Below, in pieces: positions 1-64,000 of a stretch of 64,000 nt of DNA. Position numbers and translations under genes: made by a program. The stretch spans positions 1-64,000 of the forward strand of contig JAUHXR010000009.1 in assembly GCA_030426845.1 (NCBI GenBank), in the 5' to 3' direction. The notes beneath the pieces are model-generated. The model worked only from the letters and a program-made list of their open reading frames with translations, was not told the origin of the DNA and searched no databases. Source of the stretch: Polyangia bacterium. Lineage in GTDB: Bacteria; Myxococcota_A; Polyangia; Polyangiales; Sandaracinaceae. Within the stretch, counting starts at the first letter, position 1. The number at the start of each line of letters is the position of its first letter.

Positions 1-721
1 CGCGGAGCAGGCCGTCGACCATCCCCATCCGCGCCCAGCCGACCTCGGGCCCGCCCAGCTGCCAGCGGCCCTCGGCCTCGCGCTGGAGCACGACCGGCTC
101 GCCGCCGCCGCGCAGCTCGAGCCGGCGTGAGCCGGTCGCGTGGAAGCCGGCGAACAGCTCCTTGCTGCGGAAGTGCGCGAGGTCGTGCCCGAGCTCCTCG
201 AGGATGTCGTCCGACACGACGTAGGCGCGGTCCTCGCCCGCCACCGCGGCGTAGAGGCCTCCGCCCGCCGGCGCCTCGCCGCCGAAGACCACCTCGACCT
301 GCTGCTCGCGGACCGTGAAGCGCACGGTGTAGCGCGGCGCGTCGAGCCCGAACTGGGCGCGGTCCTCGGCCGTGATGTCGTTCAGCGTCCGCGTCGGGGT
401 GAGCCACTCGAGCGCGCCGAGGAGCGAGTCGACCGCGTCGTCGTCCGCCTCGGTCGCCATCGGCTCGGCGATCCGCCACGTCCCGAGGTCGAGCACGCCG
501 TCCTCCTCGTCCTCGTTCCGCTCGCGGACGAAGACGATCGGCGGCTCCTCGCCCGCCGCGAGCTCGACCCGCTCGACCTGGTCGCGGACGAACGCGCTCA
601 GCACCTGGCCGCTGCGCTCGCTCGTCTCGGTCGTGGAGAGCGTCCCGCGCTCGTAGATCATGATGAACGCGAAGAGCGCGGCGTTGATCACGGTCAGCGC
701 GATGGTCGTGTTCTTGGTCAT
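1..721 (-). CDS. DUF4340 domain protein (3' end cut by window)
   Basis: This reads from an ATG at 721 off the left edge of the window, so its C-terminus is missing. The N-terminus is one hydrophobic segment (about residues 5-20) after a short MTKNT start, which fits a single membrane anchor with an extracytoplasmic domain. The body resembles DUF4340: WRI-EP, then a TLNDITAEDRAQFGLD stretch, and a paired beta-rich half ending in a YVVSDDILEEL-like segment. It starts 2 nt after the stop of the fused Gld permease and is surely in its operon. DUF4340 proteins commonly follow GldA/GldF/GldG-type ABC genes. The biochemical role is not established; an auxiliary subunit of that transporter is the natural inference. 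Confidence 0.85.
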   Translation of the reverse strand, partial: MTKNTTIALTVINAALFAFIMIYERGTLSTTETSERSGQVLSAFVRDQVERVELAAGEEPPIVFVRERNEDEEDGVLDLGTWRIAEPMATEADDDAVDSLLGALEWLTPTRTLNDITAEDRAQFGLDAPRYTVRFTVREQQVEVVFGGEAPAGGGLYAAVAGEDRAYVVSDDILEELGHDLAHFRSKELFAGFHATGSRRLELRGGGEPVVLQREAEGRWQLGGPEVGWARMGMVDGLLR

Positions 722-723
722 CG

Positions 724-2997
724 CTACTGCCTCCGGTTCCACCAGACGGCGAAGCCCAGGAAGACGAACGCGAGCGGGATGAGCACGACCACCCGCAGGA
801 ACAGGTTCTCGACGTCCTCCTGGCTCATCGACACCGGGTGCGACTCGATGGTGCGCGCCTCGATCGCGATGAGCGCGTCACGCTCGGTGAGCCAGCCCAC
901 CACCGCGGAGGCGAAGTTGCGGTTCACCACCGTGGCCTCCTGCAGGTACTCGCTCGCGAGCATCGAGGCGTCGCCGATCACGACGACGCGGCCGCCGGGC
1001 TGCGCGTCGGGCTCGCCGTCCTCGTCCTCGTCGATCGCCTCACGGCCGGTGACCTCGGCCTGGGCCGCCACCGCGATCGGCACGGGCCCGGCGATGTCGC
1101 GCTCGTCCGCGCCGAGCTCGCCCGCGCCCTGCGCGAGCGAGCGCAGGTCGGTCTCCGCGTAGGACTGCTCGCTCGTCCGCAGGAGCACCGCCGCCTGGTC
1201 GGGAGAGGCGGGCCGCACGCTGCGCGCCTCGGAGGCGATGATCGGCAGGCCGAGCCCGGTGAACGGCTGGGTGATCGGGTGATCGCCCCACCCGACCACC
1301 GCGTAGGGCCCGAGGGGGTGTCCCCCGCCCGCGGGGAGGAGCGCCGGGTTGGGCTCGATGATCACCGAGCGGTCGAGGCGAACGCCGAAGTCGGCGAGCA
1401 TGCGCTCGAAGCCGAGGTCGACGAACTCCGTCTGGCTCGCGTTGACGACCGGATCGATCGCGAGGAGCAGGTTGCCCCCGCCGCGCACGTAGGCCCGGAC
1501 GAGGTCGATCTCCTCCGGCGCGAAGGCGACCTCCGGCCCGACCACCGCGAGCGCGTCGCACTCCTCGACGGTGAGCTCGTCGCGACCGCGCAGCGTCACG
1601 TCGGAGAGCTCGAGGTTCTCGCGCCGCATCTCCTGGGCGAAGCCCGCCAGCGAGCGCTGGGAGCCGGTGACCGACAGCTCGCCGTGGCCGGTGGTGACGC
1701 AGACGTGGGTCGCCTCGCCCTGCATCAGCTCGACGAGGGCGCCGGTGATCGCGCGCTCGCCCTCGACGTTGAGCTCGACGCTGTCCTCGCTCTCGAACGG
1801 GTCGAACGACCGCGAGATGAGGTCGTCGCGGGTCACCTCCCAGTGCCGGTCGCCCGACGCGACGACCGCGGCCACGTCCGAGAGCTGCGACTCGCCCACG
1901 AGCATCGCGCCGAGCTCGAAGCGCTGGGCGACCTCGCGGTAGGCCCCGGGGTCGCGATCCGGGTCGACGTAGTGGACGTCGAGCCGCTCCGTCTCCGCGG
2001 TGTAGCGCGCCAGTAGGTTCCGCAGCTCGGCGAAGCCCTCCTCCGCCTCGGAGAGGAGGATCCAGATCTCGACGTCGCGATCGAGCTCCCCGAGCACCGC
2101 CTTGGTGCGATCGGACAGCGTGTAGATCGAGTGCTCGGTCCAGTCCCAGCGGTCGTAGTGGCGGTAGGAGAGGTAGTTCGCCTGCACGAGCAGCGCGAGG
2201 AGGAGCGCGATGTTGTAGAGCGGCCAGCGCGTCTCGGGCGACGCGAGCGACAGCTCCCGCCCGCGGGCCCGCACCGCCCCGACCGCGAGCGCGAGCGTGC
2301 CGGCCGCGATCGAGAGGTCGAACACCAGGTAGCGGCTGTCGATCACCCCGCGCGAGAAGGCCTCCATGTGGCCCCAGATCGACAGGTAGGCGAAGACCTC
2401 GCGGTACTCCTCGCCGAACACGAACTGGCCGAGGCCCATGATGAACAGGCCGGCCAGCGCCATGAACGTGAGGATGCCGCTCACGATCTGGTTCTTCGCG
2501 AGCGCGCTCATCAGCGTGCCGATCGCGAGGTAGTAGGCACCCATCCCGAGGATGCCGACGTAGCTCGACGCCACCGTGCCGAGGTCGACGTCGCCGTAGC
2601 GGCTCGTGAGCCACACGTAGAGCAGCGTCGGGAGCCACATCGCGATCCAGACGACGACCGACGCGAGGTACTTGCCGAGCACCACGCTCGTCGCGCTCAC
2701 CGGCGCGGTCATCAGGACCTCGATCGTGCCGCGGCTGCGCTCCTCGGCGAGGAGGCGCATCGTCACGAGCGGGACGAAGACGAGCATCGGCAGGTAGAAC
2801 AGCGTCGTCTGCCCGAAGAACATCGTCAGCGGGTTGTCCTGCGCGCCCGCGCCCAACGGCTGCGAGGCGTAGTAGCTCGCGAGCATGTAGAAGACGACGC
2901 CGCTGTAGAGGAGCCACGCCGTCAACAGGACGTACGCCATCGACGAGACGAAGAAGGCGTAGACCTCGCGCTTGAGGATCGTCCAGGCGGCCCTCAC
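724..2997 (-). CDS. Fused ABC-2 permease / GldG-like auxiliary protein (GldFG)
   Basis: This is a 757-residue membrane protein joining two proteins that are separate in gliding Bacteroidota. Residues about 1-240 form an ABC-2 type permease (GldF-like) with six hydrophobic segments and an EERSRGTIEVLMTAPVS stretch typical of ABC-2 permeases. After another hydrophobic segment (about 262-282) comes the GldG-like extracytoplasmic domain, beginning YTLSDRTKAVLGEL, and a final membrane anchor lies near residues 730-750. The GTG start at 2997 overlaps the stop of the upstream ATPase gene by 4 nt (GTGA), so the two are probably translationally coupled. Likely role: export or envelope remodelling with the adjacent ATPase and DUF4340 protein. 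The substrate is unknown, and gliding is only one possibility. Confidence 0.88.
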   Translation of the reverse strand: MRAAWTILKREVYAFFVSSMAYVLLTAWLLYSGVVFYMLASYYASQPLGAGAQDNPLTMFFGQTTLFYLPMLVFVPLVTMRLLAEERSRGTIEVLMTAPVSATSVVLGKYLASVVVWIAMWLPTLLYVWLTSRYGDVDLGTVASSYVGILGMGAYYLAIGTLMSALAKNQIVSGILTFMALAGLFIMGLGQFVFGEEYREVFAYLSIWGHMEAFSRGVIDSRYLVFDLSIAAGTLALAVGAVRARGRELSLASPETRWPLYNIALLLALLVQANYLSYRHYDRWDWTEHSIYTLSDRTKAVLGELDRDVEIWILLSEAEEGFAELRNLLARYTAETERLDVHYVDPDRDPGAYREVAQRFELGAMLVGESQLSDVAAVVASGDRHWEVTRDDLISRSFDPFESEDSVELNVEGERAITGALVELMQGEATHVCVTTGHGELSVTGSQRSLAGFAQEMRRENLELSDVTLRGRDELTVEECDALAVVGPEVAFAPEEIDLVRAYVRGGGNLLLAIDPVVNASQTEFVDLGFERMLADFGVRLDRSVIIEPNPALLPAGGGHPLGPYAVVGWGDHPITQPFTGLGLPIIASEARSVRPASPDQAAVLLRTSEQSYAETDLRSLAQGAGELGADERDIAGPVPIAVAAQAEVTGREAIDEDEDGEPDAQPGGRVVVIGDASMLASEYLQEATVVNRNFASAVVGWLTERDALIAIEARTIESHPVSMSQEDVENLFLRVVVLIPLAFVFLGFAVWWNRRQ

Positions 2998-3956
2998 TCC
3001 TCTTCCTCCTTGGCCGCACGCTCCTTGGTCGTCAGGCGGCTGAACACGTCCTCGAGCGAGGCCTGCTTGCGGCGCAGCTCCCGCAGGGTCAGCCCGGCGT
3101 CGGCGATCGCGCGGAACACGTGCTCGGCCGCGTCGGGATCGGAGGCCTCGAGGGTCGCGCTGACGAGCGTCCGCTCGCCGTCCGCGCGGCCGGAGATCGA
3201 CTTGATGCGCACGCCCTCGACCACCTCGAGCGCGGCGCGGAACGCGGCCTCGTCGCCCCGGCCGCTCAGCACGACCTCCTCCTGGCCGGTCGCCCCGTCG
3301 CGCAGGCGCGCGGGGTCGCCCTCGGAGACGAGCTGGCCCTTGTTGAGGATGAGCACCCGGTCGCAGATCGCCTCGACCTCCGGGAGGATGTGGGTGCTCA
3401 GGAAGACGGTCTTGTCGGCCGCGAGCCGCTTGATGAGCTCGCGGACCTGGCGGATCTGGTTCGGGTCGAGGCCCGCGGTCGGCTCGTCGAGGATGAGCAG
3501 CGGCGGGTCGGCGACGAGCGCGTCGGCCAGGCCCACCCGCTGGCGGTAGCCCTTGGACAGCTGCCCGATGATGCGGTCGGCCACGTCGTCGACCTTCGCG
3601 TCGTGGAGCGCCTTGTCGACCCGCTCCTTGATCTTCGCCGACCGGAGCCCCTTCAGCTCGGCCCGGTAGCGCAGGTACTCCGCGACCCGCATCTCGGGGT
3701 ACAGCGGGCAGGCCTCGGGCATGTAGCCGATCTTCCGGCGGGCCTCGATCGGCTCGGCCAGGGCGTCGACCCCGCCGATCGTGATCGCCCCCTCGGTCGG
3801 CTCCAGGAAGCCGGTGATCATGCGGAGCGTGGTGCTCTTCCCCGCGCCGTTGGGGCCGAGGAAGCCGCAGATCTCGCCCTGCGCCACCTCGAAGGTCAGC
3901 CCCCGGACAGCGCGGTGATTCCCGTAGTTCTTCGAAAGGTTACGGACCTCGATCAC
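2994..3956 (-). CDS. ABC transporter ATP-binding protein, GldA-like
   Basis: A 320-residue ATPase with a complete nucleotide-binding domain: Walker A GPNGAGKST (about residues 35-43), an LSKGYRQRVGLADAL signature region, Walker B LLILDEPTAGLDP, and an H-loop in FLSTHILPEVE. The C-terminal 90 residues are an extra domain common in GldA/NatA-type ATPases paired with ABC-2 permeases. The start is GTG at 3956, preceded on the minus strand by a purine-rich GGGAGGGGGCGACC stretch that serves as a ribosome-binding site. It is the first gene of a minus-strand operon with the fused GldFG permease and the DUF4340 protein, and should energise that transporter. Confidence 0.93.
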   Translation of the reverse strand: MIEVRNLSKNYGNHRAVRGLTFEVAQGEICGFLGPNGAGKSTTLRMITGFLEPTEGAITIGGVDALAEPIEARRKIGYMPEACPLYPEMRVAEYLRYRAELKGLRSAKIKERVDKALHDAKVDDVADRIIGQLSKGYRQRVGLADALVADPPLLILDEPTAGLDPNQIRQVRELIKRLAADKTVFLSTHILPEVEAICDRVLILNKGQLVSEGDPARLRDGATGQEEVVLSGRGDEAAFRAALEVVEGVRIKSISGRADGERTLVSATLEASDPDAAEHVFRAIADAGLTLRELRRKQASLEDVFSRLTTKERAAKEEEE

Positions 3957-4151
3957 GGTCGCCCCCTCCCGGAAGCGAGCTACTGATAGTCCGCCGCCCG
4001 ACGGCCGGCAAGAGGCCCGTGAATGCGCCCCTCGGCCGCGGCAACCAGGTACCTAGAGGCTGAAATCCACATGGTATCGTCGACCTTCAACGCGCTGGAC
4101 GCGCTGTCCCTGCCGCACGTCCAGGCGCCCGCGCGGCGCCCCACCCCCGCC

Positions 4152-4817
4152 ATGGACCCGGACGTAGAGCTCATCGCCCGCGCCAAAGACGGCGACACCG
4201 AGGCCTTCCACGCCCTGTTCACGCGGCATCAGGCCAAGGTGGCCCGGATCGTCTTCCGCATGATCGGGCCGAGCCCGGACGTCGAGGACGTGGTCCAGGA
4301 CGTGTTCCTCAACGTCTACCGCTCTCTCCCGTCGTTCCGCGGCGACGCGAAGTTCTCGACCTGGCTCTACCGGCTGGCCACCAACGTCACCCGGATGCAC
4401 CTCCGCCGCGGCCGCTCGCGCCCCCGGTTCGCCGACGTGGAGGTCCCCGAGACCCCGCGCGACGGCGCCCCGGCCGAGACCCCGGACGTCACGGTGGAGC
4501 GGGCCGAGCGGGTCCGCGCGCTCTACCGGCTGCTCGACAAGCTCACCGAGAAGAAGCGCGAGGTCCTCGTCCTCCACGACCTCGAGGGCGTGCCGGCCAA
4601 GGAGATCGCGGACACCCTCGACATCCCCGTCCTGACGGTTCGGACCCGGCTGTTCTACGCGCGCAAGGAGCTCTACGCGGCCCTCGCGGCCGAGCCGAGC
4701 CTCTCGGGCGTCATGGAGCAGCTCATGGACTCGCTCCCCGGCCGCCCCAAGACCAAGTCCCGCGCGAGCGACGAACCCACGTCGAGCGAGCGCGCCTCGG
4801 CACCCCCGGCCAAGTAA
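4152..4817 (+). CDS. ECF-family RNA polymerase sigma factor
   Basis: A sigma-70 family protein with region 2 (DPDVELIARAKDGDTEAF, then DVEDVVQDVFLNVYRSLPSF and FSTWLYRLATNVTRMHLRR) and region 4 (LTEKKREVLVLHDLEGVPAKEIADTLDIPVLTVRTRL) but no region 1 or 3, the ECF layout. The ATG at 4152 places region 2 at the usual distance from the N-terminus (221 aa); in-frame ATGs at 4071 and 4023 would add 27 or 43 residues lacking family features. The next gene, 21 nt downstream, encodes a membrane anti-sigma factor, the normal partner. Its regulon is not identifiable, but the two downstream genes are plausible members. Confidence 0.92.
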   Translation: MDPDVELIARAKDGDTEAFHALFTRHQAKVARIVFRMIGPSPDVEDVVQDVFLNVYRSLPSFRGDAKFSTWLYRLATNVTRMHLRRGRSRPRFADVEVPETPRDGAPAETPDVTVERAERVRALYRLLDKLTEKKREVLVLHDLEGVPAKEIADTLDIPVLTVRTRLFYARKELYAALAAEPSLSGVMEQLMDSLPGRPKTKSRASDEPTSSERASAPPAK

Positions 4818-4838
4818 CCTCTCCTCCCCGAGCCACGT

Positions 4839-6284
4839 GTGTCCGAGCACAAGCCCAAGACCGCCGCGCTGATCGCCTACGCCGAGGACCTCCTCTCGGA
4901 CGAGGGGCGCGCGCGCCTCGAGCGGCACCTCGTCGGCTGCGAGGTCTGCCAGCGCGAGCTGGCGGCGATGGAGCTCTACGACACGCTGATCGACTCGGTG
5001 CACTCCGCGCCGATGCCGGCCGTCGACTTCGACTCGATGGCGATCTCGCTCCGCCAGGAGGCGCTCTCGGTGAGCCGGGAGCTTCGCGCACAGAAGACGC
5101 GCCGGTCGTTCCGGGGCGCCCTGCCGTACGTAGGGCTGGCCCTCGCGGCCGCGGCGGCGATCGCCGTCTGGGCTTGGCCGAGCGAGCCCGCCGCGCCCAT
5201 CGCGCGCCCCGAGCCGCCCGTCGCCCCCGACCCGCCGGCCCCGGCTCCGGAGCCCGCGCTGCTCTCTCCGGTGGTCACGCTCGCGGCCGGCGCGCCGACG
5301 CGCCTGCGAGACGAGGTCGTCGAGCCGCTCGCGCTCGGAGACACGCTGAGCGAGGGCGAGGCGATCCGCGTCGGTGACGGCGAGGTGCACGTCCGGCTCT
5401 CCGAGGCGACGGGCCTCATCGCCTTCGCGCAGACGGAGCTCGGCCTGGCCCGGGCGCGAGCCGACCACGTCCGGGTCTCCCTCCACCACGGCGCGGTCGG
5501 TCAGGAGGTCGCGCCCCTCGCGGAGGGCGCGCGCTACGTCGTCGTGGCCGGCGACTACGAGGTCGAGGTCCGAGGCACCCGCTTCGTGGTCTCGCGGCGC
5601 GACGCGGTCGTCGGGGTCGACCTGACCGAGGGCCGGGTGGTCGTGCGCGGGCCGGACGGCGAGGAGGAGCTCACCGCGCCGGCGCGCTGGCGCTCGGACG
5701 GCTCGCACCCCGAGGGCGACCCGAGGGCGGTGGCGGTCCGGGAGCGCCAGGCGGCCGAGGTTGCGCTGACCCCGGTCCGCTTCGACCACCCCGACGTGAT
5801 CCGCTGGCGGTTCGACGAGACCGCGCTCAGCGCGCGGGGGCCGGTCGCGCTCCGGGCGGAGCCGGGCGACCACGAGCTGTCGGGGTGGGACGCCCACGGC
5901 CACCTCCTGCGGGTCACGCTGCCGGTCGGGACGGACCCGGTCGAGATCACCCCCGACGCGCTCGAGCCCGAGACCCCGCGCCTGCGGCCCGGGCACCTCG
6001 ACGCGAGCCAGATCCAGCCAGTGCTCCAGCGCGGCTCGCGTCAGATCGAGCAGTGCTACGAGCACGCGCTCCGGGTGGGCTCGAGCGTCACCGGGCGCTC
6101 GCGCCTCCGTATCCAGATCGCGCCCGACGGGTCGGTCAGCCGCGCCCGCGTCCTCGGGATGAGCGGCGAGGGGGCGGCGGCGCTCCAGCGGTGCATCACG
6201 AACTACGCCGGCCGCTGGACGTTCCCGCCGCCCGGCGGCCCGCTGACCTTCGATCAGCCGCTCCAGTTCGCGCCCATCCAGTAG
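4839..6284 (+). CDS. Composite anti-sigma factor: zinc-finger ASD, FecR domain and AgmX/PglI-like C-terminus
   Basis: This 481-residue protein starts at GTG 4839. A zf-HC2-type anti-sigma zinc motif (HLVGCEVCQREL, H-x3-C-x2-C) lies at about residues 28-41 and should bind the ECF factor encoded just upstream. One transmembrane helix follows (about 92-112, YVGLALAAAAAIAVWAW), then a Pro-rich linker. A FecR-like periplasmic domain occupies about 145-260, including VEVRGTRFVVSRRDAVVGV. The C-terminal 90 residues match the AgmX/PglI C-terminal pattern: IEQCYEHALR, GRSRLRIQIAPDGSVSRARV, RCITNYAGRWTFPPP. The protein could sense an envelope signal through FecR or the C-terminal domain and release the sigma factor. 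Assignments are by motif recognition; the combination is unusual. Confidence 0.88.
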   Translation: MSEHKPKTAALIAYAEDLLSDEGRARLERHLVGCEVCQRELAAMELYDTLIDSVHSAPMPAVDFDSMAISLRQEALSVSRELRAQKTRRSFRGALPYVGLALAAAAAIAVWAWPSEPAAPIARPEPPVAPDPPAPAPEPALLSPVVTLAAGAPTRLRDEVVEPLALGDTLSEGEAIRVGDGEVHVRLSEATGLIAFAQTELGLARARADHVRVSLHHGAVGQEVAPLAEGARYVVVAGDYEVEVRGTRFVVSRRDAVVGVDLTEGRVVVRGPDGEEELTAPARWRSDGSHPEGDPRAVAVRERQAAEVALTPVRFDHPDVIRWRFDETALSARGPVALRAEPGDHELSGWDAHGHLLRVTLPVGTDPVEITPDALEPETPRLRPGHLDASQIQPVLQRGSRQIEQCYEHALRVGSSVTGRSRLRIQIAPDGSVSRARVLGMSGEGAAALQRCITNYAGRWTFPPPGGPLTFDQPLQFAPIQ

Positions 6285-6301
6285 CCCTCGTCTGCCGAAA
6301 A

Positions 6302-6328
6302 GTAGGAGGAGAGCCTACCCTCTCCTAC
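6302..6328 (+). promoter_or_regulatory. Inverted repeat overlapping the -10 of the deacetylase gene
   Basis: GTAGGAG (6302-6308) is the reverse complement of CTCCTAC (6322-6328). The right arm shares its last bases with the TACACT -10-like hexamer. It could be an operator dyad, a weak hairpin after the anti-sigma stop, or chance. No T-tract follows, so a classical terminator is unlikely. Confidence 0.4.
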
Positions 6329-6331
6329 ACT
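6326..6331 (+). promoter_or_regulatory. -10-like TACACT placed for a leaderless start at 6338
   Basis: TACACT ends 6 nt before the GTG at 6338, so transcription would begin at or next to the start codon. No Shine-Dalgarno sequence and no clear -35 is seen. Confidence 0.45.
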
Positions 6332-6337
6332 CCGGGC

Positions 6338-7390
6338 GTGATCGAGCTGCCGCCCACGATCCGCCGCGTCATCCAGGCCGCGTTCTGCGCCACCGCCATC
6401 GGGGGCGGCGCCCTCGTAGCCCACGCGATGAGCGCACCCGAGCCGCCCCCCGCGGCCGCGTTCCCGCCGCCGATGCCGGAGCCCCACCTCGTGGCGACCC
6501 GCCCGACACCGGCCGAGCCGTCCTCGCCGCACCTCGTCGCCGAGGCGCTCGACGCTCTGCCCCCGCCGACCGTCGCGCCCTTCGCCGAGAGCCTCGCGGG
6601 CGGGCAGGTGATCACGGGCGGCACCCCGCACCGGCTCATCTTGTTCACGTTCGACGACGGCCCGGATCCCCGCAACACCCCTCGCTTGCTCGACATGCTG
6701 GACGCGCACCGCGCCAAGGCGGTGTTCTTCCTCACCGCGCACCGCATGCGGCACGACACGCCGTGGGAGCAGACCAACCGCGAGATCGCGCAGGAGATCG
6801 TGCGGCGCGGCCACGTCGTGGCGAACCACACCGTCGACCACCCGCAGCTCCCGCTCCTGCCGACCGAGGACGTCGTCGCGCAGGTGGAGGGGGCCGAGGC
6901 GGTGTTCACCGAGGTGCTCGGCGCCCGGACATGGCTGATGCGTCCGCCGGGCGGCGCGCGCTCGCCCCGCGTCGACCGTCTCCTGGCGGACCGCGGCTAC
7001 ACCCAGGTGCTCTGGAACCTCGGGACGGGCGACTTCCAGGTCCGCGAGCCGGAGGAGGTCGTGCGGATCTTCCGTCGCGTGCTCGCCCGACGCGAACGCG
7101 AGAACGGCGAGCGCGGCGGCATCGTCCTGCTCCACGACACCCACGAGTGGAGCGTCGACGCCTTCCCGATGATCATGGCGTATCTGCGCGAGCGGAACTG
7201 CGAGCTCATCGAGCAGGGCGAGGAGCTCTACGACGTGGTCGACGACCCGAGCTACTTCCACGTCACGCGCGGAGACGACGCGAGCGCCGAGGCCCCTCCG
7301 GCCACGCTCCCCGCCGACGTCCTCGCGGAGCGCCAGCGCCGGATCCGCCAGGAGACCCGCCAGCGCTGCGAGCGCCTGGCCTCGCTCTGA
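6338..7390 (+). CDS. Polysaccharide deacetylase (NodB homology domain)
   Basis: The protein has 350 residues with GTG 6338 chosen as start: residues 1-35 then form a signal-anchor (IQAAFCATAIGGGALVAHAM), and the start sits 6 nt after a TACACT hexamer. A Pro-rich spacer precedes the NodB domain (about 95-290). Visible motifs are TFDDGPD (two catalytic/metal Asp), NHTVDH (metal His-x3-His), RPPGGARSP and IVLLHDTH, so the metal site looks intact. It should be exported and remove N-acetyl groups from an envelope or extracellular amino-sugar polymer; peptidoglycan, chitin and exopolysaccharide are all possible. It lies 53 nt downstream of the anti-sigma gene and may belong to that regulon. A Cys/Arg-rich tail follows the domain. 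Confidence 0.9.
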   Translation: MIELPPTIRRVIQAAFCATAIGGGALVAHAMSAPEPPPAAAFPPPMPEPHLVATRPTPAEPSSPHLVAEALDALPPPTVAPFAESLAGGQVITGGTPHRLILFTFDDGPDPRNTPRLLDMLDAHRAKAVFFLTAHRMRHDTPWEQTNREIAQEIVRRGHVVANHTVDHPQLPLLPTEDVVAQVEGAEAVFTEVLGARTWLMRPPGGARSPRVDRLLADRGYTQVLWNLGTGDFQVREPEEVVRIFRRVLARRERENGERGGIVLLHDTHEWSVDAFPMIMAYLRERNCELIEQGEELYDVVDDPSYFHVTRGDDASAEAPPATLPADVLAERQRRIRQETRQRCERLASL

Positions 7391-7400
7391 GCCCGACTGC

Positions 7401-7406
7401 TAACCT
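7401..7406 (+). promoter_or_regulatory. -10-like TAACCT before the lipoprotein at 7414
   Basis: TAACCT ends 7 nt before the ATG at 7414, in the 23-nt gap after the deacetylase stop. No ribosome-binding site is visible. Confidence 0.4.
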
Positions 7407-7413
7407 TGCGGCC

Positions 7414-7929
7414 ATGCGCGGTGCGGCTCGGGTGGCGGCGGTTCTCCTCGCGGTGTCTTTGGGCCTCGGCGCGAGCGCCTGCCGCGGTCGCGGCCGCTAC
7501 CGCAGCATGACCCCGAACCGCATCGCGGCTCAGCCGGGGGTCCGGCCCGACCAGGTCTACGTCGCCCTCCTCGGTCAGGCGCGCGCGCTCGGCTACCTGA
7601 TCGATCAGGACGACCGAACGCTCTTCTTCTCCATGCCGTCCCTCCAGGACCCGACGCACGCCTACCTGCGACAGGGCCGCGCGTATCGCGGGGGCAGCCG
7701 CTTCGACATCCAGGTCTACGCCGACGCGAGCTGGGAGGTGCGCCCCTTCGCGGACAACCCACGCCGCGTGGCCCGAGAACACGACTGGCTGCTCCCCCAG
7801 CTCCACGCCGCGGTGCAGCGGCTCGCCCCCGCGATGGCGCCGGGCTACACGCCGCCTCCGGCGTACACGCCGGCCCCCGCGGCGGCGCCGGCCCCGACGA
7901 GCGCCACCGGGCTCGGCGCGCCGCAGTAG
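7414..7929 (+). CDS. Small lipoprotein, unknown function
   Basis: A 171-residue protein not recognised as a known family. The N-terminus is a lipoprotein signal peptide (AAVLLAVSLGLGASAC, Cys at about 23). The mature part has a compact globular region (about 35-135: RPDQVYVALLGQARALGYLI, then LFFSMPSL and FDIQVYADASWEVRP) and a Pro/Ala/Tyr-rich tail (APGYTPPPAYTPAPAAAP) likely to be disordered. The start at 7414 gives a standard signal peptide and follows a -10-like hexamer by 7 nt. Its stop codon TAG is the first element of the TAGGAT array that follows. Confidence 0.8.
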   Translation: MRGAARVAAVLLAVSLGLGASACRGRGRYRSMTPNRIAAQPGVRPDQVYVALLGQARALGYLIDQDDRTLFFSMPSLQDPTHAYLRQGRAYRGGSRFDIQVYADASWEVRPFADNPRRVAREHDWLLPQLHAAVQRLAPAMAPGYTPPPAYTPAPAAAPAPTSATGLGAPQ

Positions 7930-8018
7930 GATTCGCGCCCTGTAGGTTCCGCACCCGTAGGATCCGCGCCCTGTAGGATCGACGACCCGGTCGGATCCGC
8001 GCACGCCCCGTAGCGCCC
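7926..8018 (+). repeat. Degenerate ~16-bp tandem array of TAGGAT-CGCGCC units
   Basis: Successive units contain TAGGAT at 7927, TAGGTT at 7943, TAGGAT at 7958, TAGGAT at 7974 and TCGGAT at 7991, with a more diverged TAGCGC at 8011. Spacings are 16, 15, 16, 17 and 20 nt, and most hexamers are followed by a C/G-rich CGCGCC-like string. The unit resembles the -10/start region at 14371-14383 (TAGGAT then GCGCGCC). It fills the gap between the lipoprotein and the ATPase/TPR gene and may be an amplified promoter-like element. Confidence 0.65.
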
Positions 8019-8037
8019 GGGGGCTTGCGCAGGGCCG

Positions 8038-8057
8038 CGGGCTCGGGCATGAGCCCG
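8038..8057 (+). promoter_or_regulatory. Hairpin touching the start codon of the ATPase/TPR gene
   Basis: CGGGCTC (8038-8044) and GAGCCCG (8051-8057) form a perfect 7-bp stem with a 6-nt loop. The last stem base is the first base of the GTG at 8057. It could limit ribosome access; no Shine-Dalgarno is visible. Confidence 0.4.
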
Positions 8058-10942
8058 TGATGGAGGGAGCGGCGCAGACCTGCCCAGCGTGCGGGTTCGG
8101 CAACCCACGTGCGTTCAAAGCGTGCGCGCGGTGCGGGCGGCCCCTCGGCGAGGTCCGCGCCATGACCGGCCGGACCTACCTCGAGAGCGGGGGCGACCGC
8201 ACGGTGGTCGACCAGGCCCCGGTCCCGACCGCGCCGCCCGAGTTCGACCCGGAGCAGGACCTCGTCTCCGACGACAGCCAGGAGACCGAGGTCGACACGG
8301 GTGAGCACGCGCCGGTCGAGGACATCGAGCCGCCGATGGTCGGGCAGAGCGCGGCGACCGAGGCGCTGATGCTCGGACTCGCCACCGCGTTCGAGCACGG
8401 CAAGCCGACCCTCGTCGCGCTCGAGGGCGGGCGCGGGTCGGGCAAGACGCGGCTCCTCTTCCACGCGGCCGAGCTCGCCGCCCGGCAGCACGAGGAGGTC
8501 CGCGTGCTCTACGCCGCGTGCCGCCCGCAGGGCGCCGACGGCTCCTTTGCGCCGTTCGGGCGGCTGCTGCTCGAGCGCTTCGGCGTCACCCCGTCCTCCT
8601 CGCCCAAGATGGTTCGCGGCCAGATGGCCACCGTGGTCAAGGGCGCGCTCCAGCGCTCCGACGCGATCGCGAACAGCGAGACCACGCACCTCCTCGGCCA
8701 CATCGCGGGCATCCCGTTCCCGGACAGCCCATTCCTCCGCAAGGAGCAGGGCCCCAAGGCGCTGCGCGAGCGCGCGCTCGCGGCCTTCAAGCGCTTCCTC
8801 GAGGGCGACGCCAAGCAGCGGCCGATCCTGCTGCTCCTCGACAACATGCACGCGGCCGAGGACGACGGCTGGGAGCTCGTCGCGGCCGCCTTGCAGGTCG
8901 AGGGTCCCCTCGCGGTGGTGGTCGCGGGGGCCGCGCCGCTCGCCGAGCGGGCGGGCGGGCTCACCGCGCCGGGCGGCGTCGCGATCGGCCCCATCGCGCC
9001 GCTGGCCGAGCCGGACGTCGCCGCGATGCTGAAGATCCTCCTGCCGACGCTGGTGGCCACCCCGGAGCCGCTCGTCGCCGCCCTCACCCACCGCTCCGAG
9101 GGCAACCCGAGCGCCCTCCGCGAGCTGGTCTTCGCCCTCGTCGAGGCGGGCCTCTTCATGCGCGCCGCCGGCTCGCTCACCCCCGACCTCGCCAAGCTCG
9201 AGACGGGCGAGCTGCCGGTGACGATGGAGCACGCGGTCCGCGCCCGCCTCGCGCGTCTCGACGCGATCGAGCGCGCGACGGTCGATCGCGCCGCGGTCGC
9301 GGGCGAGGCGTTCATGGACGCCTGCCTGCTGGCGATGATGCGGGCCGAGCGGCCCGCGCCGGGCGACGCGGAGCACCCGGCGTCGATGTGGCCGGACGAC
9401 GACGACGAGAGCGCGCTCCAGGCCGCCCTCGGCCGCCTCGTCGAGAAGGGCTTCCTGGAGCCAGTCGAGCAGACCGACGTGCCCGGCACGGCCGAGTTCC
9501 GGTTCCTCCAGCCGTACGCCCGCGAGCTCGTCTACGCCGAGCAGGACGAGGCGGAGAAGGTCGAGCGCCACCGCACCGTCGCGCACTGGATGAGCGTGGC
9601 CATCGAGCGGCACCGCCAGGGCATGGCCGAGCTCGCCGCGCCGCACCTCGAGAAGGCCGGCATGACCGCGCGGGCGGGGCGCGCCTACCTCGAGGCCGCC
9701 CACGCGGAGCGCGGGCGGATGCACACCGAGGCGGCGCTGCGCTACGCGGAGAAGGCCCTCGCGCTCATCGACCCCGGCGACGTCGGGCGCCGCATCGACG
9801 CGCTGCACCTCACCGGCTCGCTCCAGACGACGGTCGGCCGCTACGACGACGCGCGGGCCGCGTTCCTCGAGATGCTCTCGATCGCGTGGCGGATCGGCGC
9901 GCGGCACAAGGGCGGCGCGGCGCTGAACCGCCTGGCCCGGCTGCACCGGCAGCGCGGCGAGGACGCGGCGGCCGAGACGCTGCTCGAGCGCGCCCTCGGC
10001 CTCTTCCGCGCGGCGGGGGATCTGCGCGGCGTCGCGTCCAGCCTCGACGATCTCGCCCAGGTCGCGCGCCTGCGCGGCGACCTCGAACGCGCGAGCGCGG
10101 CCGCGCAGGAGGCGCTCGAGATCCGGCGGCGCAACGCGGACGTGCGCGGAGAGGCGGTCTCGCTGATGACGGTCGGCGGCATCGAGTTCTCGCGCGGCCA
10201 GATCGAGCGCGCGGACGAGCTGTTCGAGCAGGCGCGCGAGATCCGCGAGTCGATCGGCGACCGCGCCGGGGTCATGCAGGCCTACAACGCGCTCGGGGCC
10301 ATCGCCTACGAGCGCGGCGACGTCGGGCGCGCGGAGCAGTGCTGGAACGCCGCGCTCCAGGAGGCGGAGGCGATGGCCGACCGCCACACCCAGAGCTTCC
10401 TCCTCAACAACCTCGGCGAGGCGCTCACCAGCACCGGGCGCACCGAGGAGGCGGAGGCGCGGCTGCGCAAGGCGCGCGAGCTGGCCCACCAGCTCCAGAA
10501 CCGCCGCGCGATGGCCGAGGTCGAGCGCAACCTGGGCCTCGCGCTCCTGCGCGGCGGCCAGGGCGACGCCGAGAAGACCCTGCTGCGCGCCCTGGCGCTG
10601 GCCGAGGAGTACGGCTCCAAGGAGGCGATCGGCCTCGCGCACCGCGCGATGGGTCAGCTCCGCGCGCAGACGCTCTTCGACGACAAGGGCGAGGTGTCGA
10701 GGCGGGCCGAGGAGAGCTTCCTCGCGAGCATCGACACCTTCCGTGAGCTGGGCAACGACAAGGAGGCCGCCCGCTCGCTCGCCGAGCTCGGCTACCACCT
10801 CGTCGAGCGCGGCGACAGCGAGTCCGCGATCGAGCGCCTCCGTGAGGCCCGCGCCATCATGCGGCGGATCGGGCTCGGCGCGCTGACCAAGGTCGAGCAG
10901 ACGCTCACGGACCTCGGCGCCCGCATCACCGGCCACCACTGA
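8057..10942 (+). CDS. Zinc-ribbon / AAA-type ATPase / TPR signalling protein
   Basis: A 961-residue cytoplasmic protein. Residues about 8-33 are a zinc ribbon (CPACGFGNP...CARCGRPLGE, two C-x2-C pairs), followed by an acidic linker. A P-loop ATPase of the AAA_16/STAND type begins near residue 95, with Walker A LEGGRGSGKTRLL and a Walker B-like ILLLLDNMHAAEDDG. The rest, from about residue 500, is tetratricopeptide repeats (for example AALRYAEKALALI, AETLLERALGLFRAAGDLRG, AYNALGAIAYERGDVGRAEQCW). The plan resembles MalT/AfsR-type regulators or the non-catalytic half of cyclase-TPR proteins, but no DNA-binding or catalytic output domain is present. The start could be GTG 8057 or ATG 8060. Probably a ligand- or partner-gated signalling ATPase. 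Confidence 0.88.
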   Translation: MMEGAAQTCPACGFGNPRAFKACARCGRPLGEVRAMTGRTYLESGGDRTVVDQAPVPTAPPEFDPEQDLVSDDSQETEVDTGEHAPVEDIEPPMVGQSAATEALMLGLATAFEHGKPTLVALEGGRGSGKTRLLFHAAELAARQHEEVRVLYAACRPQGADGSFAPFGRLLLERFGVTPSSSPKMVRGQMATVVKGALQRSDAIANSETTHLLGHIAGIPFPDSPFLRKEQGPKALRERALAAFKRFLEGDAKQRPILLLLDNMHAAEDDGWELVAAALQVEGPLAVVVAGAAPLAERAGGLTAPGGVAIGPIAPLAEPDVAAMLKILLPTLVATPEPLVAALTHRSEGNPSALRELVFALVEAGLFMRAAGSLTPDLAKLETGELPVTMEHAVRARLARLDAIERATVDRAAVAGEAFMDACLLAMMRAERPAPGDAEHPASMWPDDDDESALQAALGRLVEKGFLEPVEQTDVPGTAEFRFLQPYARELVYAEQDEAEKVERHRTVAHWMSVAIERHRQGMAELAAPHLEKAGMTARAGRAYLEAAHAERGRMHTEAALRYAEKALALIDPGDVGRRIDALHLTGSLQTTVGRYDDARAAFLEMLSIAWRIGARHKGGAALNRLARLHRQRGEDAAAETLLERALGLFRAAGDLRGVASSLDDLAQVARLRGDLERASAAAQEALEIRRRNADVRGEAVSLMTVGGIEFSRGQIERADELFEQAREIRESIGDRAGVMQAYNALGAIAYERGDVGRAEQCWNAALQEAEAMADRHTQSFLLNNLGEALTSTGRTEEAEARLRKARELAHQLQNRRAMAEVERNLGLALLRGGQGDAEKTLLRALALAEEYGSKEAIGLAHRAMGQLRAQTLFDDKGEVSRRAEESFLASIDTFRELGNDKEAARSLAELGYHLVERGDSESAIERLREARAIMRRIGLGALTKVEQTLTDLGARITGHH

Positions 10943-10965
10943 GCGGCCCGCGGGCGCGCGCGACG

Positions 10966-10971
10966 TAGACT
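10966..10971 (+). promoter_or_regulatory. -10-like TAGACT before the cytochrome gene
   Basis: TAGACT ends 6 nt before the GTG at 10978, in the 35-nt gap after the ATPase/TPR stop. No Shine-Dalgarno or clear -35 element is seen. Confidence 0.45.
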
Positions 10972-10977
10972 GTCGAC

Positions 10978-12684
10978 GTGTCGGCTCGGTTCGCGCTCGC
11001 CGTGGGAGCCCTCGCCGCGGCCGCGCTCGGCGCCCTCGGCTGGGGGCTCGCCGCCGTGCGCGCCGACCTCGAGACCCCGCGCGACCTGCACGGCGCGCCG
11101 CACGCGACGAGCCGCGAGTGCCAGCGCTGCCACCCGTCGGAGTACGCGAGCTGGCGGCGGACGTTCCACCGCACGATGACCCAGGAGGCGAGCGACGTGA
11201 GCGTCCTCGCCGACTTCGACGGCGCGCGCCACGTCTACGGCGGCGTCGAGGTCCGGGCCGAGCGGGGGCCCGCTGGATCGTTCGAGCTCACCTTCCACGG
11301 TCCCGACGGAACGCTCGCGGAGGCGACGGTCGCGCGCACGGTCGGCTCGCGCCGCGTCCAGCAGTACCTCGCGCGCGAGGGCGACGTGCTGTTCCGCCTG
11401 CCGGTGGCGTGGGATGTGGCGGAGGGCCGGTGGTTCCACATGAACGCCGCCTTCCTCACCCCCGATCCGCCGGGGCTCGACGGCGTCGTCACGCTCGCGG
11501 ACTACAACCGCCACGTCACCCGCTGGAACGACAACTGCGTGTTCTGCCACAACGTCGGGGCCAACCCGGGCTGGACGCCCGCGCGCGAGCGCTACGCGAC
11601 CGAGGTGGCCGAGCTGGGGATCGCCTGTGAGGCTTGCCACGGCCCGGCCGACGAGCACGCGCGGCGCAACGCCAACCCGCTGCGGCGCTACGCGCTCCAC
11701 CTCTCGGACGCGCCGGACCCCACGGTGGTGAACCCCGCGCGGCTCAGCCCGACCGCGAGCGCGGCGGTCTGCGGTCGCTGCCATGGCCAGCGCATCACCG
11801 CCAACGTCGAGCGCTTCCTGCGGGACGGCGACCCGTTCGTGCCGGGCGACGACCTCGCCGACTACAGCCGACCGCTCGCGCGGGACACGCCGCTGCGCGG
11901 GGACGACTCGGCCTTCGCGGCCCGGTTCTGGCCCGACGGGACGGCCCGCCTCACCGCCTACGAGTACCAGGGCCTGCTCGCCTCACCGTGCGAGGGGCTG
12001 ACCTGCACCGACTGCCACGGGATGCACGAGGGCGATCCGCGCGGGCAGCTCCGGCCGGAGCGCGAGGGGGACGGCGCCTGCCTCGGGTGCCACGCCGACG
12101 ACGACCACGATCGCCACGCGGCGACCCGCTGCGTCGACTGTCACATGCCGCGGGTCGTCTACGGGGTCGTGGCGGTCCACCGCAGCCACCGGATCGCGAT
12201 CCCCGACCCGTGGCGCGAGGACCGCCCGGACGCGTGCTCGCTCTGCCACGCGGACCGCCCGCTCGGCTGGGTCCAGGCCGGCTACGCGGGCATCTTCGGC
12301 GGCCCCGTCGCGCGGTCCTCGGCGCCCGGCGCGCGGGCCGCGATCGACGCGCTCGCGGGTGACCCGGTCGAGCGCGCGGTCGCGCTGGCCGCGCTCGGGC
12401 GGACCGAAGGCCTGCTGCCCGGCGCCCGATCGACGCGGCTCGGTATCCTCTTCGACACGATGCGCGAGGACCCCTACCCGGCCCTCCGGACCCTCGCCCA
12501 TCGCTCGGCTCGCGCCCTCGCCGGGGCGCCGCTCGCCGGCTTCGACGCGACCGCTCCGGCCGCCGCGCGCCGCGCCGCCGTGGCGCGCCTCGCGGACGGG
12601 CTGGAGGTCCGCTGGCCGGCGCCCGAGGAGGCCGCGGCCCTGCGCATGCGCGCCGCCAACCACACGATCTTCATCGGCGAATAG
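10978..12684 (+). CDS. Multihaem cytochrome c with eight CXXCH sites
   Basis: The 568-residue product begins with an uncleaved-looking signal anchor (FALAVGALAAAALGALGWGLAAV) and should face the periplasm. Eight CXXCH haem sites are visible: CQRCH (about 48), CVFCH (187), CEACH (217), CGRCH (265), CTDCH (342), CLGCH (368), CVDCH (385) and CSLCH (420). The spacing resembles cytochrome c554/octahaem oxidoreductase-like proteins, but no CXXCK site is present, so a NrfA-type enzyme is not supported. The region around 55-185 is haem-free and the C-terminal 130 residues have a HEAT-like alpha-helical look. Likely function: periplasmic electron transfer or a redox reaction. No partner quinol dehydrogenase or maturation gene is adjacent, so the electron donor is unknown. 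Confidence 0.9.
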   Translation: MSARFALAVGALAAAALGALGWGLAAVRADLETPRDLHGAPHATSRECQRCHPSEYASWRRTFHRTMTQEASDVSVLADFDGARHVYGGVEVRAERGPAGSFELTFHGPDGTLAEATVARTVGSRRVQQYLAREGDVLFRLPVAWDVAEGRWFHMNAAFLTPDPPGLDGVVTLADYNRHVTRWNDNCVFCHNVGANPGWTPARERYATEVAELGIACEACHGPADEHARRNANPLRRYALHLSDAPDPTVVNPARLSPTASAAVCGRCHGQRITANVERFLRDGDPFVPGDDLADYSRPLARDTPLRGDDSAFAARFWPDGTARLTAYEYQGLLASPCEGLTCTDCHGMHEGDPRGQLRPEREGDGACLGCHADDDHDRHAATRCVDCHMPRVVYGVVAVHRSHRIAIPDPWREDRPDACSLCHADRPLGWVQAGYAGIFGGPVARSSAPGARAAIDALAGDPVERAVALAALGRTEGLLPGARSTRLGILFDTMREDPYPALRTLAHRSARALAGAPLAGFDATAPAAARRAAVARLADGLEVRWPAPEEAAALRMRAANHTIFIGE

Positions 12685-12698
12685 CCAATCAATCTCAA

Positions 12699-12723
12699 GA
12701 GCTTGGCGACCGAAGCCAAGCTC
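12699..12723 (+). terminator. Hairpin between convergent cytochrome and trmB genes
   Basis: GAGCTTGGC (12699-12707) and GCCAAGCTC (12715-12723) form a perfect 9-bp stem with a 7-nt loop in the 50-nt gap between convergent stop codons. The tails are not T-rich, so it may be Rho-assisted or a bidirectional barrier. Confidence 0.6.
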
Positions 12724-12734
12724 GAAGGCAGCTT

Positions 12735-13364
12735 TCAGTGGCCGACGCGGCGCGCGAGGAGGCGATAGACTGGCAGGCCGTCCTCCGCCGCGCGGGCCTC
12801 GCGGTTCGAGAGCGCGTCGAACGGGTTGGTCGCCACCCGGAAGCCGTCCCCGCCGGGCGGCGCGAAGCCGGGGTGATCCGTCAGCAGAGCCTCGTACTCG
12901 GCCGCCCGTTCCTCCACATCGGTCTGCACGTAGAGCTCGCCCCCCGGCCCGATGAGCCGCGCGAGGGTATCGAGGAAGCTCTCCGACACGACCATGCGCT
13001 TGGCGTGGCGCTTCTTCCACCAGGGATCGGGGAAGTGGACGAACGCGCGCCGCACGCAGCCGTCCGGGCCGGCCCGGCCGAGCAGCTCGCGCGCGTCACC
13101 GCGGATCGCGCGGGCGTTGTGCAGCTCCTCTCGCGCGCGGCGCTCCTCGACCTTGAACGACCACTTGGCCTTGATCTCGATCCCGATCACCCGGCTGACG
13201 CGCTGGCGCGCGCGGTCGATGAGCGAGCGCCCGCGACCGAAGCCGACGTCGAGCTCGATCGGCCCGTCGCCGGGGACGAGGGTCGTCAGGTCGATCGGCC
13301 CGTCGGGCAAGGACGGCGCGATCGCCTCGTAGCGGATAGGGGGCGGGGTCTCGGCGGCGGTCAC
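12735..13364 (-). CDS. trmB: tRNA (guanine-N7-)-methyltransferase
   Basis: A 209-residue SAM-dependent methyltransferase of the TrmB family, which makes m7G46 in tRNA variable loops. Seen in sequence: a SAM-binding LDVGFGRGRSLIDRAR stretch, IGIEIK, an acidic GDARELL loop and the TrmB hallmark VHFPDPWWKKRHAKRM with its conserved Asp-Pro-Trp, then YVQTDVEERAAEY. Length and order match the family. The start is GTG at 13364. It stands alone on the minus strand, divergent from the response regulator gene and convergent with the cytochrome gene. Confidence 0.95.
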   Translation of the reverse strand: MTAAETPPPIRYEAIAPSLPDGPIDLTTLVPGDGPIELDVGFGRGRSLIDRARQRVSRVIGIEIKAKWSFKVEERRAREELHNARAIRGDARELLGRAGPDGCVRRAFVHFPDPWWKKRHAKRMVVSESFLDTLARLIGPGGELYVQTDVEERAAEYEALLTDHPGFAPPGGDGFRVATNPFDALSNREARAAEDGLPVYRLLARRVGH

Positions 13365-13413
13365 GACGCGGACCGATAGGCAGTCGGCTCGGGCCTGTCA
13401 ATGCGCGCCATTC

Positions 13414-13443
13414 TTGACCCCCATGGCACAACTCGCGTATCCA
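13414..13443 (+). promoter_or_regulatory. Sigma-70-like promoter for the response regulator gene
   Basis: TTGACC (13414-13419) is followed by an 18-nt spacer and TATCCA (13438-13443). The predicted start near 13450 leaves a short leader carrying a GAGGAGG ribosome-binding site just before GTG 13469. Confidence 0.5.
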
Positions 13444-13468
13444 GGCTCAGCACGCGAGGAGGCGATCG

Positions 13469-14329
13469 GTGGCGGTAAAGATCCTGGCCGCGGACGACAG
13501 CGCGACCATGCGGAAGGTCCTCGAGATGACCTTCGCCGGAGAGGGAGTCGACTTGACGACGGTGGACAGCGGTCAGGCCGCCGTCGACGCGGCGTCGTCG
13601 AGCCCGCCGGACCTGGTCATCGCCGACGGCTCGATGGACATGAGCGGCTACGACGTCGCGGCGGCGCTGAAGGGCAACCCTGCGACGAGCAACGTCGCGG
13701 TGATCCTGCTCGCCTCGCAGCATCACCCGTACGACGCGGCGCGGGGCAAGGCCTCGGGCGTCGACGATCACCTCCTCAAGCCATACGACTCGCAGGCGCT
13801 GATCGACAAGGCCAAGGAGGTCCTCGGCAAGCCGCGCGCGACCGCGAGCGTGGCGCCCGCCGCGCGCGCCCCGAGCGCGGCCCCGAGCGCCCCGGCGCCC
13901 GTCGCCGCCGCCCCGTCGCGCAAGCCGCCGGCCCGCCCGCGCAGCACGGTCGCGTTCGGCGCGATGCCGGCGCGGCCGGAGGTCCAGCCGCCCGGCCGGC
14001 CCGTCCTCGAGCTCGCCGAGGAGAAGCCGGCCGCTCCGCAGCCCCCCGCGCGCAAGCCGCCGGCGGTGCCGCTGCGGCCGAAGCTCAAGCCGCCCGGCGC
14101 GAGCCCCGCGCCTACCCCGACGCCCCGCCCGAGCGCGGCCGTCGCGACCGCCACCGCGGCGGGCGGCGACATGGCCGGCAAGCTCCAGGGCATGGGGCTC
14201 AGCGCGGCTCAGGTCGAAGGCGTGCTCGCGCTCTCCCGCGAGGTGATCGAGCGCGTGGTCTGGGAGGTCGTCCCGGATCTCGCCGAGGTCATCATCAAGG
14301 AAGAGATCAAGCGCCTCACCTCCGAGTAG
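13469..14329 (+). CDS. Response regulator: receiver, Pro/Ala linker and conserved C-terminal helix
   Basis: The 286-residue protein starts at GTG 13469 behind a strong GAGGAGG site. Residues 1-120 form a CheY-like receiver: AADDS acidic pair, phosphoacceptor Asp in DLVIADGSMDMSGYDVA, a Ser in ILLAS at the conserved Thr/Ser position, and Lys in LLKPY. A long Pro/Ala-rich disordered linker (about 125-235) leads to a conserved C-terminal helix (LSREVIERVVWEVVPDLAEVIIKEEI), a motif I associate with myxobacterial response-regulator and zinc-ribbon proteins. There is no DNA-binding or enzymatic output domain, so it probably acts through protein contacts. No kinase gene is adjacent; the partner is unknown. 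Confidence 0.88.
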   Translation: MAVKILAADDSATMRKVLEMTFAGEGVDLTTVDSGQAAVDAASSSPPDLVIADGSMDMSGYDVAAALKGNPATSNVAVILLASQHHPYDAARGKASGVDDHLLKPYDSQALIDKAKEVLGKPRATASVAPAARAPSAAPSAPAPVAAAPSRKPPARPRSTVAFGAMPARPEVQPPGRPVLELAEEKPAAPQPPARKPPAVPLRPKLKPPGASPAPTPTPRPSAAVATATAAGGDMAGKLQGMGLSAAQVEGVLALSREVIERVVWEVVPDLAEVIIKEEIKRLTSE

Positions 14330-14370
14330 CGCCCGTCGGATGACGCGCCCTCGGCGAGCCGTCGCGCGTG

Positions 14371-14376
14371 TAGGAT
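14371..14376 (+). promoter_or_regulatory. -10-like TAGGAT before the DUF6786 gene
   Basis: TAGGAT ends 7 nt before the ATG at 14384. The flanking string GTGTAGGATGCGCGCC closely resembles the units of the 7926-8018 array. A second ATG at 14375 overlaps the hexamer and is therefore a less likely start. Confidence 0.45.
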
Positions 14377-14383
14377 GCGCGCC

Positions 14384-15712
14384 ATGGCTCGCCTTCGCCT
14401 CGCGCTCCTCCGCCTCGGACGGCCGCTGGTCGTCGTCGGTACGGTCCTCGGCACGATTCTCAGCGCAGCGGTCCTCGCGGTCGCGTGCGGCTCGACCTCC
14501 ATGTCCACGACCGCGTCGACCGGCGCGTCCACCGGCGCGTCCGACGATGTGACGCCGCAGGATCCCGCGGAGCCCGGCTCGTTCGGCTCGGACCTCGCGT
14601 TCCTCCGCGCCCACCTGCCCAACGTGATCGTGCTCGCCCGCGGCGACGCCCGGGTCGCGGTGGTGCCCGCCTACCAGGGCCGGGTGATGACCTCGTCGGC
14701 CGAGGGCGATCGCGGGCTGAGCTTCGGCTGGATCAACCGCGCGCTGATCGCGAGCGGCGAGCGCACCCCGCACATGAACGCCTTCGGCGGCGAGGACCGG
14801 CTCTGGCTCGGGCCCGAGGGCGGGCAGTTCGGGCTCTACTTCCCGCCGGGCGCGCCCTACGAGTTCGCCCACTGGCAGGTCCCGGCCGCGATCGACACCG
14901 ACGCGTGGGAGGTGCTCGATGCGAGCGGCGAGTCGGCGACCTTCGAGCGGGACATCGCGCTGGTCAACCACGCCGGGACCTCGCTCTCGGTCGGGGTGCA
15001 GCGCACCGTGCGCGTCCTCGACCCGGAGGGCACCGACCCGGCCCTCGACCTCGGGCCCGGCGTCCACGCGGTCGCCTACGAGACGGTCAACCGCCTCACC
15101 AACACCGGCGACGCGGCGTGGACCCCCGACGGCGGCCTCGTCTCGCTCTGGGTCCTGAGCATGTACAACCCGTCGCCCTCCACCACCGTGGTGGTCCCGT
15201 TCCGCGCCGACGCCGAGGGCCCGATCGTCAACGCGGCGTACTTCGGAGAGGTGCCGCCGGAGCGGCTGCGGGTGGACGAGGGCGCGGGCGTGATCTTCTT
15301 CCGGGCCGACGGGCAGCAGCGCGGCAAGATCGGGGTGCCGCACCCCCGCGCTCGCCCGATCCTCGGGAGCTGGGACGCGACCCACGGCGCGCTGACGCTC
15401 GTCCGCTACACGCTCCCCGAGGCCTCGCCCCACGGCTACGTCAACAGCATGTGGGAGGACCAGGCGGAGCCCTTCGGGGGCGACGTGGTCAACAGCTACA
15501 ACGACGGCCCGCCCGAGCCCGGGGCCGAGCCGATGGGGCCGTTCTACGAGCTCGAGTCCTCGAGCCCGGCCGCCGCCCTCGCCCCCGGCGAGACGCTCGA
15601 GCACGTGCACCGGACCTTCCACCTCACGGGCGAGCGCGCGGCCCTCGACGCGGTGGCGCGGGCGCAGCTCGGGGTCGGCCTCGACGCGATCGAGGCGGCC
15701 TTCGCCCCGTGA
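14384..15712 (+). CDS. DUF6786-like lipoprotein
   Basis: A 442-residue lipoprotein. Its signal peptide ends in a lipobox (VLAVAC, Cys about 36), followed by a Ser/Thr/Ala-rich linker. The mature domain (about 70-440) resembles DUF6786, a beta-rich family related in appearance to aldose mutarotases: VAVVPAYQGRVMTSSAEG, GGEDRLWLGPEGGQFGLYFPPG, YETVNRLTNTG and PHGYVNSMWEDQ. Start ATG 14384 is preferred over ATG 14375 because it follows a TAGGAT hexamer by 7 nt and the earlier ATG lies inside that hexamer. Its stop overlaps the GTG of the next gene (GTGA), a GH172/DUF2961-like protein, which suggests both act on the same external glycan. No catalytic function has been shown. Confidence 0.82.
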   Translation: MARLRLALLRLGRPLVVVGTVLGTILSAAVLAVACGSTSMSTTASTGASTGASDDVTPQDPAEPGSFGSDLAFLRAHLPNVIVLARGDARVAVVPAYQGRVMTSSAEGDRGLSFGWINRALIASGERTPHMNAFGGEDRLWLGPEGGQFGLYFPPGAPYEFAHWQVPAAIDTDAWEVLDASGESATFERDIALVNHAGTSLSVGVQRTVRVLDPEGTDPALDLGPGVHAVAYETVNRLTNTGDAAWTPDGGLVSLWVLSMYNPSPSTTVVVPFRADAEGPIVNAAYFGEVPPERLRVDEGAGVIFFRADGQQRGKIGVPHPRARPILGSWDATHGALTLVRYTLPEASPHGYVNSMWEDQAEPFGGDVVNSYNDGPPEPGAEPMGPFYELESSSPAAALAPGETLEHVHRTFHLTGERAALDAVARAQLGVGLDAIEAAFAP

Positions 15713-17373
15713 GGTCGCGCGCCCTCGCGGCGGCCCTCGTCGCCCTCACCACCGCGTGCAGCGCGTGCGAGGAGTCCCCCGCGCGGTGCGCCCCCTCGGC
15801 CGAGGCCTTCGACGTGACCCTCGCGTCGCTCGCCGACGAGATGGTCGACCTCGACCGCCTCGCGCGCCCGGCGGACCCGCCCTTCGTGGCCGCGATGGCG
15901 AGCAGCTACGACCGGCGCTCCACCTCGCCGGACGACCCGGCGGGCTGGTTCGCCAACCGCGACGCCGAGAACTTCGATCGGGTCGACGAGCGCGACGGCC
16001 GCACCGAGCACGTGCTGCTCGAGGTCGACGCGCCGGGGGTCCTGACCCGGATCTGGACCGCGACGCCGCGGGGCACGCTGCGGATCTACCTCGACGGCGC
16101 CGAGTCGCCGGTGATCGAGGAGGACTTCGCCGAGCTGCTCAACGGAGACGTCGAGCCCTTCGAGGCGCCCTTCGCCTACCGCGTGTCGAACCGCGAGGTG
16201 ACCAACTGCGCCCGGCACACCCCGGACGGCGCGGGGAACCTCTACTTCCCGATCCCGTTCGCGCGCTCGGCGCGCGTCACGATCGACGACCCGGCGATCT
16301 TCTATCAGGTGAGCTACCGCCGCTACGCGCCGGACGTCCGGGTGCAGCCCTACTCCGAGGCCGCGCTCGCGGAGGCGGCTTGCGCCCTCGAGGCGGCCGC
16401 GGCCGCGCTCGAGTCACCCCCGGCGCCGGCGGGCGAGATCACGCGCGACACGCTCCAGGTGACCGCGGAAGGGGCGCGCGCGACCTTCGACGCAGGCCCC
16501 GACGGCGCGGTGATCCGCGAGCTGGCGATCACCCTCCCCGCGATCGACGACGCGCGCGCGCGCGCCACCGCGGTCGAGCTCACGTTCGACGGCGAGCGGA
16601 CGGTGCGCGGCCCGCTGCTGGAGCTGCTCGGCCAGGGCGGCCCCGACCTGCGCGACACGCGCTCGCTCGGCGCGGTCGTCGAGGGGCGCCGGCTCGCGCT
16701 CCGGCTGCCGATGCCGTTCCGCGAGTCGGCCGAGCTCCGGCTGGTAGCGACCGCCGGCGCGCCCTACCCGGTCGACGTCGAGGCGCGGATCGCGCCGGTC
16801 GAGTTCGGGGAGTACGGCCGTCACCTCCACGCGCGCTGGATGCCGTCCCGGGTCGTCCCGACCACCACCCCGAGCGAGCACACCGAGCTCGACGTGGCGG
16901 GGTCCGGCGACTACCTGGGCAACGTCCTCGACGTGACCAACAGCTCGCGCGCGTGGTGGGGCGAAGGCGACGAGCGCATCTACGTCGACGGCGAGGCGTT
17001 CCCGTCGTTCTTCGGCACGGGCACCGAGGACTACTACGGCTACGCGTGGTGCAGCGCGGTCGAGTTCGCGCGCCCCTACCACGGCCAGACCCGCGTGCAG
17101 GGCCCCGAGACCTACGGCCGCAGCTCGCTCTTCCGCTGGCACGTCCTCGACCGCATCCCGTTCACGTCGCGCCTGCGGTTCGACCTCGAGACCACGCACT
17201 GGAAGACCTACGCGCGCGTCGGCTACGAGGCGCTCCACTTCTGGTACGCGGCCCCCGGCGGCGACGCGGAGACGGAGCCCCTCGACCCCGCGCAGTTCGC
17301 GACTCCAGACATCGCGGCGCACGAGCCGGCGGCCGCGGACCGCGACGACATCCCGCACCGCTGGGACCCCTGA
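15709..17373 (+). CDS. DUF2961 (GH172-like) lipoprotein
   Basis: A 554-residue exported protein beginning GTG 15709 within the stop of the DUF6786 gene. The N-terminus is a lipoprotein signal (ALAAALVALTTAC). The DUF2961 hallmark GTGTEDYYGYAW sits near residues 434-445, with further family features SSYDRRSTSPDDPAGWFAN near the N-terminus, GVLTRIWTATPRGTLRIYLDG, and a late YHGQTRVQGPETYGRSSLFRWHV. DUF2961 is the GH172 family, which includes difructose-anhydride and D-arabinofuranoside-acting enzymes that use two Glu residues; the Glu in GTGTED fits one of them. It may therefore hydrolyse or transfer furanosides outside the cytoplasm, with the mutarotase-like DUF6786 partner. The substrate is inferred, not shown. 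Confidence 0.85.
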   Translation: MRSRALAAALVALTTACSACEESPARCAPSAEAFDVTLASLADEMVDLDRLARPADPPFVAAMASSYDRRSTSPDDPAGWFANRDAENFDRVDERDGRTEHVLLEVDAPGVLTRIWTATPRGTLRIYLDGAESPVIEEDFAELLNGDVEPFEAPFAYRVSNREVTNCARHTPDGAGNLYFPIPFARSARVTIDDPAIFYQVSYRRYAPDVRVQPYSEAALAEAACALEAAAAALESPPAPAGEITRDTLQVTAEGARATFDAGPDGAVIRELAITLPAIDDARARATAVELTFDGERTVRGPLLELLGQGGPDLRDTRSLGAVVEGRRLALRLPMPFRESAELRLVATAGAPYPVDVEARIAPVEFGEYGRHLHARWMPSRVVPTTTPSEHTELDVAGSGDYLGNVLDVTNSSRAWWGEGDERIYVDGEAFPSFFGTGTEDYYGYAWCSAVEFARPYHGQTRVQGPETYGRSSLFRWHVLDRIPFTSRLRFDLETTHWKTYARVGYEALHFWYAAPGGDAETEPLDPAQFATPDIAAHEPAAADRDDIPHRWDP

Positions 17374-17418
17374 GCCGCCACGGGCCGCCCGCCTCGGCTG
17401 TGGTATGCCTCCGCCCTT

Positions 17419-20103
17419 ATGGCGGACAAGCTCAAGACCATCGACTTCGACGCGCTCCCCAAGCACTTCGACTCGCAGGCCGCGGAGGCCCAGTGGGACG
17501 CCGCCTGGGAGGCCCAGGGCACCCACCGCTACGACGCGACCCGGCCGCGCGAGGAGACCTTCGTCGTCGACACCCCGCCGCCGACCGTCTCGGGCTCGCT
17601 GCACGTCGGCCACATCTTCAGCTACACGCACACCGACATCCTCGTGCGCCAGCGCCGGATGACCGGGCAGAACATCTTCTACCCGATGGGCTGGGACGAC
17701 AACGGCCTGCCCACCGAGCGCCGGGTGCAGAACTACTTCCACGTGCGCTGCGAGCCGCGCGTCGCCTACGACCCGTCGCTGTCGCTCGAAGGCCCGGTCG
17801 ACGCCAAGACCCTCAAGAAGGAGCGCCCGACCGTCGTGTCGCGCCGCAACTTCATCGAGCTCTGCGAGCAGGTCACGGTCAAGGACGAGCAGGCGTTCAT
17901 GGCGCTCTGGCGCCGCCTCGGCCTCAGCGTCGACTGGAAGCAGGAGTACGCCACGATCAACGAGCGCAGCCGCCGGCTCGCGCAGCTCTCCTTCCTCGAT
18001 CTCTTCGAGAAGGGGCACATGTACAGCCACGAGGCCCCGACGATGTGGGACGTGGACTTCCAGACCGCGGTGGCCCAGGCGGAGGTCGAGGACCGCCCGA
18101 AGCGCGGCGCGTTCCACGAGATCCGCTTCGGCGTGAAGGGCATGGCGGATCGCAGCTTCGTCATCGCGACCACCCGGCCCGAGCTGCTCCCGGCGTGCGT
18201 CGGGGTCACCGCGCACCCCGACGACGAGCGCTACCAGGACCTGTTCGGCAAGGAGGCGATCACTCCGCTCTTCCACGCGCCCGTGCCGATCTTCCCGAGC
18301 GAGCTGGCCGACCCGAAGAAGGGCACCGGCATCCTCATGGTCTGCACGTTCGGCGATCAGACCGACGTGATCTGGTGGCGCGAGCAGAAGCTCGCGAGCC
18401 GGCAGATCATCGGCCGCGACGGCCGCCTCGCGCCGGTGACCTTCGGCGAGGGCGCCTTCCCGTCGGAGCGCCCCGAGCTCGCCAACCGCTTCTACGCCGA
18501 GCTCGCGGGCAAGCGGGTCGGCGGCGCCCAGCAGGCCATCGTCCAGCTCCTGCGCGATCCCGAGGGCCGCGCCGCGGGCGACGACGCGCCGCTCCAGGGC
18601 GAGCCGAAGCCGACCGAGCAGGCGGTGAAGCACTACGAGAAGGGCGAGCGGCCGCTCGAGTTCGTGACGACGCGCCAGTGGTTCTGCCGCCTTCTCGACA
18701 AGAAAGACGCGTTGCTGGCCCGCGGCGAGCAGATCGAGTGGCACCCCGAGTTCATGGCGCACCGGTTCCGCACCTGGACGGAGAACCTCGCGCTCGACTG
18801 GTGCGTGAGCCGCCAGCGCTACTTCGGCGTGCCGATCCCCTGCTGGTACCGCCTCGACGCCGAGGGCCGGGCCGACTACGAGGCGCCCATCCTCCCCGCG
18901 CCCGAGACGCTGCCCGTCGACCCGATGAGCGACTCCCCGCCCGGCTTCGACGAGGCCCAGCGCGATCAGCCCGGCGGCTTCAGCGCCGACCCGGACGTCT
19001 TCGACACGTGGTTCACGAGCTCGCTGACCCCGCAGATCGGCAGCCACTGGGTCCTCGACCCGGACCGGCACGCCCGCCTCTTCCCCGCGGACATGCGGCC
19101 GCAGAGCCACGAGATCATCCGGACCTGGGCGTTCTACACGATCGCCAAGGCGCACCTCCACGAGCAGACGATCCCGTGGAAGAACGTGGTGATCAGCGGC
19201 TGGGTCGTCGCCCCGAAGACGGGCCCCGGCGGCAAGAAGCAGAAGATCAGCAAGAGCTCGGGCAACGCGCCCACCGATCCGAACGAGCTCCTCAGCGAGT
19301 TCAGCGCGGACGGCGTCCGCTATTGGGCGGGCACCGCGCGGCTCGGGATGGACACCGCGTTCGACGCCAAGCAGTTCAAGATCGGCAAGCGCCTGGTCAC
19401 CAAGCTCTACAACGCGGGCAAGTTCGTGCTCTCGCAGGAGGCGGAGGCCCACCCGATCACGGCCGAGCTCGACCGGGCCTTCGTGGTGAAGCTCGCGGCG
19501 GTGGTCGCCGAGGCCACGGCCGCGTTCGAGGAGTTCGAGTACAGCAAGGCGCTGATGGCGACCGAGCAGTTCTTCTGGTCGAGCTTCACCGACACCTTCC
19601 TCGAGCTGACCAAGGCCCGCGCGCGCGGCGACCAAGGCGGCGAGGCCGATCGCGGCTCGGCCGTCGCGGCCCTCCGGCTCGGGCTCGACGTGCTGTTGCG
19701 GCTCTTCGCGCCGACGCTCCCCTACATCACCGAGGCGATCTGGAGCTGGGTCTTCGCCGCCGAGAAGGGACAGCCCACGATCCACCGGGCGCCCTGGCCC
19801 ACGGTCGAGGAGCTCAGCGCGGTCGCGGCCCCGGACGATGCGGGGAGCTTCGACCTCGCGGTCGCGGCGATCGCGGCCATCAACAAGCGCAAGAGCGACG
19901 ACGGAGTCTCCGTCGGCCGGGTCGCCGAGCACCTCACGCTGGCCGCCAACCCGGCGACCCTCGCCCGGCTCACCCCGATCCTCGGCGACGTCGCGGGGGC
20001 GGCCCGCTGCCAGGCGCACGACCTCGTCACGGACGAGGCGCTCGCCGACGACGTGATCGAGGTGCGAGCGGCGACCTTCGCGCCCAAGCCGCCCAAGGGC
20101 TGA
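17419..20103 (+). CDS. valS: Valyl-tRNA synthetase
   Basis: An 894-residue class I synthetase that charges tRNA-Val. The HIGH-type motif is GSLHVGH (about 56-62), followed by YPMGWDDNGLPTERRVQ. An editing (CP1) domain contains FVIATTRPELLPACVGVTAHPDDERY. The KMSKS-type motif appears as KISKSSGN (about 613-620), then the anticodon-binding helical domain. The NGLPTERRVQNYF and VSRQRYFGVPIPCWY forms resemble the archaeal-like bacterial ValRS subtype. The usual long C-terminal coiled-coil arm of E. coli-type ValRS is short or absent, as in that subtype. Start ATG 17419 lies 9 nt after a TATGCC hexamer and has no obvious ribosome-binding site. Confidence 0.94.
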   Translation: MADKLKTIDFDALPKHFDSQAAEAQWDAAWEAQGTHRYDATRPREETFVVDTPPPTVSGSLHVGHIFSYTHTDILVRQRRMTGQNIFYPMGWDDNGLPTERRVQNYFHVRCEPRVAYDPSLSLEGPVDAKTLKKERPTVVSRRNFIELCEQVTVKDEQAFMALWRRLGLSVDWKQEYATINERSRRLAQLSFLDLFEKGHMYSHEAPTMWDVDFQTAVAQAEVEDRPKRGAFHEIRFGVKGMADRSFVIATTRPELLPACVGVTAHPDDERYQDLFGKEAITPLFHAPVPIFPSELADPKKGTGILMVCTFGDQTDVIWWREQKLASRQIIGRDGRLAPVTFGEGAFPSERPELANRFYAELAGKRVGGAQQAIVQLLRDPEGRAAGDDAPLQGEPKPTEQAVKHYEKGERPLEFVTTRQWFCRLLDKKDALLARGEQIEWHPEFMAHRFRTWTENLALDWCVSRQRYFGVPIPCWYRLDAEGRADYEAPILPAPETLPVDPMSDSPPGFDEAQRDQPGGFSADPDVFDTWFTSSLTPQIGSHWVLDPDRHARLFPADMRPQSHEIIRTWAFYTIAKAHLHEQTIPWKNVVISGWVVAPKTGPGGKKQKISKSSGNAPTDPNELLSEFSADGVRYWAGTARLGMDTAFDAKQFKIGKRLVTKLYNAGKFVLSQEAEAHPITAELDRAFVVKLAAVVAEATAAFEEFEYSKALMATEQFFWSSFTDTFLELTKARARGDQGGEADRGSAVAALRLGLDVLLRLFAPTLPYITEAIWSWVFAAEKGQPTIHRAPWPTVEELSAVAAPDDAGSFDLAVAAIAAINKRKSDDGVSVGRVAEHLTLAANPATLARLTPILGDVAGAARCQAHDLVTDEALADDVIEVRAATFAPKPPKG

Positions 20104-20191
20104 CGGGCCCGTGTGAGCGCTCGAGGCGCTGGCGTGGTGACGCGCGCGTGACAGGGCCGCGCCTCCCCCTCCCTTCGAACGAGGTCTGACC

Positions 20192-20346
20192 ATGACGAAC
20201 GCTCCGCGCATCGCGCTCTCGCGCTCCTTGCCCTGATCGGCTGCGACGACGGCACCCCCGATGTCGACTCCGGTCCCGTGACGGGCACCGACGCGGGCCC
20301 GCCCTGCGCGGGCCGGCGGCCTCAGGTCACCGGCAGGTCGAGCTGA
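20192..20346 (+). pseudogene. Decayed, frameshifted lipoprotein remnant
   Basis: An ATG at 20192 behind a GAGGT stretch opens a frame that stops after 14 codons (TGA 20234-20236). The overlapping frame reads ALALLALIGCDDGTPDVDSG and runs to TGA 20344-20346. That is a textbook lipoprotein h-region, LIGC lipobox and Asp/Ser-rich post-Cys linker of the kind seen in several intact lipoproteins here. No start codon serves that frame, so a single frameshift between about 20210 and 20232 is the simplest reading. The mature part is only about 37 residues and runs into the 3' end of ogt, so the gene is also truncated. A sequencing error could mimic the frameshift but not the truncation. Confidence 0.6.
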
Positions 20347-20927
20347 CCGGGCAGGACGTGGCCGTCCTGGATCTTCACGCCCTCGAGCTCGAGCAGCACG
20401 CGCTTGCGCTCGAGCCCGCCCGAGTAGCCGCCGAGCTCGTACCCGGCGCCGACCACGCGGTGGCACGGCACCACGATCGGGAGCGGGTTGGCGCCCATCG
20501 CCATCCCGATGGCGCGCATCGACCGGGGCGCGCGGATGTCCTTGGCCAGCCCGGCGTAGGTCCGGACGTGCCCTCGCGTCACGTCGCGCAGCGCGCTCCA
20601 GGCCTTGCGCTGAAAGCGCGTCCCCGTGATCCGGACCGGCAGCGTGGCGGGATCGACGTCCTCGCCGTCGAAGTAGCGCGTGAGCGTCTCGCGCACGATC
20701 CCCGGGAGCGGCGCCTCGAAGAGCGCGTCGGGGTCGACGCCGTCCGGCAGCCAGCGCTGAAGGTACGCCGGTTCGGGCCGTTCTCCGTCGAGGCGGATGA
20801 CGACGAGCCCCTCGGCCACCCAGGCGATCCACAGCCGCCCGAGCCCCTGGGCCTCGAAGCACGCCCAGCCGGGCGGACCGAGGTCCAGTTTCCGTGGCTC
20901 GGTGGCGGTGTTACCTTGTTTGGGCAT
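20322..20927 (-). CDS. ogt: Methylated-DNA--protein-cysteine methyltransferase
   Basis: A 201-residue O6-alkylguanine repair protein. The C-terminal DNA-binding and active-site domain is complete: GTRFQRKAWSALRDV, then RAIGMAMGANPLPIVVPCHRVVGAG, with nucleophilic Cys in the PCHR motif (about residue 155), and ELGGYSGGLERKRVLLELEG. The N-terminal 85 residues form the less conserved Ada-like ribonuclease H-fold domain. The ATG at 20927 lies in the same CATG tetramer as the start of the divergent lipoprotein (20926), so the two genes overlap by two bases at their 5' ends. No alternative ATG or GTG is available early in the frame. Single-step suicidal repair of O6-methylguanine is the expected role. 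Confidence 0.93.
   Translation of the reverse strand: MPKQGNTATEPRKLDLGPPGWACFEAQGLGRLWIAWVAEGLVVIRLDGERPEPAYLQRWLPDGVDPDALFEAPLPGIVRETLTRYFDGEDVDPATLPVRITGTRFQRKAWSALRDVTRGHVRTYAGLAKDIRAPRSMRAIGMAMGANPLPIVVPCHRVVGAGYELGGYSGGLERKRVLLELEGVKIQDGHVLPGQLDLPVT
20912..20917 (+). promoter_or_regulatory. -10-like TACCTT before the lipoprotein at 20926
   Basis: TACCTT ends 8 nt before the ATG at 20926 and lies inside the 5' end of the oppositely oriented ogt coding region. No Shine-Dalgarno sequence is present. Confidence 0.4.
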
Positions 20928-21495
20928 GACGCGGTGGCTCGCAGTGTCGCTTGGGCTGGCGGCCCTCGGAGGGGTGGCGATGGGTTGCGGACCCAGCCTC
21001 CGCCGGGTCCAGCAGAGCCGCGTCTACTTCGAGCGCTGCTACGCGGCCGACTTCGACGCGACCGTCCCCTTGGCGGAGAAGCATGCCTGCTGGTCCGCCT
21101 GGTTGGAACACTACACGCGCGGGCAGGAGCGCGAGCGCCTTCGCTACGCCAACGAGCGGGTCTTCGCGATCGAGCACGGCGAGTCGGTCCCGCGGCTGCC
21201 CGGCCTGCCGCGCGCGACCCTCGGACCCACCAGCGCCACCCCGGTGACCGCGGCGAGCGAGACCCTCGAGCCCGAGGTCGAGGCGCCGCCATCGCAGGCC
21301 GATCGCGAGGACGCGCCCCGCACGCGCGCTTCACGCCGGCTCGCCCCGATGCCCCGCACCTCGAATCCGGCTTGCGCGGCCCAGGCCTGCGAGCCCGACT
21401 GGCGGAGCTGCGTCGAGCGGTGCCCCGAGGACCGGCCGGGCTGCGAGACCGCGTGCGAGCTCGAGCTCCAGGCCTGCGCCCGCGGCTGTTTCTGA
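20926..21495 (+). CDS. Cys-rich lipoprotein, unknown function
   Basis: A 189-residue lipoprotein not assigned to a family. Signal peptide MTRWLAVSLGLAALGG ends in a lipobox (AMGC, Cys about 21). A helical N-terminal part follows (RRVQQSRVYFERCYAADFDA, then HACWSAWLEHYTRGQERERLRYANER), resembling a short helical repeat found in lipoproteins with conserved Cys and Trp. A disordered Pro/Glu/Ala stretch leads to a C-terminal six-Cys-type cluster (CAAQACEPDWRSCVERCPED, then CETACELELQACARGC) likely to form disulfides. ATG 20926 gives a proper signal peptide and sits 8 nt after a -10-like hexamer. It is divergent from ogt with overlapping start codons. Confidence 0.82.
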   Translation: MTRWLAVSLGLAALGGVAMGCGPSLRRVQQSRVYFERCYAADFDATVPLAEKHACWSAWLEHYTRGQERERLRYANERVFAIEHGESVPRLPGLPRATLGPTSATPVTAASETLEPEVEAPPSQADREDAPRTRASRRLAPMPRTSNPACAAQACEPDWRSCVERCPEDRPGCETACELELQACARGCF

Positions 21496-21566
21496 CGCGC
21501 GTCGCGCCCGCATCGCGTATCGCATTCGACACGATCCCGCGGGTGTGAGAAGGCCCGGCGGCCGGT

Positions 21567-21596
21567 TTGCCACCCGTCATCGGCCGGTGACATAGT
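21567..21596 (+). promoter_or_regulatory. Possible sigma-70 promoter for the glycosyltransferase operon
   Basis: TTGCCA (21567-21572), an 18-nt spacer and CATAGT (21591-21596) lie in the 156-nt gap before the GT21-like gene. The -10 matches consensus only partly. Confidence 0.3.
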
Positions 21597-21660
21597 CGGC
21601 CCGACTTCGCCCTGAGGCTGTCGCGCGCGCGCGCCAGGCTCGGACGCGGAGGTGGAACCG

Positions 21661-22866
21661 ATGCTCGTCCTCGCCTGGATCCTGCTCGCCCTCGCGCTGG
21701 TCGCCCTCGCCCTCTTCGGCGTGGCCATCGTCGCGACGATCCGCCACACCCGGCGGCCGGTTCCCGTGATCGACGCGGGGCGGCTCGAACCGGTCACCCT
21801 GTTGAAGCCGCTGCGCGGCGTCGAGGAGTGCCTCGAGGACAACCTCCGCTCGTTCTTCGAGCAGGACTACCCCGCGCCGTTCGAGGTCGTCTTCGCCGTG
21901 ACCGAGGCCGACGACCCGGCCCTCGAGGTCGCGCGCCGGGTCGCCGCGGACTACCCGGCGATCCCCTCGCGGATCGTGTTCAGCGACCCCGACTTCGGGA
22001 TGAACCCCAAGGTCGCGAACCTCCGCGGCGCGGTGCGGGCTGCCCGCTACGACCTGCTGCTCCAGTCCGACGCCAACGTGCGCGCGCAGCCGGACTACCT
22101 GCGCCGCGTGGTCACCGAGCTCGTCGCGGAGGACGGCCACCTCCTCAGCTCGATGGTGGTCGGCGTCGGCGAGCGCTCGCTCGGCGCGATGCTCGACAAC
22201 GTCCAGCTCTCGGCCTTCACCGCCCCTGGCTGCGTCCTCGCGCTGCGCGTCTTCGGCGTCGCGGTGGTGATCGGAAAGTCGATGCTGTTTCGCCGCGGCG
22301 ACCTCGAGGAGGTCGGCGGGCTCGAGGCGGTCCGCGACGTGCTGGCCGAGGACTACGTGCTCGGCCGCGCGTTCCAGGCGGCGGGCAAGCGGGTGATCCT
22401 CTCGACCACCACCGCCCAGAACGTCAACCAGCACTCGAGCGTCGAGCACTTCCTCAGCCGCCACGCGCGCTGGCTCAAGATGCGCGCGACGATCCACATC
22501 CCCGGCTTCATCGGCGACCTCGGCAGCAACCCGACCGCGCTCGCGCTCCTCGCGTTCCTGGTGAGCGGCTTCGATCTCCGCTTCGGCCTCGCCTTCGTGG
22601 TCCTCACCCTCGTGAAGGCGCTCGGCGACGCGTACCTGATCCGCGCGACCCGGGGTACGCCGCTCCGCGGCTGGCACCGGTTCATGACGCCGCTCCGCGA
22701 CATCCTCATGCTCGCGATCTGGCCCTACGCGGCGTTCAGCCGGTCCATCGAGTGGCGCGGCACCAAGCTCCGCCTCGGCTGGGGCACCCGCCTCCGGCCG
22801 GACGACGGCCCGCTCCCGGTGCGGCTCGTCCGCCGCCTCTTCTACGCCATCGGCGCTCCGAGCTGA
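21661..22866 (+). CDS. GT21-like glycosyltransferase (ceramide glucosyltransferase type)
   Basis: A membrane glycosyltransferase of about 401 residues from ATG 21661, which has a GGAGG site 8 nt upstream; GTG 21652 is an alternative adding three residues. An N-terminal helix (LAWILLALALVALALFGVAIVA) anchors it. The GT-A domain shows VTLLKPLRGVEECLEDNL, a DXD-like SDANVR, a catalytic EDYVLG and the processive-type R-x-x-R-W motif in SRHARWLK. C-terminal hydrophobic helices start near 295. This order matches family GT21, which glucosylates ceramide, and related HpnI-type proteins acting on hopanoids. Myxobacteria make sphingolipids, so a sphingolipid or hopanoid acceptor is reasonable. An alpha/beta hydrolase follows 5 nt downstream. 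Confidence 0.85.
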   Translation: MLVLAWILLALALVALALFGVAIVATIRHTRRPVPVIDAGRLEPVTLLKPLRGVEECLEDNLRSFFEQDYPAPFEVVFAVTEADDPALEVARRVAADYPAIPSRIVFSDPDFGMNPKVANLRGAVRAARYDLLLQSDANVRAQPDYLRRVVTELVAEDGHLLSSMVVGVGERSLGAMLDNVQLSAFTAPGCVLALRVFGVAVVIGKSMLFRRGDLEEVGGLEAVRDVLAEDYVLGRAFQAAGKRVILSTTTAQNVNQHSSVEHFLSRHARWLKMRATIHIPGFIGDLGSNPTALALLAFLVSGFDLRFGLAFVVLTLVKALGDAYLIRATRGTPLRGWHRFMTPLRDILMLAIWPYAAFSRSIEWRGTKLRLGWGTRLRPDDGPLPVRLVRRLFYAIGAPS

Positions 22867-22871
22867 GCCGC

Positions 22872-23675
22872 GTGCGCATCGACACCTCGCTCGGAGGCCT
22901 CTACGTCGACGCCCACGGCGAGGGCGAGCCCGTGGTCCTCTGGCACTCGCTCCTCTGCGACGGCGGCATGTGGCGCCTCGTCGAGCCGGCGCTCGCCGAA
23001 CGCTACCGCGTGATCTCGATCGACGGCCCGGGCCACGGTCGGAGCGCCCCGATCCACGCGCCGTTCACCCTCGAGGACTGCGCGGACGCCGCGGTCGAGG
23101 TGCTCGACGCGCTCGAGGTCGACCGCGCCCACTGGGTCGGTCTGTCGTGGGGCGGGATGACCGGCATGCGGCTCGCGCTCGCCCACCCCGAGCGCGTCCG
23201 GTCGCTGTCCCTGCTCGACACCAGCGCGGCGCCGGAGGTCCTCCGCAAGGTACCTTCCTACCTGGTGATGACCGCCATCGCGCGCCGCTTTGGCGCGATC
23301 GGGTTCCTCATCGATCGCATCGAGCGCATCATGTTCCACCCGCAGACCCTCGCCTCGGCGCGGGCCGAGGTGGTCACGCCGTTCCGAGAGCACCTCGCGG
23401 CGATGGATCCGGCGAGCACCGGGCACTGCGTCGACGCGGTGATCCTCAAGCGCGGAGAGCTGCGCGACCAGCTCTGGAGGATCGACAGCCCCACTCTGGT
23501 GGTGGTGGGCGACCGGGACATCGCCACCCCGCTCCCGAGGGCCCGCGAGATAGCAGAGAAGATCCCCGGCGCGCGGCTCGAGATCGTGGCTGGCGCCGGG
23601 CACCTGAGCGCCCTCGAGCAGCCCGCGCGGATCGCCGAGCTGCTGCTCGATCACCTCGCTTCCGCCCCCGCTTGA
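22872..23675 (+). CDS. Alpha/beta hydrolase
   Basis: A 267-residue single-domain alpha/beta hydrolase. Visible elements are the oxyanion-region LWHSLLCDGGMW, IDGPGHGRS, nucleophile elbow GLSWGGM (Ser about 94), catalytic Asp in VVGDRDIATP and catalytic His in GAGHLSALEQP. This is the pattern of 3-oxoadipate enol-lactonase/haloperoxidase-like hydrolases, but substrate cannot be assigned from sequence. The start is GTG 22872, 5 nt after the glycosyltransferase stop, so they are in one operon. No signal peptide is present; it should be cytoplasmic. A role in lipid or glycolipid turnover is only suggested by its neighbour. Confidence 0.9.
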   Translation: MRIDTSLGGLYVDAHGEGEPVVLWHSLLCDGGMWRLVEPALAERYRVISIDGPGHGRSAPIHAPFTLEDCADAAVEVLDALEVDRAHWVGLSWGGMTGMRLALAHPERVRSLSLLDTSAAPEVLRKVPSYLVMTAIARRFGAIGFLIDRIERIMFHPQTLASARAEVVTPFREHLAAMDPASTGHCVDAVILKRGELRDQLWRIDSPTLVVVGDRDIATPLPRAREIAEKIPGARLEIVAGAGHLSALEQPARIAELLLDHLASAPA

Positions 23676-23678
23676 CGC

Positions 23679-23711
23679 CTCAGCGGCGCCTCAGCGGCGC
23701 CTCAGCGGCGC
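23679..23711. repeat. Three 11-bp tandem repeats between convergent genes
   Basis: Three perfect copies of CTCAGCGGCGC run 23679-23689, 23690-23700 and 23701-23711. They lie just after the hydrolase stop and cover the last codons of the convergent lipoprotein gene. Confidence 0.85.
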
Positions 23712-24454
23712 CAAGCCGCCCACTCCGCGAGGCGCGGCTCGTCGACGCACGGGATCTCGGTCGACGCGCTGCTCGAGACCCGCAGCGCCCGCGGTCCGGG
23801 ATCGACCGTCGTGGTCCCGCCTTGCTCGACCCGCGCGACCCGGACCGGTTCGATCCCGTTGACGGCGAGCGCCCGGACCTCCTCGGCGCACAGCGGCCCA
23901 TCGACGCGGCAGCGGAGCTGATCCCAGCTGAAGTCCACCTCCGCGTCCTCGTGGCCCGCGAGGTCGCTGACGCCCACCCGGGCGAGCAGCGGGCACTCCG
24001 GCGCCGCCGGTCCGTCGCAGAGGCTGGTGTCGCGCACGTTCAGGCCGTTCGCCGACGCGTCGGCCCAGACGTCGCGCCAGCGGCCCTCCGCGAGCTCCGT
24101 CCCCATCGCCGCCGCGGTCACGGGGTGAAGCCCCTCGACGACGAGCACGCAGCGGTTGGGCGACTCGCAGCCGACGCAGGTGTCGAGCGTGATCTCGAGG
24201 CGGTCTCCCCGCGCCTCGACGCCCTGCCAGTCTCCACGGAGCGGGCCGAGCGCGCACCCCGAGCCGACCGGTCCCTCGCGCAGCTCCACCGAGACGCGCA
24301 GGTCCACCGCCGCCCGCGCGCACGCGCCGCCGCCCGCGTCACGCACGCCCGCGTCGCGCCCGTCCCGCGCGTCCCCGTGGGACGCGTAGCAGCCGGTCAA
24401 GAGGACGCCCCCCGCGAGGAGCGCCGCGCCCGCGCGGAGGGCCGAGGTCCTCAA
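23702..24454 (-). CDS. Lipoprotein coupled to polA, unknown function
   Basis: A 250-residue lipoprotein. Its start is most likely TTG at 24454, overlapping the polA stop by 4 nt (TTGA); no ATG or GTG gives a signal peptide in this frame. The N-terminus LRTSALRAGAALLAGGVLLTGC has a clear lipobox (Cys about 22), then an Asp/Gly-rich linker GDARDGRDAGVRDAGGG. The body holds several Cys pairs, including CVGCESPNRC and CRVDGPLC, probably disulfides, and a VEGLHPVTAAAMGTELAEG stretch. No family is recognised. Its coupling to polA is positional and need not be functional. Confidence 0.75.
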   Translation of the reverse strand: MRTSALRAGAALLAGGVLLTGCYASHGDARDGRDAGVRDAGGGACARAAVDLRVSVELREGPVGSGCALGPLRGDWQGVEARGDRLEITLDTCVGCESPNRCVLVVEGLHPVTAAAMGTELAEGRWRDVWADASANGLNVRDTSLCDGPAAPECPLLARVGVSDLAGHEDAEVDFSWDQLRCRVDGPLCAEEVRALAVNGIEPVRVARVEQGGTTTVDPGPRALRVSSSASTEIPCVDEPRLAEWAAWRR

Positions 24455-27147
24455 TGCGCGTCGTTCCAGCTTCGCCCGAGCCCCACGTCCACCACGAGCG
24501 GGACGTCGAGCAGGTAGGCGCCCTCCATCTCGGAGGTCACGATCGCGCGCGCCGCGTCCGCCTCGCCCGGCGCGACCTCGAGCACGAGCTCGTCGTGGAC
24601 CGTCAGGAGCATCCGCGAGGCGCGCTCCTCGGCCTGGAGCCGCGCCGCGATCCGCACCATCGCCACCTTGATGAGATCGGCGGCCGTGCCCTGGATCGGC
24701 GTGTTGCGCGCCATGCGCTCGGCCGCGGCGCGCAGCCCGCGGTTCTTGCTGCGGATGTCCGGGATGGCCCGCCAGCGACCGAGCAGCGTCCGCACGCCGC
24801 CGCGGGTGCGGGCCTCCTCGACCACCTCCTCCATGAACCGGGCGACCCCCGCGTAGCGCTCGAAGAACGCGGCGATGTAGCGCTTGGCCTCGTCCCGCTC
24901 GATGCCGAGGTTTCGGGCGAGCGCGAACTGGGTCTGCCCGTAGATGACCGCGTAGTTCACGGTCTTGGCCTGGCCGCGCATCTCCCGCGTCACGTGGTCG
25001 ACGTCGAAGATCGCGCGGGCCGTGCGCACGTGGACGTCCTCGTCGGCGCGGAACGCGTCGATGAGCTCCGGGTCGTGCGACAGGTGGGCGAGCACCCGCA
25101 GCTCGACCTGCGAGTAGTCCGCGCTCAGGAGCTGCCAGCCATCCTGGGCGACGAACGCGTCCCGGATCGCGCGGCCCGCGTCCGTGCGGATCGGGATGTT
25201 CTGCAGGTTCGGATCGCTCGAGCTCATCCGGCCCGTCGCCGCGACCGCCTGGTTGAAGCTCGTGTGCACGCGCCCGGTGTCCGGGTCGACCTGCTGGGGC
25301 AGCGCGTCGAGGTAGGTCCCGCGCAGCTTGGTGAGCGAGCGGTGCTCGAGGATCACCCCCGGCAGCGCGTGGTGACGCGCGAGCTCCTCGAGCACCTCGT
25401 GGTCGGTGCTCCTCGCGGTCTTGGTCCGCTTGACGACCGGCAGCCCGAGCTCGTCGAAGAGCACCGCCTCGAGCGCGCGCGGCGAGTTGATCTTGAACTC
25501 GTGATTCGCGAGGACGAAGGCCCGCTTCTCGAGCGAGCGGATCCGATCGCCGTACTCGCGCGACAGCTTCGCGAGGAGCGCGGTGTCGACCTCGATCCCG
25601 CGGCGCTCCATGCGGGCGAGCTCCGCCGCGAGCGGCAGCTCCACGTCGTCGAGCAGCGGCGTGAGGCCCTGGCCCTCGAGTCGGGGCTCGATGCGCGGCT
25701 CCATCTCGAGCACCACGCTCGCGCGGCGCCCGGCGTAGGCCGCGGCCCGCTCGACCTCGACGTCGCACAGCGCGCGCCGGCGCCCGCGCTTGCGGTCGGT
25801 GAGCTGATCGTAGCCCTCGAGCTCCTGGCGCAGCTCGCTCCGCGCGACGTCCTCGAGCCCGTGCGCGTGCCGCTCCGGGTCGACCACGTAGCTCGCGAGC
25901 ATCGCGTCGAAGCGCACGTTGGCGAGCTCGACCCCGAGCCGCGCCCACACGAGCCGCTCGCGCTTGCTGTCGCCGAGCGCGAGGCGGACCTCCGGGTCGG
26001 TGAGGAGCGGCCGCAGCGCCTCCGCGACGGCCTCGCGGCTCGGCTGGCTCGGCGCGCCCAGGTAGAGGTGCCCGATCGGCGCGTAGAGCGCCTCGCCCTC
26101 GTAGGCCAGCGCGACGCCCGCGATCGGCCCCCGCCGCGCGTCGTCGCCCTCGACCAGCGCGTAGACCGCCGCCCTCCCCGCCCGGCGCGCGGCCGCGACG
26201 TGGGCCCGCAACCCGTCGAGCTCGGTGACGACCGTGACCTCCGCGAGCTCGACCGGCTCGGCCGCGATCCGGGGCAGGAGCTTGTGGAACTCGAGCTTCG
26301 TGAAGAGCGCCCGCAGCCGGGCCGGGCTCGCGCCGCCGTAGCGCACCGCCTCGACGTCGAGGGTCACCGGGGCGTCGTCGCGGAGCCGGACGAGCTCGCG
26401 CGAGAGCATCGCCTCGGCGCGCTGCTCGGCGAGCTTGGTCCGCGTGCCCTTGCGCGGGATGTCGTCGAGGTGCGCGTAGATCTCGTCGAGGGTCGGGTAG
26501 TCGGCGAGGAGCTGGGCCGCGGTCTTGGGCCCGACCGACTTCACGCCCGGCACGTTGTCGGAGCTGTCGCCGACCATCGCGAGGTAGTCCACGACCTGCG
26601 TCGGCGGCACGCCCAGCTTCACCTGGGTCTCGGCGACGCCGAAGATCCGCTCGCGCATCGTGTCGTACATGATCACGCCGTCGCCCACGAGCTGGAGCAG
26701 GTCCTTGTCGGCGGCCACGATCACCACCCGGAGCCCCGCCTCGCGGGCCTGGCGCACGAGCGTCGCGATCACGTCGTCCGCCTCGAACCCCGGCTCCATG
26801 AAGCACGGGATGTCGTAGGCCTCGATCACCTCCTCGAGCCGCTCGATCTGCGGCCGCAGATCCTCGGGGCGCTCCTTGCGGTTGGCCTTGTAGGCGTCGA
26901 AGAGCTCGTGCCGGAACGAGGGGCCGGGGGGATCGAGGGTGACCGCGAGGTAGCGGGGCCGCTGCTGGTTCACGAGCGCCAGGAGCATCTGGGTCACGCC
27001 GTAGACCGCGTGGGTGGGCTCGCCCGCGCTCGTGCTCATCGGCGGCAGCGCGTGGTAGGCGCGAAACACGTAGCCCATCAGGTCCATCACGTAGAGGACC
27101 TCCGGGTCCCCGGGCTCGGGCAGCTTCGCGGGTCGGCTCTCCTGCAT
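24451..27147 (-). CDS. polA: DNA polymerase I
   Basis: An 898-residue DNA polymerase I with an N-terminal 5'-3' exonuclease/FEN domain (about 1-290: FEADDVIATL, VVIVAADKDLLQLV, MVGDSSDNVPGVKSVGPKTA) and a C-terminal family A polymerase (about 600-898: motif A LLSADYSQVELRVLAHLS, motif B RGQAKTVNYAVIYG, motif C LLTVHDELVLEV). The middle 3'-5' exonuclease region is degenerate: the DxE of motif I and the YxxxD of motif III are not visible (for example AYALVEGDDARRG), so proofreading is probably lost, as in Taq. In motif B the residue matching E. coli Phe762 is Tyr732. It acts in Okazaki fragment maturation and repair synthesis. ATG 27147 begins MQESRPAKLPEPGD. Confidence 0.95.
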   Translation of the reverse strand: MQESRPAKLPEPGDPEVLYVMDLMGYVFRAYHALPPMSTSAGEPTHAVYGVTQMLLALVNQQRPRYLAVTLDPPGPSFRHELFDAYKANRKERPEDLRPQIERLEEVIEAYDIPCFMEPGFEADDVIATLVRQAREAGLRVVIVAADKDLLQLVGDGVIMYDTMRERIFGVAETQVKLGVPPTQVVDYLAMVGDSSDNVPGVKSVGPKTAAQLLADYPTLDEIYAHLDDIPRKGTRTKLAEQRAEAMLSRELVRLRDDAPVTLDVEAVRYGGASPARLRALFTKLEFHKLLPRIAAEPVELAEVTVVTELDGLRAHVAAARRAGRAAVYALVEGDDARRGPIAGVALAYEGEALYAPIGHLYLGAPSQPSREAVAEALRPLLTDPEVRLALGDSKRERLVWARLGVELANVRFDAMLASYVVDPERHAHGLEDVARSELRQELEGYDQLTDRKRGRRRALCDVEVERAAAYAGRRASVVLEMEPRIEPRLEGQGLTPLLDDVELPLAAELARMERRGIEVDTALLAKLSREYGDRIRSLEKRAFVLANHEFKINSPRALEAVLFDELGLPVVKRTKTARSTDHEVLEELARHHALPGVILEHRSLTKLRGTYLDALPQQVDPDTGRVHTSFNQAVAATGRMSSSDPNLQNIPIRTDAGRAIRDAFVAQDGWQLLSADYSQVELRVLAHLSHDPELIDAFRADEDVHVRTARAIFDVDHVTREMRGQAKTVNYAVIYGQTQFALARNLGIERDEAKRYIAAFFERYAGVARFMEEVVEEARTRGGVRTLLGRWRAIPDIRSKNRGLRAAAERMARNTPIQGTAADLIKVAMVRIAARLQAEERASRMLLTVHDELVLEVAPGEADAARAIVTSEMEGAYLLDVPLVVDVGLGRSWNDAH

Positions 27148-27158
27148 GGGGCCTGAGC

Positions 27159-27188
27159 TTGCCGCCCACGGAAGCCACGTGCTAGAGC
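27159..27188 (+). promoter_or_regulatory. Possible sigma-70 promoter for ffh
   Basis: TTGCCG (27159-27164), an 18-nt spacer and TAGAGC (27183-27188) lie in the 83-nt divergent gap with polA. A start near 27195 would leave a leader of about 36 nt. Confidence 0.3.
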
Positions 27189-27230
27189 GCAGGGCCCCGA
27201 ACCCCCCGGATTTGGCCCGAAAAACCGAGC

Positions 27231-28844
27231 ATGTTCGAGACTCTCACCAAGGGATTCCGCGCCGCGCGCAACAAGCTCGCGGGTGTCGCCGAGCTGTCCG
27301 AGGACAACATCGCGCCGGCGCTCCGCGACGTGCGGCTCTCGTTGCTCGAGGCCGACGTCGAGCTGGGCGTGGTCAAGCGCTTCCTCGCTACGGTGAAGGA
27401 GAAGGCGCTCGGCCAGGAGGTCCAGACCCGCGTCGTCGGCAAGGGCAAGAAGGTCAAAGCCGGCCCCGCCGAGCACTTCATCCGGATCTGCCAGGAAGAG
27501 CTGACCGAGATGATGCAGGCGGAGGGCGATCCGATCGCCTTCCGCACCCGGCCTCAGGTCACCGGCATCATGATGGTGGGCCTGCAGGGCTCGGGTAAGA
27601 CGACGAGCTCCGCCAAGCTCGCGCGCCTGCTCCAGAAGGAGGGCAAGAAGCCCCTCCTCGTCGCGGCCGACGTCCAGCGCCCGGGCGCGATCGAGCAGCT
27701 CAAGGTCCTCGGCGAGCAGCTCGGCGAGCTGCCGGACGGCGAGGCCGTGCCGGTGTTCTCGATCCCCGGCGGGCTCCCGGTCGACATCTGCACCAAGGCG
27801 GCGGGCGAGGCCCGCAAGCTCAAGTGCGACACGATCATCTACGACACCGCGGGCCGCCTCGCGGTGGACGAGCCGCTCATGAAGGAGCTGGCCCAGATCA
27901 AGGGCCAGACCAAGGCGGAGAACATCTTCCTCGTCGTCGACGCGATGATCGGCCAGGACTCCGTGAAGACCGCGGCCTCGTTCAACGAGCGCCTCGGCCT
28001 GAGCGGCGTGATCCTGACCAAGCTCGACGGCGACGCCCGCGGCGGCGCCGCGCTGAGCGTCAAGGAGGTCACCGGCGCGCCCGTCCGCTTCGTCGGCATG
28101 GGCGAGACCCTCGACAAGCTCGAGACCTTCCGGCCCGAGGGCATGGCGAGCCGCATCCTCGGGATGGGCGACATCGTCGGCCTGATGAAGGACTTCGAGG
28201 AGGTCGTCGACGAGCAGAAGGCCGAGGAGGACGCCAAGCGGATGCTGCAGGGGAAGTTCACCCTGCACGACTTCCTCGAGCAGATCCGGACGCTGCAGCA
28301 GATGGGCCCTCTGCAGGACCTCTTCGAGAAGCTGCCGTTCTTCGCCGACGCGGTGCCCGAGGGCTTCAACGTCGACGAGACGGAGCTCAAGAAGGCCGAG
28401 GCGATCGTCAGCTCCATGACCAAGCAGGAGCGCCGCGACCCGGAGCTCTTCAAGCGCCACAAGACCCGCATCAGCCGCGTGGCCAAGGGCTGCGGACGCG
28501 AGGAGAAGGACGTCGTCGACCTCCTCAACCGCTTCATGTTCATGCGCCAGATGATGGGCGACATCGGCCAGCAGGCCGGGATGCTCCAGAAGATCCCCGG
28601 CATGAAGCAGATGGCGATGCATCGCCGGCTCAACGAGATGGTCAAGATGGGCGGGCTCGAGCAGAACCCGATGATGTCCGGGCTCGCCGATCAGCTCCTC
28701 GAAGCGGCGGTGGCCGAGGGCGGCGCCGGCGGCCCGGGGGGCATGCGGGCGATGGGCGCCGGGCGCCGCAAGGGCCCGGACAAGGCCAAGAAGCGCAAGC
28801 AGCGCAAGAAGCAGAAGCAAGCGCGGCGCAAGTCGCGCAAGTAG
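27231..28844 (+). CDS. ffh: Signal recognition particle protein Ffh
   Basis: A 537-residue SRP54 GTPase that binds 4.5S RNA and signal sequences and targets nascent membrane proteins to FtsY. The N domain (1-95) is followed by the G domain with G1 GLQGSGKTTSSAKLA, DTAGRLAVDEPLM and TKLDGDARGG. The Met-rich M domain (about 325-480) includes LQKIPGMKQMAMHRRLNEM. The C-terminus is longer than usual: a Gly/Met-rich stretch, then a very basic tail from about residue 510, rich in Lys, Arg and Gln, which may bind RNA. Start ATG 27231 gives the normal MFETLTKGF N-terminus. Confidence 0.97.
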   Translation: MFETLTKGFRAARNKLAGVAELSEDNIAPALRDVRLSLLEADVELGVVKRFLATVKEKALGQEVQTRVVGKGKKVKAGPAEHFIRICQEELTEMMQAEGDPIAFRTRPQVTGIMMVGLQGSGKTTSSAKLARLLQKEGKKPLLVAADVQRPGAIEQLKVLGEQLGELPDGEAVPVFSIPGGLPVDICTKAAGEARKLKCDTIIYDTAGRLAVDEPLMKELAQIKGQTKAENIFLVVDAMIGQDSVKTAASFNERLGLSGVILTKLDGDARGGAALSVKEVTGAPVRFVGMGETLDKLETFRPEGMASRILGMGDIVGLMKDFEEVVDEQKAEEDAKRMLQGKFTLHDFLEQIRTLQQMGPLQDLFEKLPFFADAVPEGFNVDETELKKAEAIVSSMTKQERRDPELFKRHKTRISRVAKGCGREEKDVVDLLNRFMFMRQMMGDIGQQAGMLQKIPGMKQMAMHRRLNEMVKMGGLEQNPMMSGLADQLLEAAVAEGGAGGPGGMRAMGAGRRKGPDKAKKRKQRKKQKQARRKSRK

Positions 28845-28909
28845 GCCTCGCCGGTCGCTCGAGCGTCGGGCGGGGGGCGGGGAACCGAGACCGGAGAGAG
28901 ATCGAAGCC

Positions 28910-30409
28910 ATGCGTCGCAACATCATTGTGGGTCTGCTCGCGCTCGGGCTGAGCGCGGGCTGCGTGGAGCGCGCCCCCGAGCTGTCGCCCGCGGAGCGCG
29001 AGCGTCTGAACGAGTTCGTCACCCGTGAAGCCCCGAGCCCCGACCACGAGCTGGTGGTGCGGTTCGACAACGGGGTCAGCCTGCTCGGCTACGACGCCTC
29101 CGCCGAGTCGATCACGCCCGGCCAGCCGATCACGATCACGTGGTACTGGCACGCCGAGCAGGACATGGACGACGGCTGGCAGATGTTCACCCACATCGCC
29201 GACGCCGACGACGAGAGCCGGCTCAACCAGGATCATCAGGGCGTCGTGCGCGAGCTCTACCAGCCGGGGCGCTGGCAGGCGGGCGACTACATCCGCGACG
29301 TCCAGGAGGTCACCCTCCCCGACGACTGGAACAGCGACCGGGCGACCTTCTACCTCGGCCTGTGGAACGGGCCGCACCGCCTCGCGATCCGCAGCGGCCA
29401 GAACGACGGCGAGAACCGGGTGCGCGCGCTGAGCCTCCCGGTGCGCGGCGGCACGTCGGCCCAGGCGGGCCCGAACCGCGAGCGCGACTCCGCCCCCCCG
29501 CCGCCGTCGCTGCGCGCGGCCCGGCTCGACGGCGAGCTCACGATCGACGGCAACCTCGACGAGGCGGCCTGGCGCGGCACCCAGACGACCGCGAGCTTCG
29601 TCAACACGGTGAGCGGCGGCGGCGCGCCCTTCGTCGCCAACGCGCGCACCCTGTGGGACGACGACAACCTCTACGTCGGCTTCACGGTCGAGGACGACTT
29701 CATCCAGAGCACGTTCGACGAGCGCGACGCGCACCTCTGGGAGCAGGACGCGGTCGAGATCATGATCGACCCCGACGGCGACGGGCGGAACTACTTCGAG
29801 CTGCAGGTCTCGCCCACCGGGAAGGTCTTCGACACCCGCTACGACACCGTCCGCCAGCCGCGGCCCTTCGGCCACACCGACTGGAACGCCGACGTGGTCG
29901 CCGCCGCCCACGTGGAGGGGACCGCGAACGACGACGCGGCCGATACCCGCTACACGGTCGAGGTGGCGATCCCGTGGGGCGCCTTCGCGACCGGCGAGCC
30001 GCCGGCCACGCGCCCCGCGCCGAACGCGGCATGGCGGATCAACTTCTACGTGATGGACCAGCGCCAGGGGGACGACACCCCGGACCGCTCCGCCGGCTGG
30101 GGCCCGACCCTCACCACCGACTTCCACGTCCCGGCCCGCTTCGGGCGGGTGCTCTTCGGCGCGCCGCTCCAGGCCGCGGCCGAGCCCGTCGCCGCGCCCG
30201 AGGGCGAGGAAGCGGCGGCCGAGAGCCCGGGTCGCCCGCGCGCGATCCCGCTGCCTCCGGGCACCGCGGCCGCGGTCGCCGACAGCCTCAACACGAACGC
30301 GCGCCTCCAGCGCCCGGGGATGGACAGCATCCTCGCCGACCCCGACACCGCCGCCCGCCTCCAGGAGGCGATGCGCGCCCGCCAGGCCCGTCAGGCCCAG
30401 GCCGAGTAG
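28910..30409 (+). CDS. CBM9-like lipoprotein
   Basis: A 499-residue secreted lipoprotein (signal IIVGLLALGLSAGC, Cys about 17). Residues about 40-180 form a beta-sandwich-like domain (ITPGQPITITWYWHAEQDMD). Residues about 205-425 look like a family 9 carbohydrate-binding module/DOMON-type domain: DGELTIDGNLDEAAWRGTQ, ARTLWDDDNLYVGFTVEDD, WEQDAVEIMIDPDGDGRNYFE, TRYTVEVAIPWGAF. The tail is Ala/Arg-rich. CBM9-like domains bind glycans or appear as stand-alone ligand modules; no catalytic domain is attached. Start ATG 28910 has a GGAGAG site upstream. It is 65 nt after ffh and probably has its own promoter. Confidence 0.85.
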   Translation: MRRNIIVGLLALGLSAGCVERAPELSPAERERLNEFVTREAPSPDHELVVRFDNGVSLLGYDASAESITPGQPITITWYWHAEQDMDDGWQMFTHIADADDESRLNQDHQGVVRELYQPGRWQAGDYIRDVQEVTLPDDWNSDRATFYLGLWNGPHRLAIRSGQNDGENRVRALSLPVRGGTSAQAGPNRERDSAPPPPSLRAARLDGELTIDGNLDEAAWRGTQTTASFVNTVSGGGAPFVANARTLWDDDNLYVGFTVEDDFIQSTFDERDAHLWEQDAVEIMIDPDGDGRNYFELQVSPTGKVFDTRYDTVRQPRPFGHTDWNADVVAAAHVEGTANDDAADTRYTVEVAIPWGAFATGEPPATRPAPNAAWRINFYVMDQRQGDDTPDRSAGWGPTLTTDFHVPARFGRVLFGAPLQAAAEPVAAPEGEEAAAESPGRPRAIPLPPGTAAAVADSLNTNARLQRPGMDSILADPDTAARLQEAMRARQARQAQAE

Positions 30410-30420
30410 GCCGCCGCGCC

Positions 30421-30993
30421 TCAGGCGCTGAAGCCGCCGCTGCCGCTCATCCGCGCCGGGTCGATCCCCGCGCTGGTCAGCGCCGCGGCCCAGCGACTCT
30501 GCGCCGGCACGTCGAACACGATCTCGTCGTCGAGGTCGACCGGCACCCAGACGCCGCGCGAGAACTCGCCGTCGAGCTGCCCTCCCGCCCAGCCGGCGTA
30601 GCCGAGCGCGAGGAGGCGGCGCACCGGGCCCTCCCCGGCCGCGATCGCGTCGAGCAGGCGGCGCGAGGCGCTCACCGCGAGGCGCTCGTCGATCGCCACC
30701 GCGTCGGCGATGATGTCCTCGGAGACGCCGCGCGGATCGAAGAGGATCCACCCGCTCTGGGGCGCGACCGGGCCTCCGTGGAAGACCGGCGTCGCCTTGC
30801 TCACCTCGTCCGCAGGATCGAGCCCGAGCAGCTCCGCGACCTGGCCGAACGAGACCGGCGCGGGCTGGTTCACGACGAAGCCGAGCGAGCCCTCCGGCCC
30901 GTGCTCCACGAGCACCACCACGCTCCGGTCGAAGCTCGGATCCCGCAGCGCGGGGGAGGCCACGAGGAAGCCCGGCGCGAGCGCGTCGATCAC
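30421..30993 (-). CDS. algH: YqgE/AlgH family protein
   Basis: A 190-residue UPF0301 protein. Conserved stretches are GFLVASPALRDPSFDRSVVVLVEH, GSLGFVVNQPAPVSF and VFHGGPVAPQSGWILFDP. The family was named after a Pseudomonas alginate regulator, but its molecular role remains unclear. The start is GTG 30993, which overlaps the stop of the upstream GT-C-like gene by 4 nt (GTGA), so it is the last gene of a three-gene minus-strand operon. In-frame codons upstream of this GTG would add 40 residues of low-complexity sequence already used by the neighbour. Confidence 0.92.
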   Translation of the reverse strand: MIDALAPGFLVASPALRDPSFDRSVVVLVEHGPEGSLGFVVNQPAPVSFGQVAELLGLDPADEVSKATPVFHGGPVAPQSGWILFDPRGVSEDIIADAVAIDERLAVSASRRLLDAIAAGEGPVRRLLALGYAGWAGGQLDGEFSRGVWVPVDLDDEIVFDVPAQSRWAAALTSAGIDPARMSGSGGFSA

Positions 30994-32435
30994 CGGATGA
31001 GGGTGCCACCTTCGGGCGGGGCTGGCGAGGCCCGCGGGGGCGCGGGCGAGTCCGCCGGCGCGAGGACCACGTACCAGTAGGCCGGCGCGTAGCGGACCAC
31101 CTCGACGACGCGCATGCGCTCGCGGACCCACGGCGTCTCCGCGACGCGGCGCTCCACCGGGTGGCCCGCGAGACCCCGGAGCCGCCCCTCGTCATCGACC
31201 CGCGGCGGCGCGGTGGAGTGCAGCACGACCGCGTCCGGCGCGCGCGCCGCGAGCAGCCCCGGGTCGAGGCGCTTGTCCGCGTGCCCGCCCGGGAGGCGGC
31301 CGATCGCCGGGTCGGTGACCCCGCCGAGATCGACGGCCTCGACCCCGCTCGCGTAGACGAGGAAGCCCACGTCGACCAGGGCCACGCGCTGCGCCCGCGC
31401 CGCGAGGAGGCGAGCGAGCGCGCGCCCCTCCGTGTCCCGCGCGCGCGCCGCCTCGCGCGCGTCGAGGATCGCGAGCCCACCGGCGAGCAGGGGGATCACG
31501 AGCGACGCCGCGATCCACGCCCAGGCCCGCCGGCCGCCGTCCCGGGTCGCGCCGCTCGCCAGCCACGCCGCGGCCGGCACCATCGGGACGAGCAGCCGAA
31601 AGCCGGGCATCCAGTCGCCGCCCGCGAGCGCCACCGCGAGCCCGTGGGCCGCGAGGATCCAGGCGACCCGACGCCGCGCGGGATCCACCGCGCCCCGCGC
31701 GACGGCGACCAGCCCGAGCCCGCCGAAGACGATCAGCGCGCCGCGCCCGACGTAGCCGAGGCCCTCGACCAGGTCCGCCGGCTTGGCGGCCGCGCTCAGC
31801 GGCAGCGGGTGCCCGAACATCGCCAGCCGGAAGGCGACGACGGAAGCGGCGCCGGCCACCGCCAGCCCCCAGCCGAGCGCGACCTCCCGCCGGGGCGCGC
31901 CGCGCAGCAGCGCGAGGGCGACGAGGGCGGCCGGGGCGCACTCGGGCCGGAGCCACGCGAGCGCCAGGGTCGCGGCGCCGACCAGCGCCCCCGACGCGCG
32001 GGCGGCGCCGAGGCAGAGGGCGGTGAAGGCCAGGGTCGCGAGGCCCGTCTCGAGGCCCGCCGCGGCCCACACCCCGACGAGGGGGCACGCGACGAGCCAG
32101 AGGGCCGCGGCCCAGCCCGGCGCGCGCCCGTCCCGCGCGGCAAAGCCCGTCGCGAGCGCCGCGGCCAGGCCGGCCGCGACGACGCCGGCCACCTTGGCGC
32201 CCTCGACCGGCGCGCCGACCAGCCCGCCGAGCAGCGCCGGGACGAGGCCGAGCGGCCCGGTGACTCCGTCGGTCGCGGGCCCGTCGTTGAAGGTGTAGCC
32301 GAGCCCCCCGAGGAGCCGCTCCGCGTAGCGCGCGACGATCCACGCGTCATCGACCGCGTAGCCCCAGCTCACGACGGCGGGCAGCAGGACCCCGAGGCCC
32401 GCGACCAGGATCGGACCGCGCGCCCGGGCGGTCAC
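30990..32435 (-). CDS. Multi-spanning membrane protein, GT-C glycosyltransferase-like
   Basis: The 481-residue product is dominated by about ten hydrophobic helices, with one conserved acidic pair right after the first helix (GYAVDDAWIVARYAERLLGG) and a GYTFNDGPATDGVTGPLG loop. That topology and the first-loop Asp are typical of lipid-linked-sugar GT-C transferases of the PMT/ArnT/RgtA kind. The C-terminal 130 residues (after about 345) form a soluble, probably periplasmic region. Start GTG 32435 is 3 nt after the stop of the DUF3592-like gene. A similar protein is encoded at 62212-63576. Donor and acceptor are unknown. Confidence 0.8.
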   Translation of the reverse strand: MTARARGPILVAGLGVLLPAVVSWGYAVDDAWIVARYAERLLGGLGYTFNDGPATDGVTGPLGLVPALLGGLVGAPVEGAKVAGVVAAGLAAALATGFAARDGRAPGWAAALWLVACPLVGVWAAAGLETGLATLAFTALCLGAARASGALVGAATLALAWLRPECAPAALVALALLRGAPRREVALGWGLAVAGAASVVAFRLAMFGHPLPLSAAAKPADLVEGLGYVGRGALIVFGGLGLVAVARGAVDPARRRVAWILAAHGLAVALAGGDWMPGFRLLVPMVPAAAWLASGATRDGGRRAWAWIAASLVIPLLAGGLAILDAREAARARDTEGRALARLLAARAQRVALVDVGFLVYASGVEAVDLGGVTDPAIGRLPGGHADKRLDPGLLAARAPDAVVLHSTAPPRVDDEGRLRGLAGHPVERRVAETPWVRERMRVVEVVRYAPAYWYVVLAPADSPAPPRASPAPPEGGTLIR

Positions 32436-32438
32436 GCG

Positions 32439-33197
32439 TCAGACGCCGAAGGCGAGCCCGACGAGCCGGAGCGCGGCGATCCCGAGCGCGATCGGCGCGA
32501 CCCAGCGCATGAGCCTGGCCGCGCGGGCGCGGGCCTCGCCCGGGCCGCGGCGCAGGACGAAGAGCAGGGTCCCGCCGAGGACGCTGAGCGCCAGCACGAC
32601 GCCGAACAGCACGGGCACCACCGACTCGCCCCGCTCCAGCGCGTCGCTCGCGTGGTAGCCGAGGATCAGCGCGAGCAGGGGCGCGAGCGCGAGCCCGACC
32701 AGCATCAAGCGCTGGCGGTACGCGGCCGGGTCGTCCTCCTCGCGCGGCGCGCCCGCGCGAAGGCGGCGCAGATCGCGGTGCGTGAGGAGGGCGAAGAAGC
32801 CCAGGAACAGCCCGACGCCGAGCACCACCTTCCAGGCGAAGCTCCGGTTGCCCGACGCCTCGGCCGCGGCCAGCGCCCGGTCGGCGATCGGGCGGCTGAA
32901 CGAAGGGTCGTCCGGCAGGTAGGTCGCGGCGAAGGTCGCGCCCGGCTCGTACGGGGCGTCATCGCGCGCGACGTTCCAGGAGTACCCGACCCCGTCGACC
33001 CAGTACGCGTAGTGCACCGTGCCGCCCTCGGTGACGCGCGTGACGTTGGCGGTCACCGGCGCCCCCTGCTCGGCCAGCGCGTCCAGCCGCCGCGCCTGTC
33101 GCTCGAAGAGCGCGAACAGCGCCAGCGGCACGACGAGCGCGGCGAGCGCGAGCCCGGCGCGCCAGCGGCTGAGGGACCTCTCGCGGGTCGCGTCCAT
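32439..33197 (-). CDS. Membrane protein, DUF3592-like
   Basis: A 252-residue protein with an N-terminal helix (about 13-32), an extracytoplasmic beta-rich stretch (about 38-110: VTANVTRVTEGGTVHYAYWVDGVGYSW, then FAATYLPDDPSFSR) that matches the DUF3592 pattern, and four more hydrophobic helices in the C-terminal half. Function is unknown; DUF3592 proteins are small membrane proteins of uncertain role. It is the first gene of the operon ending in algH. The ATG at 33197 follows a TATCCC string by 6 nt on the minus strand, a weak -10-like placement. Confidence 0.78.
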   Translation of the reverse strand: MDATRERSLSRWRAGLALAALVVPLALFALFERQARRLDALAEQGAPVTANVTRVTEGGTVHYAYWVDGVGYSWNVARDDAPYEPGATFAATYLPDDPSFSRPIADRALAAAEASGNRSFAWKVVLGVGLFLGFFALLTHRDLRRLRAGAPREEDDPAAYRQRLMLVGLALAPLLALILGYHASDALERGESVVPVLFGVVLALSVLGGTLLFVLRRGPGEARARAARLMRWVAPIALGIAALRLVGLAFGV

Positions 33198-33243
33198 CGG
33201 CTCGGGATAGCCGAGCGGCCCGGGGCGCTCAAGCGGGCCGACC

Positions 33244-33273
33244 TTGAAGTTGCGCCGCGGCCCGAGCTACACC
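33244..33273 (+). promoter_or_regulatory. Sigma-70-like promoter for the pgpH-type gene
   Basis: TTGAAG (33244-33249), an 18-nt spacer and TACACC (33268-33273) are found in the divergent gap. Transcription would begin near 33280, leaving about 26 nt of leader before ATG 33306. Confidence 0.45.
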
Positions 33274-33305
33274 CGCCTTCCCGGGGTCGGCCCGGGGACG
33301 AGCCC

Positions 33306-35066
33306 ATGCTGCGCACCCGGATCATCGCCACCACGGTCACGGTCTTCGTGATCAGCGCGGTCTTCGCCGCCCTGATGGTGTTCGTGAACCGCGCCGAGAC
33401 CTTCGTCGCGCCCACGCGGGTCGAGCCGGGTGAGCCGGCGCCGGTGACCCTGCGCGTGCCGTGGACCCGCGCGCTCGAGGTGGACGACTCCGGCAGCGTG
33501 ACCGCGGTCCACGCCCGAGCGCCCGTGATCGGCCGCGGCGAGGTGGTGACGGACCCCGAGCAGGCCGCGATGGTCCGCGCCTACGAGGACGCTCGCCGGC
33601 CGCCCCAGGCCGACGACCTCCTCGGCCTCTGGTTCGTCTACTTCCTCATCGCGCTCATGCTCACCGCGTACATGCGGAGCCTGAGCCCCGGCCGCGGCGC
33701 GCTCGTCCGGACCCAGCTCGGGCTGCTCGCGCTCGCCTTCGCGCTGCTCGTCGCGGCCAAGGCGCTGCTGCTCGCGCTGCCGGTTCCCGCCCAGGCCGTC
33801 CCGGTGGGGGCGCTCGCGATCTGGGCCGCGCTGTTCCTCGATCGACGCACCGCGATGATCGTCGGCCTGTCGATGTCGTTCGTCTGCGCCTCGCTGGTCG
33901 GCTTCCGCCTCGCGGTGGCCGCGGTGTACCTCGCGACGAGCGTCACCTCGGTCCTCGCGCTCGGCGAAAAGAAGACCTCCGCCCGCATCCTCACCTCGGG
34001 CGTGGCCGCCGCCGCCGCCGCCGCCGGCGTCTACGTGGCGGCGCGCGCGATCTTCGACGGTGGCTTCGACCTCGCGAGCGAGCTCGCCGCGCCGTGGCGC
34101 TCCCCGATGCTCGCCTCGGTCGTCGGCGGCCTCTGGAGCGGCGCGGTCGCCTGGGCCTTCCAGGGTGTCGCGGTGGTCATCCTCGGCGCGGTCTCGCGGG
34201 CGCGGCTCCTCGAGCTGTCCGACCTCGATCAGCCGCTGCTCAAGAAGATGGCCGAGGAGGCGCCGGGGAGCTGGGAGCACTCGCGCGCGATGGCCAACCT
34301 CGCCGAGGCGGCGGCGAACGCGATCGGCGCGGACGCCCTGCTCACCCGGGTCGGCGCCTACTACCACGACCTCGGCAAGAGCTGTCAGGCCAAGTACTTC
34401 GTCGAGAACCTGCAGCCGGGCGAGCAGACGCCCCACCGCAAGATCCCGCCCGATCTGAGCGCGGACGCGATCATGGCCCACGTCGTCGAGGGGGTGAACA
34501 TCCTCCGGCGCGGCGGCATCCCCGAGCCGGTGGTGGAGTTCTCGTACACGCACCACGGCACGAGCGTGATCGAGTACTTCTGGCACAAGACGATCGAGCA
34601 GGGGAACCCGCGCGACCGCGACGAGTCGTTCTTCCGCTACCCTGGGATGCGGCCGCGCACCAAGGAGACCGCGATCCTCATGCTGGTCGACTCGATCGAG
34701 GCGGCCTCGCGCACCATCGACCCGCCGGATCGCGACCGCTTCGAGGAGATGGTCCAGCGCATCCTCTTCGTGAAGCTGCGCCAGGGGCAGCTCGACGAGT
34801 CCGGGCTGACGCTCCAGGACCTGCGCACCATCTCGATCCGCGTCGTCGACTCTCTTTGCAGCATGTACCACAGCCGCATCAAGTACCCCTGGCAGGAGAA
34901 GAAGGAGGCCGCCCTCCCCCTGCCCGGGGCCGCGACCGAGGCGGACGTGGCGCGCGCTCGCGAGGAGGCCGCGCTCAAGGAGGCCGCCGAGGCCGAAGCC
35001 GAGCCCGCGCCGCCCCCCGAACCCGAACCCGACAACGAACCCGAACCGCAGCCGGAGGCCCCATGA
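33306..35066 (+). CDS. Membrane HD-domain phosphohydrolase, PgpH-type
   Basis: A 586-residue membrane protein. One N-terminal helix (about 6-27) is followed by a short extracytoplasmic segment (about 28-105), then a bundle of hydrophobic helices (about 106-300) and a cytoplasmic HD domain. HD features are SWEHSRAMANLAEAAA, YYHDLGKS (metal His-Asp), IMAHVVEGVNIL and YTHHGTSVIEYFW. This is the arrangement of 7TMR-HD/PgpH proteins, which hydrolyse c-di-AMP. Compared with Listeria PgpH the large 7TMR-HDED extracellular domain is missing or reduced to a short stretch. The tail is Pro/Glu-rich. The stop overlaps the next start by 4 nt (ATGA). Confidence 0.9.
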   Translation: MLRTRIIATTVTVFVISAVFAALMVFVNRAETFVAPTRVEPGEPAPVTLRVPWTRALEVDDSGSVTAVHARAPVIGRGEVVTDPEQAAMVRAYEDARRPPQADDLLGLWFVYFLIALMLTAYMRSLSPGRGALVRTQLGLLALAFALLVAAKALLLALPVPAQAVPVGALAIWAALFLDRRTAMIVGLSMSFVCASLVGFRLAVAAVYLATSVTSVLALGEKKTSARILTSGVAAAAAAAGVYVAARAIFDGGFDLASELAAPWRSPMLASVVGGLWSGAVAWAFQGVAVVILGAVSRARLLELSDLDQPLLKKMAEEAPGSWEHSRAMANLAEAAANAIGADALLTRVGAYYHDLGKSCQAKYFVENLQPGEQTPHRKIPPDLSADAIMAHVVEGVNILRRGGIPEPVVEFSYTHHGTSVIEYFWHKTIEQGNPRDRDESFFRYPGMRPRTKETAILMLVDSIEAASRTIDPPDRDRFEEMVQRILFVKLRQGQLDESGLTLQDLRTISIRVVDSLCSMYHSRIKYPWQEKKEAALPLPGAATEADVARAREEAALKEAAEAEAEPAPPPEPEPDNEPEPQPEAP

Positions 35067-36787
35067 CCGCCGATGAGCGCAGCTTCATGAAGTCGATCTT
35101 CCACGGGGTGATCGAGGAGTCCCTGATCTTCCCCTACCCGGAGATGGACCCCGAGGAGCGCGAGACCGTGCAGATGATCCTCGAGAACATCCAGCGGTTC
35201 GGCGAGAGCGAGGTGGACGCGGCCAAGATCGACCGCGAGCACAAGATCCCCGACGACCTCCTCACCAAGATGAAGGAGATGGGCCTGTTCGGGCTCACCA
35301 TCCCCGAGGAGCACGGCGGGCTCGGCTTGAGCGCGAGCGCCTACGCGCGCGTCATCCAGGAGATGGCCGCGATCGACGCCTCGCTCGCGGTCACGATCGG
35401 CGCGCACCAGTCGATCGGCCTCAAGGGCATCCTCCTGCACGGGACCGACGAGCAGAAGAAGCAGTTCCTCCCGGACCTCGCGACCGGCGAGCGGGTCGCG
35501 GCCTTCGCGCTCACCGAGCCCGGCACCGGCTCCGACGCCGCCGCGATCACGACGCGCGCCGAGCTCACCGACGACGGCCAGCACTACATCCTGAACGGCA
35601 GCAAGATCTGGATCACCAACGGCGGCTTCGCCGACGTGTTCACGGTCTTCGCGCGGACCTCCGCGCCGGACTCCGGGGTCAAGCCGCGCATCACCGCGCT
35701 CATCGTCGAGCGCGGCGAGGGCCTCACGAACGGCCCGAGCGAAGAGAAGATGGGCATCCGCGGCTCGTCCACGACCGAGATCTTCTTCGACGACGTCAAG
35801 GTCCCGGTCGAGAACGTGCTGGGCGAGCCCGGCCGCGGGTTCAAGGTCGCGATGAGCGTGCTGAACAGCGGCCGCCTGGGCCTCGCGTCCGGCGCGCTGG
35901 GGGCGATCAAGCGGCTGATCCAGATGAGCACCGAGCGGGTCAACGAACGCAAGGCGTTTGGCCGACCGATCGGCGAGTTCGGGATGATCAAGGAGAAGAT
36001 CGCCCGGATGTCGGCCGAGGCCTACGCGCTCGAGTCGATGACCTACCTGACGACGGGCCTCATCGACGCGGGCGTCGAGGACTACTCGCTCGAGAGCGCG
36101 ATCTGCAAGGTCTACGGCTCCGAGACGCTCTGGTACGTCGTCAACGAGACCCTCCAGATCGCGGCGGGCATCGGGTACATGAGCGAGTACCCGTACGAGC
36201 GGCTGATGCGCGACGCGCGCATCAACATGATCTTCGAGGGCACCAACGAGATCCTGCGCGCGTTCATCGCGCTCGCGGGGATGCAGAGCCCGGGCAAGCA
36301 CCTCGCCGAGGTGGCCAAGGCGATGCGCGAGCCGATCAAGGGCTTCGGCCTCCTGCGGGAGTTCGCGGTGCAGAAGGCGCGCGGCCTCGTCCTGCGCGAG
36401 CGCCTCGAGCGCGTCCACCCCGTGCTGTCGCGCGAGGCGGTGATCTTCGAGGAGGGCTCGGTCCTGCTGGCCCAGCGCGTCGAGCAGACGCTGCGCAAGC
36501 ACGGCCGCGAGATCGCCGAGATGCAGTTCGTCCAGAAGCGCATCGCCGAGGCGAGCATCGACCTGTACGCGCTCGCCGCGGTCCTCAGCCGCACCACCCG
36601 CGCGCTCGAGCGCAAGGGCGAGGCCGGCGCGCAGCGCGAGGTCCACCTGGCGACCGCGTTCAGCACGCTGGCCAAGGCCCGGATCGACGACCGCCTCGTG
36701 AACTTCGAGCGCGACAGCGACGAGCTCCTCAAGGAGGTCGCGGCCCAGACCTACGCCGACGGCGGCTACGCCTTCGACATCGTGTAG
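35063..36787 (+). CDS. Acyl-CoA dehydrogenase, VLCAD/ACAD9-like
   Basis: A 574-residue flavoenzyme that would oxidise acyl-CoA to trans-2-enoyl-CoA. Residues about 30-410 are the ACAD fold: PEEHGGLGLSASAYARV, the FAD-binding signature FALTEPGTGSDAAAI, ITNGGFADVF, RKAFGRPIGEFGMIKEK, and MIFEGTNEILRAFI with the catalytic-region Glu. A C-terminal alpha-helical extension of about 160 residues, as in very-long-chain enzymes, follows. The ATG at 35063 overlaps the pgpH-type stop and has a GGAGG site, so translation is coupled. The link between a c-di-AMP-type phosphodiesterase and beta-oxidation is positional only. Confidence 0.93.
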   Translation: MTADERSFMKSIFHGVIEESLIFPYPEMDPEERETVQMILENIQRFGESEVDAAKIDREHKIPDDLLTKMKEMGLFGLTIPEEHGGLGLSASAYARVIQEMAAIDASLAVTIGAHQSIGLKGILLHGTDEQKKQFLPDLATGERVAAFALTEPGTGSDAAAITTRAELTDDGQHYILNGSKIWITNGGFADVFTVFARTSAPDSGVKPRITALIVERGEGLTNGPSEEKMGIRGSSTTEIFFDDVKVPVENVLGEPGRGFKVAMSVLNSGRLGLASGALGAIKRLIQMSTERVNERKAFGRPIGEFGMIKEKIARMSAEAYALESMTYLTTGLIDAGVEDYSLESAICKVYGSETLWYVVNETLQIAAGIGYMSEYPYERLMRDARINMIFEGTNEILRAFIALAGMQSPGKHLAEVAKAMREPIKGFGLLREFAVQKARGLVLRERLERVHPVLSREAVIFEEGSVLLAQRVEQTLRKHGREIAEMQFVQKRIAEASIDLYALAAVLSRTTRALERKGEAGAQREVHLATAFSTLAKARIDDRLVNFERDSDELLKEVAAQTYADGGYAFDIV

Positions 36788-36838
36788 AGCGGCGCTCTCG
36801 CAGCCGGACGATCGACCGCGCCCGGTTTTAAGGGCAGC

Positions 36839-37756
36839 ATGTCTTCGATGAAGAGGCTTGGTCTGGGGCTCGCGCTCGCGCTCTCGGTGGTTGGCTGTGG
36901 CGACGGCGCGGGTCCCCCCGACGGCGGCGCGGAGGAGCGCGACGGGGGCGGCGACGGGACGCGCGACGCCGGCCCGGCGCAGTGCCGGACCGGCCAGCAC
37001 GTCTGCGGCGGCGGCTGCGTCGACGACCTCCCCAACGAGCCGGAGAACGGCTGCCGCACCGGCTGCGGCGAGGCGTGCGACGTCCCGACCGGCGGGGTCG
37101 CGACCTGCGACGCCGACGGCGCCTGCGCCCTCGGCTGCGAGCGCCCCTTCGTCCTCATCGACGGCACCTGCGTGTGCGAGCCCCGCACCTGCTCCGACCT
37201 CGGCGCGGAGTGCGGGGCCCCCGACGACGGCTGCGGCTCCCCCCTCGACTGCGGCAGCTGCAGCGGCGGCGCGGTCTGTCTGATGGGCAGCTGCGGCTGC
37301 ATGCCGGACGACCAGGAGCCCAACGAGCGCCGCAGCACGCTCACCAGCAGCGTGGGCGGCGGCGCGGAGGGCTGGTCGATGGTCTACCCCGACTGGAGCC
37401 TCCACGACGCGGACGACGAGGACTGGTACCGCTTCGACGTGACCGACGGCGGCTTCAACGGCAACCCCGCGATCACGGTGACCCTCGACCGGATCCCGAC
37501 GGGGTCCGACTACACGCTCGCGATCTACTACGTGTGCGACAGCGGTGGAGACGACAGCACCTGCAATGGCATGACCGACAACAGCGTCGGCCACGGCTGC
37601 ATCGCAGGCCTGAGCGGCACGACCTCCGAGACGCTCCTCTTGGAGACGGAGTGCTCTGGCACCATCGACGAGGACGGAACGCTCTACGTTCGCGTCACCT
37701 CCGCGACCTGGGGAGGCTCGTGCGAGCCCTACAGGCTCTCGGTCGACATCGAGTAG
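36839..37756 (+). CDS. Cys-rich lipoprotein with pre-peptidase-like C-terminal domain
   Basis: A 305-residue lipoprotein (signal LGLGLALALSVVGC, Cys about 20). After an Asp/Gly-rich linker comes a Cys-rich region (about 45-160) with many C-x2-4-C steps, including CRTGQHVCGGGCVDDLPNE, CGEACDVPTGG and a DLGAECGAPDDGCGSPLDC repeat, probably disulfide-bonded. Residues about 160-305 are Asp-rich and beta-rich (DWSLHDADDEDWYRFDVTDGG, ITVTLDRIPTGSDYTLAIYY), resembling a pre-peptidase C-terminal/jelly-roll domain that often binds calcium. No catalytic site is seen; a surface or matrix protein is likely. Start ATG 36839 follows an AAGGG string by 4 nt. Confidence 0.84.
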   Translation: MSSMKRLGLGLALALSVVGCGDGAGPPDGGAEERDGGGDGTRDAGPAQCRTGQHVCGGGCVDDLPNEPENGCRTGCGEACDVPTGGVATCDADGACALGCERPFVLIDGTCVCEPRTCSDLGAECGAPDDGCGSPLDCGSCSGGAVCLMGSCGCMPDDQEPNERRSTLTSSVGGGAEGWSMVYPDWSLHDADDEDWYRFDVTDGGFNGNPAITVTLDRIPTGSDYTLAIYYVCDSGGDDSTCNGMTDNSVGHGCIAGLSGTTSETLLLETECSGTIDEDGTLYVRVTSATWGGSCEPYRLSVDIE

Positions 37757-37762
37757 CCGGCG

Positions 37763-38185
37763 CTACTGGAACACGGTCTCCTCGAACGTCGCGGACGCAG
37801 CGGAGGCGATCGCGTATCCGAAGAGCCCGCCGTCAGCGCCGAACGGGCTTGGCAGCGTGGCGGCGCGCGCCGCCCCGTCATACGCGTACACGACTCCCGA
37901 CACGAGACCTCCGGCGGAGGCCCCGGGATCGCCGGTGTAGAGTCGGGCCTGCGAGCCGCCACCAGCCGGCAACGCCGTAACCGCCAGCCCAAACAGGTCC
38001 GTCGAACCTGACTCGCTCACTGTCAGGCTCTCGACGGTCGCAACTCCCGCGGGGCCGCCTTCCTCCCCCGCGAACACGCGGAAGGCGCTACCGGAGCCCG
38101 CTTCGAGGTCTCCCACGACGAGGTCCGCTCGCGGTCCAGCATCCATGAGCGCCAGGAGTACGGCCGCGCCAAACGCGTGCTGCAA
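37763..38185 (-). pseudogene. FG-GAP/integrin-alpha-type beta-propeller remnant
   Basis: The 140-codon frame opens in the middle of a propeller repeat: HAFGAAVLLALMDAGPRAD followed by LVVGDL is an FG-GAP unit. A second degenerate unit follows around DLFGLAVTALPAGGG and a third is cut by the stop (LFGYAIASAAS). Intact FG-GAP proteins carry a signal peptide and about seven units; here there is no signal peptide and no sensible start (TTG 38185 or ATG 38146). Repeats missing at both ends suggest a 3' fragment of a larger lost gene. It could be a small expressed gene, but the internal start argues against it. Confidence 0.5.
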
Positions 38186-38216
38186 CCCTACCCGATGCCG
38201 GCGCGCGGGCGCAGCC

Positions 38217-38627
38217 TCAGCGCGCGAGGGCGAGGTAGGCGCCGAAGGCCACGCCGGCCACGAGCGCCAGCGTGAGGAGCGCGGCCATGACCGCCAGACC
38301 GCCTCGGCTCCTCGCCGCGACCGGCGCCGGCGCGTGCGCGACTGGCATCGGTGGGGGCGCGTGGACCGCGGGCGCGTGAGGCGGCCGCGCCTGGTCGACC
38401 GCCGCCCGGGGCGGCTCGGCCGCGGCCCGCCGCGCGCGCTCGTGCTTGAGCGCCTCGAGGGCGGCGTCGTCGATCAGGGGCCGGTCCAGCGACGTGAGCG
38501 CGTGCTCCAGGTCCGCGCCCGGGGCGGCGGGATCCTCGTGGCTGGAGCGCCGGGTCCGCAGCTGGGACTTCGGCTTGTAGGTCGGCGGCACGGCTCGGAA
38601 AGGATACCCCAGCCGCGCGACGCTCAC
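38217..38627 (-). CDS. Tail-anchored small protein, unknown function
   Basis: A 136-residue protein, start GTG 38627 overlapping the HD-GYP regulator stop by 4 nt (GTGA). A soluble, disordered N-terminal part (TYKPKSQLRTRRSSHED, Pro/His/Ala-rich around 75-105) is followed by one hydrophobic helix (GGLAVMAALLTLALVAGVAF, about 109-128) at the extreme C-terminus. This is a tail-anchor layout with the bulk in the cytoplasm. No domain is recognised. Coupling to the c-di-GMP regulator suggests co-expression. Confidence 0.7.
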   Translation of the reverse strand: MSVARLGYPFRAVPPTYKPKSQLRTRRSSHEDPAAPGADLEHALTSLDRPLIDDAALEALKHERARRAAAEPPRAAVDQARPPHAPAVHAPPPMPVAHAPAPVAARSRGGLAVMAALLTLALVAGVAFGAYLALAR

Positions 38628-40144
38628 TCCGGGATGGGCTCGCCCCGCTCGGTCCGCTCCGCGCGCTCGGCCTCGATCGCCTCGGCGAAGGGGTGCGCGC
38701 AGTCGGGATCGAACTGCATCCCGGAGCAGCGGCTGATCTCGTTCACCGCCACCTCGTGGGGGAGCGCCTTGCGGTACGCCCGGTCGCTCGTCATCGCGTC
38801 GTAGGTGTCCGCCACGCTGATGATCCGCGCGATGAGCGGGATCTCCTGCGCGGTCAGCCCGAGCGGGTAGCCCCGACCGTCCCAGCGCTCGTGGTGGAGG
38901 TGCACGCCCGGCAGCAGCGGGTGGAGGAACGTGATCGGCTCGAGGATGTCTTTGCCGTAGCCCGGGTGCTTCTGGAAGATCTCGTACTCTTCCTGGCTCA
39001 GCTTGCCCGGCTTGTTCAGGTTCATCACGCAACCGATCTTGCCGATGTCGTGCATGAGCGCGGCCTGGCGCACGATCTCGACCTCCTCCTCCGGGAGGCC
39101 GAGCTTGATCGCGAGGATCTGCGCGTAGGCCGCGACGCGCTCGCTGTGACCCGCGGTGTAGCGATCCATCTTGTCGATCGCGCTCGCGAGGCCCTTGATC
39201 GTCTGCTGGAAGGTCGCCTTGAGATCCTCGTAGAGCTTCGCGTTCTCGATCGCGGCGGCCGCCCGGTTGCCCACCATGCGGAGCATCTTGCGCTGGCCCT
39301 CGTCGAACTTCTTGCCCCGCGTGTAGCTCGCCACCGCGAGGAAGCCGAACGTCCGCTTGCGCATCATCAGCGGCGTCGCGATGAAGCTGTGCGGCGTCAG
39401 GTCGTCGGGGACGCCGGTGAGGTAATCGTAGACCCGCTCGCCGTGGACCCGGAGCGGCTTGTCGTCGGCGAAGAACTCCGTGAGCGCGGCCGCGTCCAGC
39501 CGGCCCACCCCCGAGCGCGGCCGAAAGTCCGGGTGCAGCACGCAGGCCCGCTCGAAGAAGCTCCCCTCGCCGTCGTCGAGGATCACCGTCACCTGATCGG
39601 CGTCGACCTCGTGGATCGCCGCGTCGGTGATCGTCCGCAGGACCTCCTCGAGCGACAGGCTGGCCGCGATCGCCTCGCTCACCTTGTAGAGCGAGAGCGC
39701 CTCGCGCAGGCGCAGGTTCTCGGCCTGGAGCTTCCGCTTCTCGAGCCCGCGGCGGATGGTGTGGACGACCTCCTCCACCTTGAACGGCTTGAGGATGTAG
39801 TCGTAGGCGCCGCGCTTCATCGCGTCGATCGCGGTCTCGACCGTGCCGAACCCCGTCATGATCACGGTGACCACGTTCGGCGCGTGCTTGGTGACCGCGG
39901 CGAGCAGCTCGAGGCCGCCCATGTTGGGCATCTTGAGATCGGACAGCACGAGGTCGTAGTGGTGCCGCGACAGCTCGACGAGCGCCTCGGAGCCATCCTC
40001 CGCCGTGCGGACGAAGAACCCCTCCATCGAGAGGAAGTCCGCGAGGATCTCCCGGATCACCTTCTCGTCGTCGACGACGAGCACTCGGGGCGCCTCTTCG
40101 TGGCTGTGGTATTCCATCGCGCGACGGGGCCCGCGGCCGGACAC
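38624..40144 (-). CDS. Response regulator with GAF and HD-GYP output
   Basis: A soluble regulator of 497-506 residues. The receiver domain shows VLVVDDEKVIREIL, phosphoacceptor Asp in LVLSDLKMPNMGG, a Thr in VIMTGFGTVE and Lys in YILKPF. A GAF-like domain (about 165-310) follows, then HD-GYP (about 320-495): MHDIGKIGCVMNLNKPGKL, LHHERWDGRGYPLGL, and SVADTYDAMTSDRAYRKALP. All HD-GYP metal and GYP residues are present, so c-di-GMP hydrolysis to GMP or pGpG is expected. The start is uncertain: GTG 40144 lies 5 nt after a TAGATC string; ATG 40117 would drop the first nine residues and begin MEYHSHEE. The next gene downstream overlaps its stop. Confidence 0.93.
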   Translation of the reverse strand: MSGRGPRRAMEYHSHEEAPRVLVVDDEKVIREILADFLSMEGFFVRTAEDGSEALVELSRHHYDLVLSDLKMPNMGGLELLAAVTKHAPNVVTVIMTGFGTVETAIDAMKRGAYDYILKPFKVEEVVHTIRRGLEKRKLQAENLRLREALSLYKVSEAIAASLSLEEVLRTITDAAIHEVDADQVTVILDDGEGSFFERACVLHPDFRPRSGVGRLDAAALTEFFADDKPLRVHGERVYDYLTGVPDDLTPHSFIATPLMMRKRTFGFLAVASYTRGKKFDEGQRKMLRMVGNRAAAAIENAKLYEDLKATFQQTIKGLASAIDKMDRYTAGHSERVAAYAQILAIKLGLPEEEVEIVRQAALMHDIGKIGCVMNLNKPGKLSQEEYEIFQKHPGYGKDILEPITFLHPLLPGVHLHHERWDGRGYPLGLTAQEIPLIARIISVADTYDAMTSDRAYRKALPHEVAVNEISRCSGMQFDPDCAHPFAEAIEAERAERTERGEPIPE

Positions 40145-40150
40145 CCGCGG

Positions 40151-40161
40151 ATCTACTAGAT
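40151..40161. promoter_or_regulatory. 11-bp palindrome in a divergent promoter gap
   Basis: ATCTACTAGAT is a perfect odd palindrome between the HD-GYP gene (minus) and the CPBP protease gene (plus). It offers a TA-rich -10-like core on both strands and could be a shared operator or bidirectional promoter element. Confidence 0.4.
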
Positions 40162-40206
40162 GGAATCCCCCTCGAGTGTCAACGTGACCGCAGCGCGAGG
40201 CCGCTC

Positions 40207-40845
40207 GTGAGCCGCGGTCGGCCGGGGATCCTGACCGTCTCGATCCTGGTCTACGCGCCGCTGGGCGGGCTCGGTCTCGCGTGGGCCGCGTGGCGCGCCG
40301 GGCACCTCACCCTCGACGTCGCGGTCGGGCACCCCGAGCCCTGGTGGGACCTCGGCCCGGCCGCGGCCCACGGCGCCTCGGTCGGCCTGGGCCTCGGCCT
40401 CGCCCTCGCGACGATCGGCGCCACGCGGGTCCTGACGCGCCGGACGGCCTGGGCGCGTGAGCTCCACCTCGCCTTCCGCGAGCTGCTCGGGGTCCTGCCG
40501 CGCGGCACGGTCCTCGGCCTGGCCCTCGCCTCCGGCGTCGGCGAGGAGGCGTTCTTCCGGCTCGGCATGCAGCCCTCGGTGGGCTGGGTGCTCACCTCGA
40601 TCGTCTTCGGCGCCGTCCACCTCGGCCCGAGCCGCCGGTTCTGGCCATGGACGATCTGGGCGATGGTCATGGGCTTCGCCCTGGGCGCGATCTACGAGGC
40701 GACCGGCTCGCTCGCCGGCCCCGTCCTCGCGCACGCGACCATCAACTACGTGAACCTCCGCTTCATCGGCGCGCACGATCCGCGGGCCCCCGAGGACCGG
40801 CCGCGCACCGAGCCTCGGCTGGTCGCCCGCCAGGAGCGTCGGTGA
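40207..40845 (+). CDS. CPBP (CAAX/Abi) family intramembrane protease
   Basis: A 212-residue membrane protein with about five hydrophobic helices. The CPBP motifs are in order: motif 1 GEEAFFR (catalytic Glu pair, E-E-x2-F-R), motif 2 FGAVHLG (F-x3-H), motif 3 HATINYVN (H-x3-N). These residues form the glutamate protease site of Rce1-type enzymes. Bacterial members include immunity proteins and membrane regulatory proteases; the target here is unknown. The start is GTG 40207; no strong ribosome-binding site is seen. It is divergent from the HD-GYP regulator. Confidence 0.88.
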   Translation: MSRGRPGILTVSILVYAPLGGLGLAWAAWRAGHLTLDVAVGHPEPWWDLGPAAAHGASVGLGLGLALATIGATRVLTRRTAWARELHLAFRELLGVLPRGTVLGLALASGVGEEAFFRLGMQPSVGWVLTSIVFGAVHLGPSRRFWPWTIWAMVMGFALGAIYEATGSLAGPVLAHATINYVNLRFIGAHDPRAPEDRPRTEPRLVARQERR

Positions 40846-40882
40846 GGGTGTAAGCGCCCGCGACCGGCCGCGTTGGAGGGAC

Positions 40883-41209
40883 ATGCTGGACAAGCTCCCC
40901 ACGTGCGACTGCGGCGGGTTTCTGCCGCGCGGCGCCTCGGCCTGCCCTCACTGCGATCGCGCCCTCCCCCGGTGGCTCCGCGGCCTCGCGACCCTCGTGG
41001 CTGGCTCCGCGGCCGCGATGACCTTGAGCGCCTGCTACGGCGGCGCCTGCGTCGAGGGCACCTGCTACGGCACCTACCCGGACGAGCCGATCAGCTCCCC
41101 GTGCGACGCCCCGGCGGAGGACACGGACGGCGACGGCTACTGCGGGGAGCACGACTGCGACGAGACCGATCCGACCGTCCAGGTCTGCGCGTCGACCCCG
41201 CCGCGTTAG
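40883..41209 (+). CDS. Zinc ribbon / lipobox / MopE-motif small protein
   Basis: A 108-residue protein with three parts. Residues 8-26 are a zinc ribbon (CDCGGFLPRGASACPHC, C-x-C...C-x2-C). Residues about 30-50 form a basic-hydrophobic segment ending in a lipobox-like LSAC (RWLRGLATLVAGSAAAMT), so the rest should be outside the cytoplasm. The C-terminal part has Cys-rich GACVEGTCYG and a MopE-type metal-binding sequence DTDGDGYCGEHDCDETDPTV. A zinc ribbon placed before a lipoprotein signal is unusual; the segment may instead be an uncleaved anchor. The ATG at 40883 has GGAGGG just upstream. Confidence 0.78.
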   Translation: MLDKLPTCDCGGFLPRGASACPHCDRALPRWLRGLATLVAGSAAAMTLSACYGGACVEGTCYGTYPDEPISSPCDAPAEDTDGDGYCGEHDCDETDPTVQVCASTPPR

Positions 41210-41238
41210 ACGGCCAGCCCGCCTGGAGGTGCGCGAGG

Positions 41239-42789
41239 CTACAGCGACTCGACGTCGACCGTGAGCCGGTACTCGGCTCGGTTGCCGCGGCCGCCGTCGC
41301 GCACCTTGACGATGTACCAGCCCGGCTGGACGAGCCGGGCCAGGGCCTCGCGGGGGGACTCGGTCCGGCCATCCGCGAGGAGCTCCGCGTCGAGGTCGCG
41401 CAGCTCGAGGTCGAGGTCGGTGCGGCTCGCCGCCTGGCCGTCGCCCGCGATGTCCATGCGCACCACGAGCATCCCCGCGCGCTCCACGCGGACGCGGTAG
41501 GTGTGGTTCGCGTCGAGGCCGGTGATCGGCAGGTTCGGCCCGCCGCTCGGGGCGGGCTGGCTGAGCCCGTCGAGGCGCGCGGTCACCGACTCGCCGAGCC
41601 CGAGGTCGCGCGGCCAGGCGAGGGTCTCTCCCGGCAGCAGCTCGTCCGCCGGCTCGCCCGTCGCCGTCAGCATCGCGCGCAGCTCCGCCTCGGGCACGCG
41701 GCCGCCCCCGAGGTGACGGAGGAAGCTCGGCAGTGAGGGGAAGGCGCCCGGCTCGCGGGCGTGGGCCATCATCGCCTCGAGGATCGGCGCGGCGCCGAGC
41801 GCGATGCCGTCATCGTCGGCGTCGGGCAGCCCCTCGACTCCGTCGGAGAGGTCCCAGAGGACCTTGGAGACGCTCGTCTCCGACGCCATCCCGGGGAACG
41901 GATCCTCGGCCGCCTCGAGGTCCTCGTCGACGCGGAGGCGGCCCCACGGCTGGACCCCGATCGTGTCCTGGTAGGCCGGCGCGCCGAGGACCGCGAGCGC
42001 GAACCACGTGGCCCGGCCCTCCTCCCAGGCCACCCCGGGATCGATGCGCGCGCCTCGCGGGTGCATCCCGCCGGTCGAGGAGTCGCTGGTGAGCCGGTCC
42101 ATCACGAAGTGGCCGAGCTCGTGGAGGATGATCGCCTCGTCGTGCTCGTCGGTGTCGCTCACCGACGCCTGGCCCGGATCGCCGCCGAGCAGCTCGAGCG
42201 CGAAACGGCCCGAGCCCGCCGGCCGCTCGCCGCGGTAGAAGCTCCACTCGCGCGTGCCGCCGCGCACCCAGTAGACGAAGAGCGGCGGCAGCGTCTCGCC
42301 CGTCCAGGCGTGCACCGCGTCGAGGCCACGCAGCAGCGTGTCGACGACGTGGAACGCCCCCGCGTCCCCCGTCTCGTCCACCGCATGCACCCGCATCTCG
42401 GGCGCCGTTGCACCGCCCGCCGGCGCCGCGTCGATGGGGACCTCCATCACGTGCGTCTCGCGCCCGCCCGCGTCGCGCGCGATCGCGACGTCGAGCCCGC
42501 GCACCCGCACCCGCGCCGCCACCCGGAGGCGCGCCGCGCCCGCCGGCGCCTCGATCCGGAAGCGCCCCTCCGCGTCGCAGCGCCCCTCGGCGAGCACCCG
42601 CCCCGTCGCGTCGAGCACCGCGAGCTCGACGTGCCGCGCCGGCCGCTCCTCGAGCGCCTCGCTCGTGCCCTGCGGCGTCGGGTGGCGGGCGTCGAAGGTC
42701 ACGACCCCGACGAGCTCCGGCCCGCTCGCGGGGCGCGCGCCGAGGCCCCCGCAGGCCGTGAGGAGGAGGGCGATCGCGACGGCTCGCAT
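41239..42789 (-). CDS. HELGH-motif metalloprotease-like lipoprotein
   Basis: A 516-residue lipoprotein from ATG 42789 (MRAVAIALLLTAC, lipobox Cys 13). An N-terminal beta-sandwich-like region (about 20-140) contains ATGRVLAEGRCDAEGRF, a carboxypeptidase-regulatory-like repeat. A zinc motif IILHELGHFVMDRL (H-E-x2-H) lies near residues 229-242, with a downstream acidic VAWEEGRATWFALAV helix that could give the third ligand. The C-terminal 110 residues resemble a pre-peptidase-type domain ending YIVKVRDGGRGNRAEYRLTV. It is probably an extracytoplasmic zincin; the substrate is unknown. The start follows TAGCCT by 7 nt on the minus strand. Confidence 0.83.
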   Translation of the reverse strand: MRAVAIALLLTACGGLGARPASGPELVGVVTFDARHPTPQGTSEALEERPARHVELAVLDATGRVLAEGRCDAEGRFRIEAPAGAARLRVAARVRVRGLDVAIARDAGGRETHVMEVPIDAAPAGGATAPEMRVHAVDETGDAGAFHVVDTLLRGLDAVHAWTGETLPPLFVYWVRGGTREWSFYRGERPAGSGRFALELLGGDPGQASVSDTDEHDEAIILHELGHFVMDRLTSDSSTGGMHPRGARIDPGVAWEEGRATWFALAVLGAPAYQDTIGVQPWGRLRVDEDLEAAEDPFPGMASETSVSKVLWDLSDGVEGLPDADDDGIALGAAPILEAMMAHAREPGAFPSLPSFLRHLGGGRVPEAELRAMLTATGEPADELLPGETLAWPRDLGLGESVTARLDGLSQPAPSGGPNLPITGLDANHTYRVRVERAGMLVVRMDIAGDGQAASRTDLDLELRDLDAELLADGRTESPREALARLVQPGWYIVKVRDGGRGNRAEYRLTVDVESL

Positions 42790-42796
42790 GCCGCGC

Positions 42797-42802
42797 AGGC
42801 TA
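42797..42802 (-). promoter_or_regulatory. -10-like TAGCCT before the metalloprotease gene
   Basis: On the minus strand TAGCCT ends 7 nt before ATG 42789. No Shine-Dalgarno sequence is present. A 13-bp direct repeat CACCACCTGCACG lies upstream at 42823-42835 and 42837-42849. Confidence 0.45.
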
Positions 42803-42880
42803 TCGCCGTCCGAGCCCCGCTTCACCACCTGCACGCCACCACCTGCACGGTACCGACCTCCGAGCGCCGCGCGTCGCGGC

Positions 42881-43519
42881 TCACGCGAACGAGAGCGTCC
42901 GCTGGGGAAGCGCCTCGACGATGCGGACGACGAGGGACTCGAGGTCGTCCTCGTTCGTCAAGAAGTCGTGCTCTTCGGCCCGCACCAGCAGCTTGGGCCC
43001 GCGGTGGTAGCGCTCGAACCAGTCGTCGTAGCGTGCCCCGAGGTCGGCCAGGTAGGCCTTCGGGATCGACTGCTCGTACTCACGGCCCCGCTTGGCGATC
43101 AGGGTGCGGCAGCTCATCGGCGAGCGCCGGAGGTACACGAGCAGGTTGGGCGCGGGCAGCCCGTCGAGGAGCTGGTCGGCGACCAGCCGGTAGGTCTGCC
43201 AGTCGCGCAGATCCATGTCGCCCCGCGCGTGGAGGTTGGCCGCGAAGATCTCCGCGTCCTCGTAGCAGGTGCGATCCTGGATGATGCTGGCCCCGCCGCC
43301 CACCAGCTCGCGCGTCCGCCGCACCCGCTCGGCGAGGAAGCGCACCTGCAGCGCCATCGCCCAGCGGCGCATGTCCGCGTAGAAATCGGCGAGGTACGGG
43401 TTGTCCGCGGTCTCTTCGTAAACCCCGCGCAACCCCAGCCGCGCCTCGAGCCGATGCGTCAGCGTGGTCTTGCCCGAGCCGATGTTGCCCGCGACCGCGA
43501 GGAACACGGAACCGCTCAT
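42881..43519 (-). CDS. Deoxynucleoside kinase (dGK/dAK type)
   Basis: A 212-residue P-loop kinase that phosphorylates deoxynucleosides for salvage. Walker A is VAGNIGSGKTTLTHRL (about 8-23), followed by EETADNPYLADFYAD, an IQDRTCYEDAEIFAANL substrate-specificity stretch with the Asp-Arg pair, and a VYLRRSPMSCRTLIAKRGR lid. Length and motif order match the deoxyguanosine/deoxyadenosine kinase family. Start ATG 43519 gives MSGSVFLAVAGN; it sits 8 nt after TAAGGT on the minus strand. A frame extension to 43540 would add seven residues including that hexamer. Confidence 0.92.
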   Translation of the reverse strand: MSGSVFLAVAGNIGSGKTTLTHRLEARLGLRGVYEETADNPYLADFYADMRRWAMALQVRFLAERVRRTRELVGGGASIIQDRTCYEDAEIFAANLHARGDMDLRDWQTYRLVADQLLDGLPAPNLLVYLRRSPMSCRTLIAKRGREYEQSIPKAYLADLGARYDDWFERYHRGPKLLVRAEEHDFLTNEDDLESLVVRIVEALPQRTLSFA

Positions 43520-43527
43520 GCGCCGGG

Positions 43528-43533
43528 ACCTTA
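43528..43533 (-). promoter_or_regulatory. -10-like TAAGGT before the deoxynucleoside kinase gene
   Basis: On the minus strand TAAGGT ends 8 nt before ATG 43519. No ribosome-binding site is visible. Confidence 0.4.
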
Positions 43534-43632
43534 GCAGCATCGACGGGCGATCCGAGGGTCGGATTCGGCCTCCGGAGCGGGGCCCGCATTTTCAGTATTC
43601 ATGGAACCAAACCCTGTGTGCGGACGGTCTGG

Positions 43633-43655
43633 TCACGGTTTCACGGGTTTCACGG
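43633..43655 (+). repeat. Three TCACGG direct repeats just upstream of a -35 box
   Basis: TCACGG occurs at 43633-43638, 43641-43646 and 43650-43655, with GTTTCACGG-like context. The array ends 3 nt before the TTGACG at 43659 and is placed where an activator or repressor would bind. Confidence 0.5.
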
Positions 43656-43658
43656 TTG

Positions 43659-43687
43659 TTGACGGCCGCTCGCGCACTTTCTAGCCT
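43659..43687 (+). promoter_or_regulatory. Sigma-70 promoter for the FHA-GGDEF gene
   Basis: TTGACG (43659-43664), a 17-nt spacer and TAGCCT (43682-43687) form the most consensus-like housekeeping promoter in the window. The surrounding 43590-43690 is notably less GC-rich. A start near 43694 leaves about 37 nt before GTG 43731. Confidence 0.6.
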
Positions 43688-43730
43688 CTACAGAGCTGAA
43701 CCGATCGAACGGCCGGCCAGTACCGTCATC

Positions 43731-44618
43731 GTGCAAGACTCGGACATCAAGACGAGGGTCACTCCGCTCGAGGAGCTGCGACCCACCAGCAAGGGCGGCT
43801 CCGACTGCCTCGTCGTGATCTACTCGTCGGACCAGCGCCAGTTCGGCAAGCGCTACGTGCTGGGCGGCGAGCCGCTCACCGTCGGGCGCGGCACCGAGAA
43901 CCGCATCGTGCTCGACAACGACAGCGTGTCCCGGCGCCACTGCCGGGTCGAGCGGCGCAACGCGCAGTGGTACGTGGTCGACCTCGACTCGACCAACGGG
44001 ACCTACGTCAACGACGTTCAGGTGACCGAGTACGCGATGCGGCGCGGCGATCAGATCAAGATCGGCGACACGATCGTGAAGTTCCTGTCCGGGCAGGACC
44101 TCGAGGCCCAGTACCACGAGACGATCTACAAGATGACGATCGTGGACGGCCTCACCGGCATCCACAACAAGCGCTATCTGATGGAGACGCTCGAGCGCGA
44201 GATCCCGCGCGCCCGTCGCCACGCGCGCCCCCTCTCGGTGGTCATGTTCGACATCGACCACTTCAAGGGCATCAACGACAACTACGGCCACCTCGCGGGC
44301 GACTACGTGCTCAAGGAGCTGGCCAACCTGGTCAAGAGCCGGCTGCGGCCGGACGACGTGCTCGGGCGCTACGGCGGCGAGGAGTTCGCCGCGATCCTCC
44401 CCGAGACCGCGCTCGCGGGGGCGGCGTCGATCGCCGAGGACCTGCGCCGGCGCATCGAGGAGCGGCGCTTCCTGTTCGAGGGCGAGCACATCCCCGTGAC
44501 CGTCTCGCTCGGCTGCGCGGAGCTCGCCGGCGAGATGGACGTGCTCGCGATCCTCAAGGCGGCCGACGAGAAGCTGTACGAAGCGAAGCGCTCGGGCCGC
44601 AACCGCACCTGCAGCTGA
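43731..44618 (+). CDS. FHA-GGDEF diguanylate cyclase
   Basis: A 295-residue cytoplasmic protein. Residues about 32-115 are an FHA domain (YVLGGEPLTVGRGTENRIVL, SVSRRHCRVERR, DLDSTNGTYVNDV), which binds phosphothreonine peptides. Residues about 130-290 are a GGDEF domain: VVMFDIDHFKGINDNYGHLAGD and RYGGEEFAAILPE, so the active site GGEEF is intact. RPDD lies five residues before GGEEF, matching an RxxD inhibitory site for c-di-GMP feedback. The protein should synthesise c-di-GMP under phospho-Thr control. The start GTG 43731 is supported by the promoter at 43659-43687. A PP2C phosphatase gene follows 315 nt downstream. Confidence 0.92.
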   Translation: MQDSDIKTRVTPLEELRPTSKGGSDCLVVIYSSDQRQFGKRYVLGGEPLTVGRGTENRIVLDNDSVSRRHCRVERRNAQWYVVDLDSTNGTYVNDVQVTEYAMRRGDQIKIGDTIVKFLSGQDLEAQYHETIYKMTIVDGLTGIHNKRYLMETLEREIPRARRHARPLSVVMFDIDHFKGINDNYGHLAGDYVLKELANLVKSRLRPDDVLGRYGGEEFAAILPETALAGAASIAEDLRRRIEERRFLFEGEHIPVTVSLGCAELAGEMDVLAILKAADEKLYEAKRSGRNRTCS

Positions 44619-44620
44619 GT

Positions 44621-44700
44621 GCATCGAACGCTGAGCGCATCGAACGCTGAGCGCATCGAACGCTGAGCGCATCGAACGCCGAGCGCATCGGACGCCGAGC
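44621..44700. repeat. Five 16-bp tandem repeats after the cyclase gene
   Basis: Five contiguous 16-bp units (GCATCGAACGCTGAGC and variants) run from 44621 to 44700, the last two carrying T-to-C and A-to-G changes. The array begins 3 nt after the cyclase stop. The rest of this 315-nt gap (44701-44904) shows only a short CGAATGACGCG direct repeat and no gene. Confidence 0.9.
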
Positions 44701-44904
44701 GCGCCGGCCGTTCGGCATGCCCGCGCCGGAGCGCCTCGGACCATCAGAGCCCGAATGACGCGCGAATGACGCGGCGCGGCGTCACCGTTGGGTGGCGCCT
44801 CGGCCCGCCAGGTGCGTCGCCCAGGTGGCAGCTCGACGCTCCATCTCGCCCCGCCGAGCGTCCCGTTCCACCCCATGCCCCCCCGTCTGCGTAGCGACGC
44901 TGGC

Positions 44905-44921
44905 TTGGCACGCGGCTGGCA
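44905..44921 (+). promoter_or_regulatory. Sigma-54-type (-24/-12) promoter candidate for the PP2C gene
   Basis: TTGGCACG (44905-44912), four spacer bases and TGGCA (44917-44921) match the RpoN consensus TTGGCACG-N4-TTGCA at all but one position. The essential GG and GC lie 10 nt apart. Transcription would begin near 44932, two bases before ATG 44934. Confidence 0.55.
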
Positions 44922-44933
44922 CTGCACCGAGGC

Positions 44934-45665
44934 ATGCGAATCCAGGGCGAGGGCCACACCTCCGTCGGTCGGCGCGAGAACAACGAGGACTCCCTCCTCA
45001 TGCTCCCGTCGGTCGGCTTCTACGCGGTCGCCGACGGGATGGGCGGCTACGAGGGCGGTGAGGTCGCGAGCAAGCTCGCCCTCGCGAGCCTCCAGGCGTA
45101 CTTCGACCTCCTGGGCGAGGACGGGCTCGGTGATCCCGCGGACGACCCCGAAGGCGAGCTCGCCTTCGAGCGGCTCGGCCTCGCGATCCGCATCGCTCAC
45201 CGGGAGGTCGTGCGTCGCGCCACCGGCCGACTCGCACAGATGGGCACCACCCTCGCGTGCCTCGCGGTCCAGGGCGAGCGCGCCGTGGTCGCCCACGTCG
45301 GCGACAGCCGGGTCTACCGGCTCCGTGAAGGCGACGTGCAGGTCCTCACCCAGGATCACTCGCTCCTCGCGGAGATGCTCGCCTCCGGCGCGACCACCAC
45401 CGCGTCGAGCGAGTTCTCGCTCCGCAACATCATCACCCAGGCGGTCGGCCAGGGGCCGAGCGTCCGCCCCGACCTCACCCTCGTCGACGTGCTGCCGGGC
45501 GACCGCTTCCTGATCTGCAGCGACGGGCTCTCCGACGTCCTCTCGAACACCTCGATCGCGCGCGGCCTCTCCCGGTCGCGCGACGTCGCCGAGAGCCTCT
45601 GCCGCGCGGCCTACGAGGCCGGCAGCGCCGACAACATCACTGCCCTCGTCGTCCACGCCGACTGA
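44934..45665 (+). CDS. PP2C-family Ser/Thr protein phosphatase
   Basis: A 243-residue metal-dependent phosphatase (PPM). Motifs in order are RRENNEDSLLM, AVADGMGGYEGGE (metal-binding Asp-Gly), MGTTLACLAV, AHVGDSRVYRLREG, LTQDHSLLAEML, LICSDGLSDVL and GSADNITALVV. All metal ligands are present, so it should be active and reverse Ser/Thr kinase signalling. It has no extra domain or membrane anchor. It stands alone with a sigma-54-like promoter directly upstream and no ribosome-binding site, and it is 315 nt from the FHA-GGDEF gene, which reads phospho-Thr. Confidence 0.95.
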   Translation: MRIQGEGHTSVGRRENNEDSLLMLPSVGFYAVADGMGGYEGGEVASKLALASLQAYFDLLGEDGLGDPADDPEGELAFERLGLAIRIAHREVVRRATGRLAQMGTTLACLAVQGERAVVAHVGDSRVYRLREGDVQVLTQDHSLLAEMLASGATTTASSEFSLRNIITQAVGQGPSVRPDLTLVDVLPGDRFLICSDGLSDVLSNTSIARGLSRSRDVAESLCRAAYEAGSADNITALVVHAD

Positions 45666-45698
45666 GGGCTCGGCGCGCGGGCGCGGGGGCCTCGACGC

Positions 45699-47729
45699 CT
45701 ATCCCTCGGGGTGCTGCTCGGCCGGGTCGTCGGGCGCGACCGGGGGCGCGTCCGGCTCGGGCGCGGGGAGGCGATCGCCCGACTCGAGGTCGCCCGCGTC
45801 GTCGTCGTCGTCGCTGGCCGTCTCGTCACGGGGGGCGCCGAGCTCGGGCCCGGTCCGCTCGACCGTGGCCTCGCCGCCGGGCTCGAGCGCGTCGCCGCTC
45901 ACCGCGTCGGGCCGCAGCTCGGGCGGCACGCGGCTCGGCTCGGCGTAGACGATGAGCGCGTCGCCCACGTGGAGGGTCGCGCTCTGGGCGATCTGGTTGA
46001 TCCGCGCGAGCGAGGACACGCGGATGCCGAAGCGCTGCCCGATCGAGCTGAGGGTGTCGCCCGCCTGCACCTCGTAGCGCACGCGCACGCGGCCGCTCTG
46101 GCCCTCGTGGTAGGCGAAGAACGCGTCGCTGCCGATCTCGAGGACCTGCACCTCGTCGGGGCTCAGGACCACGGCGCGCGACAGGTCGAGCGACGGCTGC
46201 ACGAAGAGCTGGAGGAACATCCCCGACTGGAGCTCGGCGTCCGGGTCGACCCGGTTCCAGGCGCGCAGCTCCGCGGGGGAGACGCGGAAGAAGCGCGCGA
46301 TCTCGGCCGCCGAGTCGCCACGCACGACGCGGTAGAACACCCGCCGCCGGCCCGGCACGACCTCGACCCCGGGCGGGACGCTGACCACCGGCCGCTCACC
46401 GTCGGCGTCGCGCCGCGGACGCGGGCGCACCGGGACGAGGAGCACGGTCCCGACCCCCGCCCGCTCCTCCTCGCCGAGCCCGTTGAGCTCGCGCAGCTCG
46501 TCCTCGCGCGCGCCGGTCTCCCGCGCCAGGTCGGCGAGCGTCTCTCCGAAGCGCAGCACGTGCTCGCGGTTCACCGGGCGCCCTGGTCGGACCCGCGCCC
46601 AGCGCTCCTGGAAGCGCGCCTCGCGGTCAGCGGGGATGCGCACGCGCGAGGCCGCGCCCGGCGGCGTGCGACCGCGCCGGAGCGCGGGGTTGAGGTCTCG
46701 GAGCGTCGACAGCTCGACTTGCGCAGCGCGCGCCACCGTGCCGAGCGGTGTGCCGCCCGTGACCTCGACGTGGGCCCAGCGCAGCGGCTCCTCGAACGCG
46801 ACGTCGCCGAACCCGAAGCGCTCGCGGTTGTGCGCGATGATCGCGCAAGCGAGGATCTTGGCGACGTAGAGGTTGGTCTCGTAGGGGAGCCCCGACTCGA
46901 GGTGCGACAGCTCCCAGTAGTCGTTGGTGTTGTACTTGCGGATCGAGCGGAGCAGCGCGCCGTAGCCCATGTTGTACGCGGCCAGCGCGAGCTCCCAGGT
47001 GCCGAAGCGGCGGTGGAGCATGCCGAGGTAGCGCGCGGCCGCGTCGGTCGACGCCTCGGGGTCGTTGCGCAGGTCCACCCAGTGATCGACGGTGAGCCCC
47101 AGCTCCTCGCCGGTCCGGCGGACGAACTGCCACATGCCGACCGCCCCGGCGTGGGAGCGCGCGGTCGGGTCGAAGCCGCTCTCGACCATCGCCACGAAGA
47201 TGAGATCGCGGGGCAGCCCACGGTCGCGCAGCACCTGCCGGATCGCGGGCCCGTAGCGATCGACGCGCCGCAGCCACGCCTCGAGGTGCCGCCGGCCGCG
47301 CGGGGTCTGGGTGAACATCTCGATGTAACGGACGACCCGGTCGTCCCAGCGCACCGGCAGGTCGGGCAGGGTCAGCCCGCGCATCCACGACAGATCGCGG
47401 CTCGCCCGCGCCTCGAGCGGGCGCCCGGCCGGAGCGTCGCTCGTCACCGCGGGCGGGCCGGCGGACACCCGGACCTCGCCGTCGGGTAGCTCGACCAGGG
47501 CCTGGCCACCGAAGACCTCCCGCTCCATCTCGCGGAGGTTCCGCAGCTCCTCCGACTCCTCGCCGGGGACGAGCGGGTCCGGCGCCTGGGCGCGGGCCGG
47601 GTGGGCCAGCCCTACGATGCCCAGCCCTACGATGCCCAGCCCCACGATGCCCAGCCCCATGATGCCCGGGACCGCGGCGCTCAGGACCGCGACGGAGTGG
47701 GCGAGGATCGGCCTGCACGCGCTGCGCAC
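45699..47729 (-). CDS. MltD-like lytic transglycosylase with LysM repeats
   Basis: A protein of about 676 residues from GTG 47729, chosen because it follows TACGGT by 6 nt and starts the signal peptide properly; GTG 47729 then encodes a long hydrophobic segment enlarged by GIVGL repeats. The lytic transglycosylase domain (about 150-300) has catalytic Glu in FVAMVESGFDPTA, then SHAGAVGMWQFV and YLGMLHRRFGTWELALAAYNMG. LysM-type peptidoglycan-binding units follow, most clearly FYRVVRGDSAAEIARFFRV and YEVQAGDTLSSIGQRFGIR. The C-terminus is acidic and disordered. It should cleave peptidoglycan in the periplasm. Annotation tools may place the start at 47774. Confidence 0.9.
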   Translation of the reverse strand: MRSACRPILAHSVAVLSAAVPGIMGLGIVGLGIVGLGIVGLAHPARAQAPDPLVPGEESEELRNLREMEREVFGGQALVELPDGEVRVSAGPPAVTSDAPAGRPLEARASRDLSWMRGLTLPDLPVRWDDRVVRYIEMFTQTPRGRRHLEAWLRRVDRYGPAIRQVLRDRGLPRDLIFVAMVESGFDPTARSHAGAVGMWQFVRRTGEELGLTVDHWVDLRNDPEASTDAAARYLGMLHRRFGTWELALAAYNMGYGALLRSIRKYNTNDYWELSHLESGLPYETNLYVAKILACAIIAHNRERFGFGDVAFEEPLRWAHVEVTGGTPLGTVARAAQVELSTLRDLNPALRRGRTPPGAASRVRIPADREARFQERWARVRPGRPVNREHVLRFGETLADLARETGAREDELRELNGLGEEERAGVGTVLLVPVRPRPRRDADGERPVVSVPPGVEVVPGRRRVFYRVVRGDSAAEIARFFRVSPAELRAWNRVDPDAELQSGMFLQLFVQPSLDLSRAVVLSPDEVQVLEIGSDAFFAYHEGQSGRVRVRYEVQAGDTLSSIGQRFGIRVSSLARINQIAQSATLHVGDALIVYAEPSRVPPELRPDAVSGDALEPGGEATVERTGPELGAPRDETASDDDDDAGDLESGDRLPAPEPDAPPVAPDDPAEQHPEG
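47606..47665. repeat. Four 15-bp in-frame repeats encoding GIVGL in a signal peptide
   Basis: Four 15-bp units (CCAGCCCTACGATGC and variants) run from 47606 to 47665. On the minus strand they encode GIMGL-GIVGL-GIVGL-GIVGL in the hydrophobic core of the transglycosylase signal peptide. Copy-number change would alter signal length by five residues without a frameshift. Confidence 0.9.
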
Positions 47730-47735
47730 CGGCGG

Positions 47736-47741
47736 ACCGTA
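47736..47741 (-). promoter_or_regulatory. -10-like TACGGT before the transglycosylase gene
   Basis: On the minus strand TACGGT ends 6 nt before GTG 47729. This supports GTG 47729 over the upstream GTG 47774 as the start. Confidence 0.45.
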
Positions 47742-47782
47742 CAAGGGGGTGTCGCGCGGGGCCAGAAAGCGCACCGATTTGG

Positions 47783-47788
47783 TAGAGT
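47783..47788 (+). promoter_or_regulatory. -10-like TAGAGT before the SMI1/KNR4 gene
   Basis: TAGAGT ends 9 nt before ATG 47798, in the gap shared with the divergent transglycosylase gene. No ribosome-binding site is seen. Confidence 0.4.
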
Positions 47789-47797
47789 CGCGGCTGC

Positions 47798-48919
47798 ATG
47801 CACCGCGGGATCCGAGAGTTCATCCAGTGGGTGATGGGCGGCGGCGACGGGCTCGGCGCCACGCCGGAGCGCCCGGCCTCGACCAAGGAGATCATCGTGC
47901 TCGAGCATCAGCTCGGCACACCGCTGCCGGCGGACCTCAAGCTCGTCCTGGGCGTGTTCGACGGCGCAACCCTCCCGAACGGGGTCCTGCTCTCCGCCCG
48001 CCCCGGCCCGGGCAACACGATCGAGGCCGCGCTCAAGGCCCACGCGGAGGACCGGGGCACGTCCTTCCTCGATCCCGAGCTGATGCTGCCCTTCCACCGC
48101 ACCGAGGCGGGCAGCTACCTGTGCTTCGATCGATCGGCCGCGCCGGTCGCCGACACCTGGCCGGTCGTCGACTACGACCTCGAGACGGGCGAGATGCGCC
48201 TGACCCACCGGACCTTCGACGGCTGGTGCCAGCTCTGCGTCGAGGAGTGGACCGCGGACGACTACCACGCGGACTTCACGGTCGAGAAGTACCTCCGCGG
48301 CGGGCAGCGCCACGCCGCGATCGAGCCGGACGTGTCGGTCGCGCACGTGACGGTGGCCCACGCCCTGCGCCGCGCGGGTGAGCCCGAGGACTCGCTCGAG
48401 AGCTACCTGCGCGCCGGTCGCTGCGTGCCGCCGCTCGCCTGGGCCGATTGGGAGGCGCTCAAGCTCGCCGCGCTCCTGCGCTACCCCGCGCACGCGCTCG
48501 AGGCCGCGGGTCGGCTCTGCCGCCGCGCCCCCGAGAGCATGTGGGACCTGCGCGAGACGACGCCGTCTCGCGTAGCCTACGCGATCGCGAGCGTCGCGCC
48601 CGGCCCGGACGGCCACCAGGAGCCGTGGTTGCGCGCGCTCGACCAGCTCTGCCAGCAGCCGCTGGACGAGGACGACGCGGCGGCCGCGGCCGCCATCCGT
48701 CAGGCGGTGATCGCGGGTGAGCCGGTGCCGCCGCCCTCCCCTCCGCAGGAGGCCGAGATCGCGTTCGCCGACGACCTCGACGCGCTGTGGGCCGCGGTCG
48801 CGGACGCCTACCGCGCGGGGAGCCTCCGCGAGGACGACCTCCTCCTCGACCCCCGCTTCGCGCCCCTCACCGAGCGCTACGATCTCGTCGACGTGCTGCG
48901 CATCCGGCGGGACTTCTAG
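47798..48919 (+). CDS. SMI1/KNR4-like protein with helical C-terminus
   Basis: A 373-residue soluble protein. Residues about 30-165 resemble the SMI1/KNR4 (SUKH) fold: IIVLEHQLGTPLPADLKLVL, VFDGATLPNGVLL, AGSYLCFDRSA, PVVDYDLETGEMRL, and VEEWTADDYHADFTVEKYL. The C-terminal part (about 180-373) is helical, with TPR-like segments (AHALRRAGEPEDSLESYLR and LAALLRYPAHALEAAGRLC). SUKH proteins are often immunity proteins of toxin systems, but no polymorphic toxin is next to it, so a housekeeping or regulatory role is equally possible. It is divergent from the transglycosylase and 10 nt upstream of moeA. Confidence 0.75.
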   Translation: MHRGIREFIQWVMGGGDGLGATPERPASTKEIIVLEHQLGTPLPADLKLVLGVFDGATLPNGVLLSARPGPGNTIEAALKAHAEDRGTSFLDPELMLPFHRTEAGSYLCFDRSAAPVADTWPVVDYDLETGEMRLTHRTFDGWCQLCVEEWTADDYHADFTVEKYLRGGQRHAAIEPDVSVAHVTVAHALRRAGEPEDSLESYLRAGRCVPPLAWADWEALKLAALLRYPAHALEAAGRLCRRAPESMWDLRETTPSRVAYAIASVAPGPDGHQEPWLRALDQLCQQPLDEDDAAAAAAIRQAVIAGEPVPPPSPPQEAEIAFADDLDALWAAVADAYRAGSLREDDLLLDPRFAPLTERYDLVDVLRIRRDF

Positions 48920-48929
48920 CCAGCCCGGG

Positions 48930-50177
48930 ATGGACGCGATGCTCCCCCTCGACGAGGCCTTCCACGCGGTCGCCGCCCACCACGCGCCCGGCCCCGAGGA
49001 GCGCGTCCCGCTCCTCGACGCGCGGGGACGCTTCCTCGCGCACGCGATCGTCGCGCGCCACGACGTACCGGGCTTCGACAACAGCGCGATGGACGGCTAC
49101 GCGGTGCGCGCCGGCGACCTCGCGACCGCGGACGGATCGCCGGTGAGCCTGCCGGTCGAGGGCGAGTCGCGGGCCGGCGGGCCGCCGCCCGGACCGCTCG
49201 CGGACGGGGCGGTGATGCGCATCTTCACCGGCGCGCCGATGCCCGCGGGCGCCGACGCGGTGGTGATGCAGGAGGACGTCGCGCGCGAAGGCGCGACGGC
49301 CCGCTTCGGCGCCGCGGCCCCCGTCGGCGCGCACGTCCGGCGGCGCGCCGAGGTTCTCGCGATCGGCGATCCCGTGCTGACGCCCGAGGACGCGCTCGGC
49401 CCGGGCGAGCTCGCGCTCGCGGCCTCGCAGGGCTACGCGCTGCTGCCCGTCCGGCGCCGCCCGGTCGTCGCGATCCTCTCGACGGGCGACGAGCTGCGCG
49501 AGATCGGCGCCCCCGATCGGCCGGGCTCCCTGATCGACTCCAACACCTACGGCCTCGCCTCCGCGGCGGCCGCGGCCGGGGCGACGCCCTGGATCCTGCC
49601 CCTCGGCGTGGACGCGCCGGACGCGCTGACGGCGCGCTTCGAGGAGGCGGTGCACCGCGCAGACGTGGTGGTGAGCACGGGCGGCGTCTCGGTCGGCGAC
49701 TACGACCGCGTGGCGGACGCGCTCGACGCGGTCGGCGCGGACACGCTCTTCACCAAGGTCCGCATGAAGCCCGGCAAGCCGGTGCGCTTCGCGGTCGCGG
49801 GGCGCACGCCGCTCTTCGGCCTGCCGGGCAACCCCGTGAGCGCGCTCGTGACCTTCGAGCTGTTCGTCCGCCCGCTGCTGCGCTCCCGCCTCGGCGACCC
49901 GCGCCCGTACCGGACGACGCTCGACGTGGCCCTCGATCGCGCGGTGACCGCGCCGGCGAGCCGCGACGAGCTCGCGCGGGCCACGCTGTCGCGGGGGCCG
50001 GGTCCGACCGCACGCCTCGCAGACAAGCAGGGCTCCGGCGCCACCACCTCGCTCCGCGGCGCCGACCTCCTCGTCCGGCTGCCGATGGGGGCGGGCCGAC
50101 TCGAGGCCGGGACCCAAGCCCGCGCGCTCCACCTCGTCGAAGACGGCGGGAGCCGCGACGCGCCCTTCGCTCGGTAG
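48930..50177 (+). CDS. moeA: Molybdopterin molybdenumtransferase MoeA
   Basis: A 415-residue enzyme that inserts molybdate into adenylylated molybdopterin. Landmarks are the N-terminal DVPGFDNSAMDGYAVRA, GAPMPAGADAVVMQEDV, VVAILSTGDELREIG, LIDSNTYGLASAAA, the MoCF-fold STGGVSVGDYDRVADAL, and MKPGKPVRFAV with LFGLPGNPVSALVTFELFV. A C-terminal domain of about 80 residues completes it. ATG 48930 (MDAMLPLDEAF) is preferred; ATG 48939 would remove three residues. No moaA, mobA or molybdoenzyme gene is nearby. It lies 10 nt after the SMI1/KNR4 gene on the same strand. Confidence 0.96.
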   Translation: MDAMLPLDEAFHAVAAHHAPGPEERVPLLDARGRFLAHAIVARHDVPGFDNSAMDGYAVRAGDLATADGSPVSLPVEGESRAGGPPPGPLADGAVMRIFTGAPMPAGADAVVMQEDVAREGATARFGAAAPVGAHVRRRAEVLAIGDPVLTPEDALGPGELALAASQGYALLPVRRRPVVAILSTGDELREIGAPDRPGSLIDSNTYGLASAAAAAGATPWILPLGVDAPDALTARFEEAVHRADVVVSTGGVSVGDYDRVADALDAVGADTLFTKVRMKPGKPVRFAVAGRTPLFGLPGNPVSALVTFELFVRPLLRSRLGDPRPYRTTLDVALDRAVTAPASRDELARATLSRGPGPTARLADKQGSGATTSLRGADLLVRLPMGAGRLEAGTQARALHLVEDGGSRDAPFAR

Positions 50178-50276
50178 ATCTGGCCTCGCAGCGCGATACA
50201 CTCGGGGCGGACCGACATCGGGGGAACCGCGCGCGCGGCTCGAGCGTCTGAACCATCGCCGCAGCCCCCGCCGCCC

Positions 50277-52322
50277 ATGACCGAACCCACCCAACGCGAC
50301 GAGCTCGACCGGGGCCGCTCCGACCCTCGAGGCGCCGATCCGGTGGACACGGACGCCGCCACGCCGCGCGTCGACCCGCTCCGCCCTGCCCTGGCCGCGG
50401 TGGCGCGTCGCGTCCGGGCCCAGCGCGCGCTCGACGCGGCCGTGGTCTTCGGCTGGGTCGCGGTCGGCGTCGCGGGCGTCGCCGTCGGGCTGCTCAAGGC
50501 GGGCGCGCTGCCCGAGGCGGAGGCGTTGCTCGCCCTCCAGCTCGCGCTCGCGCTCCCCCTCGTCGGGGCGATCGGCGGCGCGCTCCGGCGCATCGACGCG
50601 CTGCTGCCCGCGCGCCTGATCGACCGGAGCCACGGCCTGCGCGAGCGGGTCGCCAACGCGGTCGCCTTCGACGGCCTCTCGGAGCGCACCCCGCTGATGG
50701 ACGCCGCGATCCGCGACGCGAACGAGCGCGCCTCGAGCCTGTCGGCGGCGCGCGCGATGCCGCTCCGCGCCCCCATCGACCTCGCGGGCATCGCGGGGCT
50801 CGCGGTCGGCGTCGGGCTGCTCGGGATGCTCGAGGTGCCGCGGACCGTCGAGGAACGCGTCCTCGTCGGCGGGATCGATCCGGTGACCCTCCACGCGGAC
50901 GACCTCGACGCCTACGAGAGCGAGCTGCGCGACCTACTCGAGGCGCGCGAGACGCCGGACGACGTGCGCGACGCGGCGCAGGACTTCAACCGGCTCATCG
51001 AGGACCTCGCCGACGAGCGGCTCGACCGCGCCGAGAGCCTGCGCCGCATCGCGGAGCTCGAGCGGCAGCTCGCGGAGGCCCGGCCCGCGGACGCCGAGAC
51101 GATGCGGGAGTCGCTGCGCGAGCTCGGCGAGGATCTGCGGCGCGCCGAGCTGGCCGATCAGCTCTCGGCCGCGCTCCGCGACGGGGACGCGTCCCAGGCC
51201 GAGCGCGAGCTGCGGCGCCTCGCCGAGCGGACCCGCAGCGACGAGGCGTCGCGTCGCGAGCTCGAGGCGCTGAGGCGCGCTCTCGCGCGCGCGGCGGAGG
51301 AGCGGACGCAGGAGCTGAGCGAGGAGCTCCAGCGGCAGGAGGAGGCGCAACGTCGCTTGCTCCAGCGTCAGCGCGAGCAGCCGGACGCGTCGCCGCGCGA
51401 GCGGCGGCTGCTCCAGCGTCGCCAGCGGGAGCTCGAGCGGCTCCGGCGCGAGCACCAGGAGGCGATGGACCGGCAGCGCCAGCTCGAGCGGCTCCGGCGC
51501 GAGCTCAACGAGGCGGCCGAGGGGCTCAACCAGCAGCAGCAGGAGCAGGCGGCCGAGCACATGGAGCGCGGGGCCGAGGACCTCAACCGCATGGCGCGGC
51601 AGCAGATGTCCGACGAGCAGCTCCAGCGCCTGCAGCGCCAGCTCCAGGAGCTGCGCGAGCTGATCCGACGCCAGCGCCAGCAGCAGGCGCAGGGACAAGG
51701 CCAGCGCGGCCAGGGCCAGCAGGGTCAGGGCGGCCAGGGGCAGAGCCAGATGGATCGCTTCGTCCTGCGCGCGCGAGGTCAGGGCGACGGCCAGGGCGTG
51801 CGGCTCGGCGTGCCGGGTCAGCAGGGGCAGCAGGGTCAGGGCGGGCCACAGGGGCAGCAGCCGGGGCAGGGGCAGCAAGGTCAAGGGCAGGACGGCCAGG
51901 GGCAGAACGGCCAGGGGCAAGGGCAAGGCCAGCAACCGATGTTGACGCTTGGGGGTGAGGGCGAGCCCAACGCGCTGGTCGAGATCCCCGGGATGGGACA
52001 GGGCCAGCAGCCGGGGCAGGGCTCGGGCCAGGCTCAGCTCGGGCCGGGCGCCGGGACGGGCCACGACCCGACGCAGCTCGACGACCCGACCCGCCTCGGG
52101 GGCACCCGCCGCACGGTGCGCGTCGAGGGCGAGCAGCGCGACGGGCCGAGCCGCAGCCAGACCATCCTCAGCTCGGCCGAGCGCGGCTTCGCCTCGCAGG
52201 ACTACGAGGACGTCTACACGGACTACGAGAACCACGCCGAGGAGGTGCTCGAGCAGGACGAGATCCCGCCGGGGCGCCGCTTCTGGATCCGACGGTACTT
52301 CCAGCTGATCCGCCCGCGCTGA
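50277..52322 (+). CDS. Membrane coiled-coil protein with Gln/Gly-rich region (DUF4175-like)
   Basis: A 681-residue protein that opens the MoxR operon. Residues about 35-95 and 160-185 contain hydrophobic helices (AVVFGWVAVGVAGVAVGLL and PIDLAGIAGLAVGVGLLGML). Residues about 215-470 are an unusually long charged, Arg/Glu/Gln-rich coiled coil (for example RRLLQRQREQPDAS and LERLRREHQEAMDRQRQ). Residues about 470-590 are a Gln/Gly-rich low-complexity tract. The C-terminus ends in RRFWIRRYFQLIRP, a motif typical of DUF4175-like partners of MoxR clusters. A GATACACT string at 50195-50202 may be its promoter, leaving a leader of about 70 nt. Likely an envelope scaffold of the operon; function unproven. 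Confidence 0.8.
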   Translation: MTEPTQRDELDRGRSDPRGADPVDTDAATPRVDPLRPALAAVARRVRAQRALDAAVVFGWVAVGVAGVAVGLLKAGALPEAEALLALQLALALPLVGAIGGALRRIDALLPARLIDRSHGLRERVANAVAFDGLSERTPLMDAAIRDANERASSLSAARAMPLRAPIDLAGIAGLAVGVGLLGMLEVPRTVEERVLVGGIDPVTLHADDLDAYESELRDLLEARETPDDVRDAAQDFNRLIEDLADERLDRAESLRRIAELERQLAEARPADAETMRESLRELGEDLRRAELADQLSAALRDGDASQAERELRRLAERTRSDEASRRELEALRRALARAAEERTQELSEELQRQEEAQRRLLQRQREQPDASPRERRLLQRRQRELERLRREHQEAMDRQRQLERLRRELNEAAEGLNQQQQEQAAEHMERGAEDLNRMARQQMSDEQLQRLQRQLQELRELIRRQRQQQAQGQGQRGQGQQGQGGQGQSQMDRFVLRARGQGDGQGVRLGVPGQQGQQGQGGPQGQQPGQGQQGQGQDGQGQNGQGQGQGQQPMLTLGGEGEPNALVEIPGMGQGQQPGQGSGQAQLGPGAGTGHDPTQLDDPTRLGGTRRTVRVEGEQRDGPSRSQTILSSAERGFASQDYEDVYTDYENHAEEVLEQDEIPPGRRFWIRRYFQLIRPR

Positions 52323-52340
52323 GCGGCGGACGGAGACACG

Positions 52341-53342
<1,002 letters not shown>

Positions 53343-53346
53343 CCGC

Positions 53347-54276
53347 ATGCTGGACTGGCTCCGCGGCAAGCCCACGGCGTCCGCGCCCGCCGACGAGGGC
53401 GACCTCTTCGACGAGGAGTTCCAGCGCCGCCTGGACGTCCTCGCGATCGTGTCGCGCAAGCTCGCGCGCGGCCGGACGCGGGCCGAGCGCCGCTCGCGCA
53501 AGACGGGCGCGGGCATCGAGTTCGCCGACCACCGGCAGTACGCGCCGGGCGACGACTTCCGCTACCTCGACTGGAACCTCTACGCGCGCACCGGCCGCCT
53601 CCTGCTCCGGCTCTACGAGGAGGAGGAGGACCTCTCGGTCTACATCCTGCTCGACGTCTCGCGCTCGATGGCGATCGGCGCGCCGACGAGCAAGCTCGCC
53701 TACGCCAAGAAGCTCGCGGCCGCGCTCGGCTACATCGCGCTCGCGAACCTCGACCGCGTCTCCATCGTGACCTTCGCCGACGAGGTCGGCGGCCGCCTCG
53801 CCCCCACCCGCGGCAAGAACCGCATCTTCAAGGCCTTCGAGTTCTTGCGGCCGCTGAGGGCCGATGGGCGCACGGGGACGGCCGACGCGATGAAGACCTT
53901 CGTCGCCCAGAACAAGCGGCGCGGCGTGGCCATCCTGATCAGCGACCTCTACGACCCGGACGGCTTCGAGGGCGGCATCAACACGCTCCGCTATCACAAG
54001 TTCGAGCCCTACGTGGTGCAGGTCTTCGACCCGGCCGAGGTCCGCCCTCCCCTGCACGGCGACGTCCGGCTGATCGACAACGAGACGGGCGACGCGCGCG
54101 ACGTCACGATCACCCCGCGCGTCCTCGCGCGCTACGCCGAGGCGCACCGCGCCTACCGCCGGCGCATCGAGGACTTCTGCACGCAGAAGCACGTCCCATA
54201 CTTCGGGGTCGAGACGAGCGTCCCTTTCGACGAGGCCATCCTCGATCTGCTCCGCCGCGGCGGGCTGGTCGCCTGA
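53347..54276 (+). CDS. DUF58 / VWA-like protein
   Basis: A 309-residue protein starting 4 nt after the MoxR stop. It carries the DUF58 hallmark YAPGDDFRYLDWNLYARTGRLLLRLYEEE (positions roughly 70-97) followed by VYILLDVSRSMAIG, a VWA-type D-x-S-x-S metal site. No transmembrane segment is present. In Bat-type operons this protein sits between MoxR and membrane-anchored VWA proteins and is thought to be part of the same complex. Sequence gives no enzymatic activity. Confidence 0.92.
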   Translation: MLDWLRGKPTASAPADEGDLFDEEFQRRLDVLAIVSRKLARGRTRAERRSRKTGAGIEFADHRQYAPGDDFRYLDWNLYARTGRLLLRLYEEEEDLSVYILLDVSRSMAIGAPTSKLAYAKKLAAALGYIALANLDRVSIVTFADEVGGRLAPTRGKNRIFKAFEFLRPLRADGRTGTADAMKTFVAQNKRRGVAILISDLYDPDGFEGGINTLRYHKFEPYVVQVFDPAEVRPPLHGDVRLIDNETGDARDVTITPRVLARYAEAHRAYRRRIEDFCTQKHVPYFGVETSVPFDEAILDLLRRGGLVA

Positions 54277-54282
54277 GCGCGC

Positions 54283-56163
54283 ATGGAGCTGGCCGGACTC
54301 AGCCTGAGCGAGGTGCTCACCGTCCTCGGCGGCTTCGCGGCCGCGGTCGTCGTCCTGTACCTCCTCAAGCTGCGTCGACGCCAGGTCGAGGTCCCGTTCG
54401 TTCACCTGTGGCAGCAGGTCCTCGCCGAGAAGCAGACGACGCGGCTGTTCAGCGCGCTCAAGCGGATCCTCTCCCTCCTCGTCGCGCTCCTCGTTGTAGC
54501 CGCGCTCGCCTTCGCGACGGGCGACCCGCGCTACGCGGGCGCGACCGACGAGGGCCGGACCACGGTCGTGCTCATCGACGCGAGCGCCTCCATGCAGGCG
54601 ACCGACGTCGCGCCGAGCCGCCTCGACGCCGCCCGCGAACGGGTCGCGCCGCTGGTGGCCGCGATGGCGAGCGCCGACCGCATGCTCGTCGCGCAGATGG
54701 ACGCGAGCACGGTGCCCCTCTCGCCGCTCACCTCGGAGCCGCGGCTCGTCGAGGACGGGCTCGAGCGGCTGCGCCCCACCGACGTCGCGGCCGACCTCGG
54801 GCGCGGGCTCCGCTTCTCCCTCGATGTCCTCGCCGGGCAGCCGCGCCCGCGCGTCGTGATCGTCTCCGACGGCGTCCTCGGGCCGACGGGCCGCGTCGCC
54901 GAGCGCGCGCGCGAGGCCGGCGTCGAGATCGACTGGATCCCGATCGGCGAGGGCGGCCGCAACGTCGCGATCACCGCGTTCAGCGTGCGCCGCTACCCGC
55001 TCGACAAGAGCCGCAGCGAGGTGCTCGTCGAGCTCTTCAACCCGACCGACGAGGACGCGTCCGTCGAGCTCGAGCTGTCGGGTGACGGCGAGCCGATCGA
55101 CGTGCAGCGCTTGCGGGTCGGGGCCGGCGAGCGCCTGCGCCGCTTCTTCCAGAACGTCACCGGCGCCGACCGCACGCTCGAGGCCCACGTGGCGATGGCC
55201 GATGGCGCCCCCGACGCGCAGCCGGCCGACGACCGCGCCTACGCCCGCCTCCCCGAACGCCGCCGCGCGCGCGTGCTGGCGGTGAGCGGCGGCAACCTCT
55301 ACCTCTCGGCCGCCCTGCTCCTCGACGAGTACCTCGACGTCACCGAGGTCGCCCCGGCGGACTACCCACCGCCCGGCGAGTTCGACGTGACGATCTTCGA
55401 CGGCTGGGTGCCGCCCTCGCCGCCCGGGACCGACGCCATCTACCTCGCGCCCGTCCCCGCGGAGGGCGTCGAGGGGCCGTTCGTGATCCGAGGGGAGATC
55501 GAGCGGCCCTTCTTCGACCGGGTCGATCGCGACCATCCGATCGTGCAGTTCACCGCGCTGCGCGACGTCAACATCGCCGCCTCGCTCGACGTGGAGCTCC
55601 AGGACGGCGACCGCGTCGTCGCGGGAGACACCGGCGCGCCGCTGCTCGTCACGGGCTCGCGCTCCGGCCGCCGCCTCATCGCGCTGCTCTTCGACGTCCG
55701 GCGGAGCGACCTGCCGCTCCGCGTCGCGTGGCCGCTGCTGCTCATCAACAGCATCGACCACTTCGTGCAGGAGGACGCGCGCTACCTGTCGAGCTACGAG
55801 ACCGGCGAGACCTGGTACGTGCCCGCGCCGGGCGACGTGACCGAGGCGACGCTCGTGACTCCGTCGGGCGAGGAGCGGCTCGTCCCGGTCGTCGACGGCC
55901 GCGCGGTCTGCACGGGCCTCGAGGCCGGCTTCTACACCCTGCGCGCTGGCGAGACGGAGGAGGTCTTCGCCGCCAACCTCGGCCCCTCCGACGAGGCGAT
56001 CCTCGAGCCGGCCGAGGCGCTCGAACTCGCGGGCGAGCCCGCCGGCGAGCCCGAGATCGGCGCGGCGTCGGTGCGCACCGAGATCTGGACCTGGCTGGTG
56101 CTGCTCGCGCTCGCGGTGATCGGCGTCGAGTGGTTCACCTACCACCGGAGGATCTCGGTATGA
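54283..56163 (+). CDS. BatA-like membrane VWA protein
   Basis: A 626-residue protein with two N-terminal hydrophobic segments (about 6-26 and 60-80), a VWA domain (about 85-240) with the metal site VVLIDASASMQATDV, then beta-rich domains (about 250-590), including a CARDB-like LFNPTDEDASVELELSGDGEP stretch and a glutamine-amidotransferase-like VLAVSGGNLYLSAALLLDEYL. A C-terminal helix (WLVLLALAVIGVEWFTYH) anchors it again. This is the BatA/BatB plan. Start ATG 54283 is 6 nt after the DUF58 stop. It overlaps the next gene by 4 nt (ATGA). Role in envelope stress or aerotolerance is inferred from Bat operons. Confidence 0.9.
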   Translation: MELAGLSLSEVLTVLGGFAAAVVVLYLLKLRRRQVEVPFVHLWQQVLAEKQTTRLFSALKRILSLLVALLVVAALAFATGDPRYAGATDEGRTTVVLIDASASMQATDVAPSRLDAARERVAPLVAAMASADRMLVAQMDASTVPLSPLTSEPRLVEDGLERLRPTDVAADLGRGLRFSLDVLAGQPRPRVVIVSDGVLGPTGRVAERAREAGVEIDWIPIGEGGRNVAITAFSVRRYPLDKSRSEVLVELFNPTDEDASVELELSGDGEPIDVQRLRVGAGERLRRFFQNVTGADRTLEAHVAMADGAPDAQPADDRAYARLPERRRARVLAVSGGNLYLSAALLLDEYLDVTEVAPADYPPPGEFDVTIFDGWVPPSPPGTDAIYLAPVPAEGVEGPFVIRGEIERPFFDRVDRDHPIVQFTALRDVNIAASLDVELQDGDRVVAGDTGAPLLVTGSRSGRRLIALLFDVRRSDLPLRVAWPLLLINSIDHFVQEDARYLSSYETGETWYVPAPGDVTEATLVTPSGEERLVPVVDGRAVCTGLEAGFYTLRAGETEEVFAANLGPSDEAILEPAEALELAGEPAGEPEIGAASVRTEIWTWLVLLALAVIGVEWFTYHRRISV

Positions 56164-58880
56164 GCCGCCGGCAGCTTGTCTGGCTCGCGGCCGCGCTCGC
56201 CGCGGCGGCCGCGATCGCCGCCGCGATCCTGGTCCGCGTCGGCGCGGGCGAGCTGACCGTGGAGCTCGGCGGCGAGGACTACGAGCTGCTCGCCCCGCGC
56301 TTCCTCGCGGTGGCCGCGATCACCCCGTTGCTCTTCTGGGGCCTCACGCTCTCGCTTGCGGACCTGCCGCGGGCGCAGCGCTGGCTGGCCGCCGTTCTGC
56401 GAGCCACGCTCGTAGCCTGCCTCGCGCTCGCGCTGGCCCGCCCGGCGCGCACGACCGACGCCACCGTCGTCAGCACGGTGTTCCTCGTCGATGTGTCGGA
56501 GTCGGTCACCGCCGAGTCCCTCGAGGCGGCGCGGGCCCGCGTGCAGTCTGCGTGGGACGCGCGCGGCGACAACGACGTCCAGCTCGTGACCTTCGGCGGC
56601 TCGGCGCGACTCGTTCCGCTCGACTCCGACCTCGCGTCGATCCCCGAGCTGCGGCGCGCGGACGAGGCGGAGGACACCGACGACGGCGGCGCGGCGACCA
56701 ACCTCCAGGCCGCGCTCCAGCTCGCGTACGGGCTCTTCCCGCCGGGGCACCTGCGCCGCGCGGTCGTGCTCTCGGACGGCGGGCAGACCGAGGGAGACCT
56801 CCTCGCCGAGGCGAGCCGCGCGGCCGAGCTCGGGGTCACCCTCCACGCCGCGCCCTACACCGACGGCGCGCCGCGCGAGGTCGCGGTGACGCGGCTCGAG
56901 ATCCCCGAGCGGGTCCGCGTGGGCGAGCCGTTCAGCGTGCGCGCCCACGTCTTCAGCACAGCCGCGACCGAGGCCCGCGTGCGCCTCTACCAGGGCGAGA
57001 CGCTCAACGGCCTCGACGGTGTGCGCGACGTGGAGCTCGCCGCGGGCGACAACGAGATCGCGCTGCGCTCGGTCGTGCGGGTCGCCGGCCCCGTGACCTA
57101 CGCGCTGAGCGTCGAGCCAGAAGGGCCCGATCGTTTCGAGGCCAACAACCGCTTCTCCACCACGGTGGTGGTCCCCGGCCGCCCGACCGTGCTCTACGTC
57201 GAGGGCACCCCCGGCCGCGCGAGCTACCTCGCGAGCGCGCTGACCGCGGGCGACTTCGAGGTCGACGTCCGGAGCCCGCGCGCGATCCCGACCACCCTCG
57301 CCGAGCTCGAGCGCTTCGACTTCTTCATCCTCAGCGACGTCGCCGCGGACGAGGTCTCGCTCACCCAACGCGACGTGATCGAGCGCTACGTCCGCGACCT
57401 CGGCGGCGGCTTCCTGATGGCGGGCGGCGAGAACAGCTTCGGCCTCGGCGGTTGGCAGGGCACGCGCATCGAGCGGATGCTCCCCGTGCGCATGGACTCG
57501 GAGCGACGGCGCGACCAGCCCTCGCTCGCCATCGCGCTCGTCATCGACAAGTCCGGCTCGATGAACGGCCAGAAGATGGAGCTCGCCAAGGACGCGGCCA
57601 TCGCGACGGCCGAGATGCTCGGCGCCGAGGACTACATCTCGGTGGTCGGCTTCGACTCGCAGCCGACGCGCGTCGTGCGGATGCAGAGCGCGGCGAACCG
57701 CATCCGGATCGTGCGTGACATCGGCCGGCTCACCGCGCGCGGCGGCACCGCGATCTTCCCGGCGCTCGACATGGCCTACCAGGACCTCGTCGTGACACGC
57801 GCCCGCATCAAACACGTCATCTTGCTCACCGACGGGCAGACGCAGGAGTCCGGCATCCCGGAGCTCGTCCAGGCGATGCGCGCCGAGGGGATCACCGTCA
57901 GCACGGTCGGGCTCGGCGGTGACGTGAACCGCGCACTGCTCCAGCAGGCCGCGAGCCTCGGCGGCGGGCGCTCCTACTTCACGCAGGACCCGCACAACAT
58001 CCCGCGCATCTTCATGCGCGAGACGAGCACGGTGACGCGCAACAACGTCGTCGAGGAGTACTTCCAGCCGCGCCTGAGCGAGCCGGCCGACTTCCTCCGC
58101 GGCGTCGACGTCGCGAGCGCGCCCTACCTCCACGGCTACGTCGCGACGCGGGCCCGGCCGTCGCCCGCGCAGGTCACGCTGGTGAGCGACCTCGGGGAGC
58201 CGATCCTCGCGCGCTGGCGCGTGGGGCTTGGCTGGTCGCTCGCGTGGACGAGCGACGTGAAGAACCGCTGGGCGGTGGAGTGGCTGCGCTGGCCTGGCTA
58301 CTCGCGCTTCTGGGCGCAGCTCGTGCGCGAGCACATGCGGCATCGTCGCCGGCAGACGCTCGACATGACGGCCGAGGTCCGCGACTCCGAGGTGCGCGTG
58401 GTCGTTGACGCGATCGACGCGAACGACGAGTTCCTCAACGGGCTCACGTCGACCGTGCACATCGAGGGCCCGATGGGGGGTCGCGGTGACGCGCCGATCG
58501 ATGAGGACCACGCGCTCAGCCAGACCGCGCCGGGGCGCTACGAGGCGCGCATCCCGCTCGAGCGCTTCGGCTCGTTCGTGCTCACCGCGGATCACCAGCG
58601 CGACGGACGCACCGTCGCGGAGAGCCGCGCGCAGCTCGTGAACCCTTACCCGCGCGAGTACATGACGCTCGAGCCCGACGTTGTGCTGCTGACGCGCGCG
58701 GCCGAGGTCACCGGCGGCGTGATGAATCCGACCGACGCGCGCCTCTTCGATCCGGGCGACGAGCGCATCGAGCACCGCGAAGAGCTGTGGCCGAAGGTGC
58801 TCTTCGTCGCGCTGCTCCTGTTCGTGCTCGACCTGCTGCTGCGTCGCGTTCGCCTCTTCGACCGCAAGTTCAAGGCGTGA
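56160..58880 (+). CDS. Large VWA protein with two MIDAS sites and a GATase-like domain
   Basis: A 906-residue membrane protein that ends the MoxR operon. Two helices lie near the N-terminus (about 5-24 and 46-64). A first VWA-like domain has TVFLVDVSESVTAESLEAA (D-x-S-x-S). A glutamine-amidotransferase-like domain follows (about 340-450: VLYVEGTPGRASYLASAL, then GGGFLMAGGENSFGLGGW). A second VWA domain shows ALVIDKSGSMNGQKMELAKD and VILLTDGQTQESG. The C-terminus has a helix (WPKVLFVALLLFVLDLLL). Start ATG 56160 overlaps the preceding stop. Two intact metal sites in one chain suggest binding of two partners; the class-I amidotransferase Cys is not evident. Confidence 0.88.
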   Translation: MSRRQLVWLAAALAAAAAIAAAILVRVGAGELTVELGGEDYELLAPRFLAVAAITPLLFWGLTLSLADLPRAQRWLAAVLRATLVACLALALARPARTTDATVVSTVFLVDVSESVTAESLEAARARVQSAWDARGDNDVQLVTFGGSARLVPLDSDLASIPELRRADEAEDTDDGGAATNLQAALQLAYGLFPPGHLRRAVVLSDGGQTEGDLLAEASRAAELGVTLHAAPYTDGAPREVAVTRLEIPERVRVGEPFSVRAHVFSTAATEARVRLYQGETLNGLDGVRDVELAAGDNEIALRSVVRVAGPVTYALSVEPEGPDRFEANNRFSTTVVVPGRPTVLYVEGTPGRASYLASALTAGDFEVDVRSPRAIPTTLAELERFDFFILSDVAADEVSLTQRDVIERYVRDLGGGFLMAGGENSFGLGGWQGTRIERMLPVRMDSERRRDQPSLAIALVIDKSGSMNGQKMELAKDAAIATAEMLGAEDYISVVGFDSQPTRVVRMQSAANRIRIVRDIGRLTARGGTAIFPALDMAYQDLVVTRARIKHVILLTDGQTQESGIPELVQAMRAEGITVSTVGLGGDVNRALLQQAASLGGGRSYFTQDPHNIPRIFMRETSTVTRNNVVEEYFQPRLSEPADFLRGVDVASAPYLHGYVATRARPSPAQVTLVSDLGEPILARWRVGLGWSLAWTSDVKNRWAVEWLRWPGYSRFWAQLVREHMRHRRRQTLDMTAEVRDSEVRVVVDAIDANDEFLNGLTSTVHIEGPMGGRGDAPIDEDHALSQTAPGRYEARIPLERFGSFVLTADHQRDGRTVAESRAQLVNPYPREYMTLEPDVVLLTRAAEVTGGVMNPTDARLFDPGDERIEHREELWPKVLFVALLLFVLDLLLRRVRLFDRKFKA

Positions 58881-58914
58881 ATCGCGCGACGCCTCCGCGC
58901 GTCGTTCGTGAGTC

Positions 58915-58942
58915 TTGACTCGGCCGATCGCCAACGTAAATT
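58915..58942 (+). promoter_or_regulatory. Sigma-70 promoter for the DksA-like gene
   Basis: TTGACT (58915-58920), a 16-nt spacer and TAAATT (58937-58942) make a close consensus promoter. Transcription would begin near 58949, giving a leader of about 140 nt. That leader also holds a TAGGAT at 59053-59058 and an inverted pair TTCGA/TCGAA near 58994-59018. Confidence 0.6.
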
Positions 58943-59087
58943 CACCGCCCTCGCGAGACCGATTCAGCGCGCCGCGGTACGAGCCGTTACGGATTCGAAG
59001 GCGCGCGACTCGGTCGAACGATTTCTGATGCAACGCCGGTCGGAAGATCCCTTAGGATGATCGGCACCACGAACCAACGGGGCGACG

Positions 59088-59516
59088 ATGGCAGTTAGCA
59101 CGACAGCAGGGGCGGGTTCGAACGATGCCGCCGGCGCGTCGGAGGCACCGGACCTCTCGGCCGATGACCTCGAGCACTTCAAGAAGGTGCTCGAGGCGAA
59201 ACGCGTCGCCCTCGTGAAGAGCGCGCAGGAGAGCCTCGAGCAGGACATGACGCTCGACACGAACGAGATGCCCGACGAGGTGGACCTCGCCTCGACGGAG
59301 TACATCCAGTCGTTCGCGCTTCGCCTCCGCGGCCGCGACCGGAAGTTCCTCGACAAGATCGAGGAGGCGCTCCGCAAGATCGAGGAGGGCGAGTTCGGCG
59401 AGTGCGAAGACTGCGGCGAGGGCATCGGACGCAAGCGCCTCGAGGCGCGCCCCGAGACCACGCTCTGCATCCGCTGCAAGGAAGACCAGGAGCGCAACGA
59501 GCGCGACTTCAAGTAG
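59088..59516 (+). CDS. DksA/TraR-family transcription factor
   Basis: A 142-residue RNA-polymerase-binding regulator. A disordered N-terminal 20 residues precede a coiled-coil pair (about 25-100: LSADDLEHFKKVLEAKRVAL; RDRKFLDKIEEALRKIEEGEFG) and a zinc finger CEDCGEGIGRKRLEARPETTLCIRC (C-x2-C...C-x2-C, about 105-129). The coiled-coil tip contains DEVDLAS, consistent with the acidic-hydrophobic DKADLA-like tip of DksA family members. It would enter the secondary channel of RNA polymerase and mediate stringent-response-like control. It stands alone between a promoter (58915) and a strong terminator (59552). Confidence 0.93.
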   Translation: MAVSTTAGAGSNDAAGASEAPDLSADDLEHFKKVLEAKRVALVKSAQESLEQDMTLDTNEMPDEVDLASTEYIQSFALRLRGRDRKFLDKIEEALRKIEEGEFGECEDCGEGIGRKRLEARPETTLCIRCKEDQERNERDFK

Positions 59517-59524
59517 CGCCGCGT

Positions 59525-59544
59525 CGGCTCACGCCGGTGAGCCG
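59525..59544 (+). terminator. First hairpin after the DksA-like gene
   Basis: CGGCTCAC (59525-59532) and GTGAGCCG (59537-59544) form a perfect 8-bp stem with a 4-nt loop, 8 nt after the stop codon. It precedes the longer terminator hairpin. Confidence 0.45.
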
Positions 59545-59551
59545 CGACGGA

Positions 59552-59595
59552 AACGAAGAGACGCCGTGACCGGGAGGTCGCGGCGTCTCTTCGTT
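59552..59595 (+). terminator. Strong intrinsic-terminator hairpin between dksA-like and sodC genes
   Basis: AACGAAGAGACGCCG (59552-59566) pairs perfectly with its complement at 59581-59595. The 14-nt loop can fold further, with GACC (59568) and GGTC (59576) closing a GGGA tetraloop. The right arm ends TTCGTT and is followed by TGTG, a partly T-rich tail. It sits between convergent genes and may act in both directions. Confidence 0.8.
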
Positions 59596-59627
59596 TGTGC
59601 CCCCGTGGAGCCTGGGGCGTCAGCTCG

Positions 59628-60233
59628 TCAGCTCGGGTCGAGCGCGATCACCGCGCACGCGATGCGCGCGCCCGCGTCACCCGTCGGCTGGGTCCCGCGG
59701 TCCTCGCCCGCGTGCATGATCAGGCCGCGACCGACGACCGACGTCGGGCCCTCGCCGAGCGTGAGGCCGGTGAAGGTCTCGGTCATCTCGACGTTGCCCT
59801 CCTCGTCCGCGACGACGTTGCCGAGGTCGCCCGCGTGGCGCACCTCGGTCGGCGGCAGCGCGTGATCGACGCCGCCGGGGTTGAAGTGCCCGCCCGCGCT
59901 CGTGCCGTCCGGCGCGCTGCAGTCGCCGTTCTCGTGGACGTGGAAGCCGTGGGTCGAGCCGGGCGCGAGGCCGCTCGCGCGGACGCTCACCTCGACGCCG
60001 TCCGCCGTCTCGCGGAACCGCACCGTGCCGGTCACCGAGTTGCCCTGCGTCGGGTTGAGCTGCGCGGTCGCGGTGAGCGCGACCTCCTCGGCCGGCGCCT
60101 CGTCGCGCACGACGTCGACCGTGGTCTCGTCCCCGGCGCTCGTGTCGTCCTCGGGCGTGGCGTCCCCGCCACCCCCGCACGCGAGGAGGGACGCGGCGGC
60201 CGCCGCGCACGCGAACACGTGGAGCTTGTTCAT
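59628..60233 (-). CDS. sodC: Cu/Zn superoxide dismutase, lipoprotein
   Basis: A 201-residue periplasmic or outer-membrane enzyme that dismutates superoxide. The signal peptide ends in a lipobox (ASLLAC, Cys about 19), followed by a Gly/Asp/Thr-rich linker. The SodC fold shows HGFHVHENGDCSAP (copper His-x-His), AGGHFNPGGVDHALP (further metal His), RHAGDLGNVVA (zinc His/Asp) and VVGRGLIMHAGEDRG, with the disulfide partner in ARIACAVIALD. All expected metal ligands are visible. ATG 60233 has AAGGGA upstream. It is downstream of the histidine kinase on the same strand, separated by a hairpin. Confidence 0.95.
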   Translation of the reverse strand: MNKLHVFACAAAAASLLACGGGGDATPEDDTSAGDETTVDVVRDEAPAEEVALTATAQLNPTQGNSVTGTVRFRETADGVEVSVRASGLAPGSTHGFHVHENGDCSAPDGTSAGGHFNPGGVDHALPPTEVRHAGDLGNVVADEEGNVEMTETFTGLTLGEGPTSVVGRGLIMHAGEDRGTQPTGDAGARIACAVIALDPS

Positions 60234-60285
60234 GGTCTGTCCCTTCGTTGAAGTGGGACGAGGTGTAGCACCGACGCGCCCGAGG

Positions 60286-60315
60286 CTCAGGCGGTCGCGG
60301 CTCAGGCGACCGCGG
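60286..60315 (-). repeat. 15-bp tandem repeat containing a hairpin at the kinase 3' end
   Basis: CTCAGGCGGTCGCGG (60286-60300) is repeated with two changes at 60301-60315. Within the pair GCGGTCGC (60291-60298) and GCGACCGC (60306-60313) form an 8-bp stem with a 7-nt loop covering the kinase stop codon. It may act as a terminator between the kinase and sodC. Confidence 0.55.
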
Positions 60316-62155
60316 GGTGCACGCCGGACTCGCCGCTGAGCTGCGGGATCACGATCGTGAAGACCGTCTCCCCCGGGCGGCTGTCGACGGAGATGCTGCC
60401 CTCGTGATCGTCGACGACCTTGCGCACGATGGCGAGGCCGAGGCCGGTGCCCCCCTCCTTCCCGTGCGTGCTGAACGAGTCGAAGAGCTTGTGCTTGATC
60501 GCCTCCGGCACGCCCGGGCCGTCGTCCTTGAACTGGAGGACGAGCGCGCCGTCGGGCGCCCGGTCCACGATCATCTCGAAGCACCCGCCGCGTGAGCCGA
60601 GCGCCTCGGCCGCGTTCCGCGCGAGGTTGTGGACCGCGCGCTGGATCTTGTGCTCGTCGAAGCGCGCGATGCCGCGGTCGCGCAGCTCGAGCGTGATGTT
60701 GACGTTGCGTCCGTCGAGCTCGCGCTCGAGCTGATCGCGCAGCTCGGAAAAGAACTTGTGTAGGTACACCTTGCGCAACCACACCGAGCGGTCGCCACGA
60801 GCGAACGCGATCGTCTCGCGTGTCATCGCGTTGATGAGCTCGACCTGCCGGAGGATCGACTGCGCGAGCCGGGAGCGCTCCTCGCTCGAGGGCTCGTTCG
60901 CGATGAGCTGCGTGTAGCCGCTGATGATCGTCATCGGCGTCTTGAGGTCGTGGAGCACGCTGCTCAGGAGCTGGCCGATGGTGCTGAGCCGATCCTGCCG
61001 GCTCTGGAGGTCGCGCGCCTCGGCGAGCCCGATCGCGGTGCTGATGTGGTTGGCGATGAGGCTCGCGGTGCGCACGTCCTCGTCGGTGAACGCGCTCTCG
61101 CCGCCGTGCTTGTTGAGCAGCTCGAGCGCGCCGGTGTGCTCGTCGTCGATGCGGAGCGGGACCGCCATCACGCTGCGCGGGTGGTAGCCGACCCGATCGG
61201 AGATGTCCGTGAAGTGGCGGTCGTCGTCCTCGACGTCGTTCACCACCTGCGCGCGTCCGTGCCGCGCGACCCAGCCGCTGATCCCCGAGCCGTAAGGGAT
61301 CTTCTGCCCCTTCACGCTCTCCGGGTTGCCGCCGACCGCGGAGCGGAAGCGCAGGTCGCCGTTCGGCTCGGCGAGGAGGATCGCGCCCGCCTCCGCCTCG
61401 ATCGCGCGGACCGCGCGCGCGAGGACGCCCTCGAGGAGGTCGTCCAGCTTGCTTGCGCTCGCCGAGACCTGGGCGATCTCGAAGAGCACGTCGAGCTCGC
61501 GGACGCGCCGCTCGAGCTGCTCCTTGATCTCGAGCAGCTCCATGTTCTTGTTGATGACCGAGATGAAGAGCTTGCCGTTCTCGATCGAGACGGCGGCCTG
61601 GGTCGCGAGCGCGGAGAGGAGCGCCTCGTCGTCGACGGTGAACGTCCCGGCGCGCTTGTTGAGGACCTGGACCACGCCGAGCGTCCGCCCGTGCCGGTTC
61701 TTCATTGGCACCGCGAGGATCGAGCGCGTCCGGTAGCCGGTGCGGCGATCCCACTCCGCGTCGAAGCGGACGTCCTGGTAGGCGTCCTTGATGTTGATCG
61801 CCTGGCCCTTCTTCGCGACCCAGCCGGCGAGGCCCTCCCCCACCTTCAGGCGGATCGTCGAGCTGCCCTGCCCCTCCGCGACCCGCGACACGAGGTGCTC
61901 ACCGCCGTCGTCGAGGAGGTAGATGGTCGAGCGCTCGGCGTCGATCACGGCCGTGATCCGCGACGCCACCAGCCCGAGCAGCTCGTCGAGGTCGAGGGTC
62001 GAGCCGAGCGCGGCCGAGATGTCGGCGAGGGCGCGCGTCTTGGCCTGCTCGCGGGCGAGCGCGCGCTCGAGCCGCGCGATGCGCACCTCGGCCGAGATCA
62101 GCTCGTCCCCGTCGGACACGGCCCTACGTTCCCACACCTCGCGGCTCGCGTTCAA
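60302..62155 (-). CDS. Cytoplasmic histidine kinase with two GAF domains
   Basis: A 617-residue kinase without membrane segments. A coiled coil (about 20-50) leads to two GAF domains (about 50-195, DAERSTIYLLDDGGEHLVSR; about 235-385, AEAGAILLAEPNGDLRFRSA, both with repeated SVMAVPLR-type ends). The dimerisation helix carries SVLHDLKTPMTIISGY with the phospho-acceptor His. The ATP domain shows the N-box VHNLARNAAEALGS, LVLQFKDDGPGVP and EGGTGLGLAIVRKVVD. The start is uncertain: TTG 62155 gives the length stated, and GTG 62119 would remove twelve residues. No response regulator is adjacent. GAF ligands cannot be predicted. Confidence 0.92.
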   Translation of the reverse strand: MNASREVWERRAVSDGDELISAEVRIARLERALAREQAKTRALADISAALGSTLDLDELLGLVASRITAVIDAERSTIYLLDDGGEHLVSRVAEGQGSSTIRLKVGEGLAGWVAKKGQAINIKDAYQDVRFDAEWDRRTGYRTRSILAVPMKNRHGRTLGVVQVLNKRAGTFTVDDEALLSALATQAAVSIENGKLFISVINKNMELLEIKEQLERRVRELDVLFEIAQVSASASKLDDLLEGVLARAVRAIEAEAGAILLAEPNGDLRFRSAVGGNPESVKGQKIPYGSGISGWVARHGRAQVVNDVEDDDRHFTDISDRVGYHPRSVMAVPLRIDDEHTGALELLNKHGGESAFTDEDVRTASLIANHISTAIGLAEARDLQSRQDRLSTIGQLLSSVLHDLKTPMTIISGYTQLIANEPSSEERSRLAQSILRQVELINAMTRETIAFARGDRSVWLRKVYLHKFFSELRDQLERELDGRNVNITLELRDRGIARFDEHKIQRAVHNLARNAAEALGSRGGCFEMIVDRAPDGALVLQFKDDGPGVPEAIKHKLFDSFSTHGKEGGTGLGLAIVRKVVDDHEGSISVDSRPGETVFTIVIPQLSGESGVHPAVA

Positions 62156-62199
62156 TCTCGCCCGCGTCTCCGCCTCACGCGGCCGGCGAGCGTGGCTGC

Positions 62200-62205
62200 T
62201 ACGCT
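62200..62205 (+). promoter_or_regulatory. -10-like TACGCT before the GT-C-like gene at 62212
   Basis: TACGCT ends 6 nt before GTG 62212. There is no ribosome-binding site or clear -35 box. Confidence 0.45.
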
Positions 62206-62211
62206 GCCGCG

Positions 62212-63576
62212 GTGCGCGACGAGACGTGGGGGGCGTCGGGCCGCGGCGGCCCCCGGGCGTCGCGGAGACGGACCCTCGCGCACGTCGCGGCCGCGGCCCT
62301 CGTCGGCCTGCTGCTGCGCGCGGCGCTGAGCGCGCTCGACGTCGCGCCGACCTGGGACGGCGTGATCTACGAGCGCGCCGCGCGGATGCTCGCGGCGGGC
62401 GACGGATACACCCTGCGCATGTACGCGCCGGAGTGGCCCTGGGCGCTCCCCACCGCCTTCTACCCGCCCGGCTGGCCGGCGGCCCTCGCGCTGCTGAAGC
62501 TGCTCGGCGGCCCGCGCGCGCTCGACCTCGGGCTGCAGTCGCTCCTCGGCGCGATCGCGATCCCTCTCGCCGCGCGCCTCGGCGGCCGCGCCCACGGTCA
62601 CCGCGGCGCGCGCTGGGCCGCCTGGGCGATCGCGCTCTGGCCCGGCGGGGTCGCGCTGAGCGCGTCGTGGATGGGCGAGCCCCTCTTCACCGCCGGCCTG
62701 CTCGCCGCGCTCCTCCCGCTCGCGCGCCCCCGGGTCGGGCTGGGCTACGCCGGGAGCGCCCTCGCGTTCGGCGTGCTCGCCTATGTGCGCCCGACCGCGC
62801 TCCCGATCGCGGTCCTCGCGCTGGGCGCGCGCGCGTTCGTCGCCAACCGCGGGCCGGCGCGAGCGGTTGGCGCGATCGGCGCCGCGTGCCTCGCGAGCCT
62901 GGCGCTGCTCCCGCTCGCGCCGTGGATGAGCCGCAACGAGGCTCGCCTCGGCGCGCCGGTGATCAGCTCGAGCGCGGGGGCGAACCTCTACGTCGGCACG
63001 CTCGGTCCCCGCTTCGCGCGCATCCCCGACGCGCTCGACTGCCCGGACGGCGCCCGCGAGCTCGCCCGTGATCGCTGCCGGCGCGAGCGCGCGCTCGCCC
63101 GCGTGGAGGCCGACCCGCTCGGGTGGCTCGAGCTCGGCGCCGAGAAGCTCGGCCACACCTTCGGCTACGAGGCGAGCCCCGCGCTCCAGCTCGCGCGCGG
63201 GCTCGGCGTCGAGCGCCCTCGCGAGCACGCCGCCGCGCTCGGCCTGGCCGTGGTCTGCAGCGCGTTCTGGCTCGGGCTCCTCGCGCTCGCGCTGACCCGC
63301 GGCCGACGCGCGCGCCCCGGCCCCCGCGCGATCGTGGTGGCGGCCTGCGTCGCGGTGGCGCTCGTCCACTTCGCGTTCCTCGGCGGCGACCGCTACCACC
63401 TGCCGCTCGTCCCGCTGATCGCGGCCGTCGCCGGACCTCCGCCCGCGCGCTGGTGGCGAGCCGCGCGCGCCTGGCTGCGGCCGGCGTGGCTGCGGCCGGC
63501 GTGGCTGCGGCCGGCGTGGCTGCGGCCGGCGTGGCTGCGGCGCACCAGGCCGGCACCGCGAGCGACCGCGGCCTGA
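62212..63576 (+). CDS. Multi-spanning membrane protein, GT-C glycosyltransferase-like
   Basis: A 454-residue protein with about nine hydrophobic helices. The first loop after helix 1 holds APTWDGVIYERAARMLAAGD and a PTAFYPPGWPAALALL segment, the layout of GT-C transferases using a first-loop Asp. A periplasmic-type stretch (about 245-310: SSSAGANLYVGTLGPRF and CPDGARELARDRC) precedes further helices. The C-terminus ends in WLRPA pentapeptide repeats encoded by a 15-bp array, then a basic RRTRPAPR tail. The start is GTG 62212. The related protein at 30990-32435 has a similar plan. Donor and acceptor are not predictable. Confidence 0.8.
   Translation: MRDETWGASGRGGPRASRRRTLAHVAAAALVGLLLRAALSALDVAPTWDGVIYERAARMLAAGDGYTLRMYAPEWPWALPTAFYPPGWPAALALLKLLGGPRALDLGLQSLLGAIAIPLAARLGGRAHGHRGARWAAWAIALWPGGVALSASWMGEPLFTAGLLAALLPLARPRVGLGYAGSALAFGVLAYVRPTALPIAVLALGARAFVANRGPARAVGAIGAACLASLALLPLAPWMSRNEARLGAPVISSSAGANLYVGTLGPRFARIPDALDCPDGARELARDRCRRERALARVEADPLGWLELGAEKLGHTFGYEASPALQLARGLGVERPREHAAALGLAVVCSAFWLGLLALALTRGRRARPGPRAIVVAACVAVALVHFAFLGGDRYHLPLVPLIAAVAGPPPARWWRAARAWLRPAWLRPAWLRPAWLRPAWLRRTRPAPRATAA
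63472..63540. repeat. 15-bp in-frame repeats encoding WLRPA at the protein C-terminus
   Basis: TGGCTGCGGCCGGCG is repeated four times exactly (63472-63531) plus a partial copy to 63540. It encodes WLRPA repeats at the end of the GT-C-like protein, just after its last predicted helix. Confidence 0.92.
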
Positions 63577-63610
63577 CCTCGCGTCCTTGCCGACCGTGGC
63601 GCTCCGCGAC

Positions 63611-63652
63611 GCGCGACCGCGAAGGCGCGACCGCGACGGCGCGACCGCGCTC
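63611..63652. repeat. Three 14-bp tandem repeats at the 3' end of the last gene
   Basis: GCGCGACCGCGAAG-type units occupy 63611-63624, 63625-63638 and 63639-63652, differing only in their last bases. They abut the stop codon of the minus-strand gene ending at 63651. Confidence 0.85.
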
Positions 63653-64000
63653 AGTACCCTCGGCGAGCCTCCGCGCGGTCGCCGACCTCGATCTCGTGGA
63701 CCGACCTCGTGATCATCAGCGTCGCGCTGTGCGGACGCACGTGGACCACGCGGCCCTCGGCCACGATCTCGGCCGGGTACTCGTCCGGCTCGTCCGGCGC
63801 GTCGACGATCGCGCCGGCGGAGCTTGGGCTCCCGCTGAGCCCGTCGCGCCACCGGTCGCCCGCCCGCACGATGAAGAAGCGGTAGCCCTGCTCGACTCCG
63901 TCTTCGCGACCGATCGGCAGGAACACGATCTGCTGCTCGCCGAGGATCTCGCGCGGCCTCAGCGTGGCCGCGACCGTGGACGCGAGGTCCTGCGACGCGA
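63651..64000 (-). CDS. C-terminal fragment of a LysM-associated-type envelope protein (5' end outside window)
   Basis: The frame is open from the stop at 63651 to the window edge, so at least 116 codons of a longer gene are present. Residues visible include AATLRPREILGEQQIVFLPI, GVEQGYRFFIVRAGDRW, a disordered Pro/Asp/Glu stretch, then VAEGRVVHVRPHSATLMIT and SVHEIEVGDRAEARRGY. This duplicated beta-rich arrangement resembles the C-terminal region of proteobacterial LysM-containing or FlgT-C-like proteins, but the N-terminal LysM, if any, lies outside the window. A GTG at 63926 is internal and probably not the start. The family assignment is tentative. Confidence 0.6.
   Translation of the reverse strand, partial: ASQDLASTVAATLRPREILGEQQIVFLPIGREDGVEQGYRFFIVRAGDRWRDGLSGSPSSAGAIVDAPDEPDEYPAEIVAEGRVVHVRPHSATLMITRSVHEIEVGDRAEARRGY

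Follow-up and report, generated by a model that had tools for sequence, protein, structure and literature searches.

Proofreading is missing from many DNA polymerase I (Pol I) enzymes, Taq and Bst among them, and mycobacterial Pol I has lost it as well. The O helix of Bst carries Phe. Phage T7 DNA polymerase (gp5) has no 5′ nuclease domain and requires thioredoxin, and Tyr766 (E. coli numbering) is the Pol I residue associated with low fidelity. According to the available part of a 2022 paper [PMC9069017], cellular PolA proteins almost universally have Phe at the position of E. coli Phe762. This residue and its T7 counterpart, Tyr526, are named in the available text of two reviews [PMC3997047, PMC4215692] as the single determinant of discrimination against dideoxynucleotides (ddNTPs), and the same texts give a 6000-fold discrimination for wild type Taq and a 2-fold preference for ddNTPs in Taq F667Y. 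Pol I of Mycobacterium tuberculosis is entered as lacking ddNTP discrimination in a table of a further review [PMC5694481, crediting Mizrahi and Huberts 1996], cited here for that table. In the portion available of a 2026 preprint [PMC13228545], the specific activity is halved in T7 Y526F and fidelity is unchanged (p = 0.267). The introduction of that preprint gives the effect of Tyr to Phe on ddNTP discrimination as the opposite of that in the two reviews, and the reviews are followed here.

Domain architecture and active sites

The window (the whole 64,000 nucleotide stretch of DNA that was analysed, from genome G000) includes an A-type polA gene on the minus strand at 24451..27147, which is open from ATG to stop and predicts a DNA polymerase I of 898 aa scoring above the cut-offs of TIGR00593 and NF004397. 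The whole-protein score against TIGR00593 is 921.8 bits (cut-off 600), placing the protein in that family, and family A motifs A, B and C are all present. Its domains follow the usual order: 5′ nuclease, exonuclease-like, polymerase. Pfam predicts 5_3_exonuc_N and 5_3_exonuc (PF02739 and PF01367) at residues 18–272 (26332..27096, minus strand) and DNA_pol_A (PF00476, 505.9 bits) at residues 524–896 (24460..25578, minus strand), and between them a vestigial 3′-5′ exonuclease domain was identified at about residues 306–490 (25678..26232, minus strand) from alignment and from matches to PF22619 (41.6 bits) and PF01612 (31.9 bits). The protein resembles E. coli Pol I in domain order and in its polymerase and 5′ nuclease residues, and the two are 42% identical over 887 columns. 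In the alignment, all 6 of the acidic residues checked in the 5′ nuclease (equivalents of E. coli D13, D63, D115, D116, D138 and D140) are retained, as are the polymerase residues R668, R682, D705, Q708, E710, R754, K758, Y766, R841, N845, Q849, H881, D882 and E883 (E. coli numbering). As both active sites, that of the 5′ nuclease and that of the polymerase, are intact, the window gene is a complete bacterial Pol I. An AlphaFold2 model built from 19 aligned sequences has a mean pLDDT of 89.8, with the exonuclease domain also confidently modelled, and its top Foldseek matches are structures of Taq, Mycobacterium smegmatis Pol I, Bst and Klenow, with target-normalised TM-scores of ∼0.9 for the Klenow-like fragments. 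Taq and Bst are thus among the best matches in both sequence and fold.

The working DEDD exonuclease of E. coli Pol I has no equivalent in the window protein, where the carboxylates D355, E357, D424 and D501 are replaced by Y, L, E and R, respectively, and the protein does not belong to the proofreading type. With N420D also present, Tyr497 is the only one of the six exonuclease residues examined (D355, E357, N420, D424, Y497 and D501) to be retained. The alignment of this region was anchored by family f5 and part of family f7, which belong to the same order and retain the exonuclease residues. It bears out the loss of exonuclease motifs I and III proposed by the sequence-only reading and extends it, since N420D and D424E leave motif II degenerate as well. 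At the level of sequence, the alignment shows a domain that has kept its fold and in which the catalytic residues are gone. This is a common condition among the 154 aligned rows, a non-random sample, in which the exonuclease residues are lost in 119, intact in 12, intact except for Glu at D424 in 16 and unscorable in 7.

Motif B (the O helix), RGQAKTVNYAVIYG, spans residues 724–737 (24937..24978, minus strand; translation and phmmer), and Tyr732 is encoded by the TAC codon at 24952..24954 on the minus strand. In gap-free phmmer alignments, K-T-V-N-Y of the window protein is opposite K-A-I-N-F in Klenow, K-T-I-N-F in Taq and K-A-M-S-Y in M. smegmatis, and MAFFT, run on sequences of E. coli, T7 and relatives (up to 154 rows), puts Tyr732 in the same column. 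The match of the DNA pattern described below (G000:C444:24938-24966) also has AAC TAC at this site. The two alignments agree that the residue and codon had been correctly identified as the equivalent of E. coli Phe762, Taq Phe667 and T7 Tyr526. The parallel drawn earlier with mycobacterial Pol I also holds, as M. smegmatis Pol I (6vde) has Tyr in this column. Like the window protein, the M. smegmatis and M. tuberculosis enzymes are bacterial and have three domains, but they are from another phylum and the motif differs (KAMSYGLAYG in mycobacteria, KTVNYAVIYG here); Tyr was probably derived independently in the two. T7 gp5 has Tyr526 in the same column (KTFIYGFLYG) but, in the available text of one review, is a phage replicase with an active exonuclease [PMC3997047]. 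Taq differs in having Phe in the O helix and in needing the engineered F667Y substitution for ddNTP uptake, as given in parts of the two reviews [PMC3997047, PMC4215692], and E. coli Pol I differs in having Phe762.

Recurrence of Tyr at position 762

The survey used a DNA form of the pattern K-[AT]-x-[NS]-[FY]-[AG]-x-x-Y-G and a version restricted to Tyr. The full pattern matched 164 of the 183 genomes of the order, the remaining 19 being unscored, and at least some f5 genomes were missed because their motif is KTTNF. Eight of the 183 matched the Tyr version, namely the window genome, three members of the same family (G003, G005 and G008), and G016, G181, G012 and G020. In wider, overlapping sets the Tyr version matched 16 of 377 genomes drawn from the phylum and 24 of 317 from the class. 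Counting G104, which the pattern misses, the sampled genomes of the phylum that carry Tyr number 30 over all sets. A sequencing or assembly error at the Tyr732 codon would need only one base (TTC to TAC) in a draft genome, but the presence of Tyr in G003, in G005 and G008, which are almost identical to each other, and in other lineages makes this extremely improbable.

In a 92-row maximum-likelihood tree built with site 762 removed, the window genome and its three Tyr relatives form a clade of 4 (SH-aLRT 99), and the tree requires 4 changes at the site, one of them in this clade. The 154-row FastTree tree requires 8 changes, a figure that is an estimate for the sample, since the support for several forks is weak and 21 of the 30 rows with Tyr had been fetched for carrying it. 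On this tree no change is required at R668, D705, Q708, R754, K758, R841, D882 or E883, 1 or 2 are required at E710, Y766, N845, Q849 and H881, and 5 at R682. The counts themselves carry no direction, and we infer that most of the changes at 762 ran from Phe to Tyr. Tyr is recurrent and no peculiarity of the window enzyme, with 30 Tyr genomes and about 8 changes in the phylum.

Such repeated exchange among close relatives, found even inside a single genus, where G012 and G020 have Tyr and other members of g9 have Phe, would be expected if the Phe/Tyr difference were nearly neutral, with surrounding residues masking the effect of Tyr so that discrimination against ddNTPs remained high. This is unlikely. 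Tyr has been retained in the 4 genomes of the window clade, in proteins that differ from the window protein at roughly one residue in three. Further, a single residue decides discrimination in T7, E. coli and Taq as summarised in the available review text [PMC3997047, PMC4215692], and mycobacterial Pol I behaves as its Tyr predicts in the table cited above [PMC5694481]. With one residue setting discrimination in three enzymes, ddNTP tolerance of the window Pol I is a sound inference, and by analogy the enzyme is likely to be ddNTP-tolerant.

A coupling of Tyr to exonuclease loss was considered and rejected. Among the 30 Tyr rows, 21 of which came from Tyr-pattern searches, the exonuclease residues are lost in 22, intact in 3, intact except for Glu at 424 in 2 and unscored in 3. 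In the Phe rows of the 154-row alignment they are lost in 97, intact in 9, accompanied by Glu at 424 in 14 and unscored in 4. The 5 Tyr rows with intact or nearly intact residues are G117 and G366 of family f22, and G082, G127 and G436 of family f26. As Tyr is found on both exonuclease backgrounds, Tyr and proofreading loss are uncoupled. A link between Tyr and ownership of a second Pol I was also unsupported, because G012 and G020, both rated 100% complete, each have a single PF00476 match, which is of the Tyr type; Tyr therefore needs no second Pol I.

The sequence-only reading had proposed a natural error-prone enzyme. A specialised mutator or translesion Pol I would be in keeping with the absence of proofreading residues from the window protein, and with two other copies of Pol I present in the genome (see below), the window copy could be free for a special role. 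Taq and Bst likewise lack proofreading, and loss of proofreading alone would give an enzyme of their kind, not a mutator by design. The locus is conserved, the full high-fidelity active-site set is retained, and the known low-fidelity substitution at Tyr766 is absent, the corresponding residue 736 of the window protein being Tyr in the alignment. Exonuclease loss is common, Tyr is unlinked to it across the rows, and Tyr is also present in Pol Is whose exonuclease residues are intact, which leaves the term error-prone unsupported. The Tyr and Phe forms of the T7 enzyme are also equal in fidelity in the portion of the preprint cited above [PMC13228545]. A specialised error-prone role is hence very improbable.

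Inheritance and proposed role of the A-type Pol I

Near the A-type polA, in Tyr and Phe genomes alike, three genes recur among 10 loci: a glycosyltransferase-like gene (7 loci), a methyltransferase-like gene (5 loci) and ffh of the SRP (4 loci). These names were read from the translations, with no family search. The A-type genes of family f1 form one group (FastTree SH 95), and the same fork is open in the 92-row tree. Neighbours common to the Tyr and Phe A-type loci indicate that the window gene is an ortholog and not an import. Horizontal transfer of the Tyr gene was considered and is unsupported, given the neighbours shared with Phe-type relatives and the clustering of the f1 genes. Because the 538-contig draft also holds a Phe-type B copy, the assignment of the A-type as the housekeeping copy draws on synteny and breadth.

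The preferred reading, to which we assign a probability of roughly 85%, is that the window gene encodes the vertically inherited, housekeeping (A-type) Pol I of its myxobacterial family, an enzyme that has no proofreading and tolerates nucleotides lacking a 3′-OH, and in which Tyr tunes the rate. By comparison with known Pol I, the enzyme would remove RNA primers and flaps and fill gaps, both at Okazaki fragments and in repair patches, and would leave its own errors unproofread. As in T7, the hydroxyl of the O-helix Tyr would form a hydrogen bond with the beta-phosphate of the incoming nucleotide, and through this bond a missing 3′-OH would be tolerated and dNTP insertion would perhaps be somewhat faster. 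An effect on rate is possible by analogy with T7 and, second-hand, E. coli, and Tyr would probably tune rate and not fidelity. The Phe to Tyr change would have arisen in the ancestor of the window genome and its three relatives, as one of about 8 changes in the phylum.

B-type and C-type paralogs

A PF00476 search of the 538-contig draft of the window genome found three family A polymerase genes (A, B and C), none of which has the proofreading residues. The B-type gene (L033:6361-9033, contig C498; PF00476) is a second full-length Pol I with the motif GKTVNFATIYG. In the alignment its product has Phe762 and intact 5′ nuclease and polymerase sites, and the exonuclease residues are absent. Every sampled f1 genome that yielded a second complete gene is represented in the B clade, together with part of f4 and scattered members of f12, f22 and f26.

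The C-type gene (L034:2551-5133, contig C123; PF00476) predicts a third paralog of 861 aa. Full-length copies are present in 9 of the 183 genomes of the order (G000, G003, G246, G297, G298, G299, G248, G249 and G250; loci L034, L041, L227 and L234–L239), the other eight being 54–62% identical to the copy in the window genome and the next matches ∼40%. The clade they form is sister to B, has a support of 100/100 and sits on a long stem (1.49). Each of the 9 frames is open, and pairwise dN/dS (Nei-Gojobori) is 0.25 to 0.56 for 5 pairs, with dS rough in GC-rich DNA. All 9 retain D705, Q708, R754, K758, F762, R841, D882 and E883, and all 9 carry the changes E710 to Gly at the steric gate, Y766 to Ala, N845 to Arg, Q849 to Glu and D140 to Arg. 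The 5′ nuclease and exonuclease sites are lost, and the structure model (pLDDT 88.3) has a Pol I fold. No operon partner was found, as no neighbouring gene other than C itself occurs in more than 2 of the 9 loci.

The E710 site is the equivalent of Taq E615. A Taq variant with five mutations including E615G took up rNTPs, as given in part of one review [PMC4215692]. On the sequence changes, a tentative and rather doubtful proposal is that A, B and C share out the work of Pol I, with an active C-type that would accept ribonucleotides or bypass lesions; if so, the C-type would be a natural counterpart of laboratory steric-gate enzymes such as Taq E615G. The changes at Q849 and N845 may instead cripple polymerisation. 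Among the papers listed by literature searches, none dealt with paralogs of Pol I in myxobacteria.

Some further family A observations were made in the surveyed genomes. Genomes of family f16 have an additional, weaker match (∼207–216 bits) in open frames of 526–639 aa (G156:C18:9608-10486, G126:C287:49407-50285 and G121:C53:3947-4828). Six genomes that are each >90% complete (G011, G084, G091, G097, G100 and G148) have no PF00476 match, reflecting either true absence or missing contigs. One in-frame TAG lies inside the Pol I match of three f12 genomes (G208:C181:18985-21495, G207:C876:3488-6019 and G218:C199:7163-9703), where either the alignment extends beyond the start codon or the interruption is real. 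In L029 (G025) and L145 (G188) polA is split across two frames, probably by a draft-assembly frameshift.

The window enzyme is ordinary in kind and the finding is a modest one; the recurrent change at site 762 and the C paralog are more notable. The chromosomal Pol I of this phylum flips repeatedly between Phe and Tyr at 762, sometimes within one genus, and so provides natural matched pairs for the role of this residue in the cell, where ddNTPs are not expected. The phylum also supplies pairs of Pol I with and without the proofreading residues. The C-type, if active, would represent a naturally occurring family A polymerase that lacks the sugar gate.
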